In this document: one piece after another, positions 1 to 64,000 of the stretch
Numbering within the stretch: position 1 is the stretch's first letter
Layout: every line of letters begins with the position of its first letter
Origin: Rhodospirillaceae bacterium
Lineage (GTDB): Bacteria; Pseudomonadota; Alphaproteobacteria; UBA6615
DNA length: 64,000 bases
Assembly (NCBI GenBank): GCA_002724635.1
Contig: PBPM01000109.1
Location: forward strand, 1-64,000
Direction: 5' to 3'
Notes under the pieces: model-generated
Databases searched by the model: none
What the model was told of the DNA's origin: nothing
The model's input: the letters and a program-made list of their open reading frames with translations, nothing else
Position numbers and translations under genes: made by a program

Positions 1-115
1 CGCCCTGTGCCCGCCACTAATCATTACGGAGAGTCAGATCGCCGTGTGCATGGAGCGCTTCTCGAAGGCCCTCAACGAGACCTGGGAGCATGTACAGGCC
101 GAGGGACTTGTATAG
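1..115 (+). CDS. C-terminal end of a class III (aspartate family) aminotransferase, truncated by window start
   Basis: Frame starting at nt 2 reads ALCPPLIITESQIAVCMERFSKALNETWEHVQAEGLV* (TAG 113-115); PPLIIT..I...RF..AL resembles class III aminotransferase C-termini. Not in the ORF track because no start is present. Confidence 0.6.
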   Translation, partial: ALCPPLIITESQIAVCMERFSKALNETWEHVQAEGLV

Positions 116-174
116 CAAAATTGCGTTCGGGCTCGCATGCAAGACCACCAAGACACCGACAGGGGGAAAATCTC

Positions 175-597
175 ATGAGTGAAGTAATCGTAATGGATGA
201 CGCGGAGACACCCGGTTACGAGGTGCGCCGCAAGGACGAGCCGCAATTTGTCGAGGGGCGGCGGAACTTCTTCGAGTACATTGATCTCGGCACTCAGGAA
301 GCCAGCGACGGTAAGATACGGATCCAAATTACCCGCGCCAAGCAAGGCCTCGTCGAGCCGACGGGCTGGCACACGCATATCTGCGAGGGGCAGTTCGTCT
401 ACATGCTTGACGGCTGGCTCGATCTCGCCTTTGCCGACGGTACGGTTCATCTGGAGCCCGGGGATTCCATATACATTCCCGGGGGCGTGCCGCATAACGA
501 GACCGGTACATCGGATATGTTCGACCTGATCGAGATCTCGATCCCGGCCAAGATGCAGACTGCACCCTGTGATCCGCCGCCCGGGATGCCCGCCTGA
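175..597 (+). CDS. cupin domain-containing protein
   Basis: Start at MSEVIVMDDAETPGYEV after AGGGGG; GWHTHICEGQFVYMLDGWLDLAFADG...PGDSIYIPGGVPHNE cupin motifs. Confidence 0.85.
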   Translation: MSEVIVMDDAETPGYEVRRKDEPQFVEGRRNFFEYIDLGTQEASDGKIRIQITRAKQGLVEPTGWHTHICEGQFVYMLDGWLDLAFADGTVHLEPGDSIYIPGGVPHNETGTSDMFDLIEISIPAKMQTAPCDPPPGMPA

Positions 598-726
598 CGG
601 GTGCCCGGCCCGCCGCTGCGGCAAGCCGCCGCGATGGAAATATCCCGCGCGACTGCTATATTCCAGTGAATATACGAGCGTCGGTGGCTTACCCCTCCGT
701 CGAGTCCGGAACATGGAACCCGGCTC

Positions 727-1938
727 ATGGACTACGAGCAATTTTTTGCCAACAACCTCAATGGCCTGCGGGCCGAAGGGCGGTACCGCGAATTCGCGGA
801 TCTGGAGCGCACATCCGGGGATTTCCCGTGCGCAGTGCGCTACATCGACGACGGCACCCAGAAAATCACCGTGTGGTGTGCCAACGACTATCTGGGGATG
901 GGTCAGCATCCAGACGTGCTTGCCGCAATGCACGAGGCGCTGGAGAAATGCGGCGCCGGCGCCGGCGGCACGCGCAACATCTCCGGCACCAACCACTATC
1001 ATGTCCTACTCGAGGAAGAGCTCGCCGACCTGCACGGCAAGGAGGCGGCGCTGCTTTTCACCTCGGGCTATGTAGCGAACTGGACGGCTCTGTCAACGCT
1101 CGCCTCGATGCTACCCGACTGTCTCGTGGTTTCGGACGCGCTAAACCACAACTCGATGATCGAGGGCATCCGCCACGGGCGGTCGGAGAAGGTGATCTTC
1201 CGGCATAACGACCCGGCACATCTGGATGAGCTCCTCGCGGCGGCGGGCTCCGACCGGGCCAAGCTAGTAGCCTTTGAATCCGTTTATTCGATGGACGGCG
1301 ATATCGCGCCGATCGCCGAGATCGTCACCGTCGCGAAGAAGCACAACGCGCTCACCTACGTGGACGAAGTCCATGCCGTCGGCATGTATGGGCTGCGCGG
1401 CGCGGGCGTGGCCGAGCGCGAGGGACTGATGGACCAGATCGATATCGTACAGGGCACGCTCGGCAAGGCCTTCGGCAATGTCGGCGGCTACATCGCCGCC
1501 TCGGCGAACCTGGTCGACTTCGTTCGGTCGAACGGCGCGGGCTTCATCTTCTCGACTTCCCTGCCGCCGCATGTCGCGGCCGGCGCACGTGCCGCGGTTC
1601 GGGTCCTCAAGGCCGACAATTCGCTCCGCGAGCGCCATCAGGAGCGTGCGGCGACCCTTAAGCGCCGGCTCGCGGCGGCGGGCATTGAGGTAATGCCGTC
1701 AGTCAGCCATATCGTACCGGTCTTCGTCGGCGACGCCGCGCTTTGCAAGGTCGCGAGCGACCTGTTGCTAGATCGGCATGGAATCTATGTACAGCCGATT
1801 AATTTCCCCACCGTTCCGCGGGGGACCGAGCGGCTGCGGATCGCACCCACGCCGCTACATGACGACGAAATGATGGACGCGCTGATCGCGGCTTTTGAGG
1901 ATGTTTGGACGCGCCTGAACCTTCGCTCCGCGGCCTGA
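727..1938 (+). CDS. hemA: 5-aminolevulinate synthase
   Basis: [78 protein letters not shown] signatures. Confidence 0.95.
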
Positions 1939-1951
1939 CCGACGGCCGCGC

Positions 1952-2497
1952 ATGTATCGCGACAAGACTCTCATACCCACCGAGGCCCTGCGCCTCTGTA
2001 TGCTCGGCACGCTCGCCATGCAGCCACACAGCTATGCCGGCCTAGCTCGCGAGGTCCGCACCTTCGCGAGCCGCATCGTCGGGCCGTCTCTGGACATGAT
2101 GGGCCTGTCGATCGAGGTGTTGCGTACAGAAGGATTGGTCAAACCACTAACCAGCGATGGCAACACTGCGCCCGACGAGGAAATTCTCGGGCTCACCGAT
2201 GCCGGACACGACGAACTGCGTGAACTGATGACCTCGAACCTGCGCAGCCCGGTCGACGGCAACTCGCAACTCGTCTTCGCCCTGAAGCTCCGCTTCCTGC
2301 ATCTCCTAACGAACGAGGACATACAGGATCAGGTCGAGCGCATCCGCGAGATCAGCGAGACGGAACATGCCCGCCTGCTAGACCTGAAAAAGCGCTACGG
2401 AAGGGAGCCAGGCCAATTCGACGCGTGGCTTGACCTCGAACTCGCCCAGGTCGAGGCCCGACTCGACTGGCTCGAGAAGGTCAGCCCGACCGGTTGA
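1952..2497 (+). CDS. PadR-like helix-turn-helix transcriptional regulator
   Basis: LCMLGTLAMQPHSYAGLAREVR...GLSIEVLRTEGLV N-terminal wHTH and long helical C-terminus typical of PadR-type proteins. Confidence 0.55.
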   Translation: MYRDKTLIPTEALRLCMLGTLAMQPHSYAGLAREVRTFASRIVGPSLDMMGLSIEVLRTEGLVKPLTSDGNTAPDEEILGLTDAGHDELRELMTSNLRSPVDGNSQLVFALKLRFLHLLTNEDIQDQVERIREISETEHARLLDLKKRYGREPGQFDAWLDLELAQVEARLDWLEKVSPTG

Positions 2498-2503
2498 ACC
2501 TGC

Positions 2504-2800
2504 CTACTCAGCGGCGTCCAGTGAGACGCGGGCGGCGTTCAGCTGCTCGACCGCTTCCGGCGACCATTCTACGTTCGGCGTGTTGCCGCCGAAAATTGCC
2601 TAGAAGACCCACACGCCGGCTTACGGCTGGGCAAACCCGAGCTTATTGCGGAATGCAAGGTAGTGGCCGTCGACCTTATTGTCGGGCAGGCCACCATGCA
2701 ACGCATCGATCTCGTCGAAACGGGCGAAGCATTTTAGGACATCTTCCCGCGTAGGTTTGCGCGTTTGGGCCGTAATTGATTTGGTCTCCTCCACATCAAA
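2504..2800 (-). pseudogene. internally deleted cupin gene (paralogue of the adjacent intact cupin)
   Basis: N-terminal piece KPTREDVLKCFARFDEIDALHGGLPDNKVDGHYLAFRNKLGFAQP* aligns to KKEDVLKCVARFNDLTSTDKGLPDQPVEGFHRDFRNVLGFEQP; C-terminal piece AIFGGNTPNVEWSPEAVEQLNAARVSLDAAE* aligns to GVIGGDTPGAEFSPESVERLKAAGTWPEAAE; central cupin fold absent. Confidence 0.85.
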
Positions 2801-2874
2801 TTGCCGCGAAGAATATACCAACAAGCGAGCACAAGATTGCCCTGAACAAATATGCTGGACGGCTACTCGTCAGC

Positions 2875-3426
2875 CTATTCGGCCGCCTCCGGCCACGTTC
2901 CGGCAGCCTTAAGGCGCTCCACAGATTCCGGCGAAAATTCTGCGCCAGGCGTATCGCCGCCTATCACCCCTAGAATCATGCCCTGTTCTTTGCCTTCGCG
3001 TGCGGACTGGCACTCGAAGCGTCGCTGGATTCCTGGCGGGAAAGAAACAATATCCTGTTCCTCGAGGATGACATGATCATCGCCATCCACTCCCTCCCAC
3101 TCGAACATCCAAGTGCCCTCCATGACGACGAAGGATTCATTCGTGTCGTGGGTGTGCATCATCACGCCCTGGCTCGGCCGCGCGGACACATAGGCCATGC
3201 CGAAACCGGCCTTCAGGTGACTGATATGGGGCTTGGCGTCATCACCAATTGGCGAATAGGTCTCCGAACCCTGAGGCTGCTCGAACCCGAGTACGTTGCG
3301 AAAGTCGCGATGGAATCCCTCAACCGGCTGATCCGGCAAACCCTTGTCGGTGGACGTAAGGTCATTGAAGCGCGCAACGCACTTCAGAACATCTTCCTTC
3401 TTGGGACGAATGACTTCGATCGGCAT
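2875..3426 (-). CDS. cupin domain-containing protein
   Basis: MPIEVIRPKKEDVLKCVARF...MMHTHDTNESFVVMEGTWMFEWEG; GGAG RBS upstream of ATG at 3426. Confidence 0.85.
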   Translation of the reverse strand: MPIEVIRPKKEDVLKCVARFNDLTSTDKGLPDQPVEGFHRDFRNVLGFEQPQGSETYSPIGDDAKPHISHLKAGFGMAYVSARPSQGVMMHTHDTNESFVVMEGTWMFEWEGVDGDDHVILEEQDIVSFPPGIQRRFECQSAREGKEQGMILGVIGGDTPGAEFSPESVERLKAAGTWPEAAE

Positions 3427-3453
3427 GGATTGTTCTCCTCCAGTTGCTTTCAT

Positions 3454-4239
3454 TCAATAGAGGTGCTGGCCACCGGTGATGAAAATCTCGGTCCCGGTGA
3501 CATAGGAGAAATCGGGACTGCAGAGCTGATAAACTGCGGACGCGACTTCCTCCGCCGCACCCATCCGGTGCATCGGGATCCGGTTCACCAACGGCTCATA
3601 CTCGTCGCCCACCATCTCGGTCTCGATCTCACCAGGCGCAACGGCGTTCACCCGCACCCCCAAGCCGGCAAACTCGACCGCCATCTCGCGGGTCAGCGCA
3701 GAAAGGGCCGCTTTCGACGTAGAATAGGCGGAGCCGGCAAAGGGGTGGATCGCATGCCCAGCGATTGATGTGATGTTCACGATCGACGCACCACACTCTC
3801 TGGTGAAGGTATTCGGTGCGTCCTCGTCCATCTTACCCGCCCGCGCAAGCGCCGGCGCAAAACCGCGCGCTAGAGCCAGCGGCGTAAAGAAGTTCAGCTG
3901 AAAGACCTCCCGCCAGTCATCAAGCGGTCCATTCAGGCAGCCAAGGCGCTCCTGAAAATCCGCCTTTGGTGACACGGCGGCGTTATTCACCAGCGCGTTT
4001 AGCGGTGCGTCACCTAGTAGGGCATTGGCCTCGTCGACGAAGCGCTCTACATCTTCGGGGGCGCTAAGGTCCGTGGGGATGTGCGAGGTCCAGTTGGGGT
4101 CGCGTTCGCAATGGGCCGGCACCGGATCGCGCGAACAAGTTATGAGCTGCCAGCCCTCGTCGGAAAAACGCTTCACAGTCGCGTGGCCGATACCACGGCT
4201 CGCACCGGTCAAAATCAGGCTACGGCGTCTGTCGTTCAT
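3454..4239 (-). CDS. SDR family oxidoreductase
   Basis: TGASRGIG, NNAA, YSTSKAALSALTREMAVE, VNAVAPGEIETEM. Confidence 0.9.
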   Translation of the reverse strand: MNDRRRSLILTGASRGIGHATVKRFSDEGWQLITCSRDPVPAHCERDPNWTSHIPTDLSAPEDVERFVDEANALLGDAPLNALVNNAAVSPKADFQERLGCLNGPLDDWREVFQLNFFTPLALARGFAPALARAGKMDEDAPNTFTRECGASIVNITSIAGHAIHPFAGSAYSTSKAALSALTREMAVEFAGLGVRVNAVAPGEIETEMVGDEYEPLVNRIPMHRMGAAEEVASAVYQLCSPDFSYVTGTEIFITGGQHLY

Positions 4240-4681
4240 GCCGTTCTTGGTAATACACCCCGGTGGCAATGGAAAGTAGTCAGGCTAGGCCGAAGGCCAG
4301 TCAGTTGTGCAAATGATGCTCAACAAAGTGGCGCTAGACGCCTGCCAGCCAGAACAAACGCGCTATGGTACCGCTTTGCCAGGCAACCTTTAAGACCTCA
4401 ACAATCTTTCGCTGGATGCTTAGATCACAATAGGGCGTTTTACGGAAATACGAGTCCATCGCTATGGCGACCACCTCGTGCTCACGCCCGCTTTCGGCGA
4501 TCGCCACAACTTCACCCTCCGTCAACCCAAACCAGAGCAAGAAAGCCTTCACGCGTCAGCATTTCTTCCTCCACCAGCGCCGCCAACCGTATTTGCACAA
4601 GTAGAAAGATGACAGCTCTGTGACGAATCAGAGTTGGTATGGATCAAATGACTATTTAGCCACAGCCATCCGCAAAATCGA

Positions 4682-5263
4682 CTAGGGCTGCAGCCGAATC
4701 TTACGCCAGCCCGGTCCGTTGCGCTCGAAGACGAGGCGGTCGTGTAGACGATCGGGGCGGTCCTGCCAGAACTCAATCCGGGCCGGCGTCAGTCGGAAGC
4801 CAGACCAGTGAGGCGGCCGCGGGACATTCTGTCCCTCATATTTCGCCGTGACTTCGCGGACCCGCACCTCGAGGGCATCGCGGCTTTCGACCAGCACAGA
4901 TTGTTCGGACGCCCACGCCCCGATCTGGCTACCCCGCGGCCGGCCAGCAAAATAGGCGTCGGCCTCGGCGTCCTTGACGGACAGTACGGCGCCGTCGATG
5001 CGCACCTGGCGGCCCAGCGACTTCCAGTGGAAGCACAGGGACGCGTTGGGGTTGGCGAGGAGATCCCTGCCCTTGGCGCTATTGAAGTTCGTGTAAAACA
5101 CGAAGCCGCGCGCATCGTGGGCCTTGAGCAGAACCATGCGGGTCGACGGGTGGCCAGCGGGCGAGACGGTGGCGAGGGTCATCGCCTCAGGCAGGCCCGG
5201 CTCGGCTGCAACAGCCTCGTCGAACCAGTCAGCAAACTGAAGGAATGGATTGCTTACGGACAT
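4682..5263 (-). CDS. pdxH: pyridoxamine 5'-phosphate oxidase
   Basis: AMTLATVSPAGHPSTRMVLLK, GFVFYTNFNSAKGRDLLANP, GSQIGAWASEQS, PPHWSGFRLTPARIEFWQDRPDRLHDR. Confidence 0.95.
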   Translation of the reverse strand: MSVSNPFLQFADWFDEAVAAEPGLPEAMTLATVSPAGHPSTRMVLLKAHDARGFVFYTNFNSAKGRDLLANPNASLCFHWKSLGRQVRIDGAVLSVKDAEADAYFAGRPRGSQIGAWASEQSVLVESRDALEVRVREVTAKYEGQNVPRPPHWSGFRLTPARIEFWQDRPDRLHDRLVFERNGPGWRKIRLQP

Positions 5264-5509
5264 GAGTACAATGTGTCTCTGAAAATCACGCGGACAAGAC
5301 GCGCGCTATATCTGCGCGGATTATTATGAGTCGTTTCTCGTCCATGCCTACCCTCGTGCGAAACGTCTAACCCTATCAGAACAAAAAAAAACTGCATCCC
5401 CCGCGAGGCCGTGTGGCGGCCTTGCCGCACCACCGGGTTGGTGTAGGATGCCGCCAAACGCGGTGCGGGTAGGAGCAACGGGGATTTCATGGGCGGTGTA
5501 GAGCAATTA

Positions 5510-6331
5510 ATGGCCGGTAAGCGCGGTCTCATCATGGGGGTCGCGAACGACCGGTCGATCGCCTGGGGCATCGCCCGGATGGCGGCCGAGCATGGCGCGG
5601 AGCTGGCCTTCACCTTTCAGGGCGAGGCACTCGAGAAGCGCGTGCGCCCACTTGCGGAGTCCGTCGGCGGGTCGATGGTACTACCCTGCGACGTCACCGA
5701 CGAGGCTAGCATGGACGCCGTCTTCGCACAGATCGAGAAGACTTGGGGCAAGCTCGACTTCATCGTCCACGCTATCGCCTACTCCGACAAGGACGAGCTC
5801 AAGGGGAAGTATGTCGACACCAGCCGCACGAACTTCCAGCGCTCCCTCGATATCTCCTGCTTTTCTTTCACAGATGTCTGCAAACGTGCATCGGCGATCA
5901 TGCCTAATGGCGGCAGCCTGCTGACCCTCACCTATTCCGGCGCCGAGCGGGTGATGCCGCACTACAACGTCATGGGCGTAGCCAAGGCCGCGCTCGAGGC
6001 GAGCGTGCGCTACCTGGCCGTCGATCTTGGCGGTGCGGGCATCCGGGTCAACGCTATTTCTGCCGGCCCCATCAAGACGCTGGCTGCGAGCGGCATCGGC
6101 GACTTCCGCTACATCCTAAAATGGAACGAGCTGAATGCGCCCCTCAAGCGCAACGTCACCATCGACCAGGTTGGTGGCGCGGGCCTCTATCTGCTGAGCG
6201 ATCTCGGCGCGGGCGTGACCGGCGAGACCCATCATGTCGATAGCGGCTATAATGTGGTCGGCATGGTCGCGGTCGACGAGGCGGCCGAGGTCGCTGACCT
6301 GCTGTCCAGCCTCAAGCCCGACGACGCGTAA
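5510..6331 (+). CDS. fabI: enoyl-[acyl-carrier-protein] reductase (NADH)
   Basis: [71 protein letters not shown]. Confidence 0.95.
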
Positions 6332-6354
6332 GTACAAAAACAGGAGCACCTGCC

Positions 6355-7467
6355 ATGGTCGGCAACAGCTTCGGCCAGATTTTTCGGTTTACCACCTGGG
6401 GCGAAAGCCACGGGCCCGCCATCGGCGTCGTCGTCGACGGCGTGCCGCCGTGCGTGCCGCTTGACGAGAGCGATATCCAGAGCTGGCTCGACCGTCGTCG
6501 CCCCGGCCAGTCCCGCTTCACCACCCAGCGCAAGGAGCCGGATGCGGTGAAGATACTCTCCGGCGTGTTCGAGAGCCAGACAACCGGTGCGCCGGTCTCG
6601 ATGATGATTGAGAATATAGATGCCCGCTCCAAGGACTATTCCGAGATCGCGCAGAAATACCGACCGGGCCACGCCGACTACACCTACGACGCCAAATACG
6701 GAATCCGCGACTATCGCGGCGGCGGGCGCTCGTCCGCACGCGAGACCGCGAGCCGCGTGGCAGCAGGGGCGCTGGCCCGCAAGGTCATCGGGCATCTCGT
6801 GCCCGGCGGCGTTACCCTTCGCGGTGCGCTGGTGCAGATCGGCACCATGGCGATCGACCGAGCCAACTGGGACTGGGGTACGATCGAGGATAACCCATTC
6901 TGGTGCCCGGACCCGAGGATGACCGGCCAATGGGAGAACTACCTCGACGATATCCGCAAGGCAGGCTCATCGGTTGGTGCGGTAATCGAGATCGTCGCCG
7001 AGGGTGTGCCCGTCGGCCTAGGCGAACCCGTCTACGGCAAGATCGATTCCGACCTCGCCGCCGCGATGATGACTATTAACGCGGTCAAGGGCGTCGAAAT
7101 CGGCGCCGGAATGAGCGCCGCGGCGCTCACCGGCGAGGAAAATGCCGACGAGATGCACATGGACAGCACGGGTGTCGCCTTCGGTTCAAACAACGCTGGC
7201 GGCGCGCTCGGAGGGATCACCACCGGCCAAGATCTGGTGGTGCGCTTCGCGGTCAAACCGACCAGCTCGATCCAGACTCCGCGCAACACGGTCAGCCGCG
7301 ACGGCGGTGACATCGAAGTGTCCACCAAGGGGCGACATGATCCATGCGTAGGAATCCGCGCCGTGCCAGTGGGCGAGGCCATGATGGCCTGCGTCATCGC
7401 GGACCACCTGCTGCGCCAGCGCGCCCAGATCGGCAGCCTGGGTTCCCAAGCGCCGCTGGCACGGTAG
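6355..7467 (+). CDS. aroC: chorismate synthase
   Basis: [61 protein letters not shown]. Confidence 0.97.
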
Positions 7468-7490
7468 GGCTAGACAACCAACCACCATCA

Positions 7491-7516
7491 TCATGCCCGG
7501 ACTTGATCGAGGCATC
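7491..7516. repeat. degenerate intergenic palindromic element (ATGCCCGGACTTGATCxxGGCAT type)
   Basis: TCATGCCCGGACTTGATCGAGGCATC lies between aroC and the next CDS; related string TCATGCCGGGACCTGATA at 12218-12235. Confidence 0.45.
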
Positions 7517-7628
7517 TTTTCTCAGTCTTTGTGAAATACGGGAATCAAGCCTGCATTTGACACCTTTGGTGGCACAACCGCGGCGGCTTATAATCGCCGA
7601 TACAAAAGCTACCCTCCGGAGCATCCCC

Positions 7629-8267
7629 ATGGCCAAGAAGAAGCGCGAGACCCCCGACCAGCTGCAGCATATATCGAAGCTACCGATACCCGATGCGGCC
7701 AATTTGCCCGAGGATCTGCAGAAATACATGCACGTCTGTCAGGAGAAGCTGGGCCTGATCCCTAACGTGATCCGCGCCTTCTCGCTGCGGCCTGAGAAGC
7801 TCCGTACCTTCATCGGCAAGTACAACGAGCTGATGCTCGGCGAAGACGCCCTGTTGACTCGGCTTGAGCGCGAAATGATAGCCGTCGTCGTTTCGTCTCA
7901 AAACCATTGCGTCTACTGCATCACGTCCCACAGCCAAGCCGTGCGCGAGCTCTCCGAAGACCCAGTACTGGGCGACATCCTGATGGTGAACTACCGCGAG
8001 GCGAATCTGACTGAGCGGCAGCGCGCGATCCTTGACTATGCCTTCAAGCTGACCGCGAACCCGTCCGTGGTGGGCGACGCCGACCGTCAGAAGCTGATGG
8101 ATGTCGGACTGGGCTCGAAGGAAATCTTCGAGGTGACCGACACGGCAGCCTACTTCAACTACACGAACCGGATGACTCATGGCCTCGGTATGCTGCCGAA
8201 CGAGGAGTATTTCGGCATGAATCGCCCGCCCGATCCGGGCCTGCGCGAGAAGAAAGCAGCGGAGTAG
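7629..8267 (+). CDS. carboxymuconolactone decarboxylase / AhpD-like peroxidase-related protein
   Basis: LEREMIAVVVSSQNHCVYCITSHSQAVREL: CxxC...H AhpD-like motif. Confidence 0.85.
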   Translation: MAKKKRETPDQLQHISKLPIPDAANLPEDLQKYMHVCQEKLGLIPNVIRAFSLRPEKLRTFIGKYNELMLGEDALLTRLEREMIAVVVSSQNHCVYCITSHSQAVRELSEDPVLGDILMVNYREANLTERQRAILDYAFKLTANPSVVGDADRQKLMDVGLGSKEIFEVTDTAAYFNYTNRMTHGLGMLPNEEYFGMNRPPDPGLREKKAAE

Positions 8268-8377
8268 TCACGCCTCAGTACCGACCCAATTCCAGTGTAC
8301 AATTTGCGTAAAGTTATTCCGGCACACTCGTGCGTCCGAGTACTGTGAGCGCTTTCAGGAAATAGCGGAGCCTGTAC

Positions 8378-9040
8378 GTGGTCAGACATTCACAATTGCT
8401 CGCCATGGCGACGCTGTTCGTGATTACGCTCGCGGTCCTACCGGAGCGCATACAGGCTCACCCGCATTTCTGGATTGAGCTCGAAACCCGCCCTGTGATG
8501 GACTCGGCCAACCGGGTCAAAGGGCTCGAGGTCTACTGGCTGTTCGACTTGTTTTATACGGCCTTCGTCGTCAAAGAAATGCGCACCGAAGGCTTCGGCA
8601 TCGACGAGGAAAAGCTCCTCGCGCTTGGGCGTTCAAACCTCGAAAACCTTAGGCCGTTCGATTATTTCACCGACCTACGGCTCGATGGCGGAAAGCTCGA
8701 GATCGCCACCGTCGAGCGGTTCGAGACGGGCTTCGAGGCTGGTAAGTTGTGGATGCGTTTCATAGTGCCGCTGGCAGAGCCCATCGACCCCCGAACAGGG
8801 CGTTTCTCCTACGCGGTCTTCGATCCGACCTACTATATCGACATCGCATATGCCGAGCCGGCCCAAGCTCGCCTCGACGACGCGCTCGCGGCGGACTGCC
8901 GTGCTAATGTGGAGGAGGCTGCGCCAACCTCCGAGGCTATCAGCTTGGCTCAGGCGCTCGATCGCGGAGCCACAGGCCCCGAAACGCTCGGCGAAATGTT
9001 CGCTCAGCGGGTTCGCCTGGAATGCAGCCAGCACCCATGA
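8378..9040 (+). CDS. DUF1007 family protein (exported)
   Basis: Signal-like N-terminus, then AHPHFWIELETRPVMD...GLEVYWLFDLFYTAFV typical of DUF1007 proteins next to NicO transporters. Confidence 0.8.
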   Translation: MVRHSQLLAMATLFVITLAVLPERIQAHPHFWIELETRPVMDSANRVKGLEVYWLFDLFYTAFVVKEMRTEGFGIDEEKLLALGRSNLENLRPFDYFTDLRLDGGKLEIATVERFETGFEAGKLWMRFIVPLAEPIDPRTGRFSYAVFDPTYYIDIAYAEPAQARLDDALAADCRANVEEAAPTSEAISLAQALDRGATGPETLGEMFAQRVRLECSQHP

Positions 9041-9978
9041 CTCCCACTCTGCGCGCCCTCGCACTGCCGGTCCTGCTCGCCGTGACAATCGTCGGACTCT
9101 GGTTGGTAGCGCTCATCTTGTTCAACGACACTTGGCGGCTGATCCTCGCCAATATCCAAGCCATACAGCGCGAACTTCAGGGGAGTCTCGCGGAAGCAAC
9201 GCAGCTCGCTTCCCAGCACGGCGCTCGCGAGGCCTGGGTTCTGATCGGGCTGAGCTTCGCCTATGGTGTGCTGCACGCAGCCGGGCCGGGTCATGGCAAG
9301 CTCGTGATCTCCACCTACTTGATGACCCATGAGGGCGAAATCCGACGCTCGCTCATCCTCTCAGTTCTTGCAGCGCTGATGCAAGGCATCACGGCCATCG
9401 TGATTATCGAGGTCATCCTCGCTATCATCGGCGCGGGCGTACGCGGAGCGGCCGGAATCGCGGGACAGCTCGAGATGACGAGCTACGCCTTGATCATCCT
9501 GCTCGGGCTGATCCTCGCGGGCGTGGCGACGCGGCGCCTCTTGCAGTATGCGCGCGATCCGCAAATGGCTCATGCCGGCGGATCGTGCGGCCACAGCCAT
9601 ACGCCTAAAACGTCGCAAATCTCCAACCGCGGTTCTCTTAGCTCGCTAGCGGCCATGATCTTCTCGATCGGCCTGCGGCCTTGCACCGGAGCGATCTTGG
9701 TGCTGATTCTGGCAAACGTCCTGGGCCTGCGCTTCACCGCCTGGGCCGCGGTCTTCGCCATGTCGACCGGCACGGCCCTTACGGTCTCGGTGATCGCCAT
9801 CGCCTCGGTCTATGCTCGCAAGGCGACACTGCGCGCCGCCGAACGCTGGCCAGAGCGGACCGGGAGCCTGTCGGTAATGCTGGATGCGATTGCGTTCTGC
9901 GGCGGCGTGCTGATCTTCACGCTGGGCGTATCCCTGCTGCGGAGTGCAGCGGCATCGATCAATCATCCGCTGCTATAG
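9022..9978 (+). CDS. nickel/cobalt transporter (NicO/RcnA-like)
   Basis: Multiple TM segments; GVLHAAGPGHGKLVISTYL and GLRPCTGAILVLILA; overlaps the DUF1007 gene. Confidence 0.85.
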   Translation: MQPAPMTPTLRALALPVLLAVTIVGLWLVALILFNDTWRLILANIQAIQRELQGSLAEATQLASQHGAREAWVLIGLSFAYGVLHAAGPGHGKLVISTYLMTHEGEIRRSLILSVLAALMQGITAIVIIEVILAIIGAGVRGAAGIAGQLEMTSYALIILLGLILAGVATRRLLQYARDPQMAHAGGSCGHSHTPKTSQISNRGSLSSLAAMIFSIGLRPCTGAILVLILANVLGLRFTAWAAVFAMSTGTALTVSVIAIASVYARKATLRAAERWPERTGSLSVMLDAIAFCGGVLIFTLGVSLLRSAAASINHPLL

Positions 9979-10048
9979 CTGCGAAAGCAATCATTTGTAA
10001 ACGCGGGCTACCCGCGCGTCTCATCAAGGTCCGTGAAGAAATAGCCGG

Positions 10049-10116
10049 ATCTGGTCGGGGCATGACGATTATAATCTAGAGAATACCCCAACCAGCTCCA
10101 CATGCCCCGACCAGAT
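10049..10116. repeat. perfect 16-bp inverted repeat at 3' end of TrmA-type methyltransferase gene
   Basis: ATCTGGTCGGGGCATG (10049-10064) and CATGCCCCGACCAGAT (10101-10116), 36-nt spacer. Confidence 0.85.
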
Positions 10117-11358
10117 GAACTGGTCGACAGGGGTGACGCGCTGCAATGTGAATCCGGCGTCCGCCAGCGTCCGTGCATCTCGGGCGAAGGTTGTCGGGTT
10201 GCAAGACACGGCAACGACCCGGGCCGCATTCGTCTGAGCGATTTCCGCCACTTGGACCTGGGCGCCCCCGCGCGGCGGGTCGAAGACAATCGTCTCCGCG
10301 CCCGCGAGATCCGCTGCCGCGAGCGGTCGGCGCACGAGATCACGCACCTCGGTCTCGACTTGACCACCGAAACCGGCCATACCGGCCGCGCGGGCCAGCG
10401 CGCCGATCGCCGCCGCGTCACCATCGACTGCAATTACATTGGCACCCGCCGCCGCGAGCGGCAGGGCGAAGGTGCCAACCCCGCAGTAGAGATCCGCCAC
10501 GCGCGCACCGCCAGCCGCCGCTGTGACCAGCTCGCCCAGCACTCGCTCGGCATCCGCGCTCGCCTGTAGGAACACGCCGGGCGGGATCTCCACCGACACG
10601 CCCGAGATCTCCAGCACCGGCACCTGTCGGAACGCCACAGGTTCAACCTCGCTCTGCTGGGTATGCCGCCAGGCGATCCGGGCAATATCCTGCGCATCCG
10701 CAAACATAGCGAGCGCCTTGCCTGCGTCGGGCCCCGGGTCGTGGTTCGCGGCGATCAGCAGGTCGATACCGTTATCCGCCAGCGTCATCGAGACGTCCCA
10801 GCGCGCGCCGGGCGGCACCAGATCTAAAAGAATTGCACGCAGTTGCGGCACAAGTTCCATCAGTTCCGGGCGTAGGATCAGGCATTGTTCTAGCTCGACC
10901 ACATGCCGGCTGGCGCGGGCGTGAAATCCAAAGAAAAACTTCGCTCTCTTCGCACGCGGCCTGAAGGCCGCGAAGGTAGCGCGGCGACGGCCGTCGGTCA
11001 CCGTCGCGACTAGCGGCGCAACAACGTCAGGCTTGAAGCCGACCCGCGCGACCGCCGTCGCCACCAAGCCTTGCTTCCAGACTCGGTAGGAAGCCATGTC
11101 GAGATGCTGCACGGTGCACCCGCCGCAGGCTGCGAAATGCCGGCACGACGGCCCCACCCGTTCTGGCGCACTCGTGCAAACCTCCAAGAGCTTCGCCGCG
11201 AGCCCCCCACCCCGCTTGCCGAGGGTCCGCACCCGCACGATCTCGCCCGGTAGCGCGCCAGCGATGTAAAGCCGTCCGGCCTCACTGTCGGCGATGCCGT
11301 CGCCGCGCGGGCCGAGCGCATCGACCGTGACTGTCAGCTCGTTGCCATTATCTAACAT
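10069..11358 (-). CDS. class I SAM-dependent RNA methyltransferase, TrmA/RlmD family (TRAM domain)
   Basis: N-terminal TRAM-like segment; CRHFAACGGCTVQHLDMASY; DLYCGVGTFALPLA; FDPPRGGA; VSCNPTTFARD. Confidence 0.9.
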   Translation of the reverse strand: MLDNGNELTVTVDALGPRGDGIADSEAGRLYIAGALPGEIVRVRTLGKRGGGLAAKLLEVCTSAPERVGPSCRHFAACGGCTVQHLDMASYRVWKQGLVATAVARVGFKPDVVAPLVATVTDGRRRATFAAFRPRAKRAKFFFGFHARASRHVVELEQCLILRPELMELVPQLRAILLDLVPPGARWDVSMTLADNGIDLLIAANHDPGPDAGKALAMFADAQDIARIAWRHTQQSEVEPVAFRQVPVLEISGVSVEIPPGVFLQASADAERVLGELVTAAAGGARVADLYCGVGTFALPLAAAGANVIAVDGDAAAIGALARAAGMAGFGGQVETEVRDLVRRPLAAADLAGAETIVFDPPRGGAQVQVAEIAQTNAARVVAVSCNPTTFARDARTLADAGFTLQRVTPVDQFIWSGHVELVGVFSRL

Positions 11359-12178
11359 GGGTGACCCCGTCATATCGAGCACCAATCAGGAACTCCTTGT
11401 TCCCTTCGGGGCCCGTGATCGGGCTCTCAGCGAGGCCTATCACGCGCCAGCCCGGTTGTCCGTCCAGCCAGCCGCGGATCCGGTCGCAGACCGCCTGGTG
11501 CAATGCAGGGTCGCGGACGACCCCCTTCTTGCCCACCTGGTCACGGCCGACCTCGAACTGAGGCTTGATCAGCGCCACCAGCCAAGCGCCTGGCACAGCC
11601 AGCGCCATCGACGCCGGGAGTACCGTCTCGAGCCCGATGAAGCTTGCGTCGCACACGATTGCGGAAACCGGCATCGAAACGTATTCGGCCGTCAGGTGCC
11701 GGGCGTTGGTCTTCTCCAGCACCACCACCCGGTAGTCGTTTCGTAGCTTCCAGGCGAATTGGCCGTGCCCCACATCGACCGCATAGACCCGGGCCGCACC
11801 GCGGGCGAGCAGCACATCGGTGAACCCGCCTGTAGACGAGCCCACGTCAATGGCCACCACGCCTGCAGCATCGATCGCGAGCGCGTCCAGCGCATGGTCA
11901 AGCTTTAGTCCGCCCCGGCTGACCCAAGGATGATCCTGGCCGCGCACCTCGAGCGGCGCGTTATCCATAACGGTTTCGCCCGCCTTTTCCACCCGGCGCT
12001 CACCCGAGAAAACCTTGCCCGCTAGGATCACCGCCTGAGCGCGCGAGCGCGTCGCGACGAGCCCACGATCCACTAGCGCTACGTCGGCGCGGGTCTTCAA
12101 TGCTTTAGTCTGCTGTGCCACGGGCAGGAATTTGCATGGATGCGCGGATTCTCTGCTAATCGTCTCACGGTACACCAC
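11348..12178 (-). CDS. tlyA: TlyA family rRNA (cytidine-2'-O)-methyltransferase / hemolysin A-like (start uncertain)
   Basis: RADVALVDRGLVATRSRAQAVILAGKVF S4 domain; VSRGGLKLDHALDAL; AIDVGSSTGGFTDVLLARGAARVYAVDVGHGQ. Confidence 0.9.
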   Translation of the reverse strand: MVYRETISRESAHPCKFLPVAQQTKALKTRADVALVDRGLVATRSRAQAVILAGKVFSGERRVEKAGETVMDNAPLEVRGQDHPWVSRGGLKLDHALDALAIDAAGVVAIDVGSSTGGFTDVLLARGAARVYAVDVGHGQFAWKLRNDYRVVVLEKTNARHLTAEYVSMPVSAIVCDASFIGLETVLPASMALAVPGAWLVALIKPQFEVGRDQVGKKGVVRDPALHQAVCDRIRGWLDGQPGWRVIGLAESPITGPEGNKEFLIGARYDGVTHVR

Positions 12179-12200
12179 GGGCGGGTTTCAAACCCGCCGT
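12178..12200. repeat. perfect palindrome GGCGGGTTTcAAACCCGCC
   Basis: 9-bp arms at 12180-12198 immediately upstream of tlyA. Confidence 0.7.
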
Positions 12201-12393
12201 CATCAAATCCGACATCGTCATGCCGGGACCTGATACGTGCAGCTCGACCCACGCGGAGACGCGACAAGCGGGTCAAGCTCGCGTATGGCGTTGTGGGGTC
12301 GACATGGTCGTTCACAGAGAACATTTATTGAAACCACCCTGCCTTGTAAGATCATTCTTAGCAAACAACATACGTTTCGGGAGTACAGCATTC

Positions 12394-13317
12394 ATGGCAC
12401 AGCGTGTCGGACTAGTGGGCATGGGCCTGATGGGTCAGGCCTTCATCAAGAACATGCGTGAGCGCCAGTTCATAGTGCAGGGCTTCGACGTCGATCCCGC
12501 GCGTATGGATCAGCTCGCCGAGGCCGGTGGCCACCCGGCGGACACGCCGGCCGAAGCGGCTAAGGGCGTGGACCGGGTGATCGTGTCGGTACCCACCAGC
12601 GACATCGCGCGCGCGGTCATCTTCGAGGACGGCAGCGGATTGGCGGCGGGCGCAGAGCAAAATCTCATCGTCATGGACACGACCACCGCGCGGCCCGAGG
12701 ACAGCGAGCGCACCGCGGCTGAGCTCAAAGAGATGGGCATCCGCTATCTCGACAGTGCCGTCTCGGGCACTTCAACCATGGCTCAGGCGGGCGACCTCGT
12801 GGTGATCGCCGGGGGAGAGAAAGAGGATTTCGAGGCGTGTCGCGAGGCCTTCGCCGGCTTCTCACGCGCGGCCTACTTCATGGGGCCATCAGGCTCGGGG
12901 GCGCGCACCAAGCTGATTATCAACCTAATCCTCGCCGGCAACCGCCTCGCCATGGCCGAGGGCATGCTGCTCGGCGAGAAGGCCGGCCTAGATTCCGACA
13001 ATCTACTGTCGGTGTTGCAAGACGGAGCGTGCAGTTCCAAGACCATGGTCGACAAGGGACCGAAAATGATCAACGCCGACTATTCTCAGCAGGGCAAGGT
13101 GGCAATTAGCCTCAAAGATTCGCGGCTGATGATGGACATGGGCCAGAAGCTCGGCGCGCCGACCATGATGATCCAAGTCTATGCCCAGATCATGCAGGCG
13201 GCACTAGAGAAGGGCTATGGCCAGAAGGACACGGTCGCCTTCTACGAGATCATGCGCGGCATGGCCGGCCTCGAGGAGCGTAAGGGTATCGACGACGTTC
13301 CGTTCGGGAAGGATTGA
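12394..13317 (+). CDS. NAD(P)-dependent oxidoreductase, 3-hydroxyisobutyrate dehydrogenase family
   Basis: VGLVGMGLMGQAFIKNM, DSAVSGTSTMAQAGDLVVIAGG, SGARTKLIINLILAGNRLAMAEG. Confidence 0.9.
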   Translation: MAQRVGLVGMGLMGQAFIKNMRERQFIVQGFDVDPARMDQLAEAGGHPADTPAEAAKGVDRVIVSVPTSDIARAVIFEDGSGLAAGAEQNLIVMDTTTARPEDSERTAAELKEMGIRYLDSAVSGTSTMAQAGDLVVIAGGEKEDFEACREAFAGFSRAAYFMGPSGSGARTKLIINLILAGNRLAMAEGMLLGEKAGLDSDNLLSVLQDGACSSKTMVDKGPKMINADYSQQGKVAISLKDSRLMMDMGQKLGAPTMMIQVYAQIMQAALEKGYGQKDTVAFYEIMRGMAGLEERKGIDDVPFGKD

Positions 13318-13324
13318 TCTTCCA

Positions 13325-14494
13325 ATGTCCGTCTACTCCGCCCTAAACATCGAAGACCTGCGCGTGCTCGCGAAGAAGCGCCTGACCAAAGGCCTGTTCG
13401 AGTTCTGCGACCGGGGCTCCGAAGACGACGTGGCACTACGCCACAACCGCGAGGCGCTCGAGCGAATCAAGCTTCGGTCGCGTGTGCTCAACGACACCTC
13501 TTCCCGGCACACGAAGTCCGAGATCTTCGGCGCGCCGGTCGGTATGCCCGTGGTGATTGGACCGACGGGCCCGGCGGGCTTCGTCTGGTACCGGGGCGAG
13601 ACGGCGCTGGCTCAAGCCGCCGCCAAGGCGGGTATCCCGTTCACAGTCGCAAGCACCTCGAATACGCCTATGGAGCGGATTGTCGATGAGGGCGGTGGCG
13701 GACGACTTTGGTATCACCTATATGTCTGGCGTGACATGGAGGCTTCGCTCAAGGCGATATCGCGCGCCGAGGCTGCGGGCTTCGAGGCACTGGTCTTGAC
13801 GGTGGACTCTACGGTCCCCTACAACCGCGAGTTCGACGTGCGAAACGGCACCACCATGCCTGTCCGCCTGACGCCCCGGAACATCGCCGACCTGGTGACA
13901 CACCCGCGCTGGCTGTTCGGTACAGTTGGGCGCTACGTTATGGCCGACGGCCACCTGCCCCGCTACCTCAATATCGATATGCCCGAGGGGCTCTCGTCCA
14001 CCGGCGTGCGCGACTTCCTGTTCAAGAACGATTCGCTCGACTGGGACTTTCTGGGCCGCATCCGCGACTTATGGCCCCGCAAGCTGGTGGTGAAGGGCAT
14101 CCTCCACCCCGACGACGCGGCGAAATGCGCCAAATGCGGCGTGGACGCGGTGGTGATTTCTAACCATGGCGGCATCTCGTCGGACGCGGCGCTAGCGCCC
14201 ATCGACGTGCTGCCCTCGGTAGTGCGCGAGCTCGGCGACCGCATGACCGTGATCGTCGATTCGGGTTTCCGGCGCGACTCGGACATCCTTAAGGGGCTCG
14301 CGCTCGGCGCCGACGCCGTGATCGTCGGCCGGGCGACTCTCTACGGCGTCTCGGCAGGCGGCGAGCCCGGCGCAACCCGGGCGCTGGAGATCCTCCAAGC
14401 CGAGATACGCCGGACGATGGGTGTCATGGGCCTCGCACGCGTCGCGGACATCACCCGCGATCACGTGGTGCTGCCCCACGAGCTGCCGCTTTAG
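13325..14494 (+). CDS. alpha-hydroxy-acid oxidizing protein (FMN-dependent)
   Basis: SVYSALNIEDLRVLAKKRL, VVKGILHPDDAAKCAKCGVDAVVISNHGG, VIVDSGFRRDSDILKGLALGADAVIVGR. Confidence 0.9.
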   Translation: MSVYSALNIEDLRVLAKKRLTKGLFEFCDRGSEDDVALRHNREALERIKLRSRVLNDTSSRHTKSEIFGAPVGMPVVIGPTGPAGFVWYRGETALAQAAAKAGIPFTVASTSNTPMERIVDEGGGGRLWYHLYVWRDMEASLKAISRAEAAGFEALVLTVDSTVPYNREFDVRNGTTMPVRLTPRNIADLVTHPRWLFGTVGRYVMADGHLPRYLNIDMPEGLSSTGVRDFLFKNDSLDWDFLGRIRDLWPRKLVVKGILHPDDAAKCAKCGVDAVVISNHGGISSDAALAPIDVLPSVVRELGDRMTVIVDSGFRRDSDILKGLALGADAVIVGRATLYGVSAGGEPGATRALEILQAEIRRTMGVMGLARVADITRDHVVLPHELPL

Positions 14495-14596
14495 GTAACT
14501 TGTAAAATAGGCGTTGCCGTTCTGGGACCCGGGCAACACGTGCCGATGATGCGCGAGGGCGGCGGCCTAGGCCTCTCCGTCCGGTTCTGCCGGGAA

Positions 14597-15784
14597 TTAG
14601 CCCTTATATAGGTAGTTCGCCGCCTTGAGGAAGAGCGTCCGGTTGACACCGTCCGAATGCAGGAACGCTGCCGCATCGCGGACCCGCTTCTCCAGCCCGA
14701 TTTCCTTCATGAAGCCGCTGCCGCCATGGATTTCCATGGCCCAGGTGGCGATCTGCCAAGCGATCTGCGAGGCGTAAATCTTAGGCAGCGCTCCCAGCGC
14801 CGGATCCCAGGGTACCTTGTCCCGGTTGTCAGCCGCCCAGGTGGCCTTTCGGATATAGGTCCGCGCGACGTCGAGCATCATGTGCATCTCGGCGAGCTGA
14901 GCGCGTATTCCATCATGCTCGATGAGGGGCTTACCGCCCTGGATGCGGTTCTTCGCCCATTCGAGTGTCATCTCGTAGGTAGCGACCGCGTTGCCGAGCA
15001 CCGACGCGCCGGCATAGGCGTTACTCGCCGGGAAGAAATCGGCCAAGATCTGGAAGCCATTGCCGACCTCCCCGACCACGTCGGAATCAGGCACGAAGCA
15101 GTCTTGGAAGATCATCTCGGCGTTATTGGCGAGGCGTTCACCCATCTTGTTGTGGACTTGGCCGAGGGAAAAGCCAGGGGTCTCATTCGACAGGATGAAG
15201 CAGGTGCTGCCTGAAAACAGGTCATTGTCCTTCTCCGTCTGGACGAAGAGCAGGAAGACATTGGCGCGGTTCGAGTTCGAAACGAAATGCTTCATGCCAT
15301 TAATCTTCCAGCCGCCGTCGACCTTCTCGGCCCGGGTGTTGAACGACCAGTCGCCATGGACGAAATAGTTCGAGCCGTTCTCCGGCTCGGTGATACCGAT
15401 GGCGAGCAAACCGCGCGGGTTGTCTCGGAACCGCGGGATGAAGCGCTGCTGCTGGTCCTCGGAAAGTGCCTCCATCATGATCTGGGCAATCTTCAGCGTC
15501 TGGGCCATAACAACCGAGATGCCGATGTCACCCTTGGCGAGCTCCTCGACCACCATGCCGGTGGTGAGATAGTCTGCACCGATGCCGCCCCACTCCTCGG
15601 GTAGGGTCATGGTGCGGATGCCCGCTGCGTCGGACTTCTCGACGATACCCCATGAGAAGCTCTCCTCCGGATCCGCATTGGCGTCGAGGTCCGCTGCGAC
15701 CGGTAGAATCTCATCTGCGACAAAGCGTCGGACCGACTCCAGAACGGCTTCCTGCATTTCATCGACAACAAAGGGCTGGCTCAT
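14597..15784 (-). CDS. acyl-CoA dehydrogenase family protein
   Basis: LPEEWGGIGADYLTTGMVVEELAKGD, ITEPENGSNY, EIHGGSGFMKEIGLEKRVRDAA. Confidence 0.9.
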   Translation of the reverse strand: MSQPFVVDEMQEAVLESVRRFVADEILPVAADLDANADPEESFSWGIVEKSDAAGIRTMTLPEEWGGIGADYLTTGMVVEELAKGDIGISVVMAQTLKIAQIMMEALSEDQQQRFIPRFRDNPRGLLAIGITEPENGSNYFVHGDWSFNTRAEKVDGGWKINGMKHFVSNSNRANVFLLFVQTEKDNDLFSGSTCFILSNETPGFSLGQVHNKMGERLANNAEMIFQDCFVPDSDVVGEVGNGFQILADFFPASNAYAGASVLGNAVATYEMTLEWAKNRIQGGKPLIEHDGIRAQLAEMHMMLDVARTYIRKATWAADNRDKVPWDPALGALPKIYASQIAWQIATWAMEIHGGSGFMKEIGLEKRVRDAAAFLHSDGVNRTLFLKAANYLYKG

Positions 15785-15888
15785 TTTTGTCTCCCAATGG
15801 AGGCGCGGCGCGGCGCCGTTCATTCTCGCGACTGTTCTGGCCGGTTTTCTAGGCGAGGATGGTCTTCACGTCCAGCGCACAGCAGCGT

Positions 15889-17811
15889 TCAGGCATGGAT
15901 GCCGGTGGCTTCCGCCTCACGGCCGAGCGCACACAGGACCTTGGCGACGATGCTCGAAGCGGTCAGGCCTGCCTGTTCGTACTGGATCTCGGGCTTGTCG
16001 TGATTGATGAACACATCCGGCAGGGTCATGGGCCGGAACTTCAGGCCGCCGTCAAGCAGGCCCGCCTCGGCTAGGTCGGTCATCACTTGGGCAGCGAAGC
16101 CGCCGATCGCGCCCTCCTCCACCGTGACCAGCACCTTATGCTCGCGAGCCAGACGGTGCAGCAGCGCAGTGTCGAGCGGCTTGGCGAAGCGGGCGTCGGC
16201 CACGGTCGCGCTTAGCCCGAATGACGCCAAGTCTTCGGCGGCGCGCAGACATTCCTGCAGACGGCCGCCATAGGACAGCAGCGCCACGCTCGTTCCCTCG
16301 TGCAGTATGCGCCCAATGCCGATCTCCAGTGGCGTGCCGCGAGCGGGTACATTGACGCCAACACCCTCGCCGCGCGGATAGCGGAAGGCCGACGGCCGGT
16401 CATCGATCGCCGCGGCGGTGGCGACCATATTGACCAGTTCGGCCTCATCGGCCGCGGCCATCAGGACGAAGCCCGGCAGGCAACCGAGATAGGAAATGTC
16501 AAAGGAGCCGTGATGGGTCGCGCCGTCGGCGCCCACCAGCCCGGCCCGATCGATCGCGAAGCGCACCGGTAGTCCTTGGATGGCAACATCGTGCACCACC
16601 TGATCATAGCCGCGCTGCAGGAAGGTCGAGTAGATCGCAACGAAGGGCTTGAACCCTTCCGAGGCGAGGCCCGCAGCGAAGGTCACGCCATGCTGCTCGG
16701 CGATCGCGACGTCGAAACAGCGGTCCGGAAACGCCTTACCAAAAATGTCGAGGCCCGTGCCGGACGGCATCGCGGCGGTCACGGCGACGATTTTCTCGTC
16801 CGCCTCGGCCTCGCGCACCAGGCTGTCGGCAAAAACACGAGTGTAGCTGGGCGCGTTCGACTTCGCGTTTACCTGGGCGCCGGTCACCACGTCAAACTTC
16901 GAGACCGCGTGATACTTCTCGTCGCCACCCTTGTCGGATTCGAAGCCCTTGCCCTTCTGGGTCACCACATGGACCAATACAGGCGCGCCCTGCTTGCTGT
17001 CGCGAACATTCTTCAGGACCGGCAGCAGGTGGTCGATGTTGTGACCGTCGATCGGACCGATGTAGTAGAAGCCCATCTCCTCGAACAGAGTCCCGCCGGT
17101 AACAAAGCCGCGGGCATACTCCTCGGCCCGGCGTGCAGCCTCCTCGAAGCTCTTCGGGAACCGGTGCGCCATGTCTTTGGCGACACGGCGAAGCGATCGG
17201 TAGCTCTTCGACGAGATCAGGCGTGAGAGATAGGCGCTCATGGCGCCGACAGCTGGCGCGATCGACATGTCGTTGTCGTTCAGCACCACCAGCAGGCGTG
17301 AATCCATCGATCCGGCATTGTTCATTGCCTCGTAGGCCATGCCGGCACTGATCGAGCCGTCGCCAATCACGGCGACCACGTTATTATCGTTACCGGCTAG
17401 GTCCCGCGCTACCGCCATGCCAAGACCGGCGGAGATCGAGGTAGAACTATGCGCCGCGCCAAACGGGTCGTATTCGCTCTCGACCCGACGGGTGAACCCC
17501 GACAGGCCCCCGCCCTGGCGCAACGTCCTGATTCGGTCACGCCGGTCGGTCAGGATCTTGTGCGGATAGCATTGGTGGCTGACGTCCCAGATCAGCCGGT
17601 CGCGCGGCGCGTCGAATACGTGATGCAGCGCCACCGTCAGCTCGACCACGCCGAGCCCGGCGCCCAAATGGCCGCCGGTGATGGATACGGCATCGATCGT
17701 CTCTTGGCGCAAATCATCGGCCAGCTGCTTGAGCTGCTCGGGCGTGAAATCCGCCATATCCGCGGGAATCCGGACGGTATCGAGTATCGGGGTCTTGCTG
17801 TTATTGCTCAA
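15889..17811 (-). CDS. dxs: 1-deoxy-D-xylulose-5-phosphate synthase
   Basis: [82 protein letters not shown]. Confidence 0.97.
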
Positions 17812-17842
17812 TGGACGGGTCCAATCGCGGACTTAAATACAA

Positions 17843-18760
17843 TCATACGCGCCGGTCTATCAACCGCTCGGCAGCGGCCCGCAATAACTCTGCCTTTTGT
17901 CCAAAGAAATCAAGGTTTCCGACCGCCTTCTGCACATGCTGCGCGGCAATCTCGCGGGCCCCTTGGAGGCCGTGGCGCGATACGAAAGTCGCCTTGCCCC
18001 GCGCCTGGTCCTTGCCCACCGTCTTGCCGGCCTCCGCCACGTCACCAACCTCGTCGAGGATGTCGTCGGTGATCTGGAACGCGAGGCCGAAGTCCTCACC
18101 GAACGCACGCAAATGCGCCCGCGCGGTCTCATCGGCACCGGCCGAAACGGCACCGGCCTCACACGACCAGGCGAACAGGGCCCCGGTCTTCATCGATTCG
18201 AGTTGCATGATCTCCGCATCGCCGACGTCTGGCCGCCGCTCGGCCTCGAGATCGAGCATCTGGCCGCCAGCCATTCCGGCCGGGCCGCCCGCGCGGGCGA
18301 GGCCGAGCACCAGTTCTGCGCGGATGGCGCCATCTGGATGCGTCGTAGGATCTGCCAGCACCTCAAAGGCGAGGGTCAGCAGCGCGTCCCCGGCGAGGAT
18401 CGCCGACGCCTCATCGAATTTTCTGTGAAGAGAAGGCCGGCCGCGTCGCAGATCGTCATCATCCATTGCCGGCAGATCGTCATGCACCAGTGAATAAGTG
18501 TGCATCATCTCCACTGCCGCAGCAACTCGGAGTGCGGTGGCGCGGTCGCCCCCGCAGATCTTGGCCGCAGAGACGACCAGGAAGGGCCGCAAACGTTTGC
18601 CACCGGCCAGCACCGCATACCGCATCGCATCCCAGAGGTTCGTTACCTCGTCGGGCGATTGCGCAGCCGCGCTATGTGATCCTCTGTCCAAAAGCCGTGC
18701 GATCGTTGCGTCGACGTCTGTCGCGACGGCCGCCAGCGCATCGGCGTAGTGATCGGACAC
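17843..18760 (-). CDS. ispA: polyprenyl synthetase (farnesyl diphosphate synthase)
   Basis: LAGGKRLRPFLV, YSLVHDDLPAMDDDDLRRGRP, AFQITDDILDEVGD. Confidence 0.95.
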   Translation of the reverse strand: MSDHYADALAAVATDVDATIARLLDRGSHSAAAQSPDEVTNLWDAMRYAVLAGGKRLRPFLVVSAAKICGGDRATALRVAAAVEMMHTYSLVHDDLPAMDDDDLRRGRPSLHRKFDEASAILAGDALLTLAFEVLADPTTHPDGAIRAELVLGLARAGGPAGMAGGQMLDLEAERRPDVGDAEIMQLESMKTGALFAWSCEAGAVSAGADETARAHLRAFGEDFGLAFQITDDILDEVGDVAEAGKTVGKDQARGKATFVSRHGLQGAREIAAQHVQKAVGNLDFFGQKAELLRAAAERLIDRRV

Positions 18761-18763
18761 CGG

Positions 18764-19027
18764 TCAGTCCGAGGCAACAGGCTCGGCTTCCGGCGTGCCG
18801 TCGGCGCCGAGTGAAATCTTCTCGACACGGGCCTGCGCTTGCCGCAACTTAGATTCACAATGACGCTTCAAGGCGGCCCCGCGTTCATAGGCGGCAATCG
18901 CGTCGTCGAGCGCGCTATCACCTCCCTCGAGGTTCCGCACAATCTCCTCAAGCTGCACCAGTGCATCCTCGAAAGACATCTTCGCAATGTCGACCGGCTT
19001 CTCGGCCTTCGTGTCACTCTTAGCCAT
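18764..19027 (-). CDS. xseB: exodeoxyribonuclease VII small subunit
   Basis: MSFEDALVQLEEIVRNLEGGDSALDDAIAAYERGAALKRHCESKLRQAQARVEKI. Confidence 0.95.
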   Translation of the reverse strand: MAKSDTKAEKPVDIAKMSFEDALVQLEEIVRNLEGGDSALDDAIAAYERGAALKRHCESKLRQAQARVEKISLGADGTPEAEPVASD

Positions 19028-19069
19028 ACGCATTCCTCTACCGGCCAGCGCACTCGCCGTCAAATAGGT

Positions 19070-19996
19070 TCAGTCCATTAGGGCACGGACATGTGCCGCG
19101 GCCGAGTCGCCGAGCGCCGCCAGATCGTAACCGCCCTCGAGCGTCGAGACGAGGCGCCCGCCGCAGGCCTTGTCGGCCAGCTTGCGGAGCTCGTTCGTCA
19201 CCCAGGCGAAATCCTCGGTCTCGAGCGACAGCTGGGCCAGAGGATCGCGGCGATGGCCATCAAAACCAGCGGAGATCATAACTAGATCGGGCGCGAAATC
19301 CCACATCGCCGGCAGAACCACCTCGCGAATGGCAGTGCGGAAATCCGCCGAACCGGCTCCCACGGAAAGCGGCGCGTTGACGATATTACCATGTGCGCCA
19401 CGCTCGCTCCGGTCACCAGTGCCTGGATAGAGCGGCCATTGGTGGGTCGAGGCGTACAACAGATCGGGCTCGTCCCAGAACATAGCTTGGGTCCCGTTAC
19501 CGTGATGCACATCGAAATCCATCACGACCACCCGCTCCGCCCCATGGGCGCGGCGCGCATGCTCGGCGCCGATGGCGACACTGTTGAACAAGCAGAATCC
19601 CATGGCCTGTGTCGGCTCCGCATGGTGACCCGGCGGCCGCATGGCACAGAAGGCGTTGTCGGCGACGCCCGTCATCACCGCATCGACCGCCTCGATCAGT
19701 GCGCCCGCGGCGCGCAGCGCCGCCTCGCCGGACTTAGGCGACATGATCGTATCCGCATCGACCCGGGCATAGCCGTTGTCCGGCACCAGGCCGAAAACAC
19801 GATCCACGTGCTCCGCCGAGTGCATCAGCATCAACTGCTCGCGGGTGGCCTCCGACGGTTTATGGCGTTCGAGCGCATCGAATGCGCCGTCTGCAAGGAC
19901 ACCGGCGATGTTGAGCAGACGCGCGGGCGATTCTGGATGCCCCGAGGCGGGCTCGTGCTCAATGCACAACGGATGGAAGTAGAAACGGGTCGTCAT
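19070..19996 (-). CDS. histone deacetylase family protein (acetylpolyamine/acetoin-type)
   Basis: MTTRFYFHPLCIEHEPASGHPESPARL, RPPGHHAEPTQAMGFCLFNSVAIGAEHAR, DFDVHHGNGTQAMF, SAGFDGHRRDPL. Confidence 0.93.
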   Translation of the reverse strand: MTTRFYFHPLCIEHEPASGHPESPARLLNIAGVLADGAFDALERHKPSEATREQLMLMHSAEHVDRVFGLVPDNGYARVDADTIMSPKSGEAALRAAGALIEAVDAVMTGVADNAFCAMRPPGHHAEPTQAMGFCLFNSVAIGAEHARRAHGAERVVVMDFDVHHGNGTQAMFWDEPDLLYASTHQWPLYPGTGDRSERGAHGNIVNAPLSVGAGSADFRTAIREVVLPAMWDFAPDLVMISAGFDGHRRDPLAQLSLETEDFAWVTNELRKLADKACGGRLVSTLEGGYDLAALGDSAAAHVRALMD

Positions 19997-20216
19997 TTGC
20001 CAGCTCCAGCCTGACGCGAAGCCGTGCATTCTAGCGTCCTCGCCACCGTTGCGACAGGGACACGATCCGAAGCCTAGAATGGAACGTCGAAAATATGACG
20101 CCCCACATAGCAATATCGGTGTTATCCAATTGACATATATTCCCGTTTCGGCGTGTTCTCCCATCCGAAAATACAACCGGCAGAGGCCGAGTCGACGGTG
20201 ACCTCGGAGTGACTAC

Positions 20217-21602
20217 GTGATGTACGATCGAACTGTTCAGCGCGCCCGTCTGATCGGCCCGGGGGTGCTTGTCGCCGCCGTTTTTGCAGCCGGGACGGCA
20301 TTCGCGCAAACCCCGGAACTTTCGGGTCCCGCCAAGCCATTCGACACCAATGGCAACGGCGTGATCGAACGCAACGAGGCCCAAGGCCCGGCGGCGGTGA
20401 ATTTCGATACGATTGACCTGAACAATAGCGGTAGCCTCGACGGTGATGAGTTGCGGCATTTCTTCGCCGGTGGCCCGCGGCCTGCATCCGCGCCCGCTGC
20501 GAGCAACGCAGATATCAGGCTGCCGGACGGCAAAACAGCCAGCGGTCCACCCCGGGCGCGGGTCGAACTCGATGCCGTGATCGAGGAGCAAATCGGACAA
20601 ACGACGCCTGTCGTCGGGCGCATCGTCGCGCGACAGACCGGACCAGTGGCCGCACGCGTCAACGGCGCCGTCCTGAAGATGCAAGTTGATGTCGGCGACC
20701 GGGTCGACACCGGCGACGTACTGGTGATCATCGACCAAGAACGCATGCAGCTCGAACGCGACCGCTACGCGGCAATAGTCACCCAGCAGCGCGCAAACCT
20801 TGCAGCCGAGCGCGCAGGCCTAAAGCAGACTCAAAACGAGCTGAAGCGCCTAGAAGGCATCCGGAATTCCGTTGCCTTCTCCCAAGCCCGCTACGAAGAT
20901 GCGGTCCAAGCTGTCGCATCCCAGACGGGCAATGTGGCCCAGACCCGCGCCCAGCTCGCCCAGGCCCGAGCGCAGCTGAAGCGGGCTGACCGCGACCTAG
21001 CGGACACCAGCGTGGTAGCCCCCTATCCCGGTATCGTCAGCGAAACCCAAACCGAGATCGGCGCCTACCTGTCAGTCGGAAATCCGGTCGCCACTATCAT
21101 CAACGACAGGGACCTCGAGGTCGAAGCCGACGTACCCACATCGCGGATTGCCAGTCTCAACAACGGCGATGTCGTGAATATCCGCATCGCGGACGGTCAG
21201 GTTGTACCGGCGACGTTGCGCGCGGTGGTCCCGACCGAGAACCCGCGTACCCGCACCCGACCGGTGCGCTTCACTCCTGAATTCGACGGCATCGTGCTTC
21301 CGCTCGCTAACAATCAGAGCGTGACAGTGTTGCTGCCGGTCGGCGGCTCACGTAATGCGGTGACGGTCTCAAAGGACGCGATTACCCAAAGAAATGGCCA
21401 GAATATGGTCTTTGTCTCGAACAATGGTCGCGCCCAGCCCCGAGCGGTCACGACGGGTGAGGCGACCGGTAGCCGGCTCGTAGTTCTCTCGGGCCTAAGG
21501 GCCGGTGACCTCGTGGTGGTACGCGGCAACGAGCGACTGCGGCCCGGACAGCGGCTTGTCGACGTCGATGCCTCTCCGACGAACGACCGCGGCGGAGGTT
21601 AA
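20217..21602 (+). CDS. efflux RND transporter periplasmic adaptor subunit with N-terminal EF-hand pair
   Basis: Signal-like N-terminus; two EF loops DTNGNGVIERNE and DLNNSGSLDGDE; then lipoyl/barrel-sandwich (GPVAARVNGAVLKMQVDVGDRV), helical hairpin and beta-barrel of an MFP. Confidence 0.9.
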   Translation: MMYDRTVQRARLIGPGVLVAAVFAAGTAFAQTPELSGPAKPFDTNGNGVIERNEAQGPAAVNFDTIDLNNSGSLDGDELRHFFAGGPRPASAPAASNADIRLPDGKTASGPPRARVELDAVIEEQIGQTTPVVGRIVARQTGPVAARVNGAVLKMQVDVGDRVDTGDVLVIIDQERMQLERDRYAAIVTQQRANLAAERAGLKQTQNELKRLEGIRNSVAFSQARYEDAVQAVASQTGNVAQTRAQLAQARAQLKRADRDLADTSVVAPYPGIVSETQTEIGAYLSVGNPVATIINDRDLEVEADVPTSRIASLNNGDVVNIRIADGQVVPATLRAVVPTENPRTRTRPVRFTPEFDGIVLPLANNQSVTVLLPVGGSRNAVTVSKDAITQRNGQNMVFVSNNGRAQPRAVTTGEATGSRLVVLSGLRAGDLVVVRGNERLRPGQRLVDVDASPTNDRGGG

Positions 21603-21607
21603 ATCGC

Positions 21608-24600
21608 ATGAACCTGATCACGGCGTCGATTCACCGGCCGATCGCTGTCATCGCGGTCGTAATCATGGTGGTCATGTTTGGCTGGGTCGCGCTGCAACGC
21701 ATCCCGATCCAGCTGGCTCCCGATGTGCGTCAGCCCGTCATCATCGTGAATACTTTCTGGCCCGGCGCCTCGCCGCTCGAGGTCGAGCGCGAGATCGTAA
21801 ACCGCCAGGAAGAGGTCCTCAAGGGGACCGAGGGTGTTCGGAAGATTGAGTCGCGCGCGCGTACCGGACGCTCAGATATAACGCTCGAGTTTGAACCAAG
21901 TCAGAATATGAATCGGGCGCTGCTGCTAGTGGCCAATCGCCTCGACAGGGTGACCGGCTACCCCGAAGAGGCCGACGAGCCGACCCTGCGCACCTCAGGT
22001 ACCGATGACAACCCTATCGCCTGGTTCGTTCTGCGGCGCCAAGCAGGCAATAACCGCGACCTGCTGACCTATGGCGATTTCCTCGAGGATATCGTTCAGG
22101 AGCGCATCGAGCGCATTCCCGGGATCTCGGGCGTCAACATATTTGGCGAGACAGAGCGCGAGATGCGGATCATCATAGATCCCGAGCGACTGGCAAAGTT
22201 TCGCCTCACCGTGAGCGACATCGTCGAGCGTTTACGCGCCGAGAACGCCTCGATCTCAGGTGGCGTTGTGGAGGAAGGCAAGCGCGCCTACGTGGTGCGC
22301 ACCGAGGGCGACCTCACGACCCCGGATCAGGTCCTCGACGTGGTTTTGCGCTCGGATGCCGAGCGCGAAGATGGCCGCATCGGTCGAATCACGCTGCGTA
22401 ACATAGCGCAGGTCAAGCTGGGCTACAAAGAAGCACAGGCCCTGCCACACCGTTTCGACGAGCGCGCCATGGCGTTCAACATGACCCGCGAACAGGGCGC
22501 TAACGTGCTAACCGTCATGGACGAAGTGCATCGCGTGGTCAGCGGGCTGGCAGACGGCCCGCTCAACCGGGTCGGCCTCATCGTCGAGAACGTGTTTGAC
22601 GAAACACTGTACGTGAACTCGGCGATCTCCCTCGTTCAGCAAAACATCTTAGTCGGCGGCATCCTGGCTGCGCTTATCCTAATGCTGTTCCTGCGCTCCT
22701 GGCGCCCGACCCTAGTGGTGACACTTGCCATTCCGGTCTCGGTGATCGGCTCGTTTGTCGCGATGGCGGCGCTCGGCCGTTCCCTGAATGTTATCAGCCT
22801 CGCTGGGATCGCCTTCGCAGTCGGCATGGTCGTCGATGCGGCGATCGTCGTGCTAGAGAACATCTTCAGGCTGCGACAAGAAGGGCATTCGCGCGCAGAG
22901 GCGGCGCGCCTCGGCACCTCCCAAGTTTGGCCTGCCGTGCTGGTCTCCTCGCTGACCACCGTGATGGTGTTCATCCCGATACTAGTGATGGAACTAGAGG
23001 CGGGACAGCTGTTCCGAGATATTGCCGTTGCCATTTCCGTCGCCGTGATGCTGTCGCTGCTGGTCTCGGTGACGGTGATCCCCGCGCTTGCAAACCGGCT
23101 GCTCGTCACCAGCCAAGCCGAGGGCGCAACCCGGGTGCGCATTCCGGTGGTCGATGACTTTGCACAGCACTTCGTGAGCTTCTGGCAGAATTTCGCCCGC
23201 ATGGTGGTCAGCTCCAAGCTGCGCGCAATCATTGTAGTTGGTGCGATTACGCTCGCCTCGGGTGTTTTCACTATGGCCTTCGCGCCGAAGCTCGACTACC
23301 TGCCCACCGGCAACCGCAATTTTGTGTTCGGCTTCGTGAATGTGCCGCCGGGATACAATCTCGACACGGTTAACGAGATCACCGAGAAGATTGCAAACCG
23401 TACCCGCAGCCTCTGGGCATCAGAAACCGGCCCGGAATCCGAACCAGGAGAACCGCCCAAGTTCCAACGCTTCATCCGGGTCCCCTTTGCCGGCAGCGCG
23501 TTCATCGGCGGTACGTCGGTCGACCCGAGCCGCGCCGCAGAGCTGATTCCCGTACTGCAGAATGCGGGCGGGCAGGACCCGGGGGTCCTGACATTTCCGA
23601 GTCAGCCCTCGTTGTTCGGCCGTTCTCTGGGCAGTGGGCGCAACATCGACGTCGATATCCGCGGCACGGAACTTGACCAGATTTATCAGGTCGCGTTCGA
23701 TGTTTTCATCAGACTCGCACACCTCTTCCCGCGCAGCGCGGGAAATCAGGTTCGGCCCATTCCAAGCTTGACCCTGTCGGCCCCTGAAGTCCGGGTCGAG
23801 CCCAATCGCCTTGCGCTCGCTGACAACGGCTTGTCCGCCCATGCGCTCGGTCAGGCTGTCGACGCGTTTAACGACGGGCTGAGGGTCGACGAGGTCACCG
23901 TCGACGGTAAACGAATCGACCTGACCCTGACCGGGCCGCGCAACGTGATCGACCAGACGCAGGGCATTGGTTCACTGCCGGTCGTGACCCGGGATGGGCG
24001 GATCGTTCCGGTCGAGGGGCTTGCTAAAGTGACAATTACGTCCGGGCCAACCGAGGTGCGCCGCGCTGACCGGACCCGCACGGTTCGGCTTCAGGTGCGC
24101 CCGAACGTGGAAATGCCCCTGCAGGAAGCCTTCGAACGGATCCAAGAAGAGGTGGTCCAGCCTATGGAAGCGGTGGGCCTACCCAATGGTGTTAGTATCC
24201 GCCTGACCGGTACCGCGGACAAGCTAATAAAGACTTGGAACGAGCTGGTGATCGACCTGCTTCTCGCGATAGTAATCGTCTACCTTGTGATGGTGGTTCT
24301 GTTCGAGAGCTTCGTTTATCCGATGATCATTATGCTGACCGTCCCTGTGGCGGCCGCGGGCGGTATTGCGGGACTTGCGATCCTTAATATCGGGGTGCAG
24401 CAGCCCCTCGACATGCTGACGATGCTCGGCTTCGTGATCCTTACCGGAATCGTGGTGAACAATGCGATCCTGCTTGTCCACCAGACGCTCTATCACATCC
24501 GCGAAGATGAGATGAGCGCCGACGACGCGATCATGCGAGCGACCGAGAACCGAATCCGACCCATCTTCATGTCGACCCTCACGTCAGTCTTCGGGATGCT

Positions 24601-24781
24601 ACCTCTGGTGGTTTTCCCAGGGGCCGGCTCGGAGCTCTATCGCGGGCTGGGGTCCGTGGTCCTAGGAGGCCTGTCTCTCTCGGCCGTGCTGACCCTCGCC
24701 ATCGTCCCGCCGATGATGTCAATCACCGTCGGCTGGCGCGAGCGAGCAAGCGCAGAGTCACCAGCTTCCCTCAGTGGCTGA
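21608..24781 (+). CDS. efflux RND transporter permease subunit
   Basis: 1057 aa; MNLITASIHRPIAVIAVVIMVVMFGWVAL, FPGAGSELYRGLGSVVLGG, GIAFAVGMVVDAAIVVLENIFRLRQEG. Confidence 0.95.
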   Translation: MNLITASIHRPIAVIAVVIMVVMFGWVALQRIPIQLAPDVRQPVIIVNTFWPGASPLEVEREIVNRQEEVLKGTEGVRKIESRARTGRSDITLEFEPSQNMNRALLLVANRLDRVTGYPEEADEPTLRTSGTDDNPIAWFVLRRQAGNNRDLLTYGDFLEDIVQERIERIPGISGVNIFGETEREMRIIIDPERLAKFRLTVSDIVERLRAENASISGGVVEEGKRAYVVRTEGDLTTPDQVLDVVLRSDAEREDGRIGRITLRNIAQVKLGYKEAQALPHRFDERAMAFNMTREQGANVLTVMDEVHRVVSGLADGPLNRVGLIVENVFDETLYVNSAISLVQQNILVGGILAALILMLFLRSWRPTLVVTLAIPVSVIGSFVAMAALGRSLNVISLAGIAFAVGMVVDAAIVVLENIFRLRQEGHSRAEAARLGTSQVWPAVLVSSLTTVMVFIPILVMELEAGQLFRDIAVAISVAVMLSLLVSVTVIPALANRLLVTSQAEGATRVRIPVVDDFAQHFVSFWQNFARMVVSSKLRAIIVVGAITLASGVFTMAFAPKLDYLPTGNRNFVFGFVNVPPGYNLDTVNEITEKIANRTRSLWASETGPESEPGEPPKFQRFIRVPFAGSAFIGGTSVDPSRAAELIPVLQNAGGQDPGVLTFPSQPSLFGRSLGSGRNIDVDIRGTELDQIYQVAFDVFIRLAHLFPRSAGNQVRPIPSLTLSAPEVRVEPNRLALADNGLSAHALGQAVDAFNDGLRVDEVTVDGKRIDLTLTGPRNVIDQTQGIGSLPVVTRDGRIVPVEGLAKVTITSGPTEVRRADRTRTVRLQVRPNVEMPLQEAFERIQEEVVQPMEAVGLPNGVSIRLTGTADKLIKTWNELVIDLLLAIVIVYLVMVVLFESFVYPMIIMLTVPVAAAGGIAGLAILNIGVQQPLDMLTMLGFVILTGIVVNNAILLVHQTLYHIREDEMSADDAIMRATENRIRPIFMSTLTSVFGMLPLVVFPGAGSELYRGLGSVVLGGLSLSAVLTLAIVPPMMSITVGWRERASAESPASLSG

Positions 24782-24880
24782 CCCGGCGAAGTAGCGTGCC
24801 TTCGCTCGCCTTTGCTGCCAAGCGGATCATTCCCGTCAACTCTACCGAGCCCCGAAAGCTAGATCACAGCAGATATCGTG

Positions 24881-25642
24881 CTACTCGGCCTTCAGTGCGC
24901 TCAACACATTCGGGGCCGCGCCGGTCAGCATTCGCACATCGGAAGTCGGTGTGACTAGGTCGAAACCGTCGGATATCATCTGCGCCGAATAGTCGGTTCG
25001 GGTGGCGTGGATACCAGCGCGGATGCCCGCCGCATGGGCCGTCTCACGAATTTGCGCGATCAGATCCGCCACAGGACCGTCGAAATTATCATGCTTGGGC
25101 GGATACCCGTGAGAAAAAGCCAGGTCGGTTGGCCCGATATAGATGGCGTTCAGGCCCGGTGTCCTTGCGATTTCTGCCAGATTCGCGACTCCCTCGCGGG
25201 TCTCTATCATGGCAAAGGTCAGGATTTCCTCATTCGCGTGATCGAGATAGTCCGCGCCACCATAGATCACACCGCGGTATGCGCCGTTAGAGCGGTAGCC
25301 GTCGGGCGGATAGCGGCAGGCTCCGACGAAACGCTCGGCATCCTCGGGCGTGTTGATCATCGGGCAAATGATCCCATAGGCCCCGGCGTCGAGCACCCGC
25401 ATGATCGCAGAGGGCTCGTTCCAGGGAACCCGAACTATCGGCACCGCGTTCCCCGCCGCCATGGCCTGCATCATCCGGATCGCTTCAGGCACGTCGACGG
25501 GGCCGTGCTGCAAATCAATGGTCAGCCCGTCCCATCCCTGGTGCGACATGATCTCCGCCACATAGGGGCTCGGCACGGACAACCATCCATTCACCGCTGC
25601 CCGACCGGTCGCCCAGATTTCACGAATTTGATTCTTGCGCAT
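24881..25642 (-). CDS. HpcH/HpaI aldolase/citrate lyase family protein
   Basis: IMSHQGWDGLTIDLQHGPVD, IVRVPWNEPSAIMRVLDAGAYGIICPMINTPEDAERFV, YIGPTDLAFSHG. Confidence 0.9.
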   Translation of the reverse strand: MRKNQIREIWATGRAAVNGWLSVPSPYVAEIMSHQGWDGLTIDLQHGPVDVPEAIRMMQAMAAGNAVPIVRVPWNEPSAIMRVLDAGAYGIICPMINTPEDAERFVGACRYPPDGYRSNGAYRGVIYGGADYLDHANEEILTFAMIETREGVANLAEIARTPGLNAIYIGPTDLAFSHGYPPKHDNFDGPVADLIAQIRETAHAAGIRAGIHATRTDYSAQMISDGFDLVTPTSDVRMLTGAAPNVLSALKAE

Positions 25643-25717
25643 CGTTCGCTCGCACCATCCTATTTCGTTCCCACCAGTCTGACATGCTGCGTGAAGCCGC
25701 ACCACAGACACCTTCGG

Positions 25718-26206
25718 TCAGGCGGTACGCAGTGCTTCGATCTCCGTACACACCAAAACGGCCAGCAAACCGACAACGGCAAATAATTGCCGGTAGAGGA
25801 ATATCCGACCGCACTAATAACAATCCTAAATGAGTTCAGCCCCCATCCCGGTAAAGGGCGTGAACAGGGCGGTTCCGGTCGTAAACTGGACGAAGCTTCA
25901 GACACCGAGAACGATGGCGTCCGCATCGTACCTAACCAGACGCAGCTTGCAGACTGCGAAGGTCAGCAGAACCTAGGCAGGACCATCCGAGGAAAGGGCG
26001 CTCAAATCAGGCCCGCACCTTGTCGGAGAGCTAGCAGATGACGGGGTCGGTGACGCGGTCCCACAGCCGGGCCGCAAGAATAATCAGCCGCGTATCACCC
26101 ATCGATGTGCTCCCGAGCGACGAATAGACACGCCGCACAAACATGAACATCCCGATCGCTAGCAGCGAGGTCGGCCCGAAGACGATTAGAGTGGTGAATC
26201 TCAAGC
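25718..26206 (-). pseudogene. decayed GPH/MFS_2-type sugar:cation symporter
   Basis: Minus-strand fragments LRFTTLIVFGPTSLLAIGMFMF...LIILAARLWDRVTDPVIC*LSDKVRA and, in another frame, SFVQFTTGTALFTPFTGMGAELI*DCY*CGRIFLYRQLFAVVGLLAVL match the family motifs ARxWDxxTDPxxGxLSD and PYxALGAELxxDYxxRTRxxxYR; several stops and at least one frameshift. Confidence 0.75.
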
Positions 26207-26447
26207 GGTCCGAGGCTTGTTCTGATTGCGCCGTCGTATCATCCTGCGCTGATATACATTCGCGTTACGAGACAGAACCCGATTCCCCAACTTCCGTCAC
26301 CTCATTAGAATCTAGATATACACGCTGGGATGGCGCGAGGCTGTAACGTAAATGTCAACGTCGGGCTACCGCCAGCGGAAGGCGAGCCGTACGGCTGATC
26401 GGTCAACAATTCATGCGCACGGAAAACGAGACAAGTCAGAAGCCGAA

Positions 26448-27923
26448 ATGACCGATCGCCCCGTATATGCCGAGACCCTGGAAGCGCTGGAGGCTCGCGT
26501 CCACCACGAGCTTTCGCTCTTGGATCATCCGAAAACGAACTGGGTACCACCACGCCGACACGCTTCCGGTAAGCATGTCTACGACGTGCTCGTCGTGGGC
26601 GGCGGGCAGAGCGGCCTGGGCACGCTGGCCATGCTCCGCCGCGAAAAGGTCGGGAATATCCTCGGCGTCGACCGCAATCCTGCAGGCCGCGAAGGCCCGT
26701 GGGTCACCTATGCCCGAATGCACCAGCTCCGCACTAACAAAGACATTACGGGACCCGCGCTCGGCATCCCGTCTCTAACACCGCGCGCCTGGTTCACCGC
26801 GCGGTATAGCGATAGCGCCTGGAACGCGCTGGTTCGTATACCGCGCCTCGACTGGCAGGAGTATCTCAACTGGTACCGCAAGGTCCTCGATCTACCAGTC
26901 CGGAACGATACCGAGGTGGGGCCGCTCACGCCCGACCAACCCGATGACCCGGACAGCCTGATCCGGGTTCCGCTCATCGCCACCGGACCAGACGGACGCA
27001 CCGAAACCGTCTTGGCCCGCGAGGTCGTGCTGGCGAACGGCCTCGAGGGATGCGGCGTCTGGCATATCCCGAAAATCCTAACGGACAATCTCCCAAGCGA
27101 CCGCTTTGCCCAGGCGAACACCGAAATCGACCTTGCGACGCTCCGCGACAAGCGGGTGATCGTGATTGGGGCCAACGCCGGCGGCTTCGACGCTGCGGCC
27201 GCCGTGCTCGAAGCGGGCGCACGATCGGCGGATCTGCTTGTACGGCGCGACGAGATACCCAAGGTCAATGCTCATAAGCCCATAGACAGCGTCGCGTGGC
27301 TCAAGCATTTCGAGGACCTCGACGACGCCTCGCGTTGGCGGCTGATGGTGCATGTCATGCGCAACAACCAACCCCCGCCCCAAGACACGTTCGACCGCGC
27401 GAACAATCTGCCGGGCTTTCGGATGCGCGAGGGTGCGGGCTTGGCCACGGCAAGCATGGACGGAGAAGACATTCTAATCGAAACGACAGTGGGCGACGTT
27501 CTGCGGGCGGATTTCGTTATCGCGGCAACGGGCTTCAAAAACGATTTCAGCCTGCGCATTGAGACCTCGGCCATCGCCGACGAGATCGCCCTGTGGCGTG
27601 ATCGCTACACGCCGCCGGCAGGGGAGGACTGGGCGCCGATGGGGACGTACCCCTATCTCGACCGATCGTTCGCCTTCACCGAAAAGACCCCCGACAACGC
27701 GCCCTGGCTGCGCCATATTCACTGCTTCTCGCTTGGTACGAAGCCAAGCCTCGGCCTGTCGGCCGCCTCGGCGACAGCCATGCGCTACGGCGTGCCCAGG
27801 CTGGTACAGGCGTTGACCCGGCAGCTGTTCATGGACGACGCGGCGCATCACGCGAACGCGCTATTGAGACATGACGAGGAAGACTTGGTCATTACGCCAC
27901 CGACGGAAACGCCGGGCAACTAG
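26448..27923 (+). CDS. NAD(P)/FAD-dependent oxidoreductase (flavin monooxygenase-like)
   Basis: YDVLVVGGGQSGLGTLAMLRREKVGNILGVDRNPAGREGPW, VIVIGANAGGFDAAAAVLEAGA, FVIAATGFKND. Confidence 0.85.
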   Translation: MTDRPVYAETLEALEARVHHELSLLDHPKTNWVPPRRHASGKHVYDVLVVGGGQSGLGTLAMLRREKVGNILGVDRNPAGREGPWVTYARMHQLRTNKDITGPALGIPSLTPRAWFTARYSDSAWNALVRIPRLDWQEYLNWYRKVLDLPVRNDTEVGPLTPDQPDDPDSLIRVPLIATGPDGRTETVLAREVVLANGLEGCGVWHIPKILTDNLPSDRFAQANTEIDLATLRDKRVIVIGANAGGFDAAAAVLEAGARSADLLVRRDEIPKVNAHKPIDSVAWLKHFEDLDDASRWRLMVHVMRNNQPPPQDTFDRANNLPGFRMREGAGLATASMDGEDILIETTVGDVLRADFVIAATGFKNDFSLRIETSAIADEIALWRDRYTPPAGEDWAPMGTYPYLDRSFAFTEKTPDNAPWLRHIHCFSLGTKPSLGLSAASATAMRYGVPRLVQALTRQLFMDDAAHHANALLRHDEEDLVITPPTETPGN

Positions 27924-28200
27924 CTGCCGGGAACCTCGCTGGGAGTTTGAGCGAAGGCCTCTTTCAGCAGGCATTCGAGCTGCCCCGACCCGTCCGGCTT
28001 GAGCCAATAGAGCTTGAGGGTCGAGGCCAACTATTTCTCGAAATACAGCGGATGCAGCGGCTGCCAGCCTGGCTCCGTGATAGGGACCGGTATCAGGTTG
28101 GAAAACCGGTCGCTGCGTATGCCGGGATCATACACAGCGCGCATGCCACCGGTCAGCATCAACATGATCGCCTACATCTCCCGAACCCAACTGATTATCA
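27920..28200 (-). pseudogene. unidentified decayed coding remnant
   Basis: Minus frame reads MLMLTGGMRAVYDPGIRSDRFSNLIPVPITEPGWQPLHPLYFEK*LASTLKLYWLKPDGSGQLECLLKEAFAQTPSEVPGS*; protein-like composition with one internal stop (28031-28033). Confidence 0.4.
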
Positions 28201-28230
28201 ACATGGTCAACCGCCTCCGGTTTGCCCGTG

Positions 28231-29439
28231 TTAGCTCGCGCGTTCCAGCAAGGTCGCAATTCCCTGACCCACGCCGATGCACATGGTACAAAGCGCATAC
28301 TTGGCGTCCCGCGCCCGCAGCTCATAGGCGGCGGTCGACGCCAGGCGCGCGCCACTGGCACCCAGCGGATGGCCCAGCGCGATTGCGCCACCATTGGGGT
28401 TCACATGCTCCGCGTCGTCGGCAACGCCGAGGTTGCGTGTCACCGCCAGCGCCTGGGCGGCGAAGGCCTCGTTCAGTTCGATCACGTCGATGTCGCTAAT
28501 CTTAAGGCAAAGGCGATCCAGCAGCTTGCGGGTGGCCGGGGCCGGACCGAAGCCCATGATGCGCGGTGCCACGCCCGCCGTCGCGGTACCCACGATTCGC
28601 GCCAGGGGTGTTAGGCTATATTTCTCGATTGCCGTCTCCGACGCGATGACCATGGCGCAGGCGCCATCATTGACGCCCGAAGCATTGCCGGCAGTCACGC
28701 TGCCGTCCTCGCGAAAGGGCGTGGGTAATTTCGCTAGCGTATCTAGATCGGTGTCAGGACGTGGATGCTCGTCGGTGTCAACGATTACCGGGTCGCCGCG
28801 CCGCTGCCTGACCGAGACCGGGACGATCTCCTTGGCTAGGCGGCCACTCTCCTGCGCCGCCCTTGTGCGAGCCTGAGACCGGTACGCGAACGCGTCCTGA
28901 TCCGCTCGCGAGATCTGGAATTCCTCGGCGACGTTTTCCGCCGTCTCGGGCATAGAATCGACGCCATATTCGGACTTCATCTTCGGATTGACAAAACGCC
29001 AGCCGATGGTCGTGTCCTCGACCTGGTTTGATCGCGAGAAGGCGCTGGTCGCCTTGGGCATGACGAAGGGAGCGCGCGACATACTCTCGACGCCACCGGC
29101 GACAACGAGATCCGCCTCACCCGTCCGGATCGCCCGCGCCGCAGCCGTTAGCGCCTCCAGCCCCGAGCCGCAAAGCCGGTTCACCGTGGCGCCCGGCACC
29201 TCGGGCGAATAACCGGCCAGCAACAGCGCCATCCGGGCGACGTTGCGGTTGTCCTCGCCCGCCTGGTTGACATTGCCGTAATAGACTTCGTCGACCTTGC
29301 CCCAGTCGACGCCGGGGTTGCGTTCCATCAGGGCGGTCATCGGAATGGCACCCAGATCATCGGTCCGTATGCTCGATAGCGAACCGCCATAGCGTCCGAA
29401 AGGGGTGCGCACGGCATCGCAGATAAAGGCTTCGGGCAT
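28231..29439 (-). CDS. pcaF: acetyl-CoA C-acyltransferase (3-oxoadipyl-CoA thiolase-like)
   Basis: PEAFICDAVRTPFGRYGGSLSSIRTDDLGAIP, VNRLCGSGLEAL, NPNGGAIALGHPLGASGARL, CIGVGQGIATLLERA. Confidence 0.85.
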   Translation of the reverse strand: MPEAFICDAVRTPFGRYGGSLSSIRTDDLGAIPMTALMERNPGVDWGKVDEVYYGNVNQAGEDNRNVARMALLLAGYSPEVPGATVNRLCGSGLEALTAAARAIRTGEADLVVAGGVESMSRAPFVMPKATSAFSRSNQVEDTTIGWRFVNPKMKSEYGVDSMPETAENVAEEFQISRADQDAFAYRSQARTRAAQESGRLAKEIVPVSVRQRRGDPVIVDTDEHPRPDTDLDTLAKLPTPFREDGSVTAGNASGVNDGACAMVIASETAIEKYSLTPLARIVGTATAGVAPRIMGFGPAPATRKLLDRLCLKISDIDVIELNEAFAAQALAVTRNLGVADDAEHVNPNGGAIALGHPLGASGARLASTAAYELRARDAKYALCTMCIGVGQGIATLLERAS

Positions 29440-29471
29440 TGTCTTTCTCCTGTCCCTCAGGTGATTTGCGT

Positions 29472-30533
29472 TCAGCCGGCCGGGCGGCGGCCGTGATAGG
29501 CATTGTCCAGCAGCTCACGAATGCTTTCGCGCGTGACCGGACGCGGATTGTAGTAGGGATTCTCGACGGCAATATCGGCGGCACGGTCGAGATCCGCTTC
29601 GGTCATGCCGAGGTCGCGCAGTGCCAGCTTGGCGCCGATAAACTCCGCGAGATCATATAGCGCACCGGCCGGGTTATCGGTCTCGAGCGCTCGCGATAGA
29701 CGCTCCTTCGCATCCGGCGCCGCGCCGATGTTGTAGGCGGTCGCGTGAGGAATCATGATGGTATGTGTGTCCGCGTGGGGCAGGTTGAAGCTGCCGCCCA
29801 GCGTGTGACAGAGCTTGTGATGGAGCGCCATCCCGACCGTCCCCAGAGACGCCCCCGCCAGATAGGCGCCGTAGAGCGCGTCGGTGCGAGCACCGATATT
29901 CTCGGGCTCGCGCACCACGAGTGGTAACGCACGAGCCAATGCACGCACTCCCTCCTCAGCCATCATCGAGACAATCGGATTGGCGGTCTCGGAATACATC
30001 GCCTCGATGCAATGGGCGATCGCGTTCATGCCGCTGGGCGCGGCAATATGCGCCGGTAGAGTGCCGGTCAGAGCCGGGTCGTAGACCACGGTCGTCGGCA
30101 ACACCTTTTTGTCGCGCCCGGTTTTCTTGATTCCAGCTTCGGTAAGGCCCCAGATCGGCGTCATCTCCGAGCCGGCATATGTCGTCGGAACCGCGATGAT
30201 CGGTAGCCCGAATTCCAGCGCGATTGCCTTGCCAAGCCCGATGGTTGAGCCGCCCCCGACAGCAACGCATGCATCCGCGCCGAGCCGCTGCGCCTCTTCC
30301 CTAGCAGCCTGGGCCACCTCGACGGGGACATGCATCTCGGCCTTGTCGTAGATGCCGGCAGATCGGTCACCCAGCCGCCGGGCAACATCCTCCGCCTGTA
30401 CGCGCTGCTGGGGCGTGGACAGGACTAGCGCCTTGTCGAGGCCGAGGCGAGCCACCTCGTCGGCCAACCGTTCGAGGCTACCGAGCCCGAACACCACGCG
30501 GCTCGGCAGGGCTTCGTAGACGAACTCGTGCAT
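29472..30533 (-). CDS. maleylacetate reductase (iron-containing alcohol dehydrogenase family)
   Basis: RVVFGLGSLERLADEVARLG, AVGGGSTIGLGKAIALE, PTTYAGSEMTPIWGLTE, HHKLCHTLGGSFNLPHADTHTIMIPHA. Confidence 0.9.
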   Translation of the reverse strand: MHEFVYEALPSRVVFGLGSLERLADEVARLGLDKALVLSTPQQRVQAEDVARRLGDRSAGIYDKAEMHVPVEVAQAAREEAQRLGADACVAVGGGSTIGLGKAIALEFGLPIIAVPTTYAGSEMTPIWGLTEAGIKKTGRDKKVLPTTVVYDPALTGTLPAHIAAPSGMNAIAHCIEAMYSETANPIVSMMAEEGVRALARALPLVVREPENIGARTDALYGAYLAGASLGTVGMALHHKLCHTLGGSFNLPHADTHTIMIPHATAYNIGAAPDAKERLSRALETDNPAGALYDLAEFIGAKLALRDLGMTEADLDRAADIAVENPYYNPRPVTRESIRELLDNAYHGRRPAG

Positions 30534-30991
30534 CAGATTTCCCCCCTACCGATATCGGCGAAACTATTGCACAGGTGATCGAATGCATACAGTCCGGCGC
30601 ACGCTTGACCACCGCCTCGGGTTCGCGATACGAACCCCGCCGCATCGTATCGAGTAGATGCCAAGCCGGACCTCGCCTGCGCCGCACATCTAAGAGAGTG
30701 TGATTACGCCGGAGCCGATCCGGAACATATGTCGGAACCGTTACTAAGCTTTCCCGAGCAATTCATATTGCTTCCCTCGCCGGCGTGCTGGCCTTCGCGG
30801 TAGCAGACCCCGGCACGGTGCGGCGACAAGGTTCAAGTAGGCCCCTTTGGGCCCTCGGGACCCGCAATACGCCAGCGCATAGCTGTAGCGATCAGATCGT
30901 GACTCCCAGCAACGCCGGCTTTGTACTAGGTTTTTGCTAAACTGCACGCCGGTGCGGATGCATCAATCAACACGAGGACCGAGGGGACCCC

Positions 30992-31594
30992 ATGAAGACT
31001 AAGAATTTTACGCACGAGGAGATGGAAGCGCGGGTCGCGCGCTTTAAGTCCCTCAAGCCCCAGAGCAACAGCTACGACGCCGAGGTCGGCATCCCGCAAG
31101 CGGTCTACGAAATGATGACCGCACGGACGCTCTATCTGCTGATGTCGCCGGAGAATCAGGGGGGCCCAATGGCACAGCATCCCGCCGTTACCACCGAGGA
31201 CAAGATGAGCGTGATCATCGCCGAATGCCCGCCGGGCGACGGCCCCTTGCTGCACGCGCACCAGTTTACCCGCGAGACGTTCTTCTGTTTAAACGGCCGG
31301 TTCAAGATTCAGTGGGGCGACGAGGGCGAGAACGAGCTTTTGCTCGACCCGCTCGATATGATCGCCGTCCCCCCGGGGGTAGTGCGCCGGTTCGAGAATG
31401 TGAGCGACGAGACGGCGCGCCTGCTAGTTTGGATCAATGGCGACTCAGAGGAGGCCTTCAACGATATCGACCACCCGCAGATTGAGGCCGACCGCCTCGC
31501 CGAGACGTTCGGCGACGAGACACTGGAGAAGCTGCGCGGCATCGGCGTCAGCTTTGAGGCGGGCGTCGAGGACGGGCGCGACGCGGCGGAGTGA
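30992..31594 (+). CDS. cupin domain-containing protein
   Basis: GPLLHAHQFTRETFFCLNGRFKIQWGD...DPLDMIAVPPGVVRRFENV; N-terminus resembles the cupin at 2875-3426. Confidence 0.85.
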   Translation: MKTKNFTHEEMEARVARFKSLKPQSNSYDAEVGIPQAVYEMMTARTLYLLMSPENQGGPMAQHPAVTTEDKMSVIIAECPPGDGPLLHAHQFTRETFFCLNGRFKIQWGDEGENELLLDPLDMIAVPPGVVRRFENVSDETARLLVWINGDSEEAFNDIDHPQIEADRLAETFGDETLEKLRGIGVSFEAGVEDGRDAAE

Positions 31595-31666
31595 TGATCG
31601 CCGGCTATTGAAACAAGAAAGAGCGCCCGCGATGAGCCCTTTCTGATTTTGAGGACTCCCCGCCGC

Positions 31667-32842
31667 TCAGCTTTCGACCCCGTCCCGGGCCACGACGGGC
31701 TCGTCGGGAACCCCGCTCGGATTTTCCTTCCAGAAGGCCTCGTTGCAGTCTAGCGTCGCAAACGGCATGACCATCGCCGGATTGAACGGCACAGGTTCCA
31801 GACCCGCGGCGATTTTCTGCGGCCATTCGGGGTCCGCCAGTGCGCCCTTGGCGATGGCGACGAAGTCACCCTCCTCCTCGGCGATCGCGCGGTCGGCAAG
31901 CTCCGGATCGTGCAGCTTGCCATTGGCGAACACGGGCAATCCGGTGTGGCGCCGCGCCAAGCCCGACAGGGAACGGTCCGTGCCAAACACATGGTCGAGA
32001 CCTAGATGAGCGCTGCAGTCGAAGAAATCGATGCCCGTCGCCGCAATAGCCGGGAACACCACCTTCGCGTCATCATCGCCGTCGGGCCATACATAGGTCA
32101 GATCGTTAACCTTGGTCTGTGAGATGCGCACGCCGACCGGCACATTGGGTGCCGCGTCGCGCACCGACTGCATCACCTCGCAATGAAACTTCACCCGCTT
32201 CTCGATCGGCCCGCCATACTCGTCTTCACGCAGATTGGTGTGTACCGTCAGAAACTGGTCGAGCAGGTAACCGTTTGCACCATGAACCTCGACGCCGTCG
32301 AAGCCAATTTCTACCGCGCGGCGCGCGGCATGCCCGAAATCTTCAACCACCTGCGCCATCTCGTCTCGCGTGATCTCGCGCGGCGTCTGAAAGCCGGTGC
32401 CGGCGCCGCGGTAGCGCGGAATCTGTTCACCCCTCGGCGTCACGGCCGACGCCGAGATCGAACCCTCGACCCAGTTGTTGCCCTGGTTGATGGCGCCGCC
32501 ATGGAAGATCTGCATAAAGATCGGCGCACCCTCGGCATGCACAGCATCGATCACCTTGCGCCAGCTTTCCGCCTGCTCGTTGGTAGCGATACCCGGCTGG
32601 AACGTGTAGCCCTGACTGTATTTGAGATCAATATAGGCGGCCTCGGTTATAACCATGCCCCAGCCACCGCGTGCGAAGCGCGCGTAATACTCGGCCATCT
32701 GTTCAGTGGCGAGGCCGTCCTCGGTCGCACTCGTGCGAGTCATGGGCGAGACGATGCAGCGGTTCGCCATTTTCACGCTCCGGAGTTCTCCCTGCGCAAA
32801 AATATGCGGGTATATCTCGACCCCCGGTCCAGTCAACGTCAT
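31667..32842 (-). CDS. NADH:flavin oxidoreductase / Old Yellow Enzyme family
   Basis: NRCIVSPMTRTSATEDGLATEQMAEYYARFARGGWGMVITEAAYI, FGHAARRAVEIGFDGVEVHGANGYLLDQFL. Confidence 0.92.
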   Translation of the reverse strand: MTLTGPGVEIYPHIFAQGELRSVKMANRCIVSPMTRTSATEDGLATEQMAEYYARFARGGWGMVITEAAYIDLKYSQGYTFQPGIATNEQAESWRKVIDAVHAEGAPIFMQIFHGGAINQGNNWVEGSISASAVTPRGEQIPRYRGAGTGFQTPREITRDEMAQVVEDFGHAARRAVEIGFDGVEVHGANGYLLDQFLTVHTNLREDEYGGPIEKRVKFHCEVMQSVRDAAPNVPVGVRISQTKVNDLTYVWPDGDDDAKVVFPAIAATGIDFFDCSAHLGLDHVFGTDRSLSGLARRHTGLPVFANGKLHDPELADRAIAEEEGDFVAIAKGALADPEWPQKIAAGLEPVPFNPAMVMPFATLDCNEAFWKENPSGVPDEPVVARDGVES

Positions 32843-32907
32843 CTCGGCACTCCCCTCGTTACGCTAGTCATTGGTGTAACTTCATCCGGAACGTGGCTCG
32901 ACCAGAC

Positions 32908-33753
32908 CTACTTCTCGATCGGCACACCGACCAAGCTACCCCATTCGGTCCACGATCCGTCATAGCTGCGCACGCACTCATAGCCGAGCAGCTCCGTCAT
33001 GGTAAAATAGGCTAGGGTCGCCCGGTGGCTCAGCCGGCAGTACGAAATCACGTCCTTGTCGGGGGTGGCGCCGCGATATGCCAGCAACGCCCGCAATTCG
33101 TCCTCGTCCCGGAAGGTCATGTCGCCGTTCAGAAACTCGTCGAAGAATAGATGCTTCGCGCCCGGGATTCGACCCGCCCGTTCCGCCCCCACGTCGGGCG
33201 CGCCGATCATGTTGACGCGCTCGCCGTTATACTCCTCGGGAGAACGGTGATCGAGCAGCACCATTTTACCCTCTGCCGCGAAATCGTCGAGATGATCAAT
33301 GATTTCGGTGAAGCGCACGCGCATATGATCGTTGCGCTCCGTACCGGCCATGTAGCTGGCAGGTATGGCCTTGGGCAATTCGGTCGTCGTCGGCCGGCCT
33401 TCCTTCTCCCAGAGCACCCGCGCGCCGTTCAGCAGGCGCACATCCGGATGGCCCAGATAAGTGAACACCCACCAGCCATAGGTTCCGAACTGCACGGGGT
33501 CGCCGTAGCAGACGACGGTCGTGTCGTTAGAAATGCCGAGCGCACTGCAGCGCTCAGCAAATAGTTCCGGCGAGGGGAAGTCTCGGATCGCATCATCCCA
33601 CAGGAAATCCTTCCAGAAGAACCCGTGGGCGCCCGGAATGTGCCACGCATCATAGGATTCTGTGCCGTCCCAGTTGAACTCCAAGACCGCCACATTGGGA
33701 TCGTCGAGATGTTCCTCGAGCCACGCGCCGTCCACCAGCCTGTCCGTTGCCAT
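32908..33753 (-). CDS. sulfurtransferase (tandem rhodanese domains)
   Basis: WHIPGAHGFFWKDFLWD, LDHRSPEEYNGE, GRIPGAKHLFFDEFLN, ISYCRLSHRATLAYF active-site region. Confidence 0.9.
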   Translation of the reverse strand: MATDRLVDGAWLEEHLDDPNVAVLEFNWDGTESYDAWHIPGAHGFFWKDFLWDDAIRDFPSPELFAERCSALGISNDTTVVCYGDPVQFGTYGWWVFTYLGHPDVRLLNGARVLWEKEGRPTTTELPKAIPASYMAGTERNDHMRVRFTEIIDHLDDFAAEGKMVLLDHRSPEEYNGERVNMIGAPDVGAERAGRIPGAKHLFFDEFLNGDMTFRDEDELRALLAYRGATPDKDVISYCRLSHRATLAYFTMTELLGYECVRSYDGSWTEWGSLVGVPIEK

Positions 33754-33856
33754 TTCTCGCTCTCCGCCCGTTTTTCGCAATGTTAGGATGCGCGATGTAA
33801 CAGTGCCAGTCGGCGAAAATCAATCGTGCGGCGATAAGACGAACGGGAAAAGCGTC

Positions 33857-34759
33857 ATGACGATCCAGCGTATTGGAATTGTAAGTACAGGCGACATGGG
33901 CCATCAGGTGGGGCGCACCCTTCGGGAAGCTGGGTTCCGAGTTGTGACATCACTCGACGGACGCAGCGAGCGCTCGCGACGCCTAGCCAAACAGGCCGGA
34001 ATCGAGGATTCAGGCGAACTCGCTGCACTGATAAGGCAGGTCGATCTACTACTGTCCATCATGCCGCCCGCCGCCGCCGCCGGCTTCGCGTCGGATGTCG
34101 CCACGCTGATGAACGCAACGGGCGTCCATCCTTTGTTCGTCGACTGCAACGCGATCGCACCCGCGACAAGCCGCGAAATCGCCAACGTCATCACCGCCAC
34201 AGGTGCCGAGTATCTCGATGCCGGGATCATCGGCATGCCGCCGGCTCGGAAAAACCCGCCGCGAGTCTATATCAGCGGCGATCGGCCGGAGCGCCTGCAA
34301 ATCCTCGAACGGCCCGACATGATTGTGCGGACGCTCGCCGGCGGCATTGGCGCCGCATCCGCGATCAAGATGTGCTACGCGGCACTCAACAAGGGCGGAA
34401 TGACCCTCGAGGCGCTGGTGTTGATCGGCGCCGCGCAGCTCGGCCTGTCAGCGGAGCTGCACCGGGAACTGGTAGATGCCCAGCCCCATTTGCTAGCCAG
34501 CATGGAAAGACGGGTCCCGTGGTTGGCGGCAGATGCGGGACGCTGGTCGGGAGAGATGCTGGAGATCGCCAGGACATTCGCCGATGTCGGGCTCACACCA
34601 CGTATGCATGAGGGTGCAGCAAATGTGTTCGATCTGCTGGCGAACTGTTCCCTAGCGTCGGAAACGCGCGAGACCGCCGACCGGTCACGGAGTCTCGCAG
34701 CGGCGATAGAAATCTTCGCGGCTAGCCTTTCCGGGCACGGCCGCGACGCGGCGGGCTAG
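33857..34759 (+). CDS. NAD(P)-dependent oxidoreductase, 6-phosphogluconate dehydrogenase-like (DUF1932-type C-terminus)
   Basis: MTIQRIGIVSTGDMGHQVGRTLREAGFRV, YLDAGIIGMPP, GAASAIKMCYAALNKGGMTLEAL. Confidence 0.85.
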   Translation: MTIQRIGIVSTGDMGHQVGRTLREAGFRVVTSLDGRSERSRRLAKQAGIEDSGELAALIRQVDLLLSIMPPAAAAGFASDVATLMNATGVHPLFVDCNAIAPATSREIANVITATGAEYLDAGIIGMPPARKNPPRVYISGDRPERLQILERPDMIVRTLAGGIGAASAIKMCYAALNKGGMTLEALVLIGAAQLGLSAELHRELVDAQPHLLASMERRVPWLAADAGRWSGEMLEIARTFADVGLTPRMHEGAANVFDLLANCSLASETRETADRSRSLAAAIEIFAASLSGHGRDAAG

Positions 34760-35258
34760 CCGCCTTCGGCCCGCCGGACCGACCCCCCCCCGAACGCCCG
34801 CCGCCGGTGCGCCCCTTACTCTGACGCTCGGCACCACCACCACGGCTCATCTTGCGAAGCTTCTTGAGAAGCGCATTCAATTCACGCCGCTCAAAGCGCA
34901 GCTCCTCTTCGGCTTTGGCCTCGCCACGCACCGCGCGAATTTCTTGGTCGAGCTGATTGATGACGTTCTCGATTGCACGCATCACCTCGTTCATCTGGCT
35001 GCGGTCGCGCACTCGCAAGACCACTTCCTGATTCATCATCAGATCCGAGAAGGCGACGGCGTCACTATCGCCCAGACGGGCGAGCGTGCGATCGATCTCG
35101 GTCCAGGCCCCGTGCCAGTCGCCATACACCGAGGGCGCTTTTTTGTTTCCGCGTGCCCGCGCGACGATCTCGAGCTGGACCATGATGCGAACGAACTGCC
35201 AGACGATGATCCGAAGTTCCTTGGAGGCGCCGGCCGTCTCCGCACTTGGTTTGTTCAT
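34722..35258 (-). CDS. hypothetical protein: helical N-terminus and Gly/Arg-rich basic tail
   Basis: MNKPSAETAGASKELRIIVWQFVRIMVQLEIVAR...GGGAERQSKGRTGGGRSGGGRSGGPKAASPPRRGRARKG; ATGA overlap with upstream SprT-like gene. Confidence 0.8.
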   Translation of the reverse strand: MNKPSAETAGASKELRIIVWQFVRIMVQLEIVARARGNKKAPSVYGDWHGAWTEIDRTLARLGDSDAVAFSDLMMNQEVVLRVRDRSQMNEVMRAIENVINQLDQEIRAVRGEAKAEEELRFERRELNALLKKLRKMSRGGGAERQSKGRTGGGRSGGGRSGGPKAASPPRRGRARKG

Positions 35259-35776
35259 TGGGGTACTTCCTCGCGCAGCCGGCCGCGTTCGGGACCGCAG
35301 TCGGCACAGCAGCAATCCTTGATATTGCGGCGCGGGCGCCGAACATAGTGATAGGCCTGCGCACAGCCAGTGCAGCGCCAGGTGATCTTGGCGTTGGCCT
35401 CGCGCGACAGATAGGAAATACGGTGCCGCACGTTCGGCACCTCGCCGAGTAGCAGCATCATATCGCGCCAGCACGCGTCGTGACGGCACGGTCGTTCGTG
35501 GAAAAGATCGGCAAGGACATGGGCGCATTCATGCAGAAAGGTCGCGTCACGGTCCTCCTCACGTCCGCTCTCCAGCAGCCTTTCATTCAGGACGATCCGG
35601 CGCTCCGTCGTATACGCCGCGCCCGCCAGCGTGCGCGCGCGCCGGCTGACGACCACGACGCAGTTGAGCATCTCGCGGAATGCCTGCCCCTTGTCCGCGG
35701 CACGCGACAGGCGCGCGGCGAGTCCCCAGCGCTCGGCGAGCTCGCGCACCGTACCGATCTGGCGGAGACCATTCAT
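35255..35776 (-). CDS. SprT-like zinc metalloprotease domain protein (start uncertain; ORF open to 35875)
   Basis: DATFLHECAHVLADLFHERPCRHDACWRDMMLLLG and C-terminal zinc-ribbon-like WRCTGCAQAYHYVRRPRRNIKDCCCADCG. Confidence 0.85.
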   Translation of the reverse strand: MNGLRQIGTVRELAERWGLAARLSRAADKGQAFREMLNCVVVVSRRARTLAGAAYTTERRIVLNERLLESGREEDRDATFLHECAHVLADLFHERPCRHDACWRDMMLLLGEVPNVRHRISYLSREANAKITWRCTGCAQAYHYVRRPRRNIKDCCCADCGPERGRLREEVPQ

Positions 35777-35819
35777 GCGCGCATTCACGCTCGCCTCAAG
35801 GGCGGCATTAGCACAAGCG

Positions 35820-36326
35820 TTAGCGGGCAATGGAGATGACCCTCCCGGCATGTTCGGGACGCGGCAGATTATCATGGCGCAACGCCAACGCGTCGAGACG
35901 GGCGACGATCGCGCCGGGCATGGCCACGGAACGCCGTGCGGTCATGTCTACATGCAGGCTGATCAGCTCGTTCGTTGATGCGAGATAGCCCTCCTCGGCG
36001 TGATACATGAAATGTATGTAGTGGAGCAGCTTGGCATCATAGGCGAGCAGCTGGGTCTCGAACCGCATTGGCGCGCCCGCCATCAACTCGCGATCGTAAG
36101 TGATGTGGCCTTCCAGTGTGAAGGTGGAGGCGTTATTCGCCTTCAGGTATGCCTCACCCAGCCCCACGAAATCGAAGAACGCGTCAGTCGCATGATCAAA
36201 GGCCAGCATATAGTAGGCTAGGTTCATGTGGCCGTTATAGTCGATCCACTCGGGCTGCACGCTCTCCTGATGCAACGCGAGCGGCGCCGGCATCCCGGCA
36301 ATATCATCAAGGGTCGGATCGTTCAT
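35820..36326 (-). CDS. thioesterase family protein (4HBT hotdog)
   Basis: EWIDYNGHMNLAYYMLAFDHATDAFFDFVGLGEAY, TFTLEGHITYDRELMAGAPMRFETQLL. Confidence 0.85.
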   Translation of the reverse strand: MNDPTLDDIAGMPAPLALHQESVQPEWIDYNGHMNLAYYMLAFDHATDAFFDFVGLGEAYLKANNASTFTLEGHITYDRELMAGAPMRFETQLLAYDAKLLHYIHFMYHAEEGYLASTNELISLHVDMTARRSVAMPGAIVARLDALALRHDNLPRPEHAGRVISIAR

Positions 36327-36711
36327 GCGCGGAGCATAATGGGTGTGACCTGCGTCGCAAAACCCCGGCCATAGGGAGTAAACTGGGAGCCCATCGCTTT
36401 AATCGATGCGGAAACAGTCGTCTGTGAAGGACGTGAAAAGCGGTGGTCAAAGACCGTGGACCCCGAAGCCTTGAATATCAGGACCTGCGCCACCGCCGAT
36501 CACCCCATGCATAAATTCAATCGTCTCTGTCTCGTTCCGATCATTCTCCAGAACTATTGCAAAGGTTATTCAAGGAATCATAAAACGCATTTTTGTTGTT
36601 TTCGAGGCCTGCCGAAGCATTTCATATGTTGAGGTCGGCAGAAGATCCGGCTCGGCGCAACAGTCAGCAACCCGATAGATACGCCCCATTGGCCATTATC
36701 AGGAAATTCCC

Positions 36712-37452
36712 ATGAACAGGATTGATCTCGGTGGCCGCAATGCTATCGTCACGGGCGCGGCGCAGGGAATCGGGCTTGCCATCGCCGAGCGTCTGAAAAA
36801 GGAGGGCGCGGAGGTCTGGCTCTGGGATATAGACCCGGACTCCCTTTCCGCGACGGTAGACCGGCTCGCAGGGATCCGGCTGTGCGTGGACGTGGCTGAT
36901 CCAGATGCGGTTGAAGCCGCCGCCGCTGAGGTCATGGCCAAGAGCGGCAGGATCGACATTCTCGTCAACAATGCAGGCATTTCCGGAGCCAATGCCCCTG
37001 TCCACGAATATCCGGTCGACGAGTGGCGAAGGGTCGTCAACATCGACCTAAACGGCACCTTCTACTGCTGTCGTGCCGTGGTCCCGCACATGCTCGCCGC
37101 GGGCTCGGGGCGGATCGTCAATATCGCCTCGGTCGCCGGCAAAGAAGGCAACCCCAACGCCGCGGCCTATAGCGCCGCGAAGGCAGGCGTCATCGCTCTC
37201 ACCAAGTCGCTCGGCAAGGAACTCGCGGGGCACGATATCGCCGTCAACGCGATCACGCCGGCCGCGGCACGCACGGCACTTTTCGACCAGATGACCGAGG
37301 AGCATGTGGACTACATGTTGTCGAAGATTCCACGCGGCCGCTTCGTCACCGTCGAAGAGATCGCCGGCATGACGGCGTGGCTCGCCTCGCCCGAGAACTC
37401 TTTCTCCACGGGAGCCGTATTCGATATGTCGGGTGGGCGCGCGACCTATTAG
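36712..37452 (+). CDS. SDR family oxidoreductase (3-oxoacyl-ACP reductase-like)
   Basis: VTGAAQGIGLAIAERL, LVNNAGISG, YSAAKAGVIALTKSLGKELA. Confidence 0.92.
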   Translation: MNRIDLGGRNAIVTGAAQGIGLAIAERLKKEGAEVWLWDIDPDSLSATVDRLAGIRLCVDVADPDAVEAAAAEVMAKSGRIDILVNNAGISGANAPVHEYPVDEWRRVVNIDLNGTFYCCRAVVPHMLAAGSGRIVNIASVAGKEGNPNAAAYSAAKAGVIALTKSLGKELAGHDIAVNAITPAAARTALFDQMTEEHVDYMLSKIPRGRFVTVEEIAGMTAWLASPENSFSTGAVFDMSGGRATY

Positions 37453-37461
37453 CGCGCGGCA

Positions 37462-38028
37462 CTAACCGCCGTAGCGGCCGATATAGGCGGCGAACGACTG
37501 GAGATGCGCTGCCACGAACTTGCGCGAATCCTCGTCCACCAGTCGGCCCTCATCCGTGTCCATGCGCTGCCCGGCGAGGCCAACGAAGACCTCGGGCTTG
37601 CTCATGACCATCGCGTCGAGGAACACCAGAACCTGACGCAGGTGATACTGCACCCGCGCGCCGCCCAGTGGGCCTGGTGACGCAGTCTGGATCGCGACCG
37701 GCTTGCCCGCGAAGGGCTGATCCGGCAGCCGCGAGATCCAGTCGAGGGCATTCTTCAGAGCGCCCGGCACCGAGAAGTTGTACTCCGGCGTAACGATCAT
37801 GACACCGTCGGCCGCGGCCACGGCATCGGCCAGCGCCGTGATCGACGTGGGAACGCCGTCTGCGGCCAGCAAATCGCCGTTGAACAAGGGAATGTCACCG
37901 ATACTCGGAGATTCCGTAATCTCCATCCCCGATGGCGCAAGATCCTGCAGGCTGTTCATCAGCATGCGGTTGAGCGACCCGACGCGCAGGCTGCCGCAAA
38001 TGGCGGTGATATTGAGTTCTTTGCTCAC
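37462..38028 (-). CDS. NADPH-dependent FMN reductase family protein
   Basis: ITAICGSLRVGSLNRMLMNSL, GVMIVTPEYNFSVPGALKNALDWISR. Confidence 0.9.
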   Translation of the reverse strand: MSKELNITAICGSLRVGSLNRMLMNSLQDLAPSGMEITESPSIGDIPLFNGDLLAADGVPTSITALADAVAAADGVMIVTPEYNFSVPGALKNALDWISRLPDQPFAGKPVAIQTASPGPLGGARVQYHLRQVLVFLDAMVMSKPEVFVGLAGQRMDTDEGRLVDEDSRKFVAAHLQSFAAYIGRYGG

Positions 38029-38156
38029 ATTCGACTCCAGTCTTGAGGGGCGTTCGACACCCGGAATTCAGGCGCGCGATTGTGATGAACCGGGCACGTC
38101 CAGCGCAACCGCTAATTCCACCGGGCGTGCGCAGAATGAACACCGCGAAGCGGTTG

Positions 38157-39845
38157 CTATCCCGCCAGCATCTCCGCCGATATCTTTTCAGCCATCATGA
38201 TGGTCGGCAGGTTGGTATTGCCGCGCGGCAAAGACGGCATGAGAGACGCGTCAACGACGCGCAGCCCGTCGATCCCGTGAACGCAGCCTTGCGCGTCGGT
38301 CACCGCCGCCGGATCGTCGGGCCGGCCCATCCGGCAGGTACCTGCCGGATGGAACACGCCCGCGATGCTTTTGCCGACCACTTGATTGAGGGCAGCGGGG
38401 TCGTTCGCCAGCGCGGCGATATCGACACCCGGCTCGGACAGGCTGGCCAGCACCGGCTTACCCAATGCGGGCAGCGTGTCGAACAGGCCAGCCAGCATGC
38501 GTGCCCGCATGCTGTTGAAGGCGGTGATGTCGTTCAGTGAGCGCATCTTGTTGGGCCGCGAGACCGGGTAGGCGCAGCGCCAGAGAGGGCGCACCTCGGG
38601 CGATAGCAGGATTTCAATCGCCCGTTGTACGCCGCTATTGAGCCGTGCCCGGTCTCGCGGATCGTCGAGATAGTTGAACTCGATCCGGGCTGCGAGATTC
38701 GCGCGGTCGCGCGCCAGTGTTACGTCACCGCTCGAAGCAGGCTTGAGTAACGTCGGCACCAGCGCCCCGACCCGCCGCCCTAGGACGTGCCAGCCGATCT
38801 TGCTCGAGATCGACAGGCTCATGTCCAGCGGACCGCAACCGTCCACGCCAGACGAGAATCGCTCGGTCGCCGTCGAATGGGACTTCATGGCAGCGGGCTG
38901 GGCGGCGTCCCGGCGCAGCTGGGCCACCAGATAGACCACCGCGTGATTCTGCAGGTTCGCGCCCACACCCGGCCGGTCGATCACCACCGGCACCTCCACC
39001 TCTTGCAACGCCGCTGCGGGCCCGATGCCGGCCCGCAGCAGGATCGCGGGCGACTGCAGCGCACCGGCACAGACGATGACTTCCTGAGCATGAAACTCCT
39101 GCACAGTCTCATCGATTCGCGCCGTTACCCCGGTCACCCGAGGCCCTTCGGTCACAAGGCCCTCCACATAGGCGTCGGTCACGACGGTCAAATTCTCCCG
39201 CGCGCGCACCCCGGCACTGAGATAACAGATTGCGGTCGAGGCCCGCTTGTCGGGAAACCGGCTTAGCGGCAAGGCGCCCACGCCCTCACGAAATTCGCCG
39301 TTAAGGTCGTGGATCGGCGCGACCTGACGGTTGCGGCTCCATGTGTCGACGCCTTTGACGAAGGGCGGCCATTCGTCGCGCGACACCCGGCGAATTGGCA
39401 GCGGACCGTCCTTGCCGTGCAGCGGATCGCCGACTTCGCTGTCGACATCGGTCTCGAGCCGCCGAAAATGTGGCAGCACGGCCTTCCAGCCCCAGCCCAC
39501 GGCGCCAAGCGAAGCCCACTCGTCATAGTCGTCGGGCGTGCCGCGCAGTGCGACCATACCGTTGATCGACGATGTCCCACCCATTATTCGCCCTTGTCGG
39601 AACGGCCCAGCCGGGGAATTGTGGTGGCGCCGCGTATGGCCGCGCAGCGACCGCCAAGCGTAGGCAGGGTTGAAATAGGACATGGGGTAGGTGTCGAGCA
39701 CGTCGGCGGGTTCGGCCCCCGGCGGCGTGTCCTGACCGGCCTCCAGCAGTAGAACCCGGTTCGATGATCGCTCTGACAGCCGTCCGGCCATGACACATCC
39801 CGCCGAACCACCACCAACAACGATGTAATCGAAACTAGTTCCCAT
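38157..39845 (-). CDS. GMC family oxidoreductase (choline/alcohol dehydrogenase-like)
   Basis: FDYIVVGGGSAGCVMAGRLSE, QGRIMGGTSSINGMVALRGTPDDYDEWASLG, EVIVCAGALQSPAILLRAGIGP, GTCRMGRPDDPAAV. Confidence 0.95.
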   Translation of the reverse strand: MGTSFDYIVVGGGSAGCVMAGRLSERSSNRVLLLEAGQDTPPGAEPADVLDTYPMSYFNPAYAWRSLRGHTRRHHNSPAGPFRQGRIMGGTSSINGMVALRGTPDDYDEWASLGAVGWGWKAVLPHFRRLETDVDSEVGDPLHGKDGPLPIRRVSRDEWPPFVKGVDTWSRNRQVAPIHDLNGEFREGVGALPLSRFPDKRASTAICYLSAGVRARENLTVVTDAYVEGLVTEGPRVTGVTARIDETVQEFHAQEVIVCAGALQSPAILLRAGIGPAAALQEVEVPVVIDRPGVGANLQNHAVVYLVAQLRRDAAQPAAMKSHSTATERFSSGVDGCGPLDMSLSISSKIGWHVLGRRVGALVPTLLKPASSGDVTLARDRANLAARIEFNYLDDPRDRARLNSGVQRAIEILLSPEVRPLWRCAYPVSRPNKMRSLNDITAFNSMRARMLAGLFDTLPALGKPVLASLSEPGVDIAALANDPAALNQVVGKSIAGVFHPAGTCRMGRPDDPAAVTDAQGCVHGIDGLRVVDASLMPSLPRGNTNLPTIMMAEKISAEMLAG

Positions 39846-39891
39846 TACGCAATCCCCTCCCGCAAACGCATATCCAACATGCTTCATAAAA

Positions 39892-39920
39892 GGAAGCGGG
39901 TCCGTTTGAACCCCGCTTCC
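39892..39920. repeat. 9-bp perfect hairpin GGAAGCGGG-N11-CCCGCTTCC
   Basis: Arms 39892-39900 and 39912-39920 between the divergent GMC and TPP-enzyme genes. Confidence 0.6.
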
Positions 39921-39977
39921 GCGGGACTAGTATGGATCACGCGCGATGCAGCGAGAATGACAGTTTGGGGGACAGTC

Positions 39978-41636
39978 ATGCAAAACAAGATCACCGGGTC
40001 ATCGGCCTTCCTAGCGCTGCTGCGCGACGAGGGTGTGACGCACCTGTTCGGCAACCCTGGCACAACCGAGCTGCCAATCATGGACGCCATGCCAGACTAC
40101 ACCGACGAAATGACGTATGTGCTAGGACTCCAAGAATCGCTCGTCGTCGCCATGGCCGACGGCTACACGCGCGCGTCAGGACGGCTAGCTGCGTGTAACG
40201 TCCATGTGGCGCCCGGTCTCGGCAACGCCATGGGTGCGCTCTACAACGCGCGCTTCACCAACACGCCGATGATCATCACCGCGGGCCAGCAGGAGACCGG
40301 ACACGGCCTAACCGAGCCCCTGCTCTACGACCCGCTGGTCCCGATCGCCACGCCGGTGGTGAAGTGGGCGACCGAGGTGACCCAGCTGGAAGACCTGCCC
40401 CGCATCATACGCCGCGCTGGCAAGGTCGCGATGACCGCGCCGACGGGACCGGTATTCATCTCGCTGCCCGGCGACGTGCTGAACGACCGCAAGGGCATCG
40501 ACCTAGGGTCGCGCACCCGCGTGGACACCGCCATGCGCCCGACCGACGCCGCGCTGGAGGCGCTCGCAGACCGGCTTCTCGCGGCGAAGAATCCGGCAAT
40601 ACTCGCTGGCAACGAGGTGGTCACCTCCAACGCGCTCGCTGAGGTCGGGCGCTTCGCCGAGGTGCTAGGCGCACCCGCGTTCCAGCAGACGACAGCCTAC
40701 GGCTCCTTCTTTCCCTCCGAACATCCGGCCTTCATGGGGGCGCTGTCACGCAACCAGAGGGAGGTGCGGGGTATCCTCGAAGACTACGACCTGCTGGTCG
40801 TCGTCGGTGCCGACGTCCTGCGTATGTCGGTTATGAGCGAGATCGAGCCCCTGCCCGACGGCATGCCCATCGTTCAGATAGGCCTGTTCGACTGGGAGAT
40901 GGGCAAAAATTATCCCGCCGACACGGCCGTGCGCGGCGACGTGCGCGAGACCCTCCGGGTCCTGAACCCGGTGATCAAGGCGCGGACGCACCATGCGGAG
41001 ACCGCGCGCGCACGGATCGCCGCGGTGGCCAAAAGCAACTGGTCGGCGAAGCGCGCGCGCCGCGCCATCGAGCTGGCGGCAGACGCCGACGAGACCCCGA
41101 TCCGGTCGGACTGGCTGATGCTGACCATCGCCGACGCGCTACCGAACGACGCGATCACGGTCAACGAGGGCCTCACCACAACATGGAACCTGCTCCAGTT
41201 CCTGCCGATGCGCGAGCGTTACGACTTCCACTCGTTTGCAAGTGGCGGCATCGGCTGGGCCCTGCCGGCCGCCGTCGGCGCACAAATCGCCCAGCCCGAC
41301 CGACCGGTCGTGGCGCTGGTTGGAGACGGCTCGGCGATGTACTCGATCCAAGCGCTGTGGACCGCGGCACACCTTAAGGTGCCGGTCACCTACGTGATTC
41401 TCAACAACCAGGGCTACCGGATCATCAAGCAGCGGTTAAAGGCATTCCATGGCAACGAGACCTATATCGGCATGGACTTTGAGGAACCGCTGATCGACTT
41501 CGTCGGGATGGCGCAGTCCATGGGCGTCGCCGCCAAGCGGGTGAGCGAACCCAACGCGGTGCGCGCGGCACTTGAGACCGCCATGGCCAATCCCGGGCCA
41601 AACCTGATCGATATCTCCGTGGAGCGCGGCGTCTAA
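39978..41636 (+). CDS. thiamine pyrophosphate-binding protein (benzoylformate decarboxylase/acetolactate synthase-like)
   Basis: FGNPGTTELPIMDAM, LQESLVVAMADGYTRASGR, GIGWALPAAVGAQIAQPDRPVVALVGDGSAMYSIQALWTAA, NNQGYRIIKQ. Confidence 0.92.
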   Translation: MQNKITGSSAFLALLRDEGVTHLFGNPGTTELPIMDAMPDYTDEMTYVLGLQESLVVAMADGYTRASGRLAACNVHVAPGLGNAMGALYNARFTNTPMIITAGQQETGHGLTEPLLYDPLVPIATPVVKWATEVTQLEDLPRIIRRAGKVAMTAPTGPVFISLPGDVLNDRKGIDLGSRTRVDTAMRPTDAALEALADRLLAAKNPAILAGNEVVTSNALAEVGRFAEVLGAPAFQQTTAYGSFFPSEHPAFMGALSRNQREVRGILEDYDLLVVVGADVLRMSVMSEIEPLPDGMPIVQIGLFDWEMGKNYPADTAVRGDVRETLRVLNPVIKARTHHAETARARIAAVAKSNWSAKRARRAIELAADADETPIRSDWLMLTIADALPNDAITVNEGLTTTWNLLQFLPMRERYDFHSFASGGIGWALPAAVGAQIAQPDRPVVALVGDGSAMYSIQALWTAAHLKVPVTYVILNNQGYRIIKQRLKAFHGNETYIGMDFEEPLIDFVGMAQSMGVAAKRVSEPNAVRAALETAMANPGPNLIDISVERGV

Positions 41637-41638
41637 CC

Positions 41639-42913
41639 ATGGACGGCGCGCCGGCGAAACCGGCATCCGTCCTCGCGCCCTTCGCCGTTCGGAGCTTCCG
41701 CTTCCAGTGGCCGGCGGACCTCGCAACCTCCTGGTCGTTCGAGATGGAGACGCTCATTCTCGGCTGGTACGTGCTGGTCGCGACGGACTCGGTGTTGCTG
41801 CTGACCCTGTTCGCCGCGCTCCAGTATGTCGGCACCCTCGTCGCGCCGATGTTCGGCGTTGCCGGCGACCGCAAGGGCGCACGCGCCGTCCTCAGTGCCA
41901 TGCGCGCCTTCTACATGGTGCAGGCGGCGGTCCTTACCGGCTTTGTCTATTTCGATGCGCTGAGTCCGTTCCCGGTGTTCGTAATCGGCGCGATGATGGG
42001 AATCGTGCGGCCGTCGGACATCGCCATCCGATATTTACTCGTCGGCGAGACGATCCCGTCAAAGCAGCTCGTAGGGGCCATGGGCGTCTCGCGTACAACG
42101 ACGGACTCGGCTAGGGTCGCGGGCGCTCTGGCCGGCGCCGGTATCGTTGCGACCCTCGGCATGACGCCCGCCTACACCGCCGTCACCCTGCTCTATGCGG
42201 TCTCCGCGCTGTTGACGCTCGGGACCGCACGGCGGCCTAGAAATAGTGATGCCGATGCGCTGGCGCACGGCATCTCACCCAAACATCCGTCTCCGCTGCG
42301 CGACATGTCGGATTCCTTTGCTTATGTCTGGCGCACGCCGCACCTGCTGGCCGCCATGACCCTTGCCCTGCTGGTCAACTTCTGCGCCTTCCCGCTGATG
42401 GGCGGCGTACTGCCCTATGTGGCGCGCGAGGTGTATGGCACCGGTCAGGCGGGCTTGGGCTACCTCGCCGCGAGCTTCGCCTTCGGCGCACTGCTAGGCT
42501 CGCTCGGACTGTCCGCTTGGCGCCGTAGCATCCGCCCAGGGCGGATGATGATCGTCTATACTTTTGGCTGGTACGCCCTGCTACTGATTTTTGCTTGGGT
42601 CGACGTGCTAGCGGTCGGCATCGTCGTGCTGATCCTCGCCGGCCTGTGCCAGACGCTCGCGCTGGTGCCACTGTCGATCATGCTGCTGCGCAGCTCCGAC
42701 CCGCAGATGCGCTCGCGCATCCTCGGGCTACGCATGCTCGCGATCTACGGCCTGCCCATGGGCCTGCTCGCCTCAGGCCCGCTGATCGAAGCCTTCGGAT
42801 ACGCAATGACAGCAACCGGCTACGGCATCTTCGGCGTCATCGCGACCGCCCTCATCGCCTGGCGCTGGTACGCGGACGTCTGGCGCCCCGACGCGGCGGC
42901 GAACCGGGAGTGA
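41639..42913 (+). CDS. MFS transporter
   Basis: About 12 hydrophobic segments; GVAGDRKGARAVLSAMRAFYMVQA; starts 2 nt after the TPP-enzyme stop. Confidence 0.88.
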   Translation: MDGAPAKPASVLAPFAVRSFRFQWPADLATSWSFEMETLILGWYVLVATDSVLLLTLFAALQYVGTLVAPMFGVAGDRKGARAVLSAMRAFYMVQAAVLTGFVYFDALSPFPVFVIGAMMGIVRPSDIAIRYLLVGETIPSKQLVGAMGVSRTTTDSARVAGALAGAGIVATLGMTPAYTAVTLLYAVSALLTLGTARRPRNSDADALAHGISPKHPSPLRDMSDSFAYVWRTPHLLAAMTLALLVNFCAFPLMGGVLPYVAREVYGTGQAGLGYLAASFAFGALLGSLGLSAWRRSIRPGRMMIVYTFGWYALLLIFAWVDVLAVGIVVLILAGLCQTLALVPLSIMLLRSSDPQMRSRILGLRMLAIYGLPMGLLASGPLIEAFGYAMTATGYGIFGVIATALIAWRWYADVWRPDAAANRE

Positions 42914-42980
42914 TTTATTTCTCAACTTTCAGGGGCTCAGCGTCGAAACGCCCATTCGCGGTCGAAACCCGCGGAAAATT

Positions 42981-43056
42981 TGGTATCCCGTAGGGGAGTC
43001 GAACCCCTGTTTCCGGCGTGAGAGGCCAGCGTCCTAGGCCACTAGACGAACGGGAC
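42981..43056 (-). tRNA. tRNA-Glu (anticodon CTC), CCA encoded
   Basis: Minus strand GTCCCGTTCGTCTAGTGGCCTAGGACGCTGGCCTCTCACGCCGGAAACAGGGGTTCGACTCCCCTACGGGATACCA; anticodon stem CTGGC/GCCGG, loop CTCTCAC. Confidence 0.95.
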
Positions 43057-43146
43057 ACAGTGGCGTTTAAAAATCTGGACGGACGAGATAGCCGAACCGG
43101 CGCGCCATTTCAAGCCACGGTTGCGCGCGTCGATCCTCCGCGGCTC

Positions 43147-44202
43147 TCAGTCTACGTCCGCGAGATGCCCGCGAACCGCCGCGACGAAGCCGTCCACGTC
43201 AGCTTCCGTGACGCTCCAGGGCACGACGAGCCGGACCGAGCCCTCGTCGCCCGCCCGGTAGAATCCAAACCCATCAGCCTCGAGCGCATCGAGCACCGGG
43301 AGCGGTAGTTGCGCGAAGACGATGTTGGCCTCGGGCTCACGAACCAAGGCCACGCCGTCGGTTGCGGCAAGCCCCGCGGCCAGCCGCGCGGCGCCGGCGT
43401 TAGCGGCCCGGGCAGCTCGTAGCCAGGCGTCGCCCGACAGATACCCGTCGAGCTGAGCCGAGACGAAGCGCATCTTCGACAACAGGTGCCCGCCGCGCTT
43501 GCGCCGTTCCCCGAAGGCGGCCGCCAGCTCTTCGCGGAAGAAGACCACCGCCTCGGCCGCCATCGCGCCACCCTTCGTGGCTCCGAAAGACAGCACGTCC
43601 ACCCCGCGCCGCCAGGTCGCGTCCGCGGCGCTCACATCGAGCGCCGCCAGTGCGTTACCGAACCGCGCACCATCCATGTGCAGTACCAGCCCGTTTTCCT
43701 TCGCGATCGCCGCGATCGCCTCCAAATGGTCGGCGGCATAGACCGTGCCGGCCTCACTTGCCTGCGTAACGGTCACCGCAGCGGGCGGCATGTTGTGCAC
43801 ACCGTGGGGCCGGGCCACCGCGATAGCCGCCGCGAGTGCCACCGGGTCGATGCGCCCGTCCGGCCCGTCGACGAGTGTCAGCTTCGCGCCGCCGGTATAG
43901 AATTCCGGTGCACCGCACTCGTCCGTGGTGGCGTGGCTCAGCGCGTGACAAAAGACCGTCCCGAAGGGCGGACAGACCGCTGACAGGGCGAGCGCATTGG
44001 CGGCCGTGCCGGTCGCGACGGGAAAGGCCCACAGGTCAGACTCGAAGAGACCGCGAAGCCGCGCGGTGACACGTTCGGTCCACGGGTCGTTGCCGTAGGG
44101 CATGGCGTCCGCCTGTGCCGCGTCCGTGACGGCCGCGATCACCTCGGGCAGGGCACCGGCCACATTGTCCGACGCGAAGTTCGCGGGCGGGCGCGCGTTC
44201 AC
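43147..44202 (-). CDS. low-specificity L-threonine aldolase / beta-eliminating lyase (GTG start)
   Basis: NARPPANFASDNVAGALPEVIAAV, HALSHATTDECGAPEFYTGGAKL, LHMDGARFGNAL, DVLSFGATKGGAMAAEAVVFF (PLP Lys). Confidence 0.88.
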   Translation of the reverse strand: MNARPPANFASDNVAGALPEVIAAVTDAAQADAMPYGNDPWTERVTARLRGLFESDLWAFPVATGTAANALALSAVCPPFGTVFCHALSHATTDECGAPEFYTGGAKLTLVDGPDGRIDPVALAAAIAVARPHGVHNMPPAAVTVTQASEAGTVYAADHLEAIAAIAKENGLVLHMDGARFGNALAALDVSAADATWRRGVDVLSFGATKGGAMAAEAVVFFREELAAAFGERRKRGGHLLSKMRFVSAQLDGYLSGDAWLRAARAANAGAARLAAGLAATDGVALVREPEANIVFAQLPLPVLDALEADGFGFYRAGDEGSVRLVVPWSVTEADVDGFVAAVRGHLADVD

Positions 44203-44513
44203 GGGCGAATTTCGGCCTGCACCCGGCCGCTGGACAGCTGGATCACGAAGACCCGCCGGCAGTCGAGCAAGTTCGGCGGCCCGCCGGTGATGATGGTTAG
44301 CCGCCCCGCGTTGGTACTGGCGGCCTCGATTAGGCACTCCGGCGACACCAGACCCAGCGATAGCGGGTCGGGCGCCACTTGGGTATTCTCGCCCCCTGCG
44401 GTCGTGTCCGCACCGCGCGGACCGTCGAATGCCGTCCAGATGACGGCGCTGAGGACGACCAGAATAAGAACGCCTAGGACGATGACAATTGTGCGTAGAA
44501 TCTTGATGGCCAA
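44199..44513 (-). CDS. small single-pass membrane protein, unknown function
   Basis: MAIKILRTIVIVLGVLILVVLSAVIWTAFDG TM helix; GTGA overlap with the downstream aldolase gene. Confidence 0.7.
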   Translation of the reverse strand: MAIKILRTIVIVLGVLILVVLSAVIWTAFDGPRGADTTAGGENTQVAPDPLSLGLVSPECLIEAASTNAGRLTIITGGPPNLLDCRRVFVIQLSSGRVQAEIRP

Positions 44514-45538
44514 TGGACCCTCCGAATTGCGAAGTGCAGTCTAGGGACGTGACACAAAAAGACAACGATACCCAGCGGCGGGTGACCGTCGATGCGGCCC
44601 GGGCCGGGGCGCGGCTCGACCAGGTGCTCGCCGAGGCTCTCGACGGCATGTCGCGCTCGCGCCTGAAGCAGCTGATCGAGGGCGGGCATGTGCGCCGGGC
44701 GGGCGAGGTGATCGGCTCGCCCGCGGCGAAGGTCGCCGCCGGCGAGGCCTATGAGGTGACGATCCCCGCACCGGTGGACGCTGCCCCGGTCGGCCAAGCG
44801 ATACCGCTCGACATCCTGTACGAGGACGACGAGCTGATCGTCATCGACAAACCCGCGGGTCTGGTCGTCCATCCCGCACCCGGCAATTCCGACCGCACCC
44901 TAGTCAACGCCCTGATCGCACATTGCGGTGACAGCCTAGCCGGTATCGGAGGCGAGAAGCGGCCGGGCATCGTACACCGGCTCGACAAGGAGACAAGCGG
45001 GGTGATGGTCGCGGCCAAGACCGCCGCCACTCACGCCAACTTGGTCGCGCAATTCTCGGCGCGCAGCGTCGACCGGGCCTATCACGCGATCGTTTGGGGT
45101 ATGCCCGAGCCCGGGGCCGGTGAGATCGAGGGAGCGATCGGGCGTCACCCGAAGAACCGCAAGAAAATGGCTGTCCGCGAGAACGGCGGGAAGTACGCCC
45201 TGACCCGCTACAAGACTTTGTCAGTGTATGGCGGCGGCCTCGCGTCGTTCATCGAATGCCGGCTCGCCACAGGGCGTACCCACCAGATCCGAGTACATCT
45301 GAGCCACCGGGGCCACCCGCTCCTCGGTGACCCAAAATATGGCCGCACCTCGGCGCGCCGAGAGGCCGTTTCCCGCCTCGATCCAGACACAAAAGCGCGG
45401 CTTGGCGCCTTTTCCCGTCAGGCCCTACATGCCCACCGGCTCGGATTCACCCACCCGAAAACTTGTCAACATATTGATTTTACAACGACATTACCCAGCA
45501 GCATGGGCGAGCTTAAGAAAATATTAGAAGCCCTCTAA
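44513..45538 (+). CDS. rluD: RluA family pseudouridine synthase (RluD-like)
   Basis: S4 domain RLDQVLAEALDGMSRSRLKQLIEGGHV; GIVHRLDKETSGVMVAAKT; TGRTHQIRVHLSHRGHPLLGDPKYG. Confidence 0.92.
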   Translation: MDPPNCEVQSRDVTQKDNDTQRRVTVDAARAGARLDQVLAEALDGMSRSRLKQLIEGGHVRRAGEVIGSPAAKVAAGEAYEVTIPAPVDAAPVGQAIPLDILYEDDELIVIDKPAGLVVHPAPGNSDRTLVNALIAHCGDSLAGIGGEKRPGIVHRLDKETSGVMVAAKTAATHANLVAQFSARSVDRAYHAIVWGMPEPGAGEIEGAIGRHPKNRKKMAVRENGGKYALTRYKTLSVYGGGLASFIECRLATGRTHQIRVHLSHRGHPLLGDPKYGRTSARREAVSRLDPDTKARLGAFSRQALHAHRLGFTHPKTCQHIDFTTTLPSSMGELKKILEAL

Positions 45539-45643
45539 GACATTGCGGATCGGCATGAAAACACCATATTTAAGTGGCAAGCTGACATAACTGGAGCGTT
45601 CAGCGCAGTCCGTCCGCGCCCGCGAATTGTGGGAGAAACATAA

Positions 45644-46537
45644 ATGGCATCGCCACAGCTTCCGTCGCTTACGCCCGAGGGCAACCTTTCGCGATATCTG
45701 CAGGAAATCCGCAAGTTCCCCATGCTCGAGGCCGAACAGGAGTTTATGGCGGCCAAGCGCTGGGTCGAACATGACGATGTGGACGCCGCCCATCAGCTTG
45801 TGACCAGTCATCTGCGGCTCGTGGCCAAGATCGCCATGGGCTACCGCGGCTACGGGCTGCCGGTCGCCGAGCTGATTTCCGAGGGCAATGTGGGCCTGAT
45901 GCAGGCGGTCAAGAAGTTCGATCCCGATCGGGGCTTCCGCCTGTCGACCTATGCGATGTGGTGGATCCGCGCCGCCATTCAGGAATACATCCTGCATTCT
46001 TGGAGCCTAGTCAAAATGGGTACGACAGCGGCCCAGAAGAAATTGTTCTTCAACCTGCGCCACATGAAGGGCCAGCTCAAGGCCCTCGACGAGGGCGACC
46101 TGCCGCCCGAACAGGTCGAGCATATCGCTAAGGAGCTTAGCGTCACCGAGAACGACGTGGTGATGATGAACCGCCGCCTCGCCGGTCCCGATGGCTCGCT
46201 CAACGCGCCGCTGCGCAAGGATGGCGACGGCGACGGCGAGTGGATGGACTGGCTCGTCGACGAATCCGAATCCCAAGAAGCGGAGCTGGTCGAACAGGAC
46301 GAACTCGAAAAGCGCCGTAGCCTGCTGGAGGAAGCAATGGAAGGCCTGAACGAGCGTGAGCGCTACATCCTGACCGAGCGCCGGCTGCGCGAGAATCCCG
46401 TCACCCTTGAGGATCTGTCGCAGGAATACGACATTAGCCGCGAACGAGTGCGCCAGATCGAGATGCGCGCGTTCGAGAAACTTCAGAAGGCGATGAAGAA
46501 CCTGACAATCGATCGGCAGGTCGCCGCGCCGCAGTAA
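45644..46537 (+). CDS. rpoH: RNA polymerase sigma-32 factor
   Basis: AHQLVTSHLRLVAKIAMGYRGYGLPVAELISEGNVGLMQAV; RpoH box QKKLFFNLR; SRERVRQIEMRAFEKLQKAM. Confidence 0.96.
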   Translation: MASPQLPSLTPEGNLSRYLQEIRKFPMLEAEQEFMAAKRWVEHDDVDAAHQLVTSHLRLVAKIAMGYRGYGLPVAELISEGNVGLMQAVKKFDPDRGFRLSTYAMWWIRAAIQEYILHSWSLVKMGTTAAQKKLFFNLRHMKGQLKALDEGDLPPEQVEHIAKELSVTENDVVMMNRRLAGPDGSLNAPLRKDGDGDGEWMDWLVDESESQEAELVEQDELEKRRSLLEEAMEGLNERERYILTERRLRENPVTLEDLSQEYDISRERVRQIEMRAFEKLQKAMKNLTIDRQVAAPQ

Positions 46538-46725
46538 GGCTGCTGCCGGACAATCGGATCAGGCGCCGCGGGGCGGCAGCGGGTTCACAGCCACCCAGAA
46601 CCCCGGCTTCGTCAAGTGTCAACGTGGCGCCACTCATTCAATCCACGCATCACTTCGCGGGCGATCAAGATCACCGCGAATCCAGCACTTTAGATAGGAT
46701 GAAGGCAAAAGAGGGCTAACACGCC

Positions 46726-48018
46726 TCAATCGGCGAAGGGATCACGAACGAGGATCGTGTCCTGACGTTCGGGGCTTGTCGACAGAAGTGCCACAGGCGC
46801 TTCGATAAGCTCCTCGATGCGCCGCACATACTTGATCGCCGTGGCTGGAAGATCCGCCCAGCTGCGCGCCCCCTGGGTGCTCGTCTGCCAGCCTTCCATG
46901 GTCTCGTAGACCGGGGTGACACTGGCCTGCGCGCGCACGCCGGCGGGAAAGCGCGACACTTCAATGCCATCGACTGTATAGCCGACACACACCTTGAGTT
47001 CCTCCATACCATCCAGAACGTCGAGCTTGGTCAGCGCGATGCCGTTGATACCGCCGACCCTAACCGCCTGGCGCACCGTCACCGAATCGAACCAGCCGCA
47101 GCGGCGTCGACGGCCGGTTACCGTCCCGAACTCGTGGCCGCGTTCACCCAGGAGGGCGCCGATCTCGTTCTCCTGTTCCGTGGGAAACGGACCGCTGCCG
47201 ACTCGCGTCGTATAGGCCTTGGTGATCCCGAGTACATAGCCGATCGTGGCCGGCGAGACACCGGAACCGGCGGCCGCCTGGCCCGCCACGGTGTTCGAAG
47301 ACGTCACGAATGGGTAGGTGCCATGATCGATATCGAGCATCGCACCCTGTGCACCCTCAAACAGGATTCGCTTGCCCGCCTTGCGTGCATCGTCGAGAAG
47401 ATCCCAGACCGGCGCAGCGAACGACAGCAACCGGTCGGCGATCTCCTCAATCCGCCCCATCAACTCAGCCTTGTCCACCGTCTCGGCGCCCAGTCCCCGC
47501 AAAAGGGCATTGTGATGAAACAGCAGATGATCGACGCGCGCGTCGAGAGTTTCGCGGTGTGCCAGATCGCAGACCCGGATGGCGCGGCGTCCCACCTTGT
47601 CCTCGTAGGCAGGCCCGATGCCGCGTCCCGTCGTGCCGATCTTGTCTGCGCCGCGCGCCTGCTCAATCGCCTGATCGAGATGAGGATGCACGGGCAGGAT
47701 CAGACTGGCATTGTCGGCTAACTTGAGCGTCTCCGGCGAGACGTCGACACCCATCTCGATGACATGGTCGATCTCGCCGAGCAGCGCCCACGGATCGACG
47801 ACTACACCGTTCCCGATGATGCCGATCTTTCCCGGGCGCACCACGCCCGATGGCAACAGGCTGAGCTTATAGACCTTGCCATCGATAACCAGCGTGTGGC
47901 CGGCATTGTGGCCACCCTGGAAGCGCACCACCACATCGGCGCGCTCCGACAGCCAGTCGACGATCTTGCCTTTGCCCTCATCACCCCACTGGGATCCCAC
48001 AACCGTTACATTCGCCAT
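46726..48018 (-). CDS. purA: adenylosuccinate synthase
   Basis: [87 protein letters not shown]. Confidence 0.97.
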
Positions 48019-48030
48019 CGATCCATTCCA

Positions 48031-49212
48031 TCAAGTGTCATCGCCAACTTCCGCAGGCGCGCCATCGATGAGGAGATGGCTACATTCCGCACGGCGCGCA
48101 CACTCCGCCGAATCCTCATCCGCCGATATCGCCGCGACCGTGATCCAGCCCGCCTCGCGGAACGCTGCACCTTCGCGAAACGCCGTGCCGTATGGCAGAT
48201 AGAGCCGATCTCCCCGATCCGGCGTCGGTAAAGCGCGGAGGATAGAATCCATGTAGAGAGTGACCCCCGTAGCGGCCTCTCCGGCGCCGGTTATATATCG
48301 TCCCCCGCGACCCAGTTCACCACGCACACCCTCGGCGAACAGGGTGAAACTCACACCCGTATGATACTCGAATCCGCGATACTCCACTGGGTCAAGGGTT
48401 AATGGCAGGTCGGGCACCGCCGCGCGCAGGCCAGCCACCACGGTGGACAGGCGCTCAACCTCGGCGCGAGCATCCGGTGGCAATTGGATCTCGTTCAGTT
48501 CTCTGATGACTTTGTCGGCCGGGCCGACGGCCTCGATCAACGCACACAAGGCCTTGGCGGCATCGGAGAATGCGACTCCCTGACAGCGCAGAATATCGCC
48601 TGTTGAGTCCCCATCCTTTCGGTCGAGCGCGGCCCTGAGATCCTGTGCCGTCGTCGCATCGAGATCGAGTTGCGCTAGGATATTGGTGACCAACGCCGGC
48701 GAATTCAGGTCTACGGTCGGCCGCGACACCCCTGCGGCTGCGAGCGCTTCGGCGGCCAGCGAGACCACCTCAACGTCCGCCACAACACCCGCCGCGCCGA
48801 TCAGCTCGAGCCCGACTTGCGCAAACTGCCGCTCGGGACGCAGTTGGTTTCCGCGTACACGAAGGATTTCTCCCGCATAAGACAGGCGCAGCGGACGAAC
48901 CTCATCCGCAAGGCGCGCCTCGGCGATGCGCGCGACCTGCAGGGTGATATCGGCACGCACAGCCATCATGCGCTGGCTGACCGGGTCCATGACCCGAAAC
49001 ATCTGGCCGGCGAGGCTGCCACCGCCATTGGTGCCGTTGCCGACAAGCGTGGATTCGAACTCCACCAACGGGGGTTTGACCTGCTCGTATCCGCTCGCCC
49101 GGAAAACATTCATGATTCCGGATATGACGGCCATCTCCTGTGCTGCGTGCGGCGGCAGGGTGTCGTGAAGTCCAGCGGGCAAAAGCGCCCCGTTATCAAA
49201 TGAATCGCTCAT
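48031..49212 (-). CDS. hisZ: ATP phosphoribosyltransferase regulatory subunit
   Basis: LPAGLHDTLPPHAAQEMAVISGIMNVFRASGYEQVKPPLVEFE class II aaRS-like fold; EYRGFEYHTGVSFTLFAEG. Confidence 0.88.
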   Translation of the reverse strand: MSDSFDNGALLPAGLHDTLPPHAAQEMAVISGIMNVFRASGYEQVKPPLVEFESTLVGNGTNGGGSLAGQMFRVMDPVSQRMMAVRADITLQVARIAEARLADEVRPLRLSYAGEILRVRGNQLRPERQFAQVGLELIGAAGVVADVEVVSLAAEALAAAGVSRPTVDLNSPALVTNILAQLDLDATTAQDLRAALDRKDGDSTGDILRCQGVAFSDAAKALCALIEAVGPADKVIRELNEIQLPPDARAEVERLSTVVAGLRAAVPDLPLTLDPVEYRGFEYHTGVSFTLFAEGVRGELGRGGRYITGAGEAATGVTLYMDSILRALPTPDRGDRLYLPYGTAFREGAAFREAGWITVAAISADEDSAECARRAECSHLLIDGAPAEVGDDT

Positions 49213-49455
49213 ATCGGCGCGGGGTTTAAACGGTTTGACAGGCGTCGGCAATGGTACGCCTAGCACACAGAGTCGGGAATCGGAGAACCCGGCCGATACG
49301 ATCGTGCCGTCAGCAAGGCCGTGAAACGCGTAGACAAAACCGCCGGCATAGAGAATGGCGGGGTGCACCGCCGAGAAGATCTGCTGCTGATGAGAAACCG
49401 CGTCAAACTCGCACAGACGCAGCGTACCGCCAACATAAAGCCGTCCAAAACCGCA

Positions 49456-51033
49456 TCAAAAGTTTAGGGCCTTTGCCTGAACCACGTTCGGCAGGGCAGC
49501 CACAGCAGCCAGAACGTCGGCAGGCACCTCATGATCGACCTCAACCAGCGCGATGGCGTCATCGCCCGACGCCGTACGGCCGAGCTGGAAGGTTGCAATG
49601 TTCAGTCCGGCATCTCCGAGAACCGTCCCCAGATGGCCGATTAGCCCCGGCTTGTCCTCGTTGTTGACGTACAGCATATGATGCCCGAGCTCTGCCTCCA
49701 TCGGCACACCCTTTACGTCCACGACCCGCGGCCGGTCGCCGCCGAAGAGGGTACCGGCAACCGAACGTGTGTTATTCTCGGTGACCACCGTCAGGCGCAC
49801 TAGAGTCTGGTAGTCACCCTCGCGCGCGGTCCTCACCTCCGACACGTCGATCCCTCGGTCCTGCGCCATGACCGGCGCGTTGACCATGTTTACACTGTCG
49901 AGCACCGGCGAGAGTAGACCCTTCAATGCCGCCGCGCTGAGCGGCTTGGTGTTCAATTCTGCCGCATGTCCCTCATATTCGATGGTCACACTTTTGACGC
50001 TGGATTCCACGAGCTGACCGGCGAAACTGCCAAGCAGTTCGGCGAGCTTCATGTAGGGGGTTAGGCGCGGCGCATCCTCGGCCGAGACCGACGGCATGTT
50101 CAGCGCATTCACGACCGCTCCGGTCAGCAGATAGTCCGACATCTGCTCGGCGATCTGGATCGCCACATTCACTTGTGCCTCGGTCGTGCTTGCACCCAGA
50201 TGCGGCGTGCAGACTAGATTCTCAAGCCCGAACAGTGCGTTCTCCCTAGCCGGTTCTTCCTCAAATACGTCCAGCGCCGCGCCGGCGACATGGGCGGATT
50301 CGAGCGCGGCCTTTAAGTCCGACTCGACGACAAGCCCGCCACGTGCGCAATTCACAATGCGAACTCCCGGCTTCGTCTTCGCCAGTGCCACCGCGTCGAT
50401 AATGCCGCGGGTCTGATCGGTGAGCGGCGTATGCAAAGTGATGAAGTCGGCGCGCCGCAACAGCGTGTCCAGATCCCCCTTTTCCACGCCCAGCTCCCGC
50501 GCACGCTCCTCGCTGAGAAACGGATCGAAGGCCACGACCTTCATCTTCAGCCCCAGGGCGCGTTCGGCAACTATCGATCCGATATTGCCGCAACCGATCA
50601 GGCCAAGGGTCTTTGCCGTGAGCTCCACGCCCATGAAGCGTGACTTCTCCCACTTGCCTTCTTGGGTCGAGATATTCGCCTCGGGAATCTGCCGGGCCAG
50701 CGCCATCATCATCGCGATCGCATGTTCGGCGGTAGTGATCGCGTTACCGAAGGGCGTGTTCATCACGACGATGCCGCGCGCGGTGGCCGCATCTCGGTCG
50801 ATATTGTCAACCCCGATACCGGCGCGGCCAATCACCTTCATGTTGCTAGCTGCGTCAAGGACCTTCGCGTTAGCCTTGGTGGCCGAGCGGATCGCGAGAC
50901 CGTCATAGTCGCCGATTATGGCGATCAGTTCGTCTTCGGACAGACCGGTCGTCACGTCGACCTCAATCCCGCGATCGGCGAAAATCTCGGCTGCGCGGTC
51001 ACTCATCTTGTCGGAAATCAGTACTTTGGGCAT
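49456..51033 (-). CDS. serA: D-3-phosphoglycerate dehydrogenase
   Basis: MPKVLISDKMSDRAAEIFADRGIEVDV, IGCGNIGSIVAERALGLKMKVVAFDPF, NCARGGLV, ASB and ACT domains at C-terminus. Confidence 0.96.
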   Translation of the reverse strand: MPKVLISDKMSDRAAEIFADRGIEVDVTTGLSEDELIAIIGDYDGLAIRSATKANAKVLDAASNMKVIGRAGIGVDNIDRDAATARGIVVMNTPFGNAITTAEHAIAMMMALARQIPEANISTQEGKWEKSRFMGVELTAKTLGLIGCGNIGSIVAERALGLKMKVVAFDPFLSEERARELGVEKGDLDTLLRRADFITLHTPLTDQTRGIIDAVALAKTKPGVRIVNCARGGLVVESDLKAALESAHVAGAALDVFEEEPARENALFGLENLVCTPHLGASTTEAQVNVAIQIAEQMSDYLLTGAVVNALNMPSVSAEDAPRLTPYMKLAELLGSFAGQLVESSVKSVTIEYEGHAAELNTKPLSAAALKGLLSPVLDSVNMVNAPVMAQDRGIDVSEVRTAREGDYQTLVRLTVVTENNTRSVAGTLFGGDRPRVVDVKGVPMEAELGHHMLYVNNEDKPGLIGHLGTVLGDAGLNIATFQLGRTASGDDAIALVEVDHEVPADVLAAVAALPNVVQAKALNF

Positions 51034-51091
51034 GGGATCATCCTTCCGCGTTTCTGCGGGTCTCGGAAATATTTGGAATGGTCGCCACCGG

Positions 51092-52273
51092 TCACGCGAC
51101 CGCGATGGCACGCGCGGCCTTAACGGTTTCATAGGCCCAGTCGAGCCAAGGCATGAGGGCCTCTAGGTCGGCCTGCTCGACGGTCGCGCCGGCCCAGATT
51201 CGCAGCCCCGGGGGTGCGTCGCGATAGGCGCCGATGTCGAACGCGATTCCCTCGTCGTCGAGCCGCGACGCCACTGCCTTGGCGATAGCGGCCTGTTCAT
51301 CGGCGGGAAGCGCGGCGAACCAGGAATCCGTCACCTTCAGGCATACACTCGTAGTAGATCGTAGCTTAGGGTCATCAGCGAGAAATGCCGCCCAGTCCGA
51401 TCCCGCCACCCAAGCCTCGATCACGCCGAAGTTGGCATTCGACCGTGCGATCAGTGCATCGATGCCGCCGATCTCGCGCGACCATTCAAGCGCGTCGAGA
51501 TGATCCTCCACGCAAAGCATCGATGGTGTGTTGATCGTGCTACCCTTGAAGATGTCTTCGTTGAGCTTGCCCCCCTTAGTCAGGCGGAAGATCTTGGGCA
51601 TCGGCCAGGGCGGTGCATAACTCTCGAGGCGTTCGACTGCCCGCGGACTGAGCACTAGCATACCGTGCTGCGCCTCACCGCCCAGCACTTTCTGCCAGGA
51701 CCAAGTGACGATATCGAGCTTGTCCCAAGGCAGATCCATGGCGAAGGCGGCGGATGTTGCATCACACAGGGTGAGGCCTGCGCGGTTGTCGGGAATCCAG
51801 TCGCCGTTTGGGACGCGCACGCCCGAGGTCGTCCCGTTCCACGTAAAGATCACATCCCGCGTGAAATCGACCGCTGCCAAGTCCGGCAATGCGCCGTAAT
51901 CAGCTTCGAGCACACGAACATTGTCGAGTTTCAGCTGCTGGACCACATCCGTCGCCCAGCCTTGGCCGAAGCTCTCCCAAGCGAGAATATCGATGGTACG
52001 CGCACCGAGAACCGACCACATGGCCATCTCGAACGCACCCGTATCGGAGGCCGGCACGATTCCGATACGGTAGTCGGCCGGTATACCGAGGATCGCGCGG
52101 CTGTCCTCGATGACACGCTGGAGCTTGGTCTTGGGACCCTTGGCGCGATGCGATCGGCCAATGCTGGCGTCGCCGAGGGCTTCTAGCGACCAACCGGGTC
52201 GCTTAGCGCAGGGGCCGGATGAAAAGAGGGGTGAAGCCGGACGGATGCCCGGCTTAGTCGTTGCTTGCGTCAT
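51092..52273 (-). CDS. serC: phosphoserine transaminase
   Basis: [95 protein letters not shown]. Confidence 0.95.
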
Positions 52274-52322
52274 GTACGCGCTCCTTACAGAACGCCGCAC
52301 CTCGTTGGGGAGGTGTGGCCCG
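52274..52322 (-). ncRNA. candidate serC 5' leader RNA (alphaproteobacterial serC motif)
   Basis: Transcribed strand CCACACCTC-CCCAAC-GAGGTGCGG (52318-52295), 8/9 paired, then AAGGAG RBS and serC ATG. Confidence 0.5.
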
Positions 52323-52328
52323 CGGGAG

Positions 52329-52356
52329 AAATTAGGGGTATTTGGCGTGGGGTCAA
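52329..52356 (-). promoter_or_regulatory. putative sigma-70 type promoter for serC-serA
   Basis: TTGACC (52356-52351) - 16 nt - TAATTT (52334-52329) a few nt upstream of the leader hairpin. Confidence 0.5.
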
Positions 52357-52661
52357 GCGCCTCATTGTCGCAGCTCCCTCGATCTTCAAATAAGGCTGCA
52401 ATACCAAGGTGCAAAGAGACTAAAGACCAGCCATAAGATGATTAGCAACGGGGTACCACGCGCACGAATTCGACGAATCGATAATTGCCGGACGCATCAA
52501 GAGCAGATTCGTCTAATTACTAACCGGCGAGGCGGACGAACAGTTCGCGGCTAAGATCAGCCACATGCCCAGCTGGCTGAGGTCCAATCTTGCGATACTG
52601 CTGATCATCTTGTTACACGCGGCCGCGCGTCAGAAGCGCCACCAGTTGAGCATGCCGGCAG

Positions 52662-53120
52662 CTAGTCCGCATTCCCGCCAGCGCGGCTGCGCACGAATAT
52701 AGTAGCCTCGAATGTCAGCACCAGACCGGATTCGGTCTCGACCGAAAATCCGAGCGTAACGACCCCGCGCCCGGGATCGGAGCGCGTGAGCCGCGCCTCC
52801 AGAATTTCGACGCGGGTCGAAAGCGTCTCGCCTGGGCGCACGGGCGCCGTCCAGCGAATCTTGTCCATGCCCGGCCCACCCAGGCCAGTGCCATCCACCG
52901 CACCGGTGCTGATGAACTGACCCGTCGCGATCGCCACGGTCTGGAAACCGCTGGCGACATGCTCGCCGAACGCGGATTCCTTCGCGGCCTCAGGATCGGT
53001 ATGGAACAGCTGCGGATCATGCAGTTCCGCGAACCAAATGATCTCGTCGGCGTTGAGAGTGACGGGCACCGTCTCGAACACTCTGCCGGCCGTGTAGTCC
53101 TCGAGATAAAGCCCGCTCAT
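52662..53120 (-). CDS. MaoC family dehydratase
   Basis: YLEDYTAGRVFETVPVTL..DEIIWFAELHDPQLFHTDPEAAKESAFGEHVASG..T hotdog hydratase motif. Confidence 0.88.
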   Translation of the reverse strand: MSGLYLEDYTAGRVFETVPVTLNADEIIWFAELHDPQLFHTDPEAAKESAFGEHVASGFQTVAIATGQFISTGAVDGTGLGGPGMDKIRWTAPVRPGETLSTRVEILEARLTRSDPGRGVVTLGFSVETESGLVLTFEATIFVRSRAGGNAD

Positions 53121-53575
53121 GCCGCGTCCTCCGGCGGCCGGCGGCGCAGGAATGTCGTCGTGACATAGCGCGAGACCTCCTGTTCGCCGACGCGGGTCGC
53201 GAGACAGACGCGAATGATACCCCGGTCCGGTCGTGATTTCGACGCGCGCAGTTCGACCACCTCGGCGGTGGTGTGGAGCGTGTCACCCGGTCGCACCGGG
53301 GCCGACCAGCTGACTTCGTCCATACCCGGACCGCCGAGCCCGTTTTCCTTGAACAGGCCGAGCCGTACGAACTGAGCAAACGCCAACCCGATCGTCTGGT
53401 GTCCACTCGCGATCAGGCCGCCGTAGAAGCTGTCCTTCGCAGCGACGGGATCGGTGTGAAAGATCTGCGGGTCGTACTTCTCGGCAAACTCAATGATGGA
53501 TTCTTCCGAGACCGTGACCGGCTCGGTCTCGAACACCTCGCCGAGGGTGTAATCATCCCAGTAGCGCGCTGTCAT
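53117..53575 (-). CDS. MaoC family dehydratase
   Basis: YWDDYTLGEVFETEPVTVSEESIIEFAEKYDPQIFHTDPVAAKDSFYGGLIASGHQT; ATGA overlap with the next MaoC gene. Confidence 0.88.
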   Translation of the reverse strand: MTARYWDDYTLGEVFETEPVTVSEESIIEFAEKYDPQIFHTDPVAAKDSFYGGLIASGHQTIGLAFAQFVRLGLFKENGLGGPGMDEVSWSAPVRPGDTLHTTAEVVELRASKSRPDRGIIRVCLATRVGEQEVSRYVTTTFLRRRPPEDAA

Positions 53576-53659
53576 GGGGTCCTTCCCGAAAATTCAGGCG
53601 AGGACCCTACCGCGACGGATCGGTGGAATAAAGTGGGTCAGCGCCCGCCATTAGCTAAG

Positions 53660-53832
53660 GGCGCGTCTGTGCGTGCCGCCGCCCGGGCGAGGATCAGACG
53701 CTTCTGGTCGGGATGCTAGCGATTGCCGCGAATGGTAACGCAGTTGCGGATCATCCGGTGGCAGGGGATCAGCCAAGACACAGTGTTGCTGGCGAAGGCG
53801 CCAATCATGGCCATCTTCCACATACCTCTCAT
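53660..53832 (-). pseudogene. remnant of Ogt/Ada-type O6-methylguanine-DNA methyltransferase
   Basis: Minus frame MIGAFASNTVSWLIPCHRMIRNCVTIRGNR*HPDQKRLILARAAART matches the active-site block NPVSWLIPCHRVIRxxGxxGxYRWGxxRKxxLLAxEAA; TAG (53718-53716) at the conserved Trp; N-terminal part missing. Confidence 0.75.
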
Positions 53833-53932
53833 ACATCCGCCCGGCGGCCCGTGCGATCAGCATCACACACGGGGTAGCTCGGTGCGAACGGACCTTGGCC
53901 CCACCTGATTCTTGCGGAAAACGGATTCAGGC

Positions 53933-54820
53933 TCAGACACGCTCGCGCTGGACCAGCACCACTCCAGCTAAGATGACCGCTGTGGCAGCAATCAAAGCAG
54001 GGGTCAGCGGCTCGCCGAGAATCACCGGGGCCAATCCTATGCCGATAACCGGCTGCAGCAGCTGTAACGCGCCGATCCGGGCCACGCCGCCATCCGCCAG
54101 AGCCTGGTTCCATAACAGATAGGCGAGAATTGTCGTACCCCATGCCAGCGAACAGATCGCGAGCCAGCCCTCCGCGTCAATCGCCGCCAGGCTCCGCATG
54201 CCCGAATGCAGGGTGACTAGGGGGAGCAGAAAGGCGGCCGCCACTAGCACAGACCACATGGTCACCGTCAGTGCGCCCAGTTCGGCGGTCAGCCGCGCAC
54301 CCGCGACATAGCCCACGACGCCGAGGCCCATTCCGACGAAAACGAGTGCGTCGCCCTGCCAGGAGACGCCGGCGACCGCAAGGCCGAGGGCCTCCCAAAT
54401 CAGCAGGAGCACACCGAGCGACCCGACCAGTACACCGATCCACCACGGCCAGCCCGGCAACCGGCGGTTCAGAACCGCCATGATTGCGCCCGCCATCACG
54501 GCACCCGCCGCGGTGCCGGCGGCCGCGTGCCCCGCGGTGGTAAACTGGACACCCCAGCTGAAAAAGACCGGGAACAGCACTAGGCCGCCCGTGCCGGACA
54601 CGAACACCAGAATCAGCGCGTCCTTACGCAGCGGAATCCGGCATCCGGCTATCACGATAACGAAAGCCGCGATCGGTGCGGCGACAACGGCCCGCAGGGC
54701 ACCCACGGTGATCCCGTCTGCTGTCAGGGTCGCGACTTTGGTGAAAACCGGGGTCACGCCGTAGATGAACACCGCGAGCAACGCAAAGGTGTAGAGCCGT
54801 GTATAGTTGATTTCGGACAT
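53933..54820 (-). CDS. EamA/DMT family transporter
   Basis: About 10 TM segments; GVTPVFTKVATLTADGITVGALRAVVAAP; AWGTTILAYLLWNQALADGGVARIGALQLLQPVIG. Confidence 0.88.
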   Translation of the reverse strand: MSEINYTRLYTFALLAVFIYGVTPVFTKVATLTADGITVGALRAVVAAPIAAFVIVIAGCRIPLRKDALILVFVSGTGGLVLFPVFFSWGVQFTTAGHAAAGTAAGAVMAGAIMAVLNRRLPGWPWWIGVLVGSLGVLLLIWEALGLAVAGVSWQGDALVFVGMGLGVVGYVAGARLTAELGALTVTMWSVLVAAAFLLPLVTLHSGMRSLAAIDAEGWLAICSLAWGTTILAYLLWNQALADGGVARIGALQLLQPVIGIGLAPVILGEPLTPALIAATAVILAGVVLVQRERV

Positions 54821-54837
54821 CGGCCCTCGCCACGCTT

Positions 54838-55746
54838 TCAGCGGCGCTGCACGAGCCCAACACCGAAGAGTATGATTACCGTGGCCGTGACGAGCAGCGG
54901 CGTCAATGCTTCATCCAAGAAGATCGCCGCACCTGCAACGCCCACTACCGGCAGAGCGAACTGCCAGACGCTCATGCGACCGATGCCGCCGCGGGATAGG
55001 GCATAAATCCATGTGATGTACGCCACGATCGTTGACCCAGCCGAGAGATAGATGATGGCCGTCCAACCGAGCGGCTCGACCGCAGCCCAGGCCGCTGCAT
55101 CCATGCGCCTAAGGACGAACGGCAACTGGATCAACGAGGCAATAACCACGCTCCACATAGTCACGCCGATCGCCCCGTAGCGCGGTGTCAGCCGGGCACC
55201 GATGACAAAGCTCGTGGCCGCCGAGAATCCACCCGCCGCAGCAAGTAGGTCGCCCTGCCAAGTCGCACCCGCGGAATCCAGCCCCACTGATTCGGTGATC
55301 AGGATCACGGCACCAACGAAGGCCACCGAAACGCCTATCCACCAGCGCGGCGGCGGTAGCTTACGGTTGACCAAGGCCTCAAGAAAGCCAACGAAGACGG
55401 GCGTCGCCGCCGTTACAACGGCAGCATGACCCGCCGATGTCAGTCCTACCCCTAGGGTGAACAGGACCGGGAACCCGATCACGCCACTCACCCCGAAGGC
55501 GAGCACGAGCCACTTGTCCTTGCCGCGCCAGGGCAGCGGACAACGCAGCGCGGCCAAGATCAGAACCGCCAGGGGTAGCGCTGCGACCGTGCGCAGCAGT
55601 GCCAGCGACAGTACATCGACGGATTCGACCCCGAACTTGGTGATTATCGGGGTCCCGCCCCAAGTGAAGACCGTGACAAGCGCCCCGGCGGTCGCGAGCG
55701 AGAAGAACCCGACGACGACGTGCGATGGATTCGAGGACTGTGCCAT
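54838..55746 (-). CDS. EamA/DMT family transporter
   Basis: FTWGGTPIITKFGVESVDVLSLALLRTVAALPLAVLIL; STIVAYITWIYALSRGGIGRMSVWQFALPVVGV. Confidence 0.88.
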   Translation of the reverse strand: MAQSSNPSHVVVGFFSLATAGALVTVFTWGGTPIITKFGVESVDVLSLALLRTVAALPLAVLILAALRCPLPWRGKDKWLVLAFGVSGVIGFPVLFTLGVGLTSAGHAAVVTAATPVFVGFLEALVNRKLPPPRWWIGVSVAFVGAVILITESVGLDSAGATWQGDLLAAAGGFSAATSFVIGARLTPRYGAIGVTMWSVVIASLIQLPFVLRRMDAAAWAAVEPLGWTAIIYLSAGSTIVAYITWIYALSRGGIGRMSVWQFALPVVGVAGAAIFLDEALTPLLVTATVIILFGVGLVQRR

Positions 55747-55750
55747 CGTT

Positions 55751-56560
55751 TCAGAGTGTGAGACGATCAGGGTCGAACGTTACCCCATGATCGAGCGGAC
55801 CATGCCCGTGGCCGTAACCCGGCGCCGCTGCAATCGCCTGGCGAACATACGCCCGCGCGCGCGCCACGGCATCGACAAGCGTCATACCCTGCGCGATTCC
55901 CGCGGCGATCGACGACGCAAGCGTGCAGCCGGTCCCATGAGTGTGGCGCGTATCTATGCGTGTGTCAGCAAACCGGATCGTATCGTGCGGCGTGAAAAGT
56001 AGGTCGACCACGTCTGGGCCATCGATATGCCCGCCCTTCACCAGAACGGCACGCGCACCCATTTCGAGCAGCCGCTCGCCCGCACGGCGCTGTCCAGCTT
56101 CGTCGTCGACGGTGAGGCCAGTCAGCACGGCCGCCTCGGGCGCATTGGGTGTCAGAACCTCGGCGCGCGGTACAATCAAGCCGACCAATGCCGCGCTCGC
56201 GCCTTCGTCGAGCAGGAGTGCGCCACCCTTCGCGACCATGACAGGATCCGAGACCAAGGGCACGTCCGACGCCTTCACCGCCAGCGTCTCGGCCACCGTT
56301 TCAATGACCCCGACACTGTGAAGCATCCCGGTTTTCAGGCAGTCGACGCCTAGGTCGTCAAGCACCACGCGCATCTGCTGCCCGATGAATCCGGTATCGA
56401 CGCCGAAGATGCCGTGTACGCCTTGGCTGTTCTGGGCCGTGAGCGCGGTCACCGCGGTCATTGCAAATCCACCGAGCGCGGTCACCGCCTTGATATCGGC
56501 TTGGATTCCAGCGCCGCCACCGGAATCGGAGCCCGCGACAATAAGTACCCGTCCATCCAT
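55751..56560 (-). CDS. thiD: bifunctional hydroxymethylpyrimidine kinase/phosphomethylpyrimidine kinase
   Basis: MDGRVLIVAGSDSGGGAGIQADIKAVTALGGFAMTAVTALTAQNSQGV; VLVKGGHIDG; THGTGCTLASSIAAGIAQG. Confidence 0.95.
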   Translation of the reverse strand: MDGRVLIVAGSDSGGGAGIQADIKAVTALGGFAMTAVTALTAQNSQGVHGIFGVDTGFIGQQMRVVLDDLGVDCLKTGMLHSVGVIETVAETLAVKASDVPLVSDPVMVAKGGALLLDEGASAALVGLIVPRAEVLTPNAPEAAVLTGLTVDDEAGQRRAGERLLEMGARAVLVKGGHIDGPDVVDLLFTPHDTIRFADTRIDTRHTHGTGCTLASSIAAGIAQGMTLVDAVARARAYVRQAIAAAPGYGHGHGPLDHGVTFDPDRLTL

Positions 56561-56579
56561 GACGATGTCCGTCCCAGCG

Positions 56580-57929
56580 CTAGGCGGCCGACGCGTCGGC
56601 AATCGCAATAGCAATATCGTCGACCACCGAGGTTACGACCTGCTGGTCGAGGCCCTCGGCCATAACCCGGATTACCGGCTCGGTCCCCGACTGACGGATC
56701 AGCACCCGGCCATCAACGCCGAGCTTCTTCTCCGCCGCGGCCACCGCGGTCTTGACGCCCGCATGGTCCATGGCCGATGCGCCGTTCGCGGGCACGTTGC
56801 GCAGAAACTGCGGATAGGATTGGAATACATTCGCGAGCACGCTCATCGAGTCGCCGGCCTCTACCAGCGCCGCGAGGACCTGGAGCGCGGCGATCAATCC
56901 GTCGCCGGTGGTCGAATAATCGCTCAAGATGATGTGACCGGACTGCTCGCCGCCGAGATTGTATCCCCCCGCGCGCATCTGCTCGAGCACGTAGCGGTCA
57001 CCGACCTTCGCACGCTCCATATCCAGCCCGATGCCCTGCAAATAGCGTTGGAAACCGAGGTTCGACATTACGGTCGCGACCACCCTATCGCCCTGCAACC
57101 GGCCCGCGGCCCGCCAAGACCGGGCAATCACTGCCATCACTTGGTCGCCATCGATGATCGTGCCATTCTCGTCACACAGGATCACCCTGTCCGCATCCCC
57201 ATCGAGCGCGATCCCCAGATGCGCGCCATGAGCGACCACCTGCTCCTGTAGCATCTGGGTCTCCGTAGCGCCGCAATCGCGGTTGATGTTGGTGCCGTCG
57301 GGATTGATCGCCATCGGGATGACGTTGGCGCCCAGCTCATGAAAAACGCTCGGTGCCACTTTGTAAGCCGCCCCATTGGCGCAATCGACGACAACCTCCA
57401 GACCGTCGAGGCGCAGGCCCCGGGGAAAGGTGTGCTTGACGAATTCTATGTAGCGGCCGGGGGCGTCCTCGAGTCGCCGCGCGCGACCAAGATTCCCGGC
57501 ATCCGCAAGATGGTCGAGCAGGCCGCTCTCGATCAACGCCTCGATCTCCTCCTCGACCGTATCGGACAGCTTGTAGCCGTCCGGGCCAAAAAGCTTGATA
57601 CCATTGTCCTTGTAGGGATTGTGCGAAGCCGACAGCATCACGCCGAGGTCAGCGCGCAGTGTACGGGTCAGCATTGCCACGGCCGGAGTCGGCATCGGAC
57701 CAACCAGCACTACGTCCATCCCCATAGCGGTGAACCCCGCCTGCATTGCAGGTTCCAGCATGTAGTTACTGAGCCGCGTATCCTTGCCGATGATGACCAG
57801 ATGCCTGTGATCGCCCCGGGTGAACCGGTGCCCAGCGGCCATGGCGACGCGCAGCGCTGTCTCGGCGGTCATCGGCTCTTGATTGGCCTTTCCTCGGATG
57901 CCATCGGTGCCGAACAGCTTTCGTACCAT
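56580..57929 (-). CDS. glmM: phosphoglucosamine mutase
   Basis: [65 protein letters not shown]. Confidence 0.97.
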
Positions 57930-58007
57930 CTTAAGTTCCCAGACGTGGTCACGTTCCAGACTTATAGCACCCTGCCCGCGACCGTTCGCAATGATCTCAT
58001 GCGTTGC

Positions 58008-59099
58008 TCAAAGGGCGGCCCGCCAGATACCCAAGGCCTGCCGGGTCTCCGCGACGTCATGGACGCGAACGATCTGTGCCCCCCGCGAGACCGCCAGCAG
58101 GGCCGCTGCGATCGAGCCCGGCATCCGCGCCGCGGGATCATCCTCGCCCGTCATCGCACCGATGAAGCTCTTGCGCGATAATCCTACAGCAACCGAACAG
58201 CCGAGACCGTGAAACTGCGCCAAGCCCGCAAGCAGCGCAAGGTTGTGGTCTAAGGTCTTGCCGAAACCAAACCCGGGATCGACCGCAATCCGATCCGGGG
58301 CGATACCCGCCGTGCGGCAAGCATCAATCCGCGCCGCCAATGCATCATGAACCTCGCCCAGCACATCGTCGTAGCGCGGCCCGTCCTGCATGTCGGCGGG
58401 TTGCCCGCGCATATGCACCAGGATAACAGCAGCATCCGACGCGGCAACGACACGCATCGCATCCGGATCGTCGGCGAGCGCACTCACATCGTTGACGAGC
58501 GATACCCCGGCGTCTATCGCCGCACGCATAACCTCGGCACGCCGTGTGTCGATCGACACCGGGACGCCCTCAGCTACGAGCCCGGTGACAACCGGCATCA
58601 CGCGGGCAAGCTCACGAGCGGGGTCCACTGGCGCCGCACCAGGGCGCGTCGACTCTCCGCCTACATCGATGATGTCGGCGCCAGCTGCAATCATCCGGCG
58701 CGCAAACACAATCGCATTTTCCGGCAGGGCATGCGCACCGCCATCGGAGAAGCTATCTGGCGTTACATTGCACACGCCCATGATCCGCGGGCGCGCGCCC
58801 GCCCCGCTGACCGGAAGTGCGGCGAAATTCGGGCGCGGCGCGGACACTCTGGCGATTAGCGCCGCGGGTCCGTCTTCGTCTTCCGATGCCGAGGCGGCCG
58901 CCCAGCACCGCAACGCCGCGGCGGGAAGGAGCGCACCCCCAGCCGCCTCCGACGGCGCGCCCGGACCCGACACCCGCGCATGCGTAAATGCCAACGGCCC
59001 CCCGGCCAGCGCCAGGGCGTTGCCGGCCTCACACAGTTCCACGGCCGCGGTGCCCGACACGAGCCCTACGGGGATAAGGCGGAGACGGCTCAGTACCAT
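58008..59099 (-). CDS. folP: dihydropteroate synthase with N-terminal extension
   Basis: IMGVCNVTPDSFSDGG, GADIIDVGGESTRPGA, GIAPDRIAVDPGFGFGKTLDHNLALLAGL. Confidence 0.93.
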   Translation of the reverse strand: MVLSRLRLIPVGLVSGTAAVELCEAGNALALAGGPLAFTHARVSGPGAPSEAAGGALLPAAALRCWAAASASEDEDGPAALIARVSAPRPNFAALPVSGAGARPRIMGVCNVTPDSFSDGGAHALPENAIVFARRMIAAGADIIDVGGESTRPGAAPVDPARELARVMPVVTGLVAEGVPVSIDTRRAEVMRAAIDAGVSLVNDVSALADDPDAMRVVAASDAAVILVHMRGQPADMQDGPRYDDVLGEVHDALAARIDACRTAGIAPDRIAVDPGFGFGKTLDHNLALLAGLAQFHGLGCSVAVGLSRKSFIGAMTGEDDPAARMPGSIAAALLAVSRGAQIVRVHDVAETRQALGIWRAAL

Positions 59100-59197
59100 C
59101 GGAGAATCCAATAGGGGCTCTCACGTCGCCGCGAAAGCCTCCGGGTCTCGTGTCTCGATCGGCCCGCGTGTGAAATTGGCTTGGCCTTCGCGCGCGC

Positions 59198-61126
59198 CTA
59201 GCCCTGGGGCTGGGGCTCCGGCTCCATACCGCCGGTCGGCCGGTCCTTTTTGTTTGCCGTGCCGCTTGTCGGCACCGAGGAGCGAGAACTACCGGTCGAG
59301 TCTTCCTGGTCGTCCGGACGGTCGATGGGTTCGCCGCGCAGCAAGCTGTCGACCTCCTCCGCTGAGAGGGTTTCGTATTCGAGCAGGCCGTTCGAAATCG
59401 TATGCAGATCATCGATCCGCTGGGTTAGGATGCGGATCGCATCGGATTCCGCAGCGTCAATCAACGCCCGAATCTCGTCGTCAATCACCTTAGCTGTCGC
59501 GTCCGACACGTTCTTGTGCTGCGACACGGAATGGCCAAGGAAGACTTCTTCTTGATTATCCTCATAGCGCAATGGGCCGAGCTTCTCGCTGAAGCCATAT
59601 TCGGTGATCATGCGGCGCGCCAAGCTGGTCGCCTCCTTAATGTCATTGCCTGCCCCGGTAGTGACACGTTCCTTACCAAAGATGATCTCCTCGGCCGCAC
59701 GTCCACCGAACATCATAGCCAGCTTGGCCTTCAACTCGTAGATCGAATAGGTGTAGCGGTCGCGCTCGGGCAGCGACATGGTCACGCCGAGTGCGCGGCC
59801 ACGTGGAATGATCGTAACCTTGTGGAGCGGATCGCAACCGTCCATCTCGAGCCCAACCAAGGCATGCCCGGCCTCGTGATAGGCGGTCAGCCGCTTCTCG
59901 TCCTCGGTCATCACCATAGAACGCCGCTCGGCACCCATCAGCACCTTGTCCTTGGCGTCCTCGAACTCGTCCATGGTCACCATGCGCCGGCTCTTGCGTG
60001 CAGCGATCAGCGCCGCCTCGTTGACTAAGTTCGCCAAATCGGCGCCGGAGAAGCCCGGCGTGCCGCGGGCGATGGTCTTGGCCTCCACGTCCGGCGCCAG
60101 CGGCACCTTACGCATGTGCACCTTTAGGATCTTCTCGCGACCGATGATGTCCGGGTTAGGCACGACGACTTGGCGGTCGAACCGACCCGGACGCAGCAGC
60201 GCCGGGTCGAGCACGTCCGGGCGATTGGTGGCCGCCACCAGGATCACGCCCTCGTTGGTCTCAAAACCGTCCATCTCGACCAAAAGCTGGTTCAGTGTCT
60301 GCTCTCGTTCATCATTGCCGCCACCTAGGCCGGCCCCGCGATGGCGGCCGACCGCGTCGAGTTCGTCAATGAAGATAATGCATGGGGCGTTCTTCTTGCC
60401 CTGCTCGAACATGTCGCGGACACGGCTCGCTCCGACGCCAACAAACATCTCGACGAAGTCGGACCCGGAAATCGTGAAGAAGGGAACATTCGCCTCGCCC
60501 GCAATCGCGCGCGCGAGCAGCGTCTTGCCCGTGCCCGGCGGTCCGACTAAGAGCACGCCCTTGGGAATCTGACCGCCGAGTCGCTGGAACTTTTGCGGGT
60601 CGCGCAGGAACTCGACTACCTCCTCGACCTCCTGCTTGGCCTCTTCCACGCCCGCAACGTCCTCGAAGGTAATACGGCCGGTCTTCTCGGTCAGCATCTT
60701 CGCCCTAGACTTGCCGAAGCCCATAGCACGACCAGTGCCACCCTGCATCTGGCGCATGAAGAACACCCAAATGCCGACGATGACAATGAACGGCAGCCAG
60801 CTCAGCAGCGTTCGGACAAGGAAATTCGCCTCTTCCTTCGGCGCGGCCGTGATGCGGACACCATACTCGGATAGGGTCGGGACGAGGTTCGGATCGTCAG
60901 GCGCATAGGTTTTGAACGACGTGCCGTTGCGCAGCGTGCCCTTGATGTCGTTACCCTGAATCGTGACGTCCGCAACCTGGTCTTCCTCGACCTGCGCGAT
61001 GAAATCAGAGAAGGCAAGATTCTGTTCCACACCCTGCCGTCCGGACGTCTGAAAAAGGTTGAACAGCGCCACGACCAGCAATGCAATGATTACCCACAAC
61101 GCTATGTTTCTGCCAAAATTGTTCAC
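59198..61126 (-). CDS. ftsH: ATP-dependent zinc metalloprotease FtsH
   Basis: [76 protein letters not shown]. Confidence 0.98.
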
Positions 61127-61289
61127 AGACCTTCTCCGATCAAACGGTCATCCAGATCAGCGCCACCGACTTCGCCCGGCCTCTGAGCGCGATGACGAAC
61201 TCATTGGAAACCTCAACGCCCTTAAGATGGTGCCCCGGGCGGCCAAGGGCAATGCGAAAATCCAACCGAAAACACGAGTATGATGATTA

Positions 61290-62645
61290 TCAAGACGTTG
61301 CGAAAATCGCTCCTGCGAGTGGAAAAACCGGCGAGAATCGGGCCTGCGGCGTCATTTCATCACCCTCCAGCACCGGCGCCGGCGCACAAACCCGGTATCG
61401 CCCGTCCGAACACAGCGCCGGCAGAGCCATCCAAACATCGTCCGGTACACCCGTATACCCACGAAAATCCAGATGTTCTGGCAATCCCATAGCACGGAAG
61501 TGTCCGGCGGCCCCCAGCTGTGTGCCGGCGGGTACGCCGAGGATGCGAAAACGCCCGTCCCACGGGGTAACGGATTCAAGCGGCTGGCCCGCGGACAGCT
61601 CGCGTGGGGCGGTGATCCCCGCCAGCTCGCGCGCGACCCTGACACGCCCGTCCGGATCCCGCCGCACGGTGCAACCGCCCAGGGTGACACCACCGCGAAT
61701 ATCACCCGTCATCACCAACCTGACGAGCCGGTCTAGCCGTGCACCGCGTGGTGGATAGACGGAACCGCCAATGCAGGTTAGCAGATTGGCGAAGATGCGG
61801 CGGACCACTTCGAAGTCATTTATCGGGCGGAGTATATCTGCCTCGACCCGAGCGTACCCGGCCGGGTGCAGCGCCACCGCGCGCGCACCGAGTCGCGCTA
61901 CTTCGCGTTCCACAGCCTGGCGTTCGGCACCCGCAGCCGAATCCACCCGCGGTGGATCTTTCACCGCACGGATGCGTGCCCGGGCGAAGCGCATATCATA
62001 GTTGCTCGGATCGTCGATCCAAGGTTGGTCATATGCCTCCAGCGTCGCGGTAATTTGTTTCCGAGGAAATGCGAGGAAGGGGCGCAGAACCCGGACATGC
62101 GCCAGCTCGCGCACCGCTGGCATGCCCGCGCGGCCAATAACCCCGCTTGCGCGCGTGCGTCGGATGGCCTGAGTCTCGGCCTGATCGGCGCGGTGATGGC
62201 CGATAAGCAAGTGCAGAATGCCGCGCGTCCGGCAGAAATCTTCGAGTAATTTGTAGCGGGCATCCCGGGCCGCGGCCTCACTCCCGGCCATAACAGGTCC
62301 CTGCGGACCGGGTCTGTCGGCCCATGTCAGTGTGTGATGCGCGATTCCGTACCCAGCGAGCCAACCCGATACTTGGGCCGCTTCGTCAGCGGATTCGGGC
62401 CGCAGGCGATGATCCACGGTGACTCCCACTGCCACGCCGCCGCGCAACGCGGCCCAATGCGCGGCCAGTAAAACCAGCGCTACGCTGTCCCGACCGCCCG
62501 AAACGGCGACGGCGAGAGTTGGGTTGTCTTCGAACGGCGCAAACCGCGCCATCGCAGCGGCAAATGCGTCCCGCCCGATGGGGTTTGCGTCCGTGTGTGG
62601 CTTGGGTCGCGCGGACGCTGCCCGCGCTTGCACGGCTAGGGGCAC
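61290..62645 (-). CDS. tilS: tRNA(Ile)-lysidine synthetase (start may be internal)
   Basis: LAVAVSGGRDSVALVLLAAHWA, VTVDHRLRPESADEAAQVSGWLAGYGIAHHTLTW, LLIGHHRADQAETQAIR. Confidence 0.92.
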   Translation of the reverse strand: MPLAVQARAASARPKPHTDANPIGRDAFAAAMARFAPFEDNPTLAVAVSGGRDSVALVLLAAHWAALRGGVAVGVTVDHRLRPESADEAAQVSGWLAGYGIAHHTLTWADRPGPQGPVMAGSEAAARDARYKLLEDFCRTRGILHLLIGHHRADQAETQAIRRTRASGVIGRAGMPAVRELAHVRVLRPFLAFPRKQITATLEAYDQPWIDDPSNYDMRFARARIRAVKDPPRVDSAAGAERQAVEREVARLGARAVALHPAGYARVEADILRPINDFEVVRRIFANLLTCIGGSVYPPRGARLDRLVRLVMTGDIRGGVTLGGCTVRRDPDGRVRVARELAGITAPRELSAGQPLESVTPWDGRFRILGVPAGTQLGAAGHFRAMGLPEHLDFRGYTGVPDDVWMALPALCSDGRYRVCAPAPVLEGDEMTPQARFSPVFPLAGAIFATS

Positions 62646-63643
62646 TGCAAACGGCCGATCTCACGATCGGCGCGCTGGATGATACTAGTTGGAGCATCAG
62701 GATATTCGACGCGCAACTTTTTCAGCGTAATACAAGCGTCCGCTCTCTGCTCCAGCTGCGCCAGCGACATGCCAAGCTTCAAGAGATTGTCAGGCGCCTT
62801 GGCGCTGTCAGGGTAGCGCTGAAACCCCTCGGCGAAGGCGCGGGCGGCCGTCGGATAATTGCCACGCACGTAGAAGGTCTCTCCGAGCCAGTATTGGGCA
62901 TTGCCGGCCAGGGCGTCTTCCGGGTTAGCAGCCACGAATGCGCTGAGCGCCGTCTCAGCGCTTTCAAAATCGCGCTGCAGCAGGAAACGGTATGCGAAGT
63001 CGTACTGGTCGGGCGGGCTTCCCGCCGGCAGGATCGCGGAGGATGTGCTCGCGATCTGCGTGGCTGAATCCGAATTAGCCGTTTGGCCGCTCACCGAGGT
63101 CGTGGTGATGCCGGCGTTACGCAGCTGGGTTCCGGAGAGGCTCCCGATTACCTGCGGCGCACCCGCATCGGGGGTCGGCGCGACCGTCACCGCGCCTGGC
63201 GCAAGCGGCACGGCTGGTGGCAACGGTTGCGTCGCCATCGCCGCAGTGCGCTGTTCGAGCGCCTGCAGCCGGAAATCGACATCGGCGACGAGGCGATCCA
63301 TACGATGATTCATCTGTCGCACCTGAAAATCGAGCTGCTCCACCTGCCCCGTCAACCGACGCAGCTGCTCTTCCAGCCCGTCGGTCGTGGCCTGGATATT
63401 CGACAATGCCGAACCGCTCGACGCCGGTGATGTGCCGGAGGATGCATCCGGAGACGAGACCGGGGCAGGGAGAGTCGTGCCACGATACACGGTCCGCTCT
63501 AGGGTCTGGAGCTGGCGTTCGAGACGCGAAACCGTATCCGCCAACCCCCGCATATCGTTGAACTGGGCCATCGCTGCACTGGCATACAACGTGATCAGAA
63601 GCGACAGGCCCGCTGCCGTGAAAATCCGAGTAGGGTGCAACAT
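62636..63643 (-). CDS. cpoB: tol-pal system protein (cell division coordinator CpoB/YbgF)
   Basis: Signal peptide, coiled-coil region, then TPR block QYDFAYRFLLQRDFESAETALSAFVAANPEDALAGNAQYWLGETFYVRGNYPTAARAFAEGF. Confidence 0.93.
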   Translation of the reverse strand: MLHPTRIFTAAGLSLLITLYASAAMAQFNDMRGLADTVSRLERQLQTLERTVYRGTTLPAPVSSPDASSGTSPASSGSALSNIQATTDGLEEQLRRLTGQVEQLDFQVRQMNHRMDRLVADVDFRLQALEQRTAAMATQPLPPAVPLAPGAVTVAPTPDAGAPQVIGSLSGTQLRNAGITTTSVSGQTANSDSATQIASTSSAILPAGSPPDQYDFAYRFLLQRDFESAETALSAFVAANPEDALAGNAQYWLGETFYVRGNYPTAARAFAEGFQRYPDSAKAPDNLLKLGMSLAQLEQRADACITLKKLRVEYPDAPTSIIQRADREIGRLQCP

Positions 63644-63799
63644 GTCGGCGTCGTCCGCAGAAGTTTTTGGTTGATCGAGTTTGGTTTGAAGCCGGCGCCA
63701 TGTGTCCGCCGGCCCGTTGGGTTGCGAAATTAAAATTTCGCCTTGCTTTTCGGCGAAACTATGGCACGCGTCGCGATATCGCGATAACTCCCCGCCAAA

Positions 63800-63826
63800 C
63801 GAAAACGCCCCGGATCACCCGGGGCG
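63800..63826 (-). terminator. intrinsic terminator downstream of pal
   Basis: Minus strand CGCCCCGG-GTGAT-CCGGGGCG perfect 8-bp stem followed by TTTTCGTTT. Confidence 0.7.
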
Positions 63827-63853
63827 CATCGCCTTTTGATTTTCTGACCGCCG

Positions 63854-64000
63854 TTAGTTGTCGCTGATCACGATCACCGCGCGGCGATTCTGCGCCCATG
63901 CACGTTCGTTCGAACCCACGACTGCCGGACGCTCCTTGCCGAAGCTCACGATCTTGACGCGGTTCGGATTGATGCCGAGCGACACCAGATAGTCACGGGC
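63854..64000 (-). CDS. pal: peptidoglycan-associated lipoprotein, C-terminal part (truncated by window end)
   Basis: Minus frame ARDYLVSLGINPNRVKIVSFGKERPAVVGSNERAWAQNRRAVIVISDN*: OmpA-like C-terminus, next to cpoB. Confidence 0.92.
   Translation of the reverse strand, partial: ARDYLVSLGINPNRVKIVSFGKERPAVVGSNERAWAQNRRAVIVISDN

Follow-up and report, generated by a model that had tools for sequence, protein, structure and literature searches.

An EF-hand pair predicted at the mature N-terminus of an RND efflux adaptor from a Rhodospirillaceae bacterium

Closest described systems

Known extra metal-binding domains on RND periplasmic adaptors occur with heavy-metal pumps. The N-terminal metal-binding domain of CusB activates the pump CusA, and in adaptors the N-terminus and first strand are oriented toward the inner membrane (PMC4446572). 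In SilB, the extra domain is C-terminal and CusF-like. Among EF-hand proteins, one hallmark of lanmodulin is a separation of 12-13 residues between adjacent loops (PMC10232371). The Caulobacter CaBP and EfhP groups are stand-alone EF proteins of Pseudomonadota that carry a signal peptide or membrane anchor, and many have a 24-residue loop period.

The present study examined a stretch of 64,000 nucleotides (the window; contig PBPM01000109.1, positions 1 to 64,000) from a Rhodospirillaceae bacterium, which carries an adaptor gene with two EF loops. The encoded protein resembles RND periplasmic adaptors (TIGR01730; AcrA, MexA, TriA/B, and MexJ) in its core sequence, fold, and adaptor-pump operon. 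However, it differs from them in that an EF lobe forms the mature N-terminus, the signal peptide is cleaved, and there is no lipid anchor. CusB and SilB are the nearest precedents because they also bear an extra metal-binding domain, which in CusB is N-terminal and acts on the pump; the N-terminal domain of CusB is the nearest functional precedent. In contrast, the domains of CusB and SilB have an unrelated fold and Met-rich Cu/Ag sites, and their pumps export heavy metals. The CaBP and EfhP groups share the features listed above with the adaptor, but are not fused to a transporter component.

An earlier note on this DNA regarded EF-hands as foreign to standard RND adaptors, and this was borne out: AcrA, MexA, TriA/B, and MexJ have none. 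The note also allowed that the architecture might already be well described. We found no description of an EF-hand RND adaptor in the open literature, of which coverage was incomplete, and the accessible parts of adaptor and efflux reviews do not mention EF-hands. The new element is a compact pair with a 12-residue linker, present in one or two copies in one order-level clade and one further family among the genomes sampled.

The adaptor gene and its N-terminal lobe

The features of the locus are listed below.

20206..20209, + strand: Shine-Dalgarno-like GGAG, 10 bases 5' of the ATG at 20220 (direct sequence reading)
20220..21602, + strand: EF-hand/RND periplasmic adaptor gene, 460 aa (ORF, Pfam/NCBIfam matches, orthologs)
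20220..20306, + strand: Sec signal peptide, aa 1-29, cleavage between AFA and Q, without a lipobox cysteine (judged by eye)
20316..20477, + strand: EF-hand module (compact pair), aa 33-86 (alignment, HMM match 5.2e-29, AlphaFold2 pLDDT ~90)
20343..20378, + strand: EF loop 1, DTNGNGVIERNE, aa 42-53 (sequence; invariant ligands)
20379..20414, + strand: inter-loop linker, AQGPAAVNFDTI, 12 residues, with a conserved GP kink and an invariant NF..I (alignment)
20415..20450, + strand: EF loop 2, DLNNSGSLDGDE, aa 66-77 (Pfam EF-hand_6 above cut-off; invariant D1, G10, and E12)
20478..20555, + strand: disordered, weakly conserved tether, aa 87-112 (pLDDT <50 at aa 91-105; length varies among orthologs)
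20556..21575, + strand: RND adaptor core, aa 113-452, with barrel, lipoyl, alpha-hairpin, and membrane-proximal domains (TIGR01730, Foldseek)
21608..24781, + strand: RND pump gene, 1057 aa, in the operon of the adaptor (ACR_tran 657 bits; PDB relatives of the HAE1 type)

The ORF, Pfam, and NCBIfam confirmed the claim of two canonical 12-residue EF loops ahead of a normal RND adaptor core. Both loops lie in the frame of the ORF at 20220-21602 and begin 12 residues into the mature protein; AxA followed by Q is found at the same point of many orthologs. Each loop shows the EF-hand pattern of 12 residues with ligands at positions 1, 3, 5, 9, and 12, a glycine at position 6, and a hydrophobic residue at position 8. 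The Pfam model EF-hand_6 matched loop 2 at 26.9 bits (cut-off 25, E 2.9e-6), and also matched 21 of 21 aligned EF-bearing adaptors. The NCBIfam model TIGR01730 (RND_mfp) matched at 184.2 bits (cut-off 94.9), which assigns the protein to the RND periplasmic adaptors. Together with matches to HlyD_3 and HlyD_D23, the domain scan proposed in the earlier note therefore placed EF-hand and adaptor signatures in a single protein.

A wrong start codon or the fusion of two genes by assembly was also considered. Nothing was found in favor of either artefact, and their probability is practically negligible. With a later translation start, the signal peptide would be lost together with the conserved module, and the ATG at 20220 is preceded by the Shine-Dalgarno-like site. 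A chimeric assembly was excluded because the identical architecture, with signal peptide, module, and core in one open frame, recurs in at least 20 other genomes, a figure that also supplies the homolog count suggested earlier.

AlphaFold2 modeled the EF pair confidently as a compact lobe (pLDDT ~90) on a floppy tether (<50), followed by the core (>90). In this predicted model, helices flank both loops in a paired helix-loop-helix arrangement, a short, kinked helix forms the linker, and two-residue strands in both loops are consistent with pairing within the module. A Foldseek search with the core matched AcrA, MexA, and MacA, with E-values down to 1e-27, in keeping with the barrel, lipoyl, alpha-hairpin, and membrane-proximal fold. 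The tandem (four-loop) region of a relative gave a lower-confidence model (70), the nearest structures to which were calmodulin-type EF lobes; lanmodulin ranked 25th, with a poor TM-score. We also considered lanmodulin-style pairing between modules of different protomers, on the premise that a 12-residue linker forbids pairing within a module. The idea was abandoned as the leading interpretation because the model of a single module has strands in both loops and the tandem region is more calmodulin-like.

Conservation, distribution, and history of the module

In related genomes, 28 modules were compared; D1, N3, N5, and E12 of loop 1 and D1, G10, and E12 of loop 2 were invariant in all. The non-ligand residues L34, A38, G56, P57, N61, F62, I65, F81, F82, G84, and G85 were also invariant, and this pattern implies a conserved core or surface of the lobe. 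Pairwise dN/dS ratios for the module were about 0.1 (range about 0.06 to 0.2) where computable, close to the value for the adaptor core; they are approximate because synonymous sites are near saturation. Purifying selection on the module equals that on the adaptor core. Since the ligands are invariant in 28 modules and the dN/dS of the module is low, we rejected a chance origin of the loops. Judging from these sequences, the fused module is a true EF-hand pair and almost certainly binds metal.

The order of the window was sampled with 24 genomes, including that of the window, all from a single family in the collection; many of the sampled genomes are drafts. An intact adaptor of the same type was present in 20 of the 24, and 18 of these 20 carried the EF module, which was absent in G008 and G010. 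Eleven of the 18 EF-bearing adaptors had two modules (four loops), and the remaining 7, including that of the window, had one. A broken copy was found in one more genome (G021, L100), with frame changes in the second EF module and later that reflect either mutation or assembly error. One genome, G000, has an estimated contamination of 6 percent; nevertheless, the EF adaptor found there has the form typical for the genus. Across the class (385 genomes), EF-bearing adaptors occurred in 8 genomes from two families only, namely, that of the window and a second family, f30 (G052, G182, and G279).

In the adaptor-core tree, the EF-bearing rows require one state change, on a weak branch (79/36), and the clade comprising all EF-bearing adaptors and two lobe-free family members was supported at 98/95. 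The distribution fits a single gain followed by module duplication and copy loss. The module of the window is identical to module 1 of G005 at 42 of 54 positions and to module 2 at 37. The module of the sister genome G004 is identical to module 2 of G005 at 45 of 54 positions and to module 1 at 31. Neighboring lineages have lost different copies and kept one each. The retention of one, yet different, module in sister lineages suggests a need for at least one copy. However, two members of the clade have the adaptor but lack the lobe, which is therefore not essential to this pump type.

Spread by plasmids or viruses was considered and rejected: tblastn against plasmids gave no match, and no relative was found on viral contigs. 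The module profile found matches at E-values up to 1e-5 in 48 of 399 genomes from across the phylum. The 12-residue spacing is common among stand-alone periplasmic EF proteins and can also be seen within proteins of other kinds. In G013, this compact EF pair (DANENGTVELDE ... DANRDGSLSGFE) is inserted within a secreted metallo-beta-lactamase-fold protein (L113, 1081-2124); the module therefore moves between periplasmic proteins. Other phylum matches, including L155 and L157, are unrelated proteins that share the common linker pattern E-x-x-G-P-L-x-x-x-F. This pattern suggests a common family of periplasmic EF pairs for which Pfam has no specific model. Profile searches found no other EF-hand match in the genome of the window; thus, the module is not a multicopy element there.

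Candidate ligand and possible role at the pump

The pump gene begins 5 bases 3' of the adaptor gene, the arrangement of a paired RND adaptor and pump. By sequence, the pump is placed with the drug-type HAE pumps, reaching 324 bits with the CusA/CzcA model TIGR00914 (cut-off 701), below its scores with general RND permease models. No outer-membrane channel gene lies in the operon, and OEP-family proteins are encoded elsewhere in the genome. The upstream neighbor is a histone-deacetylase-like gene encoded on the opposite strand, and an aldolase-like gene lies downstream.

Heavy-metal adaptors with extra metal-binding domains (PMC4446572) offer a precedent for metal capture, in which the lobe would take a periplasmic divalent ion and deliver it to the exporting pump, in the manner of the CusB N-terminus and the SilB C-terminus with Cu/Ag. 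However, the pump score falls short of the heavy-metal cut-off, and the adaptor reached only 107.7 bits with the CzcB/NccB model TIGR00999 (cut-off 319.3) and is not a heavy-metal adaptor by this measure. We consider metal capture improbable.

The sequence comparison with lanmodulin raises a different ligand. Compact EF pairs that bind rare earths would make the adaptor lanmodulin-like and tie the pump to rare-earth metabolism. The adaptor loops are 12 residues apart, within the lanmodulin spacing; position 9 is acidic; relatives carry four loops; and lanmodulin, likewise a periplasmic protein with compact pairs, is the best sequence match among solved structures (E about 5e-5). However, none of the 28 modules has proline at loop position 2, positions 3 and 5 of loop 1 are N, and the predicted packing differs, being nearer to calmodulin-type lobes. 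The adaptor fusion also sets the protein apart from lanmodulin, which has four EF hands in <200 residues, whereas the adaptor has two loops in 460 aa (four in some relatives). Searches of the genome found no methanol/ethanol-type PQQ alcohol dehydrogenase (TIGR03075) above cut-off and, with profiles, no lanmodulin-type protein or further EF module. Moreover, since ordinary stand-alone periplasmic EF proteins often have compact pairs with this spacing, it is not diagnostic of lanthanides. A lanthanide role was therefore rejected as a likely reading, and its probability is very small. Calcium is the likely ligand, as judged from the loops, because they lack the proline, neither a lanmodulin-type protein nor a PQQ dehydrogenase above cut-off was found in the genome, and the spacing is common in ordinary EF proteins.

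If calcium is the ligand, the N-terminal lobe would bind two Ca2+ ions in the periplasm. In the predicted model, the folded structure of the mature protein starts with this lobe, and a flexible tether of ~25 residues separates it from the membrane-proximal domain; in the adaptor ring, the lobe would sit beside the inner membrane and the porter domain of the pump. In the most probable mechanism, the lobe, which is strongly acidic, would fold on Ca2+ binding, and its conserved face (with L, F, I, FF, and GG invariant) would be exposed or neutralized. The loaded lobe may then dock on the pump, a neighboring adaptor, or the membrane surface, and docking would strengthen or tune adaptor-pump engagement with external Ca2+. 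The earlier note proposed calcium sensing or calcium-dependent assembly, which are plausible readings, and, as a further option, calcium-dependent contact of the pump with the outer membrane or peptidoglycan. This last proposal is weakened because adaptor N-termini face the inner membrane (PMC4446572), and the module makes up the N-terminus of the mature adaptor, with a tether of ~25 residues; for the same reasons, calcium more probably acts at the pump, through contact of the lobe with the pump, a neighboring adaptor, or the membrane. We prefer Ca2+-dependent docking that tunes engagement, and put its chances at about even.

The main rival is constitutive structural calcium, in which tightly and permanently bound Ca2+ would stabilize or space the adaptor N-terminus without sensing or regulation. 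The number of module copies drifts between one and two without obvious constraint, in line with this reading. Periplasmic Ca2+ tracks the outside medium, a further point in its favor, and may always saturate the sites, leaving no switch. However, a plain spacer would not preserve invariant non-ligand residues across the whole lobe, and a long disordered tether would brace the core poorly. We regard structural calcium as a plausible but doubtful explanation.

A selectively conserved lobe near the inner membrane suggests that calcium may steady or tune the pump. Under Ca2+-dependent docking, if functional, an EF lobe on a drug-type pump would link divalent-ion levels to efflux directly and post-translationally. 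The broader proposal of an ion-sensing tripartite pump, in which an order-level lineage has a drug-type pump whose assembly or activity is gated directly by extracellular Ca2+ through the EF lobe, is rather unlikely. The small size of the lobe and the naturally lobe-free orthologs make the question accessible to ordinary biochemistry.

Two other features of the locus were noted. In the segment at 15889-21602, dxs, an ispA-like prenyl synthase gene, and the histone-deacetylase-like gene adjoin the adaptor-pump pair, and these neighbors recur wholly or partly in several family members (L089, L091, and L092). In the pump, residues 405-418 (GMVVDAAIVVLEN) correspond to the region of AcrB D407 and D408, with Ala in place of the second Asp, and residues 947-956 (GIVVNNAILL) correspond to that of AcrB K940, where Lys appears to be Asn. 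These altered residues may indicate different proton coupling. Since VDAA is also present in an EF-free relative (L034), it marks the pump subfamily.
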